This document shows positions 1 to 37,153 of a stretch of DNA of 37,153 nucleotides, piece by piece (the first letter of the stretch is position 1; each line of letters begins with the position of its first letter). Below the pieces are notes generated by a model. The model was not told the origin of the DNA. It ran no database searches and worked only from the letters and a program-made list of their open reading frames with translations. The stretch covers positions 1-37,153 of the IMG/VR virus record IMGVR_UViG_3300020084_000040, one strand, 5' to 3'. Both the position numbers and the translations under genes were made by a program. The stretch comes from a virus.

Positions 1-71
1 TCAAGTGCTTCCAATGCTTTGTTTTCTGCTTCTCGTTGTGCGGCAACTTCAAGCATTTCTTCGTGTGTCAT
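1..71 (-). CDS. 5' part of a small gene, cut by the window edge
   Basis: Only the first 23 codons are visible. They read MTHEEMLEVAAQREAENKAL and onward, an acidic, alanine-rich and probably helical start. The ATG at 71-69 overlaps the TGA of the preceding gene (70-68) in an ATGA junction, the same arrangement used repeatedly upstream, which supports both the start and translational coupling. No function can be assigned. Confidence 0.6.
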   Translation of the reverse strand, partial: MTHEEMLEVAAQREAENKALEAL

Positions 72-286
72 GTGTCACAGGATTCATTACTAAAGTATAC
101 TTTGAGATTGTCGCCACCAATATTCATATGGTAGATTGACCCATCATTTTGATAGATACCAATCCATACATGACGACCCTCTTCCATTGTTTCATAGTGA
201 AACATCTTCACATCTTCCAGCACAATTTCGTCTGGATTCTTTTCAAATCGACTCATTTTGTGTACCTTCCATGATCCACTGCTCAT
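68..286 (-). CDS. small hypothetical protein with two possible starts
   Basis: A 72-residue protein if it begins at the ATG at 286, or 62 residues if it begins at the ATG at 256. Each ATG follows a similar leader: AAAAGGTAAACAAA before the outer one and GGAAGGTACACAAA before the inner one. The inner site has the better Shine-Dalgarno match, so the shorter form may be the main product. The open frame reaches 328, but that codon is GTG and overlaps the oxygenase gene. The protein is acidic and mixed beta-like (HVWIGIYQNDGSIYHMNIGG) with no family I recognise. Its stop overlaps the start of the next gene as ATGA. Confidence 0.65.
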   Translation of the reverse strand: MSSGSWKVHKMSRFEKNPDEIVLEDVKMFHYETMEEGRHVWIGIYQNDGSIYHMNIGGDNLKVYFSNESCDT

Positions 287-303
287 TTTGTTTACCTTTT
301 GCC

Positions 304-864
304 TCAATATACTAGCATAGAATACCACCCCGTGGCAATATATTTTTCTCCTTTATTAGGAGTAACGCCCTTGTGTGCATGTGTCCATCCAGCACTCCAA
401 ATAGCTAGTGTGCCTTCTTGTGCTTTTAGCGTAGTATTTAAGTATGGAAACTCTGTGCCACATTCGGCATCGTTTAGATATATCATCCATGCCATTAATC
501 TAAGTGGATATATCCGCGCATGTTCGCAGTGCAGTTTGAAATATCCTTCACCATCTACATATTTTTGAATATTGTAACCATCATCTAGATCCCACGAAGA
601 AACATCATCTAATATAGGATATTTTTCAGAAAAATGATCAATGTATTCATCTAATACTGGTTGTATAATCTCATTATATTGAGAGTAACTTGGATCTTGA
701 AACCATGGACTTAGATCTGTAGATGCTTTGAATGTAGTATCTACTGCAGGACCACCAACCACTCCTGGTCCTTTTCTATCATCATGCTCAAATGAATAAA
801 TGAGAGATTGACACTCTTTGTGACTCAAAGCATTTTTATAAACTTCTAATCCATTAGACTTCAT
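304..864 (-). CDS. 2OG-Fe(II) oxygenase, prolyl-4-hydroxylase-like
   Basis: A 186-residue protein of the 2-oxoglutarate/Fe(II) dioxygenase superfamily, which hydroxylates amino-acid side chains or small molecules. The visible facial-triad candidates are H112-x-E114 (motif LHCEH) and H164 in THAHKG. A basic residue near K174 precedes the final strand IATGWY and would bind 2OG. Most family members have HxD; here the acidic ligand is Glu. The core YLND-x-GTEF and GTLAIWSAGWTHAHKG are typical. ATG at 864 is preceded by AAGGA at 8 nt. It is clearly related to the oxygenase at 6423-7130 over the C-terminal 60 residues. The substrate is unknown; a phage structural protein is possible, but this is inference. 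Confidence 0.85.
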   Translation of the reverse strand: MKSNGLEVYKNALSHKECQSLIYSFEHDDRKGPGVVGGPAVDTTFKASTDLSPWFQDPSYSQYNEIIQPVLDEYIDHFSEKYPILDDVSSWDLDDGYNIQKYVDGEGYFKLHCEHARIYPLRLMAWMIYLNDAECGTEFPYLNTTLKAQEGTLAIWSAGWTHAHKGVTPNKGEKYIATGWYSMLVY

Positions 865-868
865 TATT

Positions 869-1084
869 TTAATCCTTATTAAATGGTCCGTTTTTCTCTT
901 GTATCATACTATCCATTTTGTCTAGCAATCCATCAAATGACTTGAGTTGCTCAATGCGACATAACAACTCTGAAATAGTTGTGCACACAATTGGTCGCTC
1001 TTGTCGTGCTGCAAATGCTAATGCATTACGCAATGCTGCTGTTGCTTCATCTAATGAATCTGTTACTTGTTGTGCTAATGCCAT
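869..1084 (-). CDS. conserved small cyanophage-type helical protein
   Basis: A 71-residue protein predicted to be almost wholly helical (DSLDEATAALRNALAFAARQ, then an IEQLKSFDGLLDKMDSMI helix). It resembles small 'hypothetical' proteins common in T4-like cyanophages, with the signature LRNALAFAARQERP; this is recognition from memory, not a search. The ATG at 1084 shares one base with the TGA of the upstream gene (TGATG), indicating translational coupling. The stop lies 4 nt before the oxygenase start. Function unknown. Confidence 0.75.
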   Translation of the reverse strand: MALAQQVTDSLDEATAALRNALAFAARQERPIVCTTISELLCRIEQLKSFDGLLDKMDSMIQEKNGPFNKD

Positions 1085-1278
1085 CAGTCAGATGCCCTCC
1101 ATTGTGTATATACAGATGTGTCTTTGATTGATAAGACACGATTTTGTTGAAATGCTTCTACAGTTGTTAGAATTTCGTGTGCTTTTCTTTTTGCTACCTT
1201 CTCGTCCCAATATTTGTGCTCCCATGCATTATAGAGATGCTGGATTAGAGCGTCGATTAACTTATCGTAGTGAGTCAT
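1084..1278 (-). CDS. small hypothetical helical protein
   Basis: A 64-residue protein starting MTHYDKLIDALIQHL, rich in aromatic and charged residues and probably helical. There is no clear Shine-Dalgarno before the ATG at 1278; the leader is A/T-only. Its TGA overlaps the following ATG by one base. It lies in the series of small coupled genes. I recognise no domain. Confidence 0.7.
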   Translation of the reverse strand: MTHYDKLIDALIQHLYNAWEHKYWDEKVAKRKAHEILTTVEAFQQNRVLSIKDTSVYTQWRASD

Positions 1279-1285
1279 TTTTAAA

Positions 1286-1492
1286 TTAATTTTTGATTAC
1301 TGTGCCAGAAAAATCAAATTTAGTTTGACAATCTGGACAAATATAGTATAGTGTGCGATCAGATTCCCAATCTGAGTAAGCAATTACTCTGCTATACCAA
1401 TATGGTGCGCTGTAGTTTTGCCGATGCTCTTCTGGTATTTCTTTATACCACCACTTTGCATTGCAGGATGGACAGTGTGAATACCCCTCCAT
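1286..1492 (-). CDS. small zinc-ribbon protein
   Basis: A 68-residue protein with two CxxC knuckles, C7-P-S-C10 and C52-P-D-C55, separated by about 41 residues: a rubredoxin-type or zinc-ribbon arrangement that would bind one Zn(II). The centre is unusually aromatic (KWWYKE, PYWYSR). The ATG at 1492 is preferred over an upstream in-frame start because it follows GAGGAG at about 10 nt and begins 1 nt after the preceding gene's stop. Such proteins in phages are often nucleic-acid or protein adaptors, but no specific role can be given. Confidence 0.7.
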   Translation of the reverse strand: MEGYSHCPSCNAKWWYKEIPEEHRQNYSAPYWYSRVIAYSDWESDRTLYYICPDCQTKFDFSGTVIKN

Positions 1493-1493
1493 G

Positions 1494-1640
1494 TTAGATA
1501 AACTCCTCAATGTAATAATCAACTGTTACTTCGTTTTCTGCAGCAAGACGCTCCAGATCTTCAACGTAATAGTCAATTAATTCTTTTTCTCGATATTCAT
1601 CAATATCAAGAAGAATGTCGTCTATGTTAGTGTTTTTCAT
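1494..1640 (-). CDS. 48-residue acidic protein
   Basis: A very small gene: ATG at 1640, TAA at 1494-1496. It begins MKNTNIDDILLDIDEYREKE and is strongly acidic with several Tyr residues, likely one long helix. The start codon overlaps the stop of the preceding gene in an ATGA, and its own stop is 1 nt from the next start, so it fits exactly into the coupled chain. That packing is the main support; the product is unknown. Small acidic phage proteins can act as inhibitors or DNA mimics, but nothing here shows that. Confidence 0.6.
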   Translation of the reverse strand: MKNTNIDDILLDIDEYREKELIDYYVEDLERLAAENEVTVDYYIEEFI

Positions 1641-1810
1641 TCGAGGTTGCAATCAGGATGCCAGGATTGTTTCTGTTGACAATAACGCTCGTGTGGTGTT
1701 ATCCTCACGCGCTGATCATATGCGTCAAACATTTTTTGATCGCGTTGGATCAGCATAGCATTATACATCAAAATACCAATAAATGCAAGAAAAATGTAAG
1801 TGAATTTCAT
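1637..1810 (-). CDS. 57-residue membrane-anchored protein
   Basis: A 57-residue protein whose first 20 residues (KFTYIFLAFIGILMYNAMLI) form a single hydrophobic membrane segment or uncleaved signal anchor. A charged tail follows with two cysteines (C44 and C54) that could pair outside the cytoplasm. ATG at 1810 overlaps the preceding stop as ATGA, and its TGA overlaps the next ATG the same way. No family recognised; a small inner-membrane protein acting on the host envelope is possible. Confidence 0.6.
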   Translation of the reverse strand: MKFTYIFLAFIGILMYNAMLIQRDQKMFDAYDQRVRITPHERYCQQKQSWHPDCNLE

Positions 1811-1929
1811 GATGCAGTGAGTTTAATTTTAAGAAATTGCAGCACTTGTTTACGTGCTTTAAGTTTACCCTTGCACGTGCCTTTAGTTTTCTTAGATTTA
1901 CCTGAGTTGTGAATCCAATTGGGAGTCAT
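1807..1929 (-). CDS. 40-residue highly basic protein
   Basis: A 40-residue protein with a core containing about one third Lys/Arg (GKSKKTKGTCKGKLKARKQV). It is bounded on both sides by ATGA overlaps (1929/1926 upstream and 1810/1807 downstream), which argues that it is translated. Its charge suggests nucleic-acid binding, but there is no recognisable fold. Confidence rests on gene packing rather than homology. Confidence 0.55.
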   Translation of the reverse strand: MTPNWIHNSGKSKKTKGTCKGKLKARKQVLQFLKIKLTAS

Positions 1930-2102
1930 GCGTTGTATCCCTCTGATGTTAGTATGGCACGGCGAGCATCATATGCTTGAGTTTGAGAGGCAAACTCTGC
2001 AATTTTTTGAAACGAATCACGACGAAACAATCCCCAACGAGTTGTGCCTACGATTCCACGAATGAGATACGGATTGTCGATACCGAGAGGATAGGATTTC
2101 AT
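1926..2102 (-). CDS. 58-residue hypothetical protein, first of the coupled chain
   Basis: Starts MKSYPLGIDNPYLIRGIVGT at the ATG at 2102. The N-terminal half looks like a short beta sheet (IRGIVGTTRWGLFRRDSFQ) and the C-terminal half like a helix (AEFASQTQAYDARRAI), perhaps a tiny double-stranded-RNA-binding-like or AP2-like alpha/beta module; this is speculation. The Shine-Dalgarno AAGGA (7 nt before the ATG) sits inside the 3' arm of a perfect 11-bp inverted repeat, so translation may be controlled by RNA structure. Its stop overlaps the next gene as ATGA. Confidence 0.65.
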   Translation of the reverse strand: MKSYPLGIDNPYLIRGIVGTTRWGLFRRDSFQKIAEFASQTQAYDARRAILTSEGYNA

Positions 2103-2106
2103 GAAG

Positions 2107-2147
2107 GTGTCCTTGTCAACTCATATATTATAGAGCGACAAGGACAC
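2107..2147 (-). promoter_or_regulatory. perfect 11-bp inverted repeat that would sequester a ribosome binding site
   Basis: The arms are GTGTCCTTGTC and GACAAGGACAC (2107-2117 and 2137-2147) around a 19-nt loop. In the mRNA the 3' arm contains AAGGA, 7 nt before the ATG at 2102, so the folded RNA would hide the Shine-Dalgarno. The loop carries TATAAT on the minus strand (2132-2127), which could be a -10 box; no good -35 box lies 17 nt upstream. It may therefore be a translational operator, a protein-binding DNA site, or both. Confidence 0.6.
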
Positions 2148-2149
2148 GG

Positions 2150-2186
2150 TTGTGCCTGTAGTGTGCCAGTTTAAAAAGTGGCACAA
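2150..2186. promoter_or_regulatory. mutually exclusive short hairpins between genes
   Basis: A 7-bp inverted repeat TGTGCCA/TGGCACA (2162-2168 and 2179-2185) has a 10-nt loop. The copy TTGTGCC at 2150-2156 can pair instead with GGCACAA at 2180-2186, so two alternative stems compete for one arm. On the plus strand the main hairpin is followed by ATGTATTTTG and a T8 run, like an intrinsic terminator for antisense transcription. On the coding (minus) strand no T run follows. Its role is uncertain. Confidence 0.35.
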
Positions 2187-2208
2187 TGTATTTTGTTTTT
2201 TTTAATTA

Positions 2209-2382
2209 TCACTGAAAATCATAGTTGTCTCGGAATTTAATGGTTTTTTTGTTTTTTGGAGTGCGCTTGATATTACTCACGTCATATCCAAATGTCTCAA
2301 AATCATTTTCTAATTCAGCATTATATTGATGCTGAAATTCGCTTGTTTGAGATTTGTTGAAACGCTTAAAAGTTTTACTCAT
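2209..2382 (-). CDS. 57-residue charged hypothetical protein
   Basis: ATG at 2382, TGA at 2209-2211. It begins MSKTFKRFNKSQTSEFQHQY and ends in an aromatic/acidic tail (RDNYDFQ). The protein is rich in Lys, Asn, Asp and aromatic residues and probably partly disordered. Similar short MSK(T/S)-start, charged proteins are common in cyanophages, but no function is known to me. No convincing Shine-Dalgarno precedes the ATG; the leader is nearly all A/T. The gene is closed upstream by 2415-2648 and downstream by the structured 106-nt intergenic region. Confidence 0.6.
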   Translation of the reverse strand: MSKTFKRFNKSQTSEFQHQYNAELENDFETFGYDVSNIKRTPKNKKTIKFRDNYDFQ

Positions 2383-2402
2383 TTTTTGAATTAATAATTA
2401 AA

Positions 2403-2436
2403 CAAAAGACAAAATTATTTAGACTCTTCAAGAGTC
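2403..2436 (-). terminator. possible weak terminator overlapping a gene end
   Basis: The palindrome GACTCTTCAAGAGTC at 2422-2436 covers the last sense codons of the 77-residue gene. On the minus strand it is followed by TAAATAATTTTGTCTTTTG. The stem is short and the U tract broken, so termination would be partial at best. Confidence 0.3.
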
Positions 2437-2648
2437 AGAAGTTGCTGATAGTGATCGTAAGAAGAAAATTGATATCCTACGGGCACCACACGCATTACAT
2501 CTTTAACATATTCAGTTGGTTCGTAATCTCGTTTGTAAAACCAGCGGCGTTGCTGGTCTTCATCAAGTGAGGCGAGATCAAGACGCACATCATACTCGAA
2601 GTCTGTGCGCCGTGTCAAGAGGATTGGAGGATTAATTTGGATACTCAT
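2415..2648 (-). CDS. 77-residue hypothetical protein
   Basis: Begins MSIQINPPILLTRRTDFEYD and is mixed alpha/beta with many aromatics and Arg (QQRRWFYKRDYEPTEY). No domain recognised. It lies about 70 nt downstream of the methyltransferase gene on the same strand and may be read from the same transcript. There is no strong Shine-Dalgarno. The last codons contain the 15-nt palindrome GACTCTTGAAGAGTC, which may be part of a weak terminator. Confidence 0.6.
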   Translation of the reverse strand: MSIQINPPILLTRRTDFEYDVRLDLASLDEDQQRRWFYKRDYEPTEYVKDVMRVVPVGYQFSSYDHYQQLLTLEESK

Positions 2649-2717
2649 GTTAGATAAGATGAAAGGTTGCTCTGAGGCGCTCCTAGACGCATTTGAAAGC
2701 GCATACAGGAGAGGAAA

Positions 2718-3581
2718 CTAATCACAGATAAAATTGCGAAGGTTAATGTTAAGTTTCTTGATGCGTGATTGACACATGGTATAGTATTCTTCATCGATTT
2801 CAAAACCAATGAATTTTCTATGAGATTCATGTGCCATAGCAAGCGTGGTGCCACTGCCCATAAATGGATCAATGACAACATCACCAGGATTACTCCAAGT
2901 GAGAATGTGACCACGTGCTAATTCTTCTGGCATTGTAGCAGGATGCTTGTATGCTTCCTTGCTAGACTGTCCAAACCCGCCACTATTCTTAATAATCCAG
3001 ATGTTATTACGCACACCAAACTCTTTGATTGGTTTGCTATGTTTACCAGGATCTTTCATCTCACCTGTTTTAGTGCGAGATGTGGCGTTACCCCAAGAGT
3101 GAATGCCTGCCCATTTATTCTTCTTATCTTCGATAAGATTGATAGTTTTGGGTTTACCTTTGGACAGGACAAAACAATACTCAAATACTTGAGTATATCT
3201 CACACTCTTAGGACCGCTAGCAAATGCAGTGCCAGTTTTCTGATAAATCATGGTGTCATGCAGTTTGAGACCACATTCATCCATGAAGTATAGACACTGA
3301 CGAAAACTGCTGCCAGTCTCACTACCATTGATGGTAGCATCATTGACATTCCACATAATGACACCGCCAGGTTTCAGCACACGAGTGAGTGCCTGTGCAA
3401 CATCTTTGAAGACATTGAAATCCCATTTGCTGCTGTCATTATATGTGCGAAGGTCATCATATGGTGGCGATGTGACACAGAGATCTACAGATTCTGCATC
3501 CATCGCTGCCATACCTTGTATACAATTCATGTTGTATACATTATTGACTTTTAGATTTTCTCTTTGATAAATTTGATCCAT
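2718..3581 (-). CDS. beta-class DNA amino-methyltransferase (N4-cytosine or N6-adenine)
   Basis: A 287-residue S-adenosylmethionine-dependent DNA methyltransferase. The catalytic motif IV, TSPPY (37-41), precedes the cofactor motif I, DPFMGSGTT (238-246). That order (IV, target recognition, X, I) defines the beta class. KHPATMPEELA (212-222) is motif X-like and GFEIDEEYY (259-267) follows motif I. SPPY is commonest in N4-cytosine enzymes but also occurs in N6-adenine enzymes. The ATG at 3581 lies inside the end of the nuclease-like gene (31-nt overlap) with no Shine-Dalgarno, so it is probably translationally coupled. The pairing suggests that it protects DNA from the adjacent nuclease; the target sequence cannot be read from the gene. 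Confidence 0.92.
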   Translation of the reverse strand: MDQIYQRENLKVNNVYNMNCIQGMAAMDAESVDLCVTSPPYDDLRTYNDSSKWDFNVFKDVAQALTRVLKPGGVIMWNVNDATINGSETGSSFRQCLYFMDECGLKLHDTMIYQKTGTAFASGPKSVRYTQVFEYCFVLSKGKPKTINLIEDKKNKWAGIHSWGNATSRTKTGEMKDPGKHSKPIKEFGVRNNIWIIKNSGGFGQSSKEAYKHPATMPEELARGHILTWSNPGDVVIDPFMGSGTTLAMAHESHRKFIGFEIDEEYYTMCQSRIKKLNINLRNFICD

Positions 3582-4249
3582 TCGGAATTTAGTTTACGAT
3601 AACCGCTGAGAACAAAGACATCTTCATCATCAGATGGGCGGGCACGCATCTTAGAAAAGTTTGAGTTAGATGTCTTACCATTCTTATCAAACTTAACTGG
3701 ATTGTATTCACGCCACTTACGACCACTATCAAGAATCACAAGAGTTTGGCGCTCACTGATAGCGTTATTACGCACAGCGTAACGACAAACAAGAGTAAAA
3801 TCTGCTTTACCATTTACCCCAAGGTTACCAAGACAAGCAATCGCTCCATCTTTGTTGCCAGAAGACTTAAATTCTACTGGTTTACCTGTCGGGATATGAA
3901 TAAAATCACACCCACTGGAAAGACCACGCCCAAGAGGAATTTGATGCATATCAATCAATTCAAGGATGGCATCCATGAAAAAATATTGAAGAAACTTAGT
4001 CATCGCTTGTGTATGTTGACTAGGATCAGTTTCTCCACGTTGCACATATTCTTGGAAAGTAATTTTTCCGTCTCTCAGTGCGCGAGGTCCCACATAGCGA
4101 CAATAACGAGAGATCTGATGGTTTACTTGATCGTAAACATAACGATCAATCAAACGTGAGCAGTCGATGGGGTCGTTGAAATCGTAAGTACCACCATCAA
4201 TAACACGAAGATCGGAATTGATGGAGGTATGATTATGTACATTAGACAT
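3551..4249 (-). CDS. probable PD-(D/E)xK restriction endonuclease
   Basis: A 232-residue protein with a nuclease-like core. D115 (in SSGCDFIHIP) is followed after ten residues by E126-x-K128 (in KPVEFKSSG), matching D-x(n)-E-x-K, and E97 in the preceding helix DAILELID could be a further metal ligand. A mixed alpha/beta region follows (KADFTLVCRYAV, RQTLVILDSGRKWREY). No specific type II family is recognised. The main support for a restriction role is position: it overlaps a DNA methyltransferase gene by 31 nt and shares its promoter. The ATG at 4249 follows GGAG at about 8 nt. Alternatives are a recombination or repair nuclease, or a nicking enzyme. Confidence 0.6.
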   Translation of the reverse strand: MSNVHNHTSINSDLRVIDGGTYDFNDPIDCSRLIDRYVYDQVNHQISRYCRYVGPRALRDGKITFQEYVQRGETDPSQHTQAMTKFLQYFFMDAILELIDMHQIPLGRGLSSGCDFIHIPTGKPVEFKSSGNKDGAIACLGNLGVNGKADFTLVCRYAVRNNAISERQTLVILDSGRKWREYNPVKFDKNGKTSNSNFSKMRARPSDDEDVFVLSGYRKLNSEWIKFIKEKI

Positions 4250-4250
4250 A

Positions 4251-4263
4251 ATGGATTCTCCAT
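4251..4263 (-). promoter_or_regulatory. small hairpin over the nuclease gene's ribosome binding site
   Basis: ATGGA-GAA-TCCAT on the coding strand forms a 5-bp stem that includes the GGAG Shine-Dalgarno of the nuclease-like gene, two bases before its ATG. It could reduce or regulate nuclease translation, or be a short operator. The stem is short. Confidence 0.35.
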
Positions 4264-4276
4264 AAAGTAATTTGTC

Positions 4277-4333
4277 ATCAGCGATTTGCTGATATAATAA
4301 TTATTGCACAAAAAAGGGGGTCTGTCAACCCCC
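4277..4333 (-). promoter_or_regulatory. sigma70-type promoter of the nuclease/methyltransferase pair
   Basis: On the minus strand TTGACA (4328-4323) is separated by exactly 17 nt from AATAAT (4305-4300), a perfect -35 and a 5/6 -10. The -35 box lies in the loop of the preceding terminator. Transcription would start near 4293, where ATCAGC-AAATC-GCTGAT (4293-4277) forms a 6-bp hairpin, so the mRNA may begin with a 5' stem-loop. The leader runs about 40 nt to the ATG at 4249. Confidence 0.65.
4310..4333 (-). terminator. strong intrinsic terminator after the fibre module
   Basis: On the minus strand GGGGGT-TGACAG-ACCCCC forms a 6-bp GC-rich stem followed directly by TTTTTT. It lies 13 nt after the stop of the gene ending at 4347. 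Its loop holds the -35 box of the following promoter. Confidence 0.9.
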
Positions 4334-4346
4334 ATGTGTCACTAAT

Positions 4347-5225
4347 TTAACTGGCAAACTTGTAGACTGGTATGTCATGAAAGATTATATCATCAATTTT
4401 GCCATCTGCATCCCACTCAATTGATAAATAAAATCTATTGTTTTCGTTTGTATTCTCGATAATGTATTCGTAGTCCTCGTTTGTCAGGAATGTGTTTAAT
4501 TTTTGTAAATACTCTTGCTTTTGAGATGCCAAAGAAGTACTAAGTATTGGTTGTGAGGAAAACTCTGTAGATACCACACTGATGATAGAGGGCGTACGAA
4601 AGCATGGATAAAGATTTGCTAGTAATGTATCATTTTCCAAATTAATACCATGCTCCCAATAAATTCCATCTAAGTAAAATAAGGTTGCGTGTTTGTCTAC
4701 TTCTTGTGGAGCAAGTATTCCCGCTGGATCAGATAACCATATTTTAGTTGCATCTTTATTTGCATTATATGCCAAGCGCTCTATACAACTATAAAATCTA
4801 AATGCATCTTTTTTTGATTCATCAACGGTTTTATATATCTCTGGATCTCGTTTATCCAACCCCCACACTAATTTAGCAAGTTTTTCTTTATCCAATTTTA
4901 AATTTGTGGCATCACAAAAATCAGTCCACAAATCATTCACCATTAGTGTAAATAACTCACGAAGCACATTACATGAATATTCAATTAATACATTATTATC
5001 ATCATATACAAACTCAGTAAGTGCAGAATCTCCTCTTGGATTCATTAAATATTCTGCGTTTACATGACCATCGCTCTCAAAGTTAAAATTATAATATTGT
5101 TGTAAATCTATTAATGGATTGTGTTTTATAGCAACATTATATGGCATTAGAAAAGAAGTTGCAATAATTTCTTTTGCTTTCAGAGAGTGTTTAATAGTTT
5201 TAGTGTAATAATTATTCGTTGCCAT
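4347..5225 (-). CDS. 292-residue protein of unknown function in the fibre module
   Basis: Begins MATNNYYTKTIKHSLKAKEI. The ATG at 5225 is chosen because GGAAGG lies 5 nt before it; an in-frame upstream start at 5240 would be TTG. The protein is acidic with no transmembrane segment or recognised domain, ending in a region rich in Asn, Asp and Tyr (EDYEYIIENTNENN, then FYLSIEWDADG). It overlaps the preceding gene by 14 nt and is the last gene before a strong terminator. Its position after the oxygenase and the fibre-chaperone-like gene suggests a role in fibre maturation or a minor virion protein; this is inference from position only. Confidence 0.75.
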   Translation of the reverse strand: MATNNYYTKTIKHSLKAKEIIATSFLMPYNVAIKHNPLIDLQQYYNFNFESDGHVNAEYLMNPRGDSALTEFVYDDNNVLIEYSCNVLRELFTLMVNDLWTDFCDATNLKLDKEKLAKLVWGLDKRDPEIYKTVDESKKDAFRFYSCIERLAYNANKDATKIWLSDPAGILAPQEVDKHATLFYLDGIYWEHGINLENDTLLANLYPCFRTPSIISVVSTEFSSQPILSTSLASQKQEYLQKLNTFLTNEDYEYIIENTNENNRFYLSIEWDADGKIDDIIFHDIPVYKFAS

Positions 5226-5562
5226 AGATTCCTTCCCCAATTTCTGTATAAACCGTTACATGAATATAATAATCAGGGTCTCCATCTGTTAAATTTTTTG
5301 GAAAATGCTCTTCAGCAAACTCTAATGCCTCTTCAATTTTATCAAATGTGATAAAAAGAAATTCATTGTAAAAAATAGCATGATATAAATCTGCAGGCAA
5401 TAATTGTTTATATAGACCATAAACCTCATTCAATTTGTCTACGTCTTTACATTTGTTGGGTCCAGACGCTCTTAAAAATACAAATGGTTTTTTAACATAA
5501 TTTACATAATCATAAATTAATTCTTGAAAATCTTTTATTTCGTATCTATCGTGATTAATCAT
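5212..5562 (-). CDS. 116-residue protein of unknown function
   Basis: Begins MINHDRYEIKDFQELIYDYV. The ATG at 5562 has GAGG about 6 nt upstream and sits 1 nt after the stop of the preceding gene; the longer frame would need a TTG start. The pattern of strands and helices (FVFLRASG, LYHAIFYNEFLFITF, EEALEFAEEHF, YIHVTVYTEIG) suggests a small ferredoxin-like alpha/beta sandwich. No family recognised. It is tightly packed between the chaperone-like gene and the 292-residue gene. Confidence 0.72.
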   Translation of the reverse strand: MINHDRYEIKDFQELIYDYVNYVKKPFVFLRASGPNKCKDVDKLNEVYGLYKQLLPADLYHAIFYNEFLFITFDKIEEALEFAEEHFPKNLTDGDPDYYIHVTVYTEIGEGIYGNE

Positions 5563-5563
5563 A

Positions 5564-6415
5564 TCAATCCTCAATTATACTATATTTTTCTAATTCAAAA
5601 CCTGGAAAAACTTGTTTTAGATTAAGTTGTATGGCGAGATCTTTAAGCGTTGCTTCCATTTTTAATTCAAGACGAGTAGTGCCATCAAGATAAGTCATGA
5701 TATCTGCAAGTTTTGATGATACTATATCTTTTGATGCTTCCATGGGTTTAGATACATATTGATCTTCAGTAGATAAATATTCGACACTGCCATCAGGATA
5801 TTTTTCAAGATAAACAAGCGGATCAATAGGCCAAGTAAACTCATTTATATATTTGAAATACTCTAAATTTGTAAAGAATTTAGTAGAATCTTTAATTTCA
5901 GTCTCTCTAATTGCGTTTCTCCACTTTATCCACATATCTTTTCGCTCATCTTGGATATCAGGTAAGACTCTCCAATCAGATTCAGATAAAAGATTCTTTT
6001 TATCTTGCTTTTTTAAAAAATATAATCCATCATAAAATTCTTGTTGTTCTGTTATTTGTTGAAGTATAGCATCAAATTCTTGAGTCTTTAAATCTCTCTC
6101 TACAAAAAGATATACTGAAAAGAAGTCAAATAATTCTTTTGCTTTTTCTGCAGATGCATCATTAAACAAATATGTTTTATATGCTTGTGCTTTTGTAGCA
6201 AAATCATAAACTAATTTTTCTTTCTGACACAAGTATTCGCCTGTATTATAATAAAAAAAGTATTCAATTCTATCGCTTTCAGTGTGCCAAAAAGGATCAA
6301 TTTTGTTAAGAATGTCTTCCCATATCTCATCACGCAAACGAGAAACTACGCCAGTATTTTTAGTAATGAGTCGCTCTTGGACATTTACTTGCAAAACCGC
6401 TTCTTTTATTAACAT
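5564..6415 (-). CDS. tail-fibre assembly chaperone-like protein
   Basis: A 283-residue protein. Residues 138-174 (DKKNLLSESDWRVLPDIQDE, then a KWRNAIRE helix) match the signature of phage tail assembly chaperones: a charged helix, the SDW-x-LPD turn, then a helix with WxxxRxxLR spacing. Such proteins help large fibres fold or trimerise. The N-terminal half is helical and Tyr/Phe-rich. It follows three collar-domain fibre genes and an oxygenase on the same strand, which fits this role. The ATG at 6415 is 7 nt after the oxygenase stop. The rest of the protein is not recognised, so its length beyond the motif is unexplained. Confidence 0.6.
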   Translation of the reverse strand: MLIKEAVLQVNVQERLITKNTGVVSRLRDEIWEDILNKIDPFWHTESDRIEYFFYYNTGEYLCQKEKLVYDFATKAQAYKTYLFNDASAEKAKELFDFFSVYLFVERDLKTQEFDAILQQITEQQEFYDGLYFLKKQDKKNLLSESDWRVLPDIQDERKDMWIKWRNAIRETEIKDSTKFFTNLEYFKYINEFTWPIDPLVYLEKYPDGSVEYLSTEDQYVSKPMEASKDIVSSKLADIMTYLDGTTRLELKMEATLKDLAIQLNLKQVFPGFELEKYSIIED

Positions 6416-6422
6416 GTTACTC

Positions 6423-7130
6423 TTACCCTCCCGTAGGGATTCTTATATACCATCCTGTAATGATGTATTTATCTTGAGTAAACACCGTGTTTCCTTTATG
6501 CACATGAGTCATGCCAGCTGGCCAAATAACAACCGTGCCTTTTGTTGGTTTAAATCTACGTTTTTGATATAAAAATTCTGTTTCCGCTTCACCATCTGGC
6601 ATATCATTCAAATAAATCATCCATACTAATTCTCTTTGTGCATAATTCCATGTAGAATTTTCATAATGCCACATATGATAACCTCCGCCAGGGTTAGTCC
6701 TTTGCATTTTAATATCAGTAGATACTAACGGAGAGTGCCTTAGTTGACTAAACTTACTTGCATAATGTGTAACACACGAGTGTAAAAATTGATTTACTTG
6801 GTGAGATAAAGTATAACTGCTGTAATTAATCAAAAGAGACGTATCTGCTCTGCCCATGTTACCAAAACTATTAAATTGCTTAGATCCATCCATTATGCCT
6901 TCTTCTACGCCAGTAATTCTGTGCTGAATCTTCCCAGGGGGAGAATCTTCGTCATCATAACCTTCATAGAGACATGTGGCCTTTAGTTGTTTCTCAAAAT
7001 GGGAGATTAAATCATCACAAAATGCTCCTGGGACAAAATTTTCCCAGACACCAATAAAATCAGTGCACTCAAATTTCGTGATATTAGGGTCCTCCATCAA
7101 TTCTAATGGACGATAAGGAGGTAAATTCAT
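6423..7130 (-). CDS. 2OG-Fe(II) oxygenase, prolyl-4-hydroxylase-like
   Basis: A 235-residue dioxygenase. The metal-binding candidates are H155-Y-E157 (in MWHYEN) and H211 in THVHKG; the 2OG-binding base is probably K221 before IITGWY. As in the other oxygenase, the acidic ligand is Glu rather than the usual Asp. MIYLNDMPDGEAETEF and GTVVIWPAGMTHVHKG mark the core. The start is the ATG at 7130, six bases inside a longer frame whose first codon is TTG. It lies immediately after the glycine-rich adhesin gene, whose stop at 7133 is 2 nt from this ATG, so hydroxylation of fibre residues is a reasonable hypothesis without direct proof. Confidence 0.88.
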   Translation of the reverse strand: MNLPPYRPLELMEDPNITKFECTDFIGVWENFVPGAFCDDLISHFEKQLKATCLYEGYDDEDSPPGKIQHRITGVEEGIMDGSKQFNSFGNMGRADTSLLINYSSYTLSHQVNQFLHSCVTHYASKFSQLRHSPLVSTDIKMQRTNPGGGYHMWHYENSTWNYAQRELVWMIYLNDMPDGEAETEFLYQKRRFKPTKGTVVIWPAGMTHVHKGNTVFTQDKYIITGWYIRIPTGG

Positions 7131-7132
7131 AC

Positions 7133-10100
7133 TCAAAAAGCCTTAATAAGATATCTTGTACGTGAATATTTATTCATTAAACTAACACTCTTTTGCGGCG
7201 ATAAAGTTACGGTAGGTGTTAATTGTTTAGCATTTGAAAGTTGGAATGTAGCATCATTAGCTGATATACCTAAATTAGCTTGTTGAAATTCTACAGTGAC
7301 ATTTGATTGTGGCGTTGGGATTCCAACTGTGTGCCCTCCTCCAGTGCTATTTCCATATCCAAAATGGTTTGCCTGAGTGCCATAATCATCATCAAGTTTT
7401 ATATAGTGACTGTGCGTAATTTGTCCTCCTTCTGGATTATACAGTTGTACACTAGCATTACCTTGTAAAATAGCAAGCGCTGCAAGACAATTTCCTGAGG
7501 AATTGTCTAGTGGTACAGTGTTTATTTTGTGAGTATTTTCCGCCCCAAAATTATTTTGCCACCACATATATCTTGTAGCCTGCTCACCCTGGTATTCTAT
7601 ATCGAAGAGAGCAAGTAAATATTGAGCAGCCGTAGGGTAACCTTGTGAGGGTGGAGGAGCAATTGTTTTTGATGGATCATATGATTGTTGATTTGCAGGT
7701 GCAAAAAATTTAAAAACAGAGCACGAGGGACTGCCCATTGTGTTTCCTGCACCACTATTTCTGGTCCATCCCGTCATAGCATTTATACCCCATCTTACTA
7801 CAGAATATCCACTAACATCATTTGGTATTGATGTGACAGCAGCATGTTGATGCCCTGGCATTGCTGTAAGAGACTCATTTAACGGTCCAATACTGACATT
7901 CATATTACCAGCAATAGTATATTGGACCTGCCCTTGCACCTGTGAATACCCAGCCGTAGATAAATTGCCTAATTTCCAGAATAACCCCTCAGTATCATTA
8001 GGAGTGCCGTCATATACTTGCTCTAGCGGTGGTGTGCTAGCAGCATCTATTGTATCAATAAACCATTGTCCACCTGATGCTCCTGGAGTTTGAATATCTC
8101 CAGTTACATTGCTATCTGGATCTGCTCCTCTTGTAGTTGTTAATCCTGGAGATCCAGCAGAGTTTCCATCTACCCTACCAACTCCAGCAAGTTTTCTGTT
8201 TCTATAATTAGGGACTCTAAATTTTCCAGTAAACGTATAACCAGTTACTATACCTGCAGTAAGTACTGGCGTTTCTACCGCATCACCACCATAAGTATTT
8301 CCTATAACTTTAAATAGAGCGTAATATTGTGCAGGATCTAAGTATCTACCATCACATTCAACAAATCCAGGAAATCTAGAGTCATTTGCACCAGTTAAAG
8401 TGCCCCAGTCTCCTGTTTTACTTTTAGTAACAGAAATAACTGTGCCAATTGTTAGTCCATCTTCCTTGCGTTTTCTTCTAGTAGCAGAATCAATAATTGC
8501 AAGATCACTATACCATTGTCCATAAACATTTGATGTATCTGGTGCAGTTGCATATGTTGTAACCTGGAAAGGAGCGCTAACTGTGCCTGCAGTAACTGTA
8601 ATTGATAAACTAGTGCCTAGTGCTGTGCTAGGTGGCATATCAATTCTTATCGAATCATTTGGATTAATTTGTCTGGGTCCAGGTTGAGCAGTGTCTCCGT
8701 TGACTGAAATTAATGGAGGTTGAGATGATGCACCAGTGCCAGACGGAAGACTAGTAGTAACAGTGATCGGGACTGTAAACCCAGTTAATGTAATAGTATT
8801 ACTTGATGCTAACGCTAATAGTGGAGAAGGAGGAGAGTTTGTTACATTTACAAAACTAAACGGGTTTGGTATAGAATCTGGAGAAGCTGCAGTAGTAATA
8901 GTCCACGGATTTACATCATAATCTCCAACTTTTATCTGCAAGGATCTTACAGTAGATACAAGTGGAGCTGCATCCATTTTAATTTCTAACTTGTATCCGT
9001 TTCTAACGTTTACAGGGAAACTACCAAAACTCCCTGGGGTTGCTCCTGGAGCAGTGGATCTACAACTTACAGTAGCACCAGCAGTAAAATTAACAATAGT
9101 TACTGGCACATCATAATCAGCGCTAAATTCGGCGGGACCAAACTCGCGCTCCGCCGTATAAAATGTTGTAGGAGAAGTTATGGCATCTATTATATTTGTA
9201 AAAGTAAATGGCACTGGAGTAATGTCAACGCCAACCCCCGTTGTAACTGACCAAGAAATAGCTGCCGAAGATGCAATTGTAATATTTCCTACTACTGGCG
9301 TATTTGCGCTAGACGCAGATGTAAGCTTAAGTTGTAAATACTGACCATTGGTGACAGTTGCAGATGATCCAAATGTGCCACCAGTTAAAACACCGCTAGC
9401 ATTAACTGCATTCGTAGATGCTACCGCAACTTGAAATCCTGCTGGTCCACTTAAAACAACATTTCCAGGAGCAGATAAACCAGATATTTGCACCACATTA
9501 CTGTGATAAACCTGCGAAATTAGTGCATCGGTGACATCTAAAAATTGAGGTAAAGGACTGGGTATATTTCCCCCAACAGCTTGAGTAACAATAATAAAAT
9601 CAGCCTGAGCAGATCCTATTGTCAATCTCGTGTAGACAGAAGATGATGAATTGCTAGAAGAGTTGCTCTTCAACCTTATCTGTGCTCCATTTGCTACTGT
9701 TAACCCAGTAAAATCGGTAACATATGCTCCAGCAGAAACCGTAGAAATTGAAATTGCTTTTCCTGATGCTGTGCCAGCTACTGTAATTGGAGCATTATAT
9801 CCAGCGGGGAGACCAGAAATTGTTACAAAATTACTTGTTGTTCCGCCACTAGTTGTTGTGCTTTCATAGGCAGTATTAATTATAGCCGAATCAATTTGAT
9901 TAAAAGAGAAGGTATTTGGCGTAATAATAGGCTGAATGAATGAAAAACTCACCGCTCCTATACCGCCCATTCCAGGTGGACCTCCTTTTGAGGATTGCAT
10001 TCCAGCGCCACCACCACCATACGATCCACCGCCACTCGCCTGCAAAGTATTATTATTAAAAGTAGCAATACTACCACTAACGCCGTTTGACGCAGTACCA

Positions 10101-11728
10101 CCAGACCCAGCCGTAGCACCAGAAATTGATGTTGATAATAAAACGTGAGTGCCTGTGCTACCATTTGCCCCAGGACCATTAACACCAACTCCACCTCCAC
10201 CAGTAGCACCAAATTTACTAGCGTTGCCACCGCCGCCACCGCCGCCTATTGGAGCAGAGAAAGATCCATCACTATTTTTACCATAAGCTCCTTGTGCGCC
10301 TTGGTTGTTTGTATACCCTGCGGCGCCACCGCCGCCAGACCCAGGAGATTCGTTAGGAGGATTATAATCTGGAGCACCACCATTGCCACCATTACCACCG
10401 TCAATAACTACAGCTTTGCCATTTAGATTAGAAAAATATCCCAGCAAAGATCCAGCGCCGCCAGCTCCACCCTGAGATGCAACACCAGATCCAGTAACTA
10501 CATTTAGATTATCTGCAAATGTTGCTGTGGCTTGATTTGGAATAACAGATCCAGTGCCTGCTAAAAATTCAATACTTTTTACCAATACAGATGAAGACCC
10601 GCTTAAAATAGCACTTACAGTAAGTCTATAATTATGTTTACCAGCTGGTGGTGCTGGACCACCATATCCTATACTGTTAACATATGGTAGCGATTGTGAT
10701 GGCCAACTAGTATTTTGTATTGATGCTCCTGGCGGAAGAGTTGTGATGGCATTGGTGCTACCACTAGATACTGCAGTTTTAATCCAAAATGGATGCGATC
10801 CGAGCGAAGAGAGAGTAAATTGAAGAGTATCTCCAGAAATTATATTAAGAGTTGGATTGTTTCCCGTAGCATTACCAGTAAATTGATAAGCGGATGAACT
10901 TGATGCTGATACAGTATATGTTTTGGTGACAGGATTGTAAGGAAGACTCGTTGGATTTGTTACAACAATTTGCCCATTCATTGAGGTTGGGTGGTTACCA
11001 CAAACATAATAATAAGTTCCTGGTGTTAATCCAGCGGTATTCCAAGTAACCGTGCCAGATGTAGCGCCATTATTTGTTATGGTGCCAAACGTTTGCCCAA
11101 AAGATATACTCGTAACCGTTGGCGAGATACCAGTCAAATGCCAATGCACAAATTTGCCAGCAGTACTTAAATCTTCTATGTGAATTCTATAACTACTAAC
11201 GGTAACGCCTGTAGGCAAGTTAGACACAGACCACTGCAATGGTGGATTGTCGTTTTCTGCTCCAGTAAGTCCACTTTGAGTACTATAGATAGCTATTGGC
11301 GCATCAGTGCCTGCAGCAACTGCTCCAGTGCCAGTAGATGTTAATGTCATTACTGCAGCGTTGGTGACAGTGCCTCCATATCCTTGACCACCGACTCCGT
11401 TTGCTGTGCCTCCTTTACCGCCCTCTGCTTCAATATAAGTTACTGTTTCTGTGTTATTTTTTACCCACGAAGATTCACCATCAGCACCATAACCTCCCCC
11501 ACTGCCACCATTTCCACCATTACCAACAAAGAATTTTAAAACTTCACCAGCAGATACAGGCATGTCAACAATTCTTCTTAACCCGCCACCTCCGCCGCCA
11601 AACCCACCTACTCCAGAAGATCCACCACCGCCGCCACCCACTGCAATTACTGTAACTTGGTTAACACCGAGAGGTACAGTCCACTGCCCTGCTCCTGGAG
11701 TACTAAATGTTACGAGATCTGTTGTCAT
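7133..11728 (-). CDS. 1531-residue tail adhesin with nested domains and a tail-collar tip
   Basis: A probable receptor-binding fibre protein. Visible domains are: glycine-rich sheet domain, part 1 (about 1-120); PEBP-like half with HIED and FVHW (121-208); cupredoxin-like segment in swapped order (209-328) with C243, H246, M250 and H312; second PEBP-like half, YGGPAPPAGKHNY (329-376); glycine-rich part 2 (about 415-598); four tandem beta repeats of about 115 residues (600-1063); a Phage_Collar domain (1093-1182); and a histidine-rich tip with H1293-x-H1295 and H1439-x-H1441 that may bind metal as in T4-type fibre tips. It ends in the YLIKAF tail shared with its neighbours. ATG at 11728 follows AAAGGA. 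It stands between a smaller collar protein and an oxygenase. Confidence 0.88.
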   Translation of the reverse strand: MTTDLVTFSTPGAGQWTVPLGVNQVTVIAVGGGGGGSSGVGGFGGGGGGLRRIVDMPVSAGEVLKFFVGNGGNGGSGGGYGADGESSWVKNNTETVTYIEAEGGKGGTANGVGGQGYGGTVTNAAVMTLTSTGTGAVAAGTDAPIAIYSTQSGLTGAENDNPPLQWSVSNLPTGVTVSSYRIHIEDLSTAGKFVHWHLTGISPTVTSISFGQTFGTITNNGATSGTVTWNTAGLTPGTYYYVCGNHPTSMNGQIVVTNPTSLPYNPVTKTYTVSASSSSAYQFTGNATGNNPTLNIISGDTLQFTLSSLGSHPFWIKTAVSSGSTNAITTLPPGASIQNTSWPSQSLPYVNSIGYGGPAPPAGKHNYRLTVSAILSGSSSVLVKSIEFLAGTGSVIPNQATATFADNLNVVTGSGVASQGGAGGAGSLLGYFSNLNGKAVVIDGGNGGNGGAPDYNPPNESPGSGGGGAAGYTNNQGAQGAYGKNSDGSFSAPIGGGGGGGNASKFGATGGGGVGVNGPGANGSTGTHVLLSTSISGATAGSGGTASNGVSGSIATFNNNTLQASGGGSYGGGGAGMQSSKGGPPGMGGIGAVSFSFIQPIITPNTFSFNQIDSAIINTAYESTTTSGGTTSNFVTISGLPAGYNAPITVAGTASGKAISISTVSAGAYVTDFTGLTVANGAQIRLKSNSSSNSSSSVYTRLTIGSAQADFIIVTQAVGGNIPSPLPQFLDVTDALISQVYHSNVVQISGLSAPGNVVLSGPAGFQVAVASTNAVNASGVLTGGTFGSSATVTNGQYLQLKLTSASSANTPVVGNITIASSAAISWSVTTGVGVDITPVPFTFTNIIDAITSPTTFYTAEREFGPAEFSADYDVPVTIVNFTAGATVSCRSTAPGATPGSFGSFPVNVRNGYKLEIKMDAAPLVSTVRSLQIKVGDYDVNPWTITTAASPDSIPNPFSFVNVTNSPPSPLLALASSNTITLTGFTVPITVTTSLPSGTGASSQPPLISVNGDTAQPGPRQINPNDSIRIDMPPSTALGTSLSITVTAGTVSAPFQVTTYATAPDTSNVYGQWYSDLAIIDSATRRKRKEDGLTIGTVISVTKSKTGDWGTLTGANDSRFPGFVECDGRYLDPAQYYALFKVIGNTYGGDAVETPVLTAGIVTGYTFTGKFRVPNYRNRKLAGVGRVDGNSAGSPGLTTTRGADPDSNVTGDIQTPGASGGQWFIDTIDAASTPPLEQVYDGTPNDTEGLFWKLGNLSTAGYSQVQGQVQYTIAGNMNVSIGPLNESLTAMPGHQHAAVTSIPNDVSGYSVVRWGINAMTGWTRNSGAGNTMGSPSCSVFKFFAPANQQSYDPSKTIAPPPSQGYPTAAQYLLALFDIEYQGEQATRYMWWQNNFGAENTHKINTVPLDNSSGNCLAALAILQGNASVQLYNPEGGQITHSHYIKLDDDYGTQANHFGYGNSTGGGHTVGIPTPQSNVTVEFQQANLGISANDATFQLSNAKQLTPTVTLSPQKSVSLMNKYSRTRYLIKAF

Positions 11729-11754
11729 CAGGTATTCCTTTAAAAAATTATATT

Positions 11755-12621
11755 TTAATACTTAATTATATATTCAACTAAAACAAAGGGAGAAACCGCT
11801 TCATCTAGTTTTTTGACATTTTTTACACTAAGATTCAATGTTGTTACAATATTATCTGCTGGCACCGAAAATGCAGCATACGCATAAGTAAAATTATGAG
11901 GGAAGCTTGTTGGTGCAGGAAATGTATGTGTGTGCGATTTACTTATTGTGGTTGCCGATGTATCTGAAACTGAATTGCTAGCAAGTGCAGATCCAGATGC
12001 AGTATTTCCACCGCCAGCTTGAGGTCCAATTTCATTTCTCATTGCATGGTTACCAATGAAATTTAATACAGTTTGATTACCATCATGACCATGCGCTTGA
12101 AAATTAGATTCATCTAATATAAAATCGCCAACTTTCCTTCCTGATGGAAAAGTAACTCTTGGATTTCTAAGTAATGGAGACGCTGCTCCTGCTAAAACAT
12201 TAAAATTACCAGAGTATGTAAGTGCGATAGTATTTCCAACGTTTGATACCAACTCAACGCTAACGCCAACTTTTTTCTGGGGAGTGCTATCCGTTTCAAC
12301 TGTATCACCAAGATATTCACCAACACCAGACCCAGCAATAATTACTTTAGATCCGAGATCAGGTAATTGTATTTGATCAGCATCTAATATTTGCGATGGT
12401 TTTTTAAATTTGCAATTTTGTCCAGTGCCAATAATTGCAGCAAGGGCGGGGAAATCCGCTGCTTTTCTAATTCCACCGTTACATTTAAGAAATCCCGCAG
12501 GCACTTTTGATAAAAAAGCAATATCAGATGGGTTGTTTGCGAGGGGTAACGCGGTAGTAAAAATTTGAATAGTGCCACAAACTCCCCCATAGTTTGCTTT
12601 TTCTCTTGCGTAATTTGCCAT
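11755..12621 (-). CDS. small tail-collar fibre protein
   Basis: A 288-residue protein with an N-terminal tail-collar domain (about 15-95: CGTIQIFTTALPL, PAGFLKCNGGIRKAADFP, IQLPDLGSKV). The tip region has H177-x-H179 and H230-x-H232, like the metal-binding HxH motifs of short and long tail fibres, and the C terminus is VEYIIKY. It lies 1 nt after the stop of the 551-residue collar gene and 26 nt before the large adhesin gene, so the three form one transcription unit. The likely role is host recognition at the baseplate or fibre end. Confidence 0.85.
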   Translation of the reverse strand: MANYAREKANYGGVCGTIQIFTTALPLANNPSDIAFLSKVPAGFLKCNGGIRKAADFPALAAIIGTGQNCKFKKPSQILDADQIQLPDLGSKVIIAGSGVGEYLGDTVETDSTPQKKVGVSVELVSNVGNTIALTYSGNFNVLAGAASPLLRNPRVTFPSGRKVGDFILDESNFQAHGHDGNQTVLNFIGNHAMRNEIGPQAGGGNTASGSALASNSVSDTSATTISKSHTHTFPAPTSFPHNFTYAYAAFSVPADNIVTTLNLSVKNVKKLDEAVSPFVLVEYIIKY

Positions 12622-12622
12622 A

Positions 12623-14278
12623 TTAGTAAGCTCTAATAAGATACATACAAAGCATTCCTGGTTGACTGTTATTAACTGAAAGATTTAATGCGGCAACATT
12701 AGAAGCATTATCAGGAGTAACACTACTTTCACAGGTAGCAGTAATTGATGTTGGTAAACCTAGATTGCCCATAGAAAAATCAATATCAAATGAATCATGC
12801 TGATGTGGTTGAATTACAGATCCTCCTGCAGATGAAGTAATTGTAAAATCAATTGCATTTGAATTATATAATATTTTATTACCTTGATCAGCTTTATCTA
12901 TTGCATTATTACTTATGCCATCACCATATACTATTCCTGCTGGAGTAAAATTTCTGTAAGGAACGTTAATACTGTTTCCACCAGGACCCCATGGTACAAC
13001 ATTGACAGCTGCATAGGTGCCAGTTTGTGGACCATCGCCAGTTTTAGCTAAAATTCCCCAATATGGAGTATTAGTCCCTGGAAGATAAAACCCATCTATC
13101 CCCCCAGGGCTTCCTCCTCCAGCACCTGGGGTAGCGCCAGGCGCGTCAGTGCCAGTAAATCCAGACAATGTTTTATCAGAATTTCTACCCAACCAACTTG
13201 ATATTGGATGACAATTTTGATTTGTTTGGTTTGCAGTCATAGTTGACATATCATCCCAAAGGCTATTAACAACATCTGCTTGCACATTCGCAAGAACTAC
13301 GCCAGCAGCGCCATTACCATATCCTCTGTCATTAGCACATGCTGGTGCATTCATGTTTACTTTCCAATACTGTCCCTGCCCGACGCCACCAACATCTAAC
13401 CCACCATAACCAAAGGTAGCATTTGCACTCATAGATCCCCAAGCCATAACACCAGGACCAGGACGGGTTTGGTCATCATTTCTTACATGTGGAAAAGATC
13501 CTGAATGTCCATGACTGGATGCATGTTGCCTACCTAATTTTCTAGGTGATGCGTAAACAGTTCTAGTACCAGACCCAGCACTTAAGCTTGCACCAGATAA
13601 CTTGCCGCTAAACGTTTTATTGGTAGCATTGACATTATCATAAGCAAATACGATATCTGTATATGCATCATCAATTAAAACTGGAGCTCCTGAGCTTCCA
13701 TCAGATCCAATGTATGCTGTCACTGCTGGTAATGCCTTAGTGCTATTATCCACCGAAGGATCTACGGTTTTTCTAACTTTAAAATTTCCAGGTGTACCTG
13801 CAGGACTAGTAGCTCCAGCGGCAGTAATTGTAAATGTTACTTCGGTGTTTGTAACAGTTATTGCAGTATATGTGCCATTCCAGGCACCTGGCGCTGCATC
13901 GGTAATTATGAATTTTGCTCCTGGTCTCAATCCATGCTGTGTTGCTAAAGAAACTGTGCCAACGTCTCCCACTCTGGTCAAAGTAGAAATAGCTTGTGTT
14001 GTTGGTGTAAAATAGGTTGAATCTACATCTGCAAGATGTGAATCATTCAAATTTGGGACATTGATTTGTCCCACATAATTAGGAAAAACGCCACCAAATC
14101 CACTTTGTCCATAGGTTGTTCCTATTGCTTGTGCTAACAACGGAAAATCTTTTGCACTAACTGATTGCCCCGCACACAGTATCCATCCTTTAGGAATTTC
14201 TGTGATATCTCCAGTCCATGGCATGATAGTGCCAATGATACAAGCTTTTGCGGTGCGGTGTTGTTGATAGAATCCCAT
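12623..14278 (-). CDS. 551-residue tail-collar fibre protein
   Basis: A fibre-like protein with a clear Phage_Collar domain at residues 15-85 (IGTIMPWTGDITEIPKGWIL, then FPLLAQAIGTTYG and INVPNL). A beta-rich insert follows (about 90-240), then a long Gly/Asn-rich tip with H256-x-H258 and H492-x-H494, and the C terminus MLCMYLIRAY. It starts 1 nt after the stop of the giant protein gene and ends 1 nt before the next collar gene. It resembles T4 gp12-type short tail fibres in design but is not clearly orthologous. The likely role is receptor binding. Confidence 0.86.
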   Translation of the reverse strand: MGFYQQHRTAKACIIGTIMPWTGDITEIPKGWILCAGQSVSAKDFPLLAQAIGTTYGQSGFGGVFPNYVGQINVPNLNDSHLADVDSTYFTPTTQAISTLTRVGDVGTVSLATQHGLRPGAKFIITDAAPGAWNGTYTAITVTNTEVTFTITAAGATSPAGTPGNFKVRKTVDPSVDNSTKALPAVTAYIGSDGSSGAPVLIDDAYTDIVFAYDNVNATNKTFSGKLSGASLSAGSGTRTVYASPRKLGRQHASSHGHSGSFPHVRNDDQTRPGPGVMAWGSMSANATFGYGGLDVGGVGQGQYWKVNMNAPACANDRGYGNGAAGVVLANVQADVVNSLWDDMSTMTANQTNQNCHPISSWLGRNSDKTLSGFTGTDAPGATPGAGGGSPGGIDGFYLPGTNTPYWGILAKTGDGPQTGTYAAVNVVPWGPGGNSINVPYRNFTPAGIVYGDGISNNAIDKADQGNKILYNSNAIDFTITSSAGGSVIQPHQHDSFDIDFSMGNLGLPTSITATCESSVTPDNASNVAALNLSVNNSQPGMLCMYLIRAY

Positions 14279-14279
14279 A

Positions 14280-17200
14280 TTAGACCTCTACTAACCACCA
14301 ACCCAATGATGCATCAGGAATACCGCTTGGAGTGCCATCAACGTTAACTGATCCAGCAAAAATTAATCCAAGACCAGCATGAGGCGTTTGCACAATTAAT
14401 TCTCCTCCATTATATCCCGTTAGTTGAGAAGCAAATGAAGCTCCCATAACGGCGGTGCCAGTATTTGTATCATCTCCTTGCACTCTTATAGACGTTGGCG
14501 CTCTTACGATAACGGATAAATTAAATGTCAACCCCCCTCTAATATCAAGGAATCTAATCATATCACCAGTCGCAGGCGAAGCGGGCAACTTAATAAGCAT
14601 ATTAGCGGTTGGTCCGATAAAGTAATTTACATTTGATTGTGCGGTTACGACATCGGTTGCAGCGTATACCCACGTTCTGCCTCCAGATGGAGTAAAGTAA
14701 TTATTGATACCGCCCATATCAATTGATCCAGTGTTATTAACACGGAAGTGATTGAATACTGTAAGTTGGACAGTGCCGTTTAATTGTGCACCACTCACGT
14801 GTGAGGGGGGGACAGTCGCCGCAAAGGTGCCTGCTTGAGTTACCTTATAAGTAATACCACCCGCGTTGATAATGTCTCCTAGCACCGCGCTAGCGCCTCC
14901 TACCCATGGAGTGCCGCGTGTTATTTGGAAGTCACCACCATTAAGTCTTAAATCACTCTCAAAAACACTCGTGCCTGATGTAGCAGTTGATTTAATTACT
15001 CCAGCAACTGTAAGATCACCAGAAGAATTAATAAGTTGTAATTTATTGGTAGTGCCATCTGATCCAAAGATTTTTAAATCGCCTCCATTAATAATGGTAT
15101 TGCCATTTGCACTATCAATTTGGAATTTAGTCAATGGTGTGCTGGCGCCATCCGTAATTTTAAATACTTGTGCAGCTGCAGCTGGTAATCCAGTAGTTGT
15201 GCCGTTAAGAATAATACTATTATTAACGTTTAGTGTGCCATCAATAATGGTATTGCCAGTTAATGCACTGATTGTAACTTTACCAGTTAAAGCAGTGGGG
15301 GTTGAGTTGGCACCGTCTCCAACAGCGAGACTTCCTAAAATTGTTGTGTTGCCTGTAGTTGATTCAATTTTTGCTTTTATTACAGCAGGAGTGCCACCAT
15401 CATTAATAATTAATGACTGTATATCAGTATCGACAAATCCAGAAACAGCAACGATTTCTCCATCACTTAAAATAAGATAATCATTAGTAGTTACAGCGCC
15501 AGTAAAATCAGAAACAGTAACAGACGTAGCAGCGGCAGTAATTCCGCCAGCATTTGTAATCCAACTAGCGTCATCAAATTTTTGCAATTTAACAATTACG
15601 CCGTTATCTGGGTGATCAATCTTTTGTGTAGTGTTAAGTTGTGCTCGTTGTACTTTAATTCTAAACCCAAGCGGATCATTAACATTGTTGAGATTTGTAA
15701 GCTCTGTAATTTTAACAATTTCGCTATTTGCTTGGTTTGGCAGATATGTATACCCAGTTGGTGCTGGTGTTGGAGTAATACTTCTATCAATTAATAAGAA
15801 ATCACCAATACCAAAATCTGTAGCAGTTGATGCTTCTTTTAAATATAAGAAAAATTCACCAATTGTAGATCCTGGCACAGCAAACGAGGATCCTCCCCAA
15901 TAAGCATTACCCTGAGTATCAATGGTCTTATTTACTACGATAGTTTTTAACAGGTCAATATTTCTATACGAAACATCGCCAGCAGAATGTGTAGTAGCAG
16001 GAATACTAAATCTGCCTCTAACAATATTAATCGTGCTGGCATTTAAACCGCCATTAAGATTAATATTGCCATTTACCGTGGCAGATCCACCCACTCGCAA
16101 ACTATTACGAATATCAGTTAATCCCGCTTCAGATCCAATCTTAAGTTGTCCAGCGTTATTACCAAAATTAATAATAGATGCCCCACCACTATCAAACAAA
16201 TTAAGAGTTTGGACTTGAGTAAATAATCTTACTGTATTAGATGATCCTGTGGGATATCCCGTGCCAATTTCTAGGTTACCATCACATTTTGTTTGATGTG
16301 TTCTAATTCGGGTGCTACTAGATAAATTAGCGAATGCTCCTCCAAGAGTAATGTTTGAAATATTTGTGCCAACATTAGGCACTGTGCCAATATTTACCGT
16401 AGAATTAGTCGCTAACGTATGAATATTAAGTTGACTAACTCCGTTATGCGTAGTGCCAATACTAACTGAGTGAGTTGGGGTGGCGGACGCAGTAATAGTT
16501 CCTGTTGTAGACCCAGAAGCGTTTACATATGTAGTAGATCCTGGAGTTTCTACAATATAGAATTGATTTGTTTTGTTGGTTGCCCACGTGGTATATGCTG
16601 CATCATCACTAACAACATACTCGCTGTATCCTGGTGGCACTGGAAGAGGAGCAACATAATAAAACTTAGGATTTCCACTAGTATCATTAGAAACAATACC
16701 ATTCAATAAGGTGCCACCAGTTGAGATAGTAAATCTTACTGGGGTATCTGGAATCAATCCATGCCCAGTCCAGTTTACAGTAGCTGGAGTGCCTGCAGTG
16801 ATAGTTACTGTTACCGCAGTATTTGTTACTGAGTTACCAATGTTAATTGTGCGTGTTTTACTACCAATATTAATTGTGCCTACAGTATCTCCAGTTAATA
16901 GATTAAATGAAGTATTAAGTGTATCGAGTTGATTACCACCAATTTTTACATTTTTTTCAACAAGTAAATTACCTTGTTGACCGCCAATTCTAGTATTACC
17001 ATCAACAACAAAATGCTCATATTTACCAATACCAGTTTGCCTGACGTTAATTCCTATTCTTCCTTTTTTAACGCCAAGTGCTTCTCCTTGTTGATCTAGC
17101 TCCGAAATTGTATCAATGCGTAATGCTGCCCAATTAGAGGGAGTGCTACTATCACCACCAATCAACACGGCATGTTCGATGCCTGGATCAGTTAAACGTA

Positions 17201-20200
17201 ATCCAACTCTGTCTACGGGATTTGGTTGAGCTGCATATTGCGTGCTGGTTGGTCTTCTACCACTTACAAATAATGTGCCTACAAGATCTAAGTTTGCTCT
17301 TGGTTTAATATTATCTTCTGAAATTTCATCAATGTATGAATTTGATGCTTGAGTATGCGCGGCACGAGCAATGGTATTAATACCCATTCTATAGTCACCA
17401 ATACTATCGGTTTTTGTGCGAATAGTTTCAGATCCAACAACACCAACTTCTTTCCATTTAGAATTAGCGATAGAAATTTGAAGAGTTGGCTCAGTTGTAA
17501 TTGTAAATATATTAGTGATTGCAATAGGATTATTTACTGCAAGATAAACAAAATTAGCATTTGGATTAAATGTAAATGGAGATAGATTCAATACAGTCCA
17601 GATACCATTGACGTTTGGGTTGCTAACTCCCGTAATTCTAAGTTGAGAGTTAACTGTAACTGGACTACTCAATGTTGCGTTTGTTTTTATGCCTCCCCAA
17701 GTAACTTTAATTACGTTGGTGTCTGTGCCTTGAATGCTAGCAAATTCAGCAGCAGTCCCACCAGAAGTAATCGTGGTAAATTCATTAAAATCATTTGCAT
17801 AAATCCAACCCAAAGATCCACTATAAGTAACTTTAGTGCCTTTGAATAAAATATCTCCAGAGAGCACACCTCTACCACCAAAATTAATATTTTGGTCTGA
17901 TCCATATACTCCACCAGGCCATGTATTTGATGTATGATTTCTCATCGAATACTGTTGCTTGGTGGCACCGCCTCTAGTATTAAACTGAAGCGCACCAGTC
18001 CTAACAATATTTCTACCAATAACAATATCGCCTGCTTTATCTCTATTCAACTCCCCATCATCAAGCGGAGCAACATTTCTTAGAGATGTAATGATAGTTA
18101 AAGCAAATACATCAGTAAAATCAGTGCCACTCTTAGTCGGAGCAACATTAACTACAATAGGAGATAAGAATGTGTTTGCCTGACCAAATAGAGCTTTAAA
18201 GGTTGTAATATCGTTGAATGTTACTGGTTGATCAAATGTAGTCACAAGACTACTAAGATCGCCCGCCTCATCTTCAGACGATTCTAAAGTTGCTGCTTCT
18301 AAGAATTTTTCTTCACCAGTAATAGCATTGATTTTTCTATTGCCAATGTAAAGATCACCATTAGAGTTTAACCCTGTGTAAAATACAATACCAGCATCTT
18401 GTTTCTTAGCTTGAGCATAAAAATCTTGGGTATCTGTTAAAACAACTTCTTGGCGCGAAGGGAATCCTGTTGAGTAATTACCTGGACCAAATCCCAAATA
18501 TTCAAATGTGTGGTTACCAGATCGTGCAATTGACGGACGACGCAACTCAACATAAAGTCTTTGCTCTAGAGGGAATTCACTAATACCACCGATCTTAATT
18601 AGTCTGTCTTCAGATCCAGAGGTTGCGTTACCTTCTATTGCCTTAATTGATTCACTGCCACTAAATGTCTTGCCACCTGATCCAGGATCCGAAATAAAAT
18701 CTAAAATAACTTCTTTTGTTAAACTACGTTTGTTGTCATTAACAGTAACTAAACCATGGACATAGTTATCTGCGGCTGAAGAAGTTGCTGCTGGATCAAG
18801 AATTGTACTATCACGAGTGCCATCATCTTTTACTTGGAAAAGTAATGGGTCGTTTTTATAATTTAATGGGTAAATTTTAGAAATTGGTTGACTAAACTTG
18901 AAGTTTCTAAAGTTATCATTTATACCAGCTCCAGTTGGGAATGGTCTTATATCTCCTCTTACACAAGATAGATAGTAAACGCCATCTTGTTGCCCAGGAA
19001 TTCTTCTTTTAATTTCTTTAATGCCAAAGATGTAATAAGTATTAAGAAGATCAGGATCGTCAGTAACAGAATCTACAAAATATGATCCACCAACATCATC
19101 AGTAATTGTATCACCAGGAGTTATTGTATATACGTTAGATCCTTGATTGACATATAAATTATTTGATATTCTATCTCTTCCACCGTTTGGTTGCTCTGCT
19201 AATACTGCGGTAACTTGTGCTACTCCAGTGCCTTGACTAAACGTTGTTGCTGTTTGTCCATTGTAATCAATGTTGCCTAACGTAATATTTCTAAGAATGA
19301 GGAAATTTTTTGACGGAAACCATGCATGTACAGTAGCAGATCCAGAAGAAAATCCAGACCACGTAACTGCAGATCCAATAATAAATTGTCCATTCCCACC
19401 TTGAGGTGCAGCAACTTTTATACTTGTGAAAATTTCATTTTTTAAACCAACGTTAATAATAGTATGGTCAAATACTGTTAACTCAAGATTTGGAATTCCG
19501 TTTGTTATTACCGTTTTAGCAGATTGAATAGTAAAAGCAACTTTGCTATCCGTTTCTACTATTTTTGGATCATTATATGGATCGTATGCACTTGTAACTG
19601 GCGTAGGTAAAGCAGCTAATTGTGTGTTAGTTAGACCCAATCTTTCTGTTACTGAAGCACCATCATTGTTAACTGTTTTACTAAAGTTTGCGAGTGGTGT
19701 CACCCCAGTGTTTGCTGGTTTTAGTATAATTTTTTGTGGTCTTAATTTTCTCTTATCATCAGTACGAATTTTAATAACAAATCCATTTAGCGGATCTCTT
19801 ACAGTTGATTTATAAGAAGGAACGACATAACGGAATCTATAAATTCTATCATCTTTATCTCTGGTATCCTCTATACGCACAAAATAAGAATCTGTGGTCC
19901 TTAATTTACCTGTGATATCAGCATAATCAGGATCTTTTAATCTTCTTAAAATATTAGTAGTATTGGTTGGATCTGCAACCGTTTGCAAATACCAATTACC
20001 AGAAGTGCCAACTGTCGTATCAAATTTAACTGGACTTCTTTTTTTATTTGCATAAACATAAAAATATTTAATTATGCCACTTGCTTGGAATGTAATTGGA
20101 TTGGTGCCAGCGATAGCATCTGCTGCTTCATTATGAATAGTAAAAGTTTTATTAGAAACATATCTGACCCAATATTCTCTATTGATAGGGAGTTTCCCGT

Positions 20201-23200
20201 TTGCTGGATTGAATACCGCTTGCCAAGATGATGACAATGTTGGCAATTCAGATCCACTGATATCATTAGCTACACGGAAAAATACTTTTTGTATTGTTGG
20301 GGTGCCGCTCTTAGGCAAATCAAAATTGTGAGCAACGGTTGTCTCTAATATACCAGGACCTCCACTTACTGGTTGGAAGACTTTATACTTATGAGCATCA
20401 TATTTAGTATCTAAAACATAGGAATAAAGATCTATTACTACATTTGGATCTACAGAATCCGTTTCTGGAGAATAGATGTAAATACCTGCTGAAGCATTTT
20501 CTGGACTAGTTGCAAGCATTAATTTTTGTTGATCTGATCCACCAAAAATTGGTATTTGATTCCCCAATGGATCAGTTGTAAAAGGCCAAGTTGAATAATC
20601 TGCAGGGAAAGTTTTTCTGCCAGGAGCAATTACATAATAAAGGGTATTGGTATCAAATCCTTTAGGCAATCTAACAACACGTTTGTCTACGTTAGCATTT
20701 AAAGGACGAGGCACAAGTCTAACGGGAGTGCCAGTTTCCAAATCATGTGGGTTGGATGGACTTGCAGGAGTTCCCGCTGGTGTAAATTCTGTTAACGTAA
20801 ACAGTGTTGATCTTTGCGACAACACTGCAGTATTTGCTACGGGAGTATTTCTTGCCACACTGCCAATACCAGTGTTAATAATAGTTGAGATAATCTCATT
20901 AAATGTGTTTATAGTTACTGCAATGCTATTGCACTCTGGATATACTGTATCTTGGGTAATGCCATAATTTGCGTATGGAGTGTTATAGGTTGCCCAAACA
21001 CCAGATTGCAATTCAAATTTTAGGACAGCATTAGTTGCGCTAGCAGTAGCGTTAACAGTAAGAGTCCTTGTAGCATTACCCAATTCAATTTGAGATGTGC
21101 CAATTAATTGTTTAACAAAAGTATTTGGTGGAATTAATGTGCTTGGTGTAATTGGTAGGTTGTTACTATCTACCGCCGAGAAACTAGTAACTCTCATGCC
21201 AACAACAATACCTAAATTATTGCCAACTGTTACAATTGCCGACCCATTGGTAGTAGTGACATTTTGCCTGGTATAATCCCAGTTACGCATTGCAGCAATT
21301 GCAAGATTTCTTGCATAAGCAAATGCTTCTAAGGTTTCTGTTTTTTCTCCATTAATATAATCTAAAATATATCCATCTTGTTTGCCATCAGTTGTGTCTT
21401 GACTTAATTGCACGGCAGTATAATATGACTCTGCCGCTTGAATTGTATTAATATTACCACCTAATCTTAGGTCAGCAATCCATGCCTCCAAAACAAATCC
21501 TACATCTCGTTGACACTTACTAACTGATCCAGGAGCTGCTTGAAGATATGGAAGATTTAAAAGCGCTGGATATTTCTCAGTAATAAACCCAAACGTTTCT
21601 TTAGCAATAAACTCTTTATTGGCGTCAATTTGATTAGCAGCATCTTGTGCCAAATGATCTACATTTAATCCCTGGGGATTTAGTGTATCTAGAGCACAAG
21701 ACCATCTCTTGAATCCAGTGGGAGTAATTTCTGCAGATTTAAGTTGAGGTCCACTCTCATTAATAGTTGTATCTGGATCTAACTGGACATATAATCTTTC
21801 TTTTGATGATGCGCCAATTCTAAACCCACCCACACTGGTTGCTGGTTTTTTTCCTGGGTCATTAAGATCGTCGGCACCAAGATATACTTTGGTATCATTA
21901 GTTTGATCATTACTTAATTTGATATCAACAGTATACCATTGTAATTTCTTTTCGGTAGATGAGCTAACAATTCTGGGCGGAATAATATGTGTTAAATATC
22001 CGCCTTTATCTTGGTTGAAAGCAAATCCTTTGTGACCAATTGCATGTAGAGACGTATTACCAAAGTTAGAGTTAGAGTTGGTGATTGACATATCACCACC
22101 AGACTCCATAAGGAAGTGGTCAGCAAATCCTACAGCAAAGATAGAAACGCACTGAATAAACGAATCTTCTGACGCTCTAACGTGGAAGTTTCTCCAATCA
22201 TCTTTCCAATATGCATCACCTTTGGTATGATAAACTGTTGTGCCAAAAGCATCAGTTAATGATGCTTGATTCCAAGTGTTTGTAAATTCATCATAACGAA
22301 TGAATGCACGGTCATCTTTCTGCAGTGAAACACCCGTATACTGGGCGATAACCATCGATTTGAAACCAGTTGCTCTGCTACCATCCGCCCAAATACCACA
22401 AATACCCCACGTAGATCTAATTGAAACGTTGAAAACATATGGAGAGGCAGATTCTACTGAGTCAAGTTCTGCTTGGACACCAGCGTTTGGACTTACTGCT
22501 TTGGGTGACGTTGATCCCGTGTAAGTATTGCCACTAACTAATCCTAATCCAGTAGCAGTTGCTGGGAGTATGTAATTAAATTCTTTTGGATCAATAGAAT
22601 TAATGTTGTTTACGCGGAATGATCCATTAAGAGCATCATTTAATCCATTATTTGCGATAACAACAAACTGTCCTTGGAAAAATCCATGATTAACTTTTGT
22701 CCTTACAGTAACAGTAAGCGTTCCTGGAGGACTTGAATTAACGGGAGTAATAGATTCAATTTGAATACCGTCTTGTAGAGGACCTACAATTCTATTTTCC
22801 TGTGCTCTTTGTGTAAATTGACCCGCACCAAACCCATCGCTACCTGCGATTGTTGGTTGATATTGACTAAATGCTTTTGCAATTTTTCTGTATAAAAGAC
22901 TCAGATCATTTTTATCAGCAAATACAAAGTTTGTAATTTTGTGGTGAGAAAATTCTGGTCTTAAAGTTTGTGTAGAATTTGGTTGAAAATATACCTCACC
23001 AGATCCACTACTATTACTATATAATGGGCTACCCGTCGCTGCATCACCATCCATAATGGTGAATTGCCAGAAGTAGCATCCCCCCGTTACATTAAACATC
23101 GATGTGCGAGGGACATCTTTGTCTGCAGGATCTGGGACATATAGAGGGCGTACTTGTGTCCTACGAAGGTCCATACCAACGAGTGAAGTGCCACGAGGAA

Positions 23201-23591
23201 TAGTAGCACCTCCATTTACAGAATTAAACTTATAAAGAACATTGTTTGGATTAGAAAGATCTAGTATTGAAGTATCTGTCCAAACATTATTTGCTTGGTC
23301 AAAACCAAACGGATTAATTGTTAGTGCGGTAGGGTCTCCTGGTCTATTATCAACATAGTGATTACCAGGAGACAGCATGATCGTAAACTGGTCAAAACGA
23401 TCATTTTCTGCATCAGGTACATAAGAAAATCTTGCTACTTCCAAAAACGCCCTTTGAATTGTAAGAAAAGGTCTGATTGGTGTATTTCCTCTATTATCTA
23501 AAGCATCCGAGGCATTGAAATCATCTGGTGAAACATATAGATATCTACCAGTTTTACTAGAGATAAGATTATCCAGTTTAGTTAATGGCAT
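14280..23591 (-). CDS. giant 3103-residue virion structural protein, fibre-like
   Basis: Begins MPLTKLDNLISSKTGRYLYV followed by SPDDFNASDALDNRGN, an N terminus I associate with very large structural proteins of T4-like cyanophages. Residues to about 640 look like a right-handed beta helix. Around 660-780 is a helical domain (ETFGFITEKYPALL, KCQRDVGFVLEAWIADLRLG). From about 2000 onward are many fibre-type repeats (such as GNTIIDGTLNVNNS). The last 120 residues form a compact beta domain ending GWWLVEV. The ATG at 23591 follows GAGGAAT, and a T4-type late promoter lies 40 nt upstream. It is probably a long fibre shaft or peripheral baseplate fibre. No enzymatic motif is evident. Confidence 0.85.
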   Translation of the reverse strand: MPLTKLDNLISSKTGRYLYVSPDDFNASDALDNRGNTPIRPFLTIQRAFLEVARFSYVPDAENDRFDQFTIMLSPGNHYVDNRPGDPTALTINPFGFDQANNVWTDTSILDLSNPNNVLYKFNSVNGGATIPRGTSLVGMDLRRTQVRPLYVPDPADKDVPRTSMFNVTGGCYFWQFTIMDGDAATGSPLYSNSSGSGEVYFQPNSTQTLRPEFSHHKITNFVFADKNDLSLLYRKIAKAFSQYQPTIAGSDGFGAGQFTQRAQENRIVGPLQDGIQIESITPVNSSPPGTLTVTVRTKVNHGFFQGQFVVIANNGLNDALNGSFRVNNINSIDPKEFNYILPATATGLGLVSGNTYTGSTSPKAVSPNAGVQAELDSVESASPYVFNVSIRSTWGICGIWADGSRATGFKSMVIAQYTGVSLQKDDRAFIRYDEFTNTWNQASLTDAFGTTVYHTKGDAYWKDDWRNFHVRASEDSFIQCVSIFAVGFADHFLMESGGDMSITNSNSNFGNTSLHAIGHKGFAFNQDKGGYLTHIIPPRIVSSSTEKKLQWYTVDIKLSNDQTNDTKVYLGADDLNDPGKKPATSVGGFRIGASSKERLYVQLDPDTTINESGPQLKSAEITPTGFKRWSCALDTLNPQGLNVDHLAQDAANQIDANKEFIAKETFGFITEKYPALLNLPYLQAAPGSVSKCQRDVGFVLEAWIADLRLGGNINTIQAAESYYTAVQLSQDTTDGKQDGYILDYINGEKTETLEAFAYARNLAIAAMRNWDYTRQNVTTTNGSAIVTVGNNLGIVVGMRVTSFSAVDSNNLPITPSTLIPPNTFVKQLIGTSQIELGNATRTLTVNATASATNAVLKFELQSGVWATYNTPYANYGITQDTVYPECNSIAVTINTFNEIISTIINTGIGSVARNTPVANTAVLSQRSTLFTLTEFTPAGTPASPSNPHDLETGTPVRLVPRPLNANVDKRVVRLPKGFDTNTLYYVIAPGRKTFPADYSTWPFTTDPLGNQIPIFGGSDQQKLMLATSPENASAGIYIYSPETDSVDPNVVIDLYSYVLDTKYDAHKYKVFQPVSGGPGILETTVAHNFDLPKSGTPTIQKVFFRVANDISGSELPTLSSSWQAVFNPANGKLPINREYWVRYVSNKTFTIHNEAADAIAGTNPITFQASGIIKYFYVYANKKRSPVKFDTTVGTSGNWYLQTVADPTNTTNILRRLKDPDYADITGKLRTTDSYFVRIEDTRDKDDRIYRFRYVVPSYKSTVRDPLNGFVIKIRTDDKRKLRPQKIILKPANTGVTPLANFSKTVNNDGASVTERLGLTNTQLAALPTPVTSAYDPYNDPKIVETDSKVAFTIQSAKTVITNGIPNLELTVFDHTIINVGLKNEIFTSIKVAAPQGGNGQFIIGSAVTWSGFSSGSATVHAWFPSKNFLILRNITLGNIDYNGQTATTFSQGTGVAQVTAVLAEQPNGGRDRISNNLYVNQGSNVYTITPGDTITDDVGGSYFVDSVTDDPDLLNTYYIFGIKEIKRRIPGQQDGVYYLSCVRGDIRPFPTGAGINDNFRNFKFSQPISKIYPLNYKNDPLLFQVKDDGTRDSTILDPAATSSAADNYVHGLVTVNDNKRSLTKEVILDFISDPGSGGKTFSGSESIKAIEGNATSGSEDRLIKIGGISEFPLEQRLYVELRRPSIARSGNHTFEYLGFGPGNYSTGFPSRQEVVLTDTQDFYAQAKKQDAGIVFYTGLNSNGDLYIGNRKINAITGEEKFLEAATLESSEDEAGDLSSLVTTFDQPVTFNDITTFKALFGQANTFLSPIVVNVAPTKSGTDFTDVFALTIITSLRNVAPLDDGELNRDKAGDIVIGRNIVRTGALQFNTRGGATKQQYSMRNHTSNTWPGGVYGSDQNINFGGRGVLSGDILFKGTKVTYSGSLGWIYANDFNEFTTITSGGTAAEFASIQGTDTNVIKVTWGGIKTNATLSSPVTVNSQLRITGVSNPNVNGIWTVLNLSPFTFNPNANFVYLAVNNPIAITNIFTITTEPTLQISIANSKWKEVGVVGSETIRTKTDSIGDYRMGINTIARAAHTQASNSYIDEISEDNIKPRANLDLVGTLFVSGRRPTSTQYAAQPNPVDRVGLRLTDPGIEHAVLIGGDSSTPSNWAALRIDTISELDQQGEALGVKKGRIGINVRQTGIGKYEHFVVDGNTRIGGQQGNLLVEKNVKIGGNQLDTLNTSFNLLTGDTVGTINIGSKTRTINIGNSVTNTAVTVTITAGTPATVNWTGHGLIPDTPVRFTISTGGTLLNGIVSNDTSGNPKFYYVAPLPVPPGYSEYVVSDDAAYTTWATNKTNQFYIVETPGSTTYVNASGSTTGTITASATPTHSVSIGTTHNGVSQLNIHTLATNSTVNIGTVPNVGTNISNITLGGAFANLSSSTRIRTHQTKCDGNLEIGTGYPTGSSNTVRLFTQVQTLNLFDSGGASIINFGNNAGQLKIGSEAGLTDIRNSLRVGGSATVNGNINLNGGLNASTINIVRGRFSIPATTHSAGDVSYRNIDLLKTIVVNKTIDTQGNAYWGGSSFAVPGSTIGEFFLYLKEASTATDFGIGDFLLIDRSITPTPAPTGYTYLPNQANSEIVKITELTNLNNVNDPLGFRIKVQRAQLNTTQKIDHPDNGVIVKLQKFDDASWITNAGGITAAATSVTVSDFTGAVTTNDYLILSDGEIVAVSGFVDTDIQSLIINDGGTPAVIKAKIESTTGNTTILGSLAVGDGANSTPTALTGKVTISALTGNTIIDGTLNVNNSIILNGTTTGLPAAAAQVFKITDGASTPLTKFQIDSANGNTIINGGDLKIFGSDGTTNKLQLINSSGDLTVAGVIKSTATSGTSVFESDLRLNGGDFQITRGTPWVGGASAVLGDIINAGGITYKVTQAGTFAATVPPSHVSGAQLNGTVQLTVFNHFRVNNTGSIDMGGINNYFTPSGGRTWVYAATDVVTAQSNVNYFIGPTANMLIKLPASPATGDMIRFLDIRGGLTFNLSVIVRAPTSIRVQGDDTNTGTAVMGASFASQLTGYNGGELIVQTPHAGLGLIFAGSVNVDGTPSGIPDASLGWWLVEV

Positions 23592-23630
23592 ATTCCTCAG
23601 TTATCCGCGATATGGAGATTTCTTCTGAGT

Positions 23631-23638
23631 TATTTATA
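23631..23638 (-). promoter_or_regulatory. T4-type late promoter box
   Basis: TATAAATA on the minus strand is an exact match to the T4 late promoter consensus read by the phage sigma gp55. It lies immediately after the tRNA-side terminator and 40 nt upstream of the giant structural gene. The leader between them is otherwise plain. Confidence 0.8.
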
Positions 23639-23639
23639 C

Positions 23640-23669
23640 AAAAAAACCCCAGGCATCCCCGAGGTTTTT
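23640..23669 (-). terminator. intrinsic terminator after tRNA-Thr
   Basis: On the minus strand AAAAACCTC-GGGGATGCCT-GGGGTTTTT gives a 9-bp stem with one G-U pair, followed by more T residues. The G-U pair exists only in the minus-strand RNA, which supports the direction. It ends the small-gene/tRNA unit. Confidence 0.8.
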
Positions 23670-23688
23670 GCGTCTCCCTTCACACGGA

Positions 23689-23760
23689 AGCCTAATGTCA
23701 GACTTGAACTGACGACCGCTCGCTTACAAGGCGAGTGCTCTACCACTGAGCTAATCAGGC
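23689..23760 (-). tRNA. tRNA-Thr (anticodon UGU)
   Basis: A 72-nt cloverleaf. Acceptor GCCTGAT/ATTAGGC (one G-U); D arm GCTC/GAGC; anticodon stem CTCGC/GCGAG with loop CTTGTAA, so anticodon TGT reads ACA; T arm GTCAG-TTCAAGT-CTGAC. No 3' CCA is encoded; the base after the acceptor is T. It begins 1 nt after the stop of the preceding small gene, so it must be processed from a joint transcript. Confidence 0.95.
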
Positions 23761-23761
23761 A

Positions 23762-24028
23762 TTATTCGTCTTGTGGAAGTAAATCTGGATTTTCAACTTC
23801 AACGTCAAACAGTAGAGGGTGCGCTTTTTCCGTTATTAAATAATTTGAAAATCTATATAAATCCTCATCATCAAAGTCATGGTGTTGAAGTGCTTCTAAT
23901 TGTACTGAGGGGTGATCTTGTATAATCTGAGGTAATTCGTCAAACGTATATGGAACACCTTGAATGAAATACATTCTCACAACCTGCCCCATATAAAAGC
24001 AATATGCTTGAGAGAGTGTGTATTTCAT
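23762..24028 (-). CDS. 88-residue acidic hypothetical protein between two tRNAs
   Basis: Begins MKYTLSQAYCFYMGQVVRMY. It appears alpha/beta with a strongly acidic C-terminal half (DDEDLYRFSNYL, ending NPDLLPQDE). ATG at 24028 has a weak GGGA upstream. The inverted repeat CCACTA/TAGTGG (24036-24041 and 24051-24056) sits between this start and tRNA-Leu and may guide RNA processing. No family recognised; its location between tRNA genes suggests expression before the structural genes. Confidence 0.7.
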   Translation of the reverse strand: MKYTLSQAYCFYMGQVVRMYFIQGVPYTFDELPQIIQDHPSVQLEALQHHDFDDEDLYRFSNYLITEKAHPLLFDVEVENPDLLPQDE

Positions 24029-24060
24029 AACATTCCCACTACATAGTATTTAGTGGAAAA

Positions 24061-24143
24061 TAGGAGCAGGGAGACTTGAACTCCCACGGGCAATGCCCAA
24101 CAGATTTTAAGTCTGGTGTGTCTACCGATTCCACCATGCTCCC
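24061..24143 (-). tRNA. tRNA-Leu (anticodon UAA)
   Basis: An 83-nt class II tRNA. Acceptor GGGAGCA/TGCTCCT with a G1-U72 wobble and discriminator A73, as expected for Leu; anticodon loop CTTAAAA gives TAA, reading UUA; long variable arm TGGGCATTGCCC; T arm GGGAG-TTCAAGT-CTCCC. No CCA is encoded. UUA is a codon favoured by AT-rich phage genes. Confidence 0.95.
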
Positions 24144-24149
24144 AAAAAA

Positions 24150-24332
24150 CTATCGAGAGATAACGATATCTGTCTTTAGTAGTTTTTTACATTTATCAAT
24201 CAACTCAACGAACTCGTTAATTGTAGCACATTTAAATGAAACGGGTGCCCCCTCAACAGTATAAACTGTTACTTTCTTTAAGTAAAGATTTGCATAGATT
24301 TTGGGAATAATAGTGTTTTCAAATATATTCAT
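24150..24332 (-). CDS. 60-residue hypothetical protein
   Basis: Begins MNIFENTIIPKIYANLYLKK and continues as strands followed by a C-terminal helix (ATINEFVELIDKCKKLL). The ATG at 24332 overlaps the end of the preceding gene by 14 nt, which makes coupled translation likely; a longer in-frame reading to 24461 would overlap that gene much more. No Shine-Dalgarno is visible. Function unknown. The stop is 6 nt before tRNA-Leu. Confidence 0.6.
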   Translation of the reverse strand: MNIFENTIIPKIYANLYLKKVTVYTVEGAPVSFKCATINEFVELIDKCKKLLKTDIVISR

Positions 24333-24555
24333 GATATTTAAGAAACATATATCCAATGTCATCGCCCGTTTCAGCTGATCCCCATTCCATATATTCTTGA
24401 CACAAAGCGATGATGTCTTCATCCCGCCCCTCTTTATCAAGAATGTCAAATCGGCGCTCAACGTGAGCTAAAATTTCGTCAATGACCTCTTCAACATTTG
24501 GATCATCTTGGTAAGAGACGCTGCCGTCATCACCGTAATCAACACAATCAATCAT
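24319..24555 (-). CDS. 78-residue acidic hypothetical protein
   Basis: Begins MIDCVDYGDDGSVSYQDDPN; strongly acidic with a central helix (VEEVIDEILAHVERRFDILD) and a second helix (DIIALCQEYMEWG). ATG at 24555 is preferred because AAGG lies 6 nt upstream and because the longer reading from 24597 would begin upstream of the likely transcription start. It is the first gene after a strong sigma70-type promoter. No known family. Confidence 0.7.
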   Translation of the reverse strand: MIDCVDYGDDGSVSYQDDPNVEEVIDEILAHVERRFDILDKEGRDEDIIALCQEYMEWGSAETGDDIGYMFLKYHEYI

Positions 24556-24576
24556 AAGTGCCTTGCAGATGAGAAT

Positions 24577-24605
24577 ATTATAGCAGGAGAGGAGCATGGC
24601 GTCAA
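24577..24605 (-). promoter_or_regulatory. strong sigma70-type promoter for the small-gene/tRNA unit
   Basis: TTGACG (24605-24600) and TATAAT (24582-24577) on the minus strand are separated by exactly 17 nt: a near-consensus bacterial promoter that host RNA polymerase could read early in infection. The -35 box lies in the loop of the inverted repeat GCATGG/CCATGC (24594-24599 and 24608-24613), which could be an operator. Confidence 0.8.
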
Positions 24606-24619
24606 CCCCATGCCGAAAA

Positions 24620-26071
24620 TTAATTAAGCGCGATGGCGCCTGCAGTCAGTTTTATGTTACCACCGCCCTTGACATCGAGACTAGAAAACGACATAGTGCC
24701 AGCAGCAGCTTTAACGTCAAAAGTGCCAGCAGCCTTCATTGATAACCCAGAAGGCTCAGCTTTATAAAAAGTTGCAGATGATCCCGACGCGCCCGCACCT
24801 AATTCAGCAGAAGTAGCACCAGTCATTTTTGCACTACCAGTTGCGCTAACAGTAACATCTTTTTTTGATGTAATTTTAATATCTGTTACGCTATCTGTGC
24901 CTCCTTTTGGTAACTTTGCCCCAGCAGATATATTAATACTATTAGCTAAAGAAGAAATGCCGACGTTACCTGTTCCTAATGCTTCGAAATTCATATCTCC
25001 ATTAAAACCCGTAACGGAGATGGCAGGAAATCCTGGAGCCATTGGGGGCGAAAATTGATTTGAGATAATTGATAACGCTGACTTCTGTGTTATTGCCCAC
25101 GCAGAGGGAATTGATATTCCAGCTGGAAGAGGATTGTTTTGCGCTTGAATACGCATTTTTTGCCCTGCTTGAATATCTAAATTACCAGAAGCATTAATTG
25201 CAAAATCACCTGGAGCATTTATTGATTGAATACCAGCTGCTGATGTGACATATTGAAAGTTTCCAGCTCCAGAAATTTGTTTTGTTGATGTTGTAGCAGT
25301 TTGCTCAATAGATGCAGAATTGTTTGTAAATTTACCTGCTTTAATTATTACCTCACCACCACCGCCTACGGGAGGTCCCCCTGCAGCTTTAGATATTTCA
25401 GAAGCGGTTGCAATGCTGGGATTAAATGCAGCAAGAAGAGAAACTGTCTTGTTTGCAGACATAGTAATGGTTTCTGTTGCTGACATAGTAATATTTTTAC
25501 CAAGGAAAGCAATATTGCCATTTTCACAGGTAATATTTAATCCACCATTATCTACATTAATAGAAAATGCTGGGTAACTTGCTTCTCTTTGCTTTCCAGA
25601 TTTTGAGTTACTCCCAGAAGCATCTTCTTGGTGTTTTCCACTTTTATTTACATGAATAGCAAGTTGTTGACCAACCTCAAGTCTAGTAGCAGACTGAGAT
25701 ATTAATGTTAATGATCCAGCGGTAAGATCTTTATCTGGGTTTGCTTTTGCATTAAAAGTAATGCTACCTTTCTCGTCTATTCCAAAAAAACTACCAGATG
25801 ACGTTTGCAAACTATAAGAAGTTTGCCCCGTTTGTGGGTTTAACGCTTTAATTTCAGTAATATTATTTGTTACAGAGGACCATGCATCTTCATAATAATG
25901 AAAAGCATACGTGCATTTAGGATCCACTAATACAGGAGTAGTGTATGCTTTAATTATGTCTTCTGACTTAAACGAGGTTTTAAATGCATCCGCGTAATCG
26001 AATCCTGCTACAGGCAAAGATCCAGTAAAAACAAGCGGCACGTCGCCGTAAAACGTTTTAGATGTAGTCAT
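24620..26071 (-). CDS. baseplate spike/needle-like repeat protein
   Basis: A 483-residue protein. The C-terminal two thirds is built of short beta repeats of the kind seen in VgrG/gp5 needle domains (GNIAFLGKNITMSATETITM, SGNLDIQAGQKMRIQAQ, KITSKKDVTVSATGSAKM) and would form a trimeric beta helix. The N-terminal 150 residues may be an attachment domain. It starts on the last base of the gp5-like gene's TAA (TAATG). In T4 the needle is part of gp5; here it seems to be a separate polypeptide. It ends just before the sigma70-type promoter. Confidence 0.7.
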   Translation of the reverse strand: MTTSKTFYGDVPLVFTGSLPVAGFDYADAFKTSFKSEDIIKAYTTPVLVDPKCTYAFHYYEDAWSSVTNNITEIKALNPQTGQTSYSLQTSSGSFFGIDEKGSITFNAKANPDKDLTAGSLTLISQSATRLEVGQQLAIHVNKSGKHQEDASGSNSKSGKQREASYPAFSINVDNGGLNITCENGNIAFLGKNITMSATETITMSANKTVSLLAAFNPSIATASEISKAAGGPPVGGGGEVIIKAGKFTNNSASIEQTATTSTKQISGAGNFQYVTSAAGIQSINAPGDFAINASGNLDIQAGQKMRIQAQNNPLPAGISIPSAWAITQKSALSIISNQFSPPMAPGFPAISVTGFNGDMNFEALGTGNVGISSLANSINISAGAKLPKGGTDSVTDIKITSKKDVTVSATGSAKMTGATSAELGAGASGSSATFYKAEPSGLSMKAAGTFDVKAAAGTMSFSSLDVKGGGNIKLTAGAIALN

Positions 26072-29013
26072 TATGGGCAGTCAATATATTTTCCTTCTGG
26101 CGTGATCGAGACACTTTCAGATATCTTAGCATTTTCTTCTCTAGGAATGCAAATAATATTTGGTAACACAATAGCGCCCGCACCAGTATCAGCCACTATT
26201 CTAACAGTTGGATATTCAGTATATGTTTTTGACAGATCTTTAACAATCACGTCTATAATCAGTCCATTTGAAGCGGAAGCAGTTGCAATATTAGGGTCAT
26301 CATTTATATATACAACGATATTACCACTATACCCCAATCCAGGACTAATAATTGTAAATCCTCTTATAACACAATTAAGGGTGTTACTAGGAGGATTAGC
26401 AACATATCCTCGTCCTGGTCTGATAACTTTGATTTGTGTGATATATCCATCGGCGTCTAAGATTGCTTCTGCAGAAGCTCCGCCCCCAGATCCACCTGCT
26501 TGCACATAAATGTTTGGTGCTACAGAAAATTTGTCACCAATACTACAAATTGGTATATTTAGTATTTGCCCCGTAGATGAAACTATTGGATCACATGCTA
26601 CTGGATATTTTGGTATTATCTTTGGAATATCGGGTGCTACAGGAGGTGTTGTTTTATCCGCTTCAATAACAAATTGAGTTGAAGCAGGAGCACTAGTAAG
26701 TGCAAACAACACTACTTCATCACTCTCAATTGATGTATCTGCTGCTATTCCAACAAAAACTTCAGCTTTGTTAGAATTAATAAAAAACGACCCAGTTAAA
26801 TTCCCACCAACAATATCAGATGAGGTAATATTTGGACCAAACATTAAATAATTGCCTGGTGTGTTATCTGGCACATTTGTTGTTGTGATTGTTAATTTTA
26901 CAATTTCTCCTTCTTTTACAACTAATTTATCTGCAACCACTTTATAAACTTGCGGTAAAATTGTTGGTGATGTTACAGAAGCACTAGTGAAAACATACGA
27001 AGTTATTGCGGTCAAAAGTGCAAATCCAGATCCATCTGGAGATCCTGCAGTGGTGGTATAAACAAATCCTTTTTTAAACGAAACAGGCACAATTGCACCG
27101 AGGGTAAAGATACTGTCAGAATTATAAGAAAATCCCGTTGGAATGGCAGGATCTACTGGTGTTACTGGATTATCTTCAACAGTTAAAGTTGCAATATCAG
27201 TAAACTCAGATGCTGGCGTTGTGCCAGTGCCAGTAATTGTGCACCTAAACACTTTATTTGTGTCTGTCAAAACTGTCGCTGCAGTATTAAAAACACTACT
27301 ATTTCCTGTGCCAGCAGGAACATCATTAAACGTAGCTCCATTATCGGTCGAAACTTCCCAAAGGTAAGCAATGGGACTCCCATCTGAAGAGGTAGCAGCT
27401 GTAGAAAATGTAGCAATCTCCCCAACAGTTACAATGGCATCTTCTGGATCAATTAAAATATTTAATGTAACTACTTCGGTTTCTGGTGTCACTGCATCTG
27501 GTGTATCAGAGTCTGGTGGTGTAACAGGTGGAGTTTCTGGAGGAATAAAACTACCACCACTGATGAGAATATTAGGTTTTTTGGGAGATGAATATTTTTG
27601 GGATTCTTTACAATTTAATGGGAAAGAAGGACCTTTAGATAATTTTTTTAATAATTCATCCAGGAAATCCTCCTCATCTGTTTCTTCGTCTTCAGCACCC
27701 TCGTTGCAATCTTTAATAATTTTTTTGCACCTTTCAGGTAATCCACTACAAGAAATACCTAAAGCTTGAAATACCGTATTAATAGCACCACCAATAACAT
27801 TAAGAGGCTCAACGATTGCCCCCAAAATTTCTTGCAATGGTCCCATGATTTCTTCTATAATCTCAGAGATGAATTGTTGCACTTGAGAGATAATACTATT
27901 AACCGCCCCAGTAATCGCGCAGACAGCAGAAGAAAGAGTTTTCACTAACATATCCATTATAAGTTTAGTTAAAAATTCAGCTATTTTGTCATAAAGATCA
28001 GCAATACTACACCCAATTTTTTTTAGATTTTTTTCAAGAAACTCTTGAATTTTGTCAAGGATTTTTTCTTTGCCAGCGGGATTGTATGGTGGTTTTTTGC
28101 TTTTTCTAACTTTATCTGATATTAACCCAAGTAAAAATTCAACAATTTTTTGCACACCCAACTGTAATAATGCATATAGTTGTCCTGTTGCCCACGACAT
28201 TCCTTGCGACACCACAGCAAGAATTTTGTTTATATATCCCGTAGCAATATCTAGATAATTGCTAGCAAGACCAGTTGCTTTGCTGTATACTTCATTTCCT
28301 ATGTTTCCCCCAGTTGTAGAAATCATCTCAAATAATTCTGACAAAATGATTTCCAACTTGGTTGCCATTTGACCATTTGGGCATTCAGCTTGAGAAATTA
28401 CAATACATGATGATTTTCCTGGGACCGTTGGACTATCGATACACCCCAGAGCATTAGTAATAAGTGAGCTTGCGCCTGGGGCGCCTGGTTGCCCAGAATT
28501 AGGAATAACAGCAGTAGACGGCACATTGCCTGGAGTTGTTGCCTGCTGTAAATCTGCTGATGTAGCAGAATTCATTACATATGGATTTCTTTTTTGATCG
28601 GGGAATACTTTAAAAGCTGCACACCCCTCTCCCTTTGGATTTGGATCTACAAAACTTTTAGGATCTGCTGTAGGATTTTTTGAGTTAGCAACCGACCCAA
28701 CAGATCCTAAGATAAATGGTTGTTGTGCATTATCAGAATCCATAAAGAATCCAATAACCCAATCTCCTCTTTTAAGATTAGTTGTTGTGCCTCCTGTTTG
28801 ACTGTAAGGCGCTGTAGTTGGTGCAACTGCAAATGCCCATGGCAAATCATTTGTGGATTGTTGCTCACATGACTGAAGATGATGCCCTACAATTCTTACT
28901 TTATATCGATTAGAATTTTTACTCTTAGCATCAGTTGCCTCAACCTGTCCAACCCACCAAAGGAATCCATCTCTACCAACAGCATTTACAAACTCATTTC
29001 TTAATTCAAACAT
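26071..29013 (-). CDS. gp5-like baseplate hub/spike protein with OB fold and no lysozyme domain
   Basis: A 980-residue protein. Residues 1-107 (FLWWVGQVEATDAKSKNSNR, KVRIVGHH, DLPWAFAVAPTTAPY, KRGDWVIGFFMD) match the N-terminal OB fold of T4 gp5 and related spikes. Residues 215-460 are amphipathic helices with KKIIKDCNEGAEDEETDEED. An Ig-like domain follows at about 515-615, a Calx-beta-like region at about 690-800, and a C-terminal region with repeated GxGY turns (about 840-960). T4 gp5 is about 575 residues with a central lysozyme and terminal needle; neither is visible here. ATG at 29013 is 2 nt after the preceding stop. Location beside the hub gene agrees. Confidence 0.8.
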   Translation of the reverse strand: MFELRNEFVNAVGRDGFLWWVGQVEATDAKSKNSNRYKVRIVGHHLQSCEQQSTNDLPWAFAVAPTTAPYSQTGGTTTNLKRGDWVIGFFMDSDNAQQPFILGSVGSVANSKNPTADPKSFVDPNPKGEGCAAFKVFPDQKRNPYVMNSATSADLQQATTPGNVPSTAVIPNSGQPGAPGASSLITNALGCIDSPTVPGKSSCIVISQAECPNGQMATKLEIILSELFEMISTTGGNIGNEVYSKATGLASNYLDIATGYINKILAVVSQGMSWATGQLYALLQLGVQKIVEFLLGLISDKVRKSKKPPYNPAGKEKILDKIQEFLEKNLKKIGCSIADLYDKIAEFLTKLIMDMLVKTLSSAVCAITGAVNSIISQVQQFISEIIEEIMGPLQEILGAIVEPLNVIGGAINTVFQALGISCSGLPERCKKIIKDCNEGAEDEETDEEDFLDELLKKLSKGPSFPLNCKESQKYSSPKKPNILISGGSFIPPETPPVTPPDSDTPDAVTPETEVVTLNILIDPEDAIVTVGEIATFSTAATSSDGSPIAYLWEVSTDNGATFNDVPAGTGNSSVFNTAATVLTDTNKVFRCTITGTGTTPASEFTDIATLTVEDNPVTPVDPAIPTGFSYNSDSIFTLGAIVPVSFKKGFVYTTTAGSPDGSGFALLTAITSYVFTSASVTSPTILPQVYKVVADKLVVKEGEIVKLTITTTNVPDNTPGNYLMFGPNITSSDIVGGNLTGSFFINSNKAEVFVGIAADTSIESDEVVLFALTSAPASTQFVIEADKTTPPVAPDIPKIIPKYPVACDPIVSSTGQILNIPICSIGDKFSVAPNIYVQAGGSGGGASAEAILDADGYITQIKVIRPGRGYVANPPSNTLNCVIRGFTIISPGLGYSGNIVVYINDDPNIATASASNGLIIDVIVKDLSKTYTEYPTVRIVADTGAGAIVLPNIICIPREENAKISESVSITPEGKYIDCP

Positions 29014-29015
29014 AA

Positions 29016-29228
29016 TCAGACATCATAAAGTTTACATTCAGATGCGCTTGGATTTCCATCGCAGAATAATTCCAAATCAGATGGATCGTGGTCGCTATCG
29101 GGATGTCTTTCTTGATATTTGATAAGCGCTTCCACTTCTTCTTCGTAATGTCTACGACTTTGTGAGTTAGTCAAAGGATCATTTAATTTTTTAATATTTT
29201 CATCAATATGTTTTTGAATGTTTTCCAT
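29016..29228 (-). CDS. 70-residue conserved cyanophage-type protein
   Basis: Begins MENIQKHIDENIKKLNDPLT, continues with a helix (RRHYEEEVEALIKYQERHP), and ends in a Cys-containing tail (LELFCDGNPSASECKLYDV). I recognise the pattern as a small protein usually found beside the baseplate hub genes of T4-like cyanophages; no function is established. The ATG at 29228 overlaps the hub gene's TGA by one base (TGATG). Its fixed position between hub and spike suggests an assembly factor or minor baseplate part. Confidence 0.75.
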   Translation of the reverse strand: MENIQKHIDENIKKLNDPLTNSQSRRHYEEEVEALIKYQERHPDSDHDPSDLELFCDGNPSASECKLYDV

Positions 29229-30652
29229 CACTTAACCTTACTAGGTACTTCTTTTCTTCCGTAAGAATCTCTTATGAGCGTAATTGTATTGCTTCCTGTT
29301 AGTGGTTGAGATCCTTTTACGACAAAATTATAACTGATGTCTTTTATCAAATAAAATCCACTGTGCTCATCATCCCATGGTTTTTCTTCTCTTAAAGAAG
29401 TGTTTGTCATATTAGGAATTTTTATATTTAATTTATCGCCTGCTCTTATATTAAGATTCGGAGGAACAATAATATTTAGCGTTTGATTAGCAGCAATTGT
29501 GTATCTTGCGTTTGCTTGAGCTAAATGATATTTATATCGATCGGGGTGCTCTGCATTAGTAATACCAGGCTCTATGCCATCATGAAACAACTCGTGATTA
29601 ATCATTTGAGACATAACTCTAGTAGGTGTTCTAGACAGCTCTTTCTGCCCTTTTGGCACTTTATCTGCAGATCCTAAATGCGCCATTTGATCATACGTAT
29701 CTTGCACACTATAGACATATTCAGAATAATCCATACTGTTTATATCAAAAAAGATGCAAAGAGTTGAATATGTGCCCCTTCTCATTTGTTTCATAATATC
29801 AATTTCATTTGTAAAATTATACTGAATAATTTTAAAAGGATTTTCTGCATCAGACGAAGAAACATTTGATAACGCATATGTATATGTTATTGTTGGGGGT
29901 TTGCCTCCAAAATTTCCGTCAACATCACACAATGCATCGACAGATTTAAAAACATAACCATCATAAGTTTCAAAAAACAAATATCCTGCCGTGCCAGCTA
30001 ACTTTTTAGTAGTAGAATTAATTTTTAAGTCAGATCCAGAAGAAGAGGGAGAAGTAACACCACCGCCAGGTTTTGCTTTTATTGATCCAGACGCAGATTG
30101 AGAGACACTACATCTAGCAAGGTGTGCTATAAAATCAAATGGTCGCTTAAGAGTTGGTAAATATTTTTGAGGAAATTTTGCTTTCTCTGTTGTTACTTTT
30201 TTGTTGCTTTTTAAAATATTTTTTACAATATCTTTTACCATTTCATCAGACGATCCTTTTAATACTTTACCAATTCTAACACCTTCATTAACTAGTCCTT
30301 CAAAACTAATTAATTCTAATGTATAAACCTGTATTTTTCCATTGGTTGATCTACCACCAATAGAATAAACAGTCATATCAAATGTGTAAAATTTATATTT
30401 TTTTCCGCTCGACGGTGTTTTTACTTTAATGGAAATTCTTTCTCTGCCTTGTATTGGTAAATTACCCATCATATTTTGCTCATTATCTGCAATTACAATA
30501 CGTCCCTGCATATATGGAGAGTTAATACTTTCCGTAATATAAAACTCCATTACCATCTCACTGATATCATAGATATTATTTGATATTGAAGTAATTTTTA
30601 CAGAATCTACAACGTATTGTAGTGCATTAGTCAATTTAGAATCGTCGGACAT
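29228..30652 (-). CDS. baseplate hub protein, gp27-like
   Basis: A 474-residue protein with a hub-type N terminus: SVKITSISNNIYDISEMVME followed by SPYMQGRIVIADNEQNMMGN and GRERISIKV, characteristic of gp27/gpD-type beta-barrel hubs that form the trimer under the spike. Later features are the PFDFIAHLARCSVS helix, GYLFFETYDGYVFKSVD and a C-terminal barrel (LNIRAGDKLNIKIPN). T4 gp27 is about 391 residues, so this form is longer, including a Gly/Ser-rich linker near 190-215. It lies next to the OB-fold spike gene as in T4-like tails. ATG at 30652 follows the M23 protein stop by 5 nt. Confidence 0.75.
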   Translation of the reverse strand: MSDDSKLTNALQYVVDSVKITSISNNIYDISEMVMEFYITESINSPYMQGRIVIADNEQNMMGNLPIQGRERISIKVKTPSSGKKYKFYTFDMTVYSIGGRSTNGKIQVYTLELISFEGLVNEGVRIGKVLKGSSDEMVKDIVKNILKSNKKVTTEKAKFPQKYLPTLKRPFDFIAHLARCSVSQSASGSIKAKPGGGVTSPSSSGSDLKINSTTKKLAGTAGYLFFETYDGYVFKSVDALCDVDGNFGGKPPTITYTYALSNVSSSDAENPFKIIQYNFTNEIDIMKQMRRGTYSTLCIFFDINSMDYSEYVYSVQDTYDQMAHLGSADKVPKGQKELSRTPTRVMSQMINHELFHDGIEPGITNAEHPDRYKYHLAQANARYTIAANQTLNIIVPPNLNIRAGDKLNIKIPNMTNTSLREEKPWDDEHSGFYLIKDISYNFVVKGSQPLTGSNTITLIRDSYGRKEVPSKVK

Positions 30653-30657
30653 TGTTA

Positions 30658-33600
30658 TTAAGCACGTATTAGAATGAGTGGATTAAGGAGATGTGGCGTT
30701 GATGCTGTAGCAACCGCTGGTGCCGCTGCTGGCGTAACCCCGCCCTGTGCAGAGTTTGATCTAGCGAGTTGTGTGCTTGGCACAACAGGCACAATCGCCG
30801 TTTTTGGAGGTGGTGTTGCACTCCTTCCTCCATTCATTCCACCACCCGCAGGGGGTGGTTTAACAGTAGGTTTGGTGTTAGGAGGAGTGGCAGGCGGTGC
30901 TGCTGGAGCAGGCATTGAGGCAGCATCTGGAGCTGAGATCTTGGTGGCAAAGTCTTTTATTTTCGAAACAATATCGTCAATATCTGATATTTGTGCAAAT
31001 GGATTGTTTATGCTTTTACCTAAGTTTTCTGCTGTTTGACTATCCGCATTTGATGAAGGATTACTTTCATCCACTCCGTCGCCTGGAGACGGCGTACCAG
31101 TAAAAGGAGCCATATAACTATATCTAGACAAAGGTTCTATGAGTGATCTCCCCATACGACCAGTATCTTCAGGATTTGTTCCTGTTTCCCAGTGAAGGTG
31201 TGGTCCAGTAGATACTCCCGTGCTTCCTATTTGCCCCAAGATTTTTCCTTTTTTAAACTCTGTGCCAGCAGCAGTATTTTTACCAAAAGCACTTAGGTGA
31301 GCATACATATGCCCCAAACCAGTATCTTTTTCCACCCAATGTATCTGTTTTCCATATGACCTGCTGCCTTCATCTCTGCGATCTAGTACTTTACCATCTT
31401 TGAAAGCAAATAAATTAGTCCCCTGGGGAGCGCTAATATCCGTCCCCTGGTGCATTACCCTTCTGCCATATACAGGGTGCATCCTCATTCCTCTTTTATC
31501 ACCGACCGAAATTCCACTTCTTGCTTTGATTGTAGAAATATTTTTTTCTGGTCCATACAATCCAGTGCCAAAATTTTTCCGTTGAGTTTCTGAAAGAGAC
31601 GAAATAGGAGTAGTCACGGTAGTTGCAGTTGTCGATGTAGATGCAGTGCCATCTGGATTTAAGTTAGGATCTCCAGGACGCACAGCATTTCCATATGGAT
31701 CGGTTAGTGTTCTTTTTTCAGTAACAATACCATGTTTTTCATAATTATAATATCCAATTGGCGGTTGATTGGTGACTACAACTTGACCAGTCTGTAAATT
31801 TCTATAAAATTTGCCAGCAGTACTAAGACCAACTTTTAATTCGCTTGGTCCTACTTCTCTAATAGATTTTGCGCCCGCCGCAGGATCAATAAAAAACACT
31901 CTACCCGTTTTATCATAATAATATTTGTCAGATAGTTGACCGCCCCAATCTACCATTTTAACACGTTTTACCCCAGCTTTATCTGTGCCAGTTGCTGCAG
32001 ATATTACTTGATCTCCCCCTGGCAATATACCATTGTTATCAACTTTTTTATTTACAAAACCAACATTTTTTTGTAATTTAGATAGTGTCGTTGGCTCTGG
32101 TGGACTACCTGGTGGTGGATTATCGCTTGAGCTGTTAGGATCCCCGCCTTCCCCTGGTCCTGTTTCTGGTCCTGCTCCTGGACCTGATGGTGACGGGGTG
32201 GGGGTCGGTGATGTAGACTTCTTATCTACATTTACTCCTTGATCTGATAAACTTTTTTTCATCACTTCGGCAAAATATTTCTCTCCCTCTTTGCCAAATG
32301 TTTTCTTTCCAAAAGATCCTTTACCTAAGGATGTTGTGGTCAATGGATTAGAAATGCCAAAATCTCTTGATAGTCTAGAAATATCTTGTCTAATCATATC
32401 TCCAGCAATACCAGAATCGGTATGCTTCAACATTCTATCAGTAATCCCAAGAATAGCAGCGCCTACCGCTTTCATTGGCGTTGCTAACATTTCATCTGTG
32501 CTTCCTTGCCCAATAGCATCTTTCCCTACATTTCGATTTAATGGAATGACAGAAGATCCTGGTGGTAATACACCAGTTGTAGGATTATCATACACTCCAC
32601 TGGGAATGACACCTCCCTCAGATAGTTTTTCTTGTGGCATCATTGATGCAGGGTCACTCAAATCTCTCGCCATTAATCCAGCATCTAATGCTACAGATGC
32701 TGCAGTGCCAAATCCAGGAACAGTAGATACTGCGCCAGACGCTATTTCAGTCAATCCACCACCCCAATCGCCACGCATCATTCTCTCAATGCCAAATCCA
32801 ACGCCAGCAACTAATCCTATCAAAGGAATTTTTTTAAGTAATGCTTTGCCAACTCCTTTAGCAACCGCTTTAGTGCCTTGTTTTGCTGCTACTTTTCCTC
32901 CCGCCTTAAGACCTTCTTTTCCCGCCACTTTACCTAAAAATTTAGATCCAAACCCCTTTGCATTTTTTGCTAATCTACCTGCCGATCGTACTCCTCGTCT
33001 ACCAGCAACTTTTAATTTTCTAGCAACTCTAGTTTTTTTAAGGTGACCACCAATATCTAAAACATTATCTGCTATATCTAAAGCACTAAGAAGTCCTCCT
33101 AGCGGTCCACCGCCACCTTGATCATCGTCATCGTCATCGCCCCCGCCATCATTTCCATTTCCTTTTTTCTTACCATCGGATGTAATAGGAGAAGACAAGT
33201 CAGAGGAATCTTCTATTTTCTCCGCTGCTTTTTCCATACGAGCATATTTTGCCTGCTCAAGCATGTCACGTTTAATCTCAGTTTGCTCTTGAAGCAAACT
33301 ATTGATTGATGTTAAACTTCCCGCCATCATTTTATTGGCAGAATGCACCTTGCCCGTTAAGTTACTAATATTTGAAAGTTTTCCTACCATTACGGTAGTG
33401 TCTTTTAATAATAATCCAAATGCATTGGTAAGAAAATTTTTTAATTTTTTTGCTCCACTGCCGCCGCCACCACTTCCTCCAGATCCTCTACTTTTTGTTT
33501 CTGCTGCAGAATCTTTTTCTTTTGGTTGATTCCAAGAAAACCCTTTCGCCCAGTTGGATTTTTCTTTTTTTGATTTAAGTGGATTAAAATTATTTTTTAA

Positions 33601-33774
33601 AGACTTAGTAAATAACGATCCCTTCTTAACTTCAGTACCTTCTTTATTTGCTTTTTCTTTTTCGCCTTTTGCTTGTTCAGCAGAATCCCTAATTTTTGCG
33701 CCAATTGACTTAGCAATTCCAAAAAGTGATGGTCCTTCGCCAGCTGCAATAGGGGTTTCTAATCCTGCTGTCAT
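30658..33774 (-). CDS. large tail protein with M23 metallopeptidase domain
   Basis: A 1038-residue low-complexity protein with one compact enzyme. Residues 745-885 form an M23 (lysostaphin-type) peptidase with the full zinc set: H775-x3-D779 (MHQGTD), H826 (YAHL) and H859-x-H861 (GPHLHWE). This would cut peptide bridges in peptidoglycan during DNA entry. N-terminal parts are Lys/Gly-rich with an Asp run (213-218). A hydrophobic stretch (about 315-330) and the EGGVIPSG...LPPGSSVIPLNR segment (386-414) recall tape-measure proteins. The tail is Pro/Ala-rich. The pairing with the upstream SleB-domain protein suggests both are hub or tape-measure-like components. Confidence 0.82.
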   Translation of the reverse strand: MTAGLETPIAAGEGPSLFGIAKSIGAKIRDSAEQAKGEKEKANKEGTEVKKGSLFTKSLKNNFNPLKSKKEKSNWAKGFSWNQPKEKDSAAETKSRGSGGSGGGGSGAKKLKNFLTNAFGLLLKDTTVMVGKLSNISNLTGKVHSANKMMAGSLTSINSLLQEQTEIKRDMLEQAKYARMEKAAEKIEDSSDLSSPITSDGKKKGNGNDGGGDDDDDDQGGGGPLGGLLSALDIADNVLDIGGHLKKTRVARKLKVAGRRGVRSAGRLAKNAKGFGSKFLGKVAGKEGLKAGGKVAAKQGTKAVAKGVGKALLKKIPLIGLVAGVGFGIERMMRGDWGGGLTEIASGAVSTVPGFGTAASVALDAGLMARDLSDPASMMPQEKLSEGGVIPSGVYDNPTTGVLPPGSSVIPLNRNVGKDAIGQGSTDEMLATPMKAVGAAILGITDRMLKHTDSGIAGDMIRQDISRLSRDFGISNPLTTTSLGKGSFGKKTFGKEGEKYFAEVMKKSLSDQGVNVDKKSTSPTPTPSPSGPGAGPETGPGEGGDPNSSSDNPPPGSPPEPTTLSKLQKNVGFVNKKVDNNGILPGGDQVISAATGTDKAGVKRVKMVDWGGQLSDKYYYDKTGRVFFIDPAAGAKSIREVGPSELKVGLSTAGKFYRNLQTGQVVVTNQPPIGYYNYEKHGIVTEKRTLTDPYGNAVRPGDPNLNPDGTASTSTTATTVTTPISSLSETQRKNFGTGLYGPEKNISTIKARSGISVGDKRGMRMHPVYGRRVMHQGTDISAPQGTNLFAFKDGKVLDRRDEGSRSYGKQIHWVEKDTGLGHMYAHLSAFGKNTAAGTEFKKGKILGQIGSTGVSTGPHLHWETGTNPEDTGRMGRSLIEPLSRYSYMAPFTGTPSPGDGVDESNPSSNADSQTAENLGKSINNPFAQISDIDDIVSKIKDFATKISAPDAASMPAPAAPPATPPNTKPTVKPPPAGGGMNGGRSATPPPKTAIVPVVPSTQLARSNSAQGGVTPAAAPAVATASTPHLLNPLILIRA

Positions 33775-33797
33775 ATTTACTCTTTATTTGATATTTA

Positions 33798-36700
33798 TTA
33801 TCTATAATCCATCAATCTTGCCATAAAAAATGCTTGTCTTATGTCCACATCCGAATAACTAGAAGATCCTCCACTCGACGGAAATGGAGGAGCAGGAGGA
33901 GGATTTTGTACAGAAATAAGAGTAGTGCCCGAATCAACAGTATATTGTTGTGTAATATTCTGTGGCGTAAAACTACTAAATCCAGATGAAGAAGGATTAA
34001 GAAGTGCTTGTATTTCTGCATATCCTGATGATCCTGGTTTAACCTTTTTAGCAAGATCTGGAAAGTTTTTTGCCCACTGTTGCATTGGAGTAAGAGATTT
34101 GTCCTCCGCTGGAGTTGGCAGTGATTTTTTGGGTTTTGCTGAAACCATAGATACACCATTTCTCTTTGGTATTGATCTTGGTATTTGATTGCCTCTAATG
34201 TCTGCTAATCCACTACGTCCTTCTGCTCGTGCAGAAAGAATTAACTCTTGTCGTTTGTAGTCTTCGCCAAAGTTTCTTTTACGCAATCCAGCATTTTGAC
34301 CATCTCTAAAACTCCTTAGTTCGCGTCCTTGTCGTTTTCTATCAATATTTCGAGGTCCAAATAATTTTTTTTGTAAAAATGCTAAAACTCCAGATACATT
34401 AGAGTTTTGCCCAACACTTCCTCCGCTTCGCATCTTGGTGGGGGGTTTATATACATGAAGACCACCACCCGCGTTAGACCCAGTAAGCACGCGATTTGTT
34501 GGAGGTACATTATTTCTGGAAGCAATTTGCGTCCATCTCTCTAACAATGCCTCTGGATCCCTTGTTAAACTATATGATCTATTTTCCAACGGGAATATTT
34601 TAAATCCTCCTGGCGATGTTTCTACCAATTCGTCACCATGCCCCTCTACCTCAGCTCCTGGAGTTAATTGACCTGGCACTGGATATCCAGATTCTGGACC
34701 AGATATAATACTAAATTTTGGTTTAGTTTGACCAGAAGCTGCGCTCGTTCCAGATTCTGCTTTTATAGGAAAATTCGGCACTTTTGCTGGACCTGGATTT
34801 GTTCTACCATAAGCAATAGATCCTTGACCAACGAACCACCCAAATACATGCCCATGTCTATCTACACGCCCAATTGCTCCTGGTTGTGGTCTGTAAGCAG
34901 AAGTAGCAGCAAAATCTGTTCTTCCGCCAACAAATTCAGCAGCACTTCTCTGTAAAGAAGGATTTGAAATACTTTTGGCACCTTCATCAACATATTTTGT
35001 GGCAGTAGCAATCCCCTTTCCTCTATGAGTTGCTACTGCGGCGATAGCACTTTCTCTATCCTTGACTGCTTTCCACTTATTTAAATCTGCACCATCATAT
35101 GTAACTGGTTGAAATTGTCCTGGCGAAAGAAGAGCATCTTTAATAGTTTTAACACTATAAGCACCAGAAGCAACCCTATTGTATACTGCTTGAGCTACAT
35201 CTGCTTCTCCCTGTGGCGTTATTCCTTCTAAAGATGCAGCAGCAGCAAGTGTCCAGAAATCAGCATCGCCGCCCTGTATTACTTTACCAGGACCAGGAGG
35301 ACCAGGAGGACTACCACCACCATCGCCACCATCATCACCTCCGCCACTAAACAGAGATTTTAAATTTAAAACTTTAAAGACATTTTTAAAAATGTCTGTT
35401 ATGTAATCCGCCGAATCCTGCATTGAAGAGACACTACCAAATATGGTAGAGTTAATCATAGATCGACTCATACCAAATATACTAGACATTGGCATAGCAA
35501 ATGTAGCAAACATAGGTGCTAAAACTCCACCCATAGGACCAGATGATCGCAAAAATCCGCTCATATTTGCTAACATAATTCCACCACTAGCTTTGATTGG
35601 CATTTCCATTGCTGTTGCTAATGGTTGTGCTAATCCCAAATATTGACCGCCTTTCATTCCACCAACACCAAAAGCACTAGGTCCAGCAAAACGATTTGTT
35701 ACTAATTCAGGACCAGCCTCACCCAACATAGCAGGCACAGCACCCATTGTAGTGCCACCAGCTGCAAGTTTGACTCTTCTTCTGCCAAACATCCTGCCAA
35801 ATCTTTTTCTAGCATATCTTCGTTTTACTCCAGGTCTTCTCTTTGTTTTCTTTCCTTTTCCTTTAAGATGTTTTGCTATATCCAATGCATCATCAATTCC
35901 ACCAAGAAGACCAAGAATATCCAATCCATTTTCGTCTGGTTGCGCTTCTTCATCAGATTCTTGAATATCGGCAGATTCGTCTTGCGTATTTTGAGAATCT
36001 TCTTCATCTGATTGCATTTCTAATGCACTTAATGCAGAAATAGATTCTTTAATCTTTTCAAGTAATTCTCCATTAATTACACTCTGATCTAAAACTGATT
36101 TCAGTAAATTATTCTGTGTAGTTAATCTATCGGATATTTTAGAAAATGCTTTAGATACATCCTTAAATCCTTTTGCAAGGATTTGTGGGACGCTTTTATC
36201 TTTGCCTTTATTTTTAGGATCATTTTCGCCATAATCAAATTGATCCGAAAATCTAGCACCACCAGAAGATTGTTTTGATGGCATTGATGATACAAATGCC
36301 CCGAAAGTAGTATCAAATGCTCTACCACCAAATTCATATCCTAGTGCTTTTTTAACAAAATATCCTTTTTGCTTTGCTTCTTCTGGCACTTCAGCACCAG
36401 CTGCTTCTGCTTGCTGTGCTCTTTCTTTTTCTTCTTTGGCATTTTCAAAAGCATTATTAATTTTTTTACCAATTAAAGATCCAAATGATAATATCGACAC
36501 TCCAGTCCCAGCAGCAATCGGACCCCCAGTGCTACTACCAATAGAAGAAGATTCTAATCCACCAGCAGATTTTTTACCGCCTTTAAGAGAAGATTTAACC
36601 TTAGAAACTGATTTACCAACACCAAACTTAGACATGAAAGGTTTTTTTGGTGATGGAGGATCTGGTGGTGGTGGACCGCCAGGACTTGACCCTCCAGAAG

Positions 36701-37153
36701 GTGGTGATTTTTTCTTTTTCTTGGTTGTTTTGCCGCTACCTTTAGGTGCTCCCTTCTTTTTTGTTTTTTTTCCTGTTGCTTTAGGAGGATCTGATTTGCC
36801 TGTAGTATAACTACCTTCCCAAGGATCAGCTGGTTTTTGATACTCATCACGAGGAGGATTTATATCTTCCTTAATTGCTTCTAATACTTCTACCTTGTCT
36901 TCAATGATAGCAGCAACTTCTTCTTTTGTTTCTGCTTCTTTAATTTCTTTTCTTGTTTCGTCTAATTCTTTTAGTCTAGACTGTATAGCAGCCTCTTCAA
37001 TTTTCTTATCTACTTCTTCGCGGAAAGGTTTCTCAAGGAACTCTTCTACCAACCACTTCTGGTATGCTTCAGCATTATATGCACCACCAGACTTATCCGT
37101 CTGATTTAGTTGAGGATACTTACCCCATTTTTTAAGGTTTTCAATTAACTTAT
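33798..37153 (-). CDS. large tail protein with SleB-type cell-wall hydrolase domain (5' end outside window)
   Basis: At least 1117 residues. The frame stays open to the window edge, so the true start lies upstream; the first visible residues include ENLKKWGKYPQLNQTDKSGG. About 34800-35275 encodes a SleB-like hydrolase domain (FWTLAAAASLEGITPQGEAD, AQAVYNRVASG, LLSPGQFQPV), with the Glu in ASLEG the probable catalytic residue. Upstream are Lys-rich and helical stretches and GAVPAMLGEAGPELVTNR, a motif typical of tape-measure proteins. Two hydrophobic regions (about 35440-35640) may cross a membrane. The C terminus is Pro/Ser-rich. It probably works with the M23 protein in tail-tip or tape-measure functions. 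Confidence 0.8.
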   Translation of the reverse strand, partial: KLIENLKKWGKYPQLNQTDKSGGAYNAEAYQKWLVEEFLEKPFREEVDKKIEEAAIQSRLKELDETRKEIKEAETKEEVAAIIEDKVEVLEAIKEDINPPRDEYQKPADPWEGSYTTGKSDPPKATGKKTKKKGAPKGSGKTTKKKKKSPPSGGSSPGGPPPPDPPSPKKPFMSKFGVGKSVSKVKSSLKGGKKSAGGLESSSIGSSTGGPIAAGTGVSILSFGSLIGKKINNAFENAKEEKERAQQAEAAGAEVPEEAKQKGYFVKKALGYEFGGRAFDTTFGAFVSSMPSKQSSGGARFSDQFDYGENDPKNKGKDKSVPQILAKGFKDVSKAFSKISDRLTTQNNLLKSVLDQSVINGELLEKIKESISALSALEMQSDEEDSQNTQDESADIQESDEEAQPDENGLDILGLLGGIDDALDIAKHLKGKGKKTKRRPGVKRRYARKRFGRMFGRRRVKLAAGGTTMGAVPAMLGEAGPELVTNRFAGPSAFGVGGMKGGQYLGLAQPLATAMEMPIKASGGIMLANMSGFLRSSGPMGGVLAPMFATFAMPMSSIFGMSRSMINSTIFGSVSSMQDSADYITDIFKNVFKVLNLKSLFSGGGDDGGDGGGSPPGPPGPGKVIQGGDADFWTLAAAASLEGITPQGEADVAQAVYNRVASGAYSVKTIKDALLSPGQFQPVTYDGADLNKWKAVKDRESAIAAVATHRGKGIATATKYVDEGAKSISNPSLQRSAAEFVGGRTDFAATSAYRPQPGAIGRVDRHGHVFGWFVGQGSIAYGRTNPGPAKVPNFPIKAESGTSAASGQTKPKFSIISGPESGYPVPGQLTPGAEVEGHGDELVETSPGGFKIFPLENRSYSLTRDPEALLERWTQIASRNNVPPTNRVLTGSNAGGGLHVYKPPTKMRSGGSVGQNSNVSGVLAFLQKKLFGPRNIDRKRQGRELRSFRDGQNAGLRKRNFGEDYKRQELILSARAEGRSGLADIRGNQIPRSIPKRNGVSMVSAKPKKSLPTPAEDKSLTPMQQWAKNFPDLAKKVKPGSSGYAEIQALLNPSSSGFSSFTPQNITQQYTVDSGTTLISVQNPPPAPPFPSSGGSSSYSDVDIRQAFFMARLMDYR

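Follow-up and report, generated by a model that had tools for sequence, protein, structure and literature searches.

Our analysis indicates that residues 213-330 of a phage short tail fibre very probably form a type-1 copper cupredoxin with a natural circular permutation, borne by the fibre as a plug-in domain. The fibre is encoded in the window, by which we mean the whole stretch of 37,153 nucleotides analysed (positions 1 to 37,153 of IMG/VR record IMGVR_UViG_3300020084_000040); the features discussed below are collected in table 1. According to the arrangement we propose, a linker of about 11 residues would connect the old C- and N-termini of the cupredoxin, and the chain would have its new termini in the loop that separates the HPFWIKT and NNG strands. 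A PEBP-like domain would receive both of these termini in one surface loop, flanked by TVTSISFG and LPPGAS, and would in turn be inserted in a Gly-rich domain. This nested order had been put forward in an initial annotation of the DNA, and the reading frame and all of the peptides which that annotation quoted are found in the sequence.

Table 1. Coordinates in the window of the fibre gene, its domains and the candidate copper ligands
Feature	Position	Strand	Basis
ORF, 1531 aa, short tail fibre of T4-like cyanophage (by sequence)	7133..11728	minus	PHROG 4924 match, cyanophage relatives
Short tail fibre body, residues 603-1531	7136..9922	minus	PHROG 4924; Pfam Collar
Gly-rich domain, first half, residues 10-122	11363..11701	minus	PF21722
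PEBP-like domain, first part, residues about 123-212 (PPLQW, FVHW)	11093..11362	minus	Pfam PBP
Putative circularly permuted cupredoxin, residues about 213-330	10739..11092	minus	Half-domain HMMs, predicted fold, PDB match 5SYD
Cupredoxin C-terminal half, first in chain, residues 213-258	10955..11092	minus	C-half HMM
Candidate copper ligand C243	11000..11002	minus	Aligned to plastocyanin Cys
Candidate copper ligand H246	10991..10993	minus	Aligned to plastocyanin His
Candidate copper ligand M250	10979..10981	minus	Aligned to plastocyanin Met
Linker between former C- and N-termini, residues 259-269	10922..10954	minus	Lies between half-domain matches
Cupredoxin N-terminal half, second in chain, residues 270-330	10739..10921	minus	N-half HMM
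Candidate copper ligand H312	10793..10795	minus	Aligned to plastocyanin first His
PEBP-like domain, second part, residues about 331-394 (LPPGAS, YGGPAPPAGKHNYRLTVSAI)	10547..10738	minus	Second PBP stretch; joined match
Gly-rich domain, second half, residues about 395-603	9920..10546	minus	Joined PF21722 match

The fibre protein and its nested domains

Judged by its sequence, the 1531-residue protein is the short tail fibre of a T4-like cyanophage. Its body matches PHROG 4924 at 1.8e-152 over profile positions 55-1022 of 1022, as befits a member of this family of fibre bodies, and contains a phage tail collar domain at residues 1120-1155 (Pfam Collar, 5.2e-9). The 57 GenBank phage records matching the protein are cyanophage or marine without exception, and the genes flanking its ORF encode the baseplate hub, further fibres and tail proteins. 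(Two genes for 2OG-Fe(II) oxygenases [PHROG 61] are also present near the fibre genes, at 304-864 and 6423-7136 [minus], the latter having a four-base overlap with the end of the fibre gene; a 1038-aa protein encoded at 30658-33774 [minus], adjoining the baseplate hub genes, has a metallo-endopeptidase/endolysin-like part at residues about 770-870.)

The block of residues 123-394, that is the PEBP-like domain with its cupredoxin, forms an N-terminal extension that is covered by none of the listed GenBank relatives of the fibre. The exact PEBP-nested architecture is found in two near-identical contigs only, and whole-block searches for a further PEBP-nested example recovered the near-identical contig alone. 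Such rarity would fit an order of domains created by a chimeric metagenome contig, an explanation that we regard as extremely improbable since the second contig (IMGVR_UViG_3300020083_000113, from another IMG/VR metagenome record) has the same block over 12,840 bp with one mismatch, the 1531-aa frame is open across the block, and the permuted order of the cupredoxin halves occurs also in many other contigs and in the cultured phage S-CAM1, which is represented by seven GenBank records.

The nesting emerges from the comparison of split and rejoined domains. With the block in place, the Gly-rich profile PF21722 scores 21.8 bits, under its cut-off of 24.3; when the block is left out, the score becomes 32.9 bits (E 8.8e-8, profile positions 2-219 of 226), the cut-off thus being passed only by the joined halves. 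Similarly, Pfam PBP (PF01161) matches the intact protein in two stretches (39.5 bits, 8.7e-10; cut-off 24 bits) and reaches 50.0 bits (5e-13) once the insert is removed. At the level of profile matches, therefore, both outer domains score higher when rejoined, bearing out the three levels of nesting that had been proposed. Alignment places the insertion site in the PEBP loop that leads from the strand following HW to the LPxGA segment. The HW and YGGPxPP motifs and a later His of PEBPs are retained, and IEDLS occupies the place of the ligand-site motif DPDxP; given that this motif is mostly lost, the domain more probably acts as a scaffold than as a functional binder of ligands.

In a structural model of residues 115-420 the PEBP part has low confidence (pLDDT about 40-60), a limit that applies equally to the results that a Foldseek search of this model against the PDB returned nothing at E <= 0.001 and that PEBP chains were absent from its VIA-align list. 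An alignment scan of viral contigs for PEBPs gave YbcL-like matches at 25-30% identity, among which a second fibre-borne PEBP was not recognised. (A first mixed alignment placed PEBP rows on the cupredoxin and was excluded from folding.)

Chain order, candidate copper ligands and predicted fold

The permuted order was recognised with half-domain HMMs built from normal-order phage relatives, which score 61.2 bits for the C-half and 71.9 bits for the N-half in the window. The two halves follow each other in C-then-N order, 12 residues apart, and no further half is found elsewhere in the protein; such scores, together with this order, argue against a chance resemblance. The arrangement reverses the usual chain order of cupredoxins, in which the His strand comes before the Cys-His-Met region. 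In its native order the segment found no plastocyanin in the PDB, but with the halves swapped back it matched plastocyanin 1b3i at 2e-4, and residues H312, C243, H246 and M250 then align to the copper ligands of that protein. Even when re-ordered, the segment stays below the cut-offs of the Pfam cupredoxin families PF00127/PF13473 (18.3 bits, cut-off 27; 18.0 bits, cut-off 21.2), as do most normal-order phage relatives, L085 alone reaching 21.5. The spacing of the ligands is Cx2Hx3M in the window and Cx2Hx2M in its relatives. Both ligand loops of the window are, in fact, one residue longer than those of the relatives (10793-10798, GSHPF versus GHPF; 10979-11002, Cx2Hx3M versus Cx2Hx2M).

Folded alone, residues 209-333 yielded a nine-stranded model with mean pLDDT 90.8 and pTM 0.85, the best of five models that span 90.8 to 56.0; the alignment used for folding combined half-fragments of normal-order relatives with five permuted or tandem rows. 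The cupredoxin core was again confident in the model of residues 115-420. In the VIA-align ranking, an azurin engineered to be circularly permuted (5SYD) comes out as the best PDB match for the model of 115-420 (Z 5.5, rmsd 3.3 over 87 residues) and for that of 209-333 (Z 3.9, rmsd 3.7 over 85 residues), and Foldseek likewise placed 5SYD first for the shorter model (probability 0.69, E 0.18). These scores are modest, yet the first rank of a permuted cupredoxin among 350,542 chains is what a permuted chain order would lead one to expect. The best viral structural match is the 'putative proximal tail fiber' of S-CAM1 (E 2e-5, probability 1.00, rmsd 2.2 over 97 columns).

Taken together, ligands and predicted fold lead us to classify the segment as a circularly permuted variant of cupredoxin-like type, the beta-sandwich being that of a predicted structure with modest match scores. 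Several points of the initial annotation can now be made precise. The four ligand residues it listed are all present and correctly numbered, and the permutation it suspected is sustained by the order of the halves with respect to relatives, by the match to plastocyanin after re-ordering only and by the confident predicted fold. Among the outcomes that would have spoken against it, a fold other than a Greek-key sandwich is at odds with the nine-strand beta structure of the model, and a pair of independent normal-order domains is absent here, the homologues having normal order elsewhere. The location of the segment is right, its best bounds being 213-330 instead of 209-328, with the second half of the PEBP domain starting from about residue 331.

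As the short tail fibres of T4-like phages form trimers, the halves might pair across neighbouring chains to generate three normal-looking cupredoxins between chains. We consider this domain swap improbable, because prediction, in which only single chains were folded, folds one chain confidently, and because the permuted domain is present also in a subtilisin-like protein for which a trimer is not expected. A permuted cupredoxin within each chain remains our preferred reading.

Normal-order and permuted relatives in phage virion proteins

Where the domain occurs in related virion proteins of phages, the counterpart of residues 268-330 directly precedes that of residues 217-260, and 97 of the 102 distinct domains in the first set examined have this normal order. 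Searches by tblastn with half-domains found 124 normal-order pairs in 102 loci versus 13 permuted pairs, which belong either to the window and its copies or to six contigs of one other protein type; half-domain HMMs found 160 N-C neighbours versus 16 C-N neighbours, of which three are in fact tandems of normal order. (L021/L093 and L040, considered as C-then-N, were ruled out as normal-order tandems by the half-domain HMMs; P-HM1, P-HM2 and S-SCSM1, considered as permuted, proved to have normal order.) In a tree of the 102 domains the permuted ones fall among those of normal order, indicating that the permutation is probably derived from the normal order. For the window and propeller types described below, the tree is compatible with either one or two origins.

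Tandem arrays of normal order (L395, L396, L406, L419, L429), which have linkers about ten residues long and a C1-to-N2 spacing matched by the same DNA pattern as the permuted domains, may represent the natural precursor that is usual for permutation by duplication and truncation. Most likely, a tandem N1-C1-N2-C2 pair would have lost its outer halves, leaving a C1-N2 unit that was captured in a loop. The existence of these arrays also means that a leftover of two cupredoxins could easily be made, in which a C-half and an N-half persist side by side as a decaying linker that does not fold jointly. The retention of all four ligands, the prediction of the isolated segment as one confident domain, the purifying selection on the same order in S-CAM1-type proteins and its recurrence in propeller-like fibres make such a remnant very improbable, and favour instead a permuted domain that folds as a unit. 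(In L408 and L417 cupredoxin halves form odd runs in which one more HPF motif follows the second N-half, and these may be intermediates in domain shuffling; a distinct set of short proteins of the virion [L397-L399, L409-L412, L416, L420, L422, L423, L425-L427] begins with two tandem normal-order cupredoxin-like repeats, YYYCxxHSGMGG.)

The permuted order recurs in other phage proteins, among them gp094 of S-CAM1 (A0A1D8KFC6, the protein annotated as 'putative proximal tail fiber'). Its permuted domain starts with YWYQC203-TA-H206-PN-M209, continues with an N-half containing H272 and ends with NNGSDSGDVVWNL after this N-half, so that its cut point lies one strand further on than that of the window, before the Cys strand; the host domain is subtilisin-like (Pfam Peptidase_S8). 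The same form is present in 33 IMG/VR contigs, and among 14 distinct sequences the four ligands are invariant, with a median dN/dS of 0.25 over the domain. The homologous S-CAM4 protein is without insert between the Asp and His regions and has a normal-order cupredoxin at its C-terminus. Cyanophage subtilisin-like (S8) virion proteins with cupredoxins (L355:1907-4162; L360-L392; L085:1288-3333) have the latter either C-terminal and in normal order, as in S-CAM4 and ACG-2014j, or permuted in the Asp-His loop, as in S-CAM1. The strand of the S-CAM1 protein expected to bear the catalytic Asp reads VDIVTLES, and the protease may thus be dead.

A window-type permutation is found, in addition, in a propeller-like fibre of 14 contigs, some of them near-copies (L124, L266, L267, L268, L218, L271, L400, L418, L405, L413, L424, L403, L415, L414). 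These fibres often bear an additional normal-order cupredoxin, and a joined-flank search for an empty-site orthologue of them found none. A further permuted copy lies near the C-terminus of another virion protein (L430/L434). The different cut point of the S-CAM1 domain suggests at least two permutation events overall. The initial annotation regarded a copper-binding, three-level nested domain as new on a phage adhesin; this view was too narrow, since normal-order and permuted relatives are frequent among the virion proteins of marine phages.

The complete set of four ligands is retained by 94 of the 102 distinct domains, with the spacing Cx2Hx2M in every one of these except the window. By analogy with plastocyanin, one Cys, two His and one Met would hold one copper ion, and we consider it probable that each domain binds a single copper. 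The bound metal would tie the two halves together, giving a stable domain for display or recognition on the virion surface; a role in stabilising the display domain or in host contact is an evenly balanced proposition. The fold might alternatively serve as a rigid, Ig-like decoration with inherited ligands, either not loaded with copper or binding another metal such as zinc. Fibres are assembled in the cytoplasm, where copper is scarce, the Cys-His-Met spacing in the window is unusual, and some relatives persist without Cys or His (L231, L116, L029, L042). Nonetheless, the conservation of the ligands across most distinct domains and their invariance in the S-CAM1-type sequences render this metal-free alternative rather unlikely, and we retain a copper-binding domain as the better explanation. 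(The domains of L231, L116 [YYYSSENHANLSG], L029, L042 and L090 have lost copper ligands and retained the fold motifs, and form a natural metal-free control set.)

More tentatively, marine phage virions could make recurrent use of permuted type-1 copper cupredoxins as a plug-in module, derived on more than one occasion from normal-order domains in tandem and inserted in the loops of folds unrelated to each other (PEBP, propeller-like repeat, subtilisin-like), the bound copper possibly serving host recognition or redox-dependent attachment. Nature has apparently made permuted cupredoxins repeatedly, keeping their copper ligands and using the permutation to nest them in loops of other folds. Because cultured cyanophage S-CAM1, which grows on Synechococcus, carries one, the presence of copper in marine phage particles is directly testable, and so is circular permutation as a route to domain insertability.

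Comparison with known systems

In the open literature, with subscription journals mostly outside its scope, we found no paper joining cupredoxin and phage tail fibre, and no natural case described for circular permutation of a cupredoxin; the engineered 5SYD was the sole permuted cupredoxin found with a solved structure. While the fold of the type-1 copper domain is known, its circular permutation in nature, recurrent and in nested form, is thus provisionally considered new.

The phage domain resembles 5SYD in having its C- and N-terminal parts swapped and its ligands in changed chain order, but unlike that man-made, free-standing protein it is of natural origin and nested within another domain, and the two share only about 7-15% identity. 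With the plastocyanin/azurin family (PF00127, PF13473; Prochlorothrix plastocyanin 1B3I) it shares four ligands that align after re-ordering, but differs in its permuted strand order, in its Cx2Hx3M spacing and in being part of a virion protein instead of a soluble electron carrier. Metal sites on adhesins have precedent in phage tail fibres with HxH motifs that bind iron (T4 gp37; Alteromonas phage R22Y; PMC11705849), which make a metal-bearing adhesin plausible and are no evidence for copper: those sites bind iron through repeated HxH motifs, whereas that of the window would be of type-1 copper kind, with ligands deduced from sequence.

The PEBPs nearest to that of the window, and comparable to it as host domain of the insert, are bacterial YbhB/YbcL-type proteins (PF01161; joined match as given above, best identity 37%), which have no insert in the loop where the window carries the cupredoxin and, unlike the window, have not mostly lost DPDxP. 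The nearest relatives of each cupredoxin half are the normal-order domains of marine phages (S-CAM4, the subtilisin-like protein of ACG-2014j, L017, L012), which have the same ligands and are up to 68% identical to the C-half and about 50% identical to the N-half, but carry the N-half before the C-half and usually lie outside any other domain. In S-CAM1 gp094 and its 33 contig relatives, as in the window, a permuted cupredoxin with four ligands, invariant in the S-CAM1 form, is inserted in another domain, with the differences that the chain is cut one strand on and that the host domain is subtilisin-like instead of PEBP-like.
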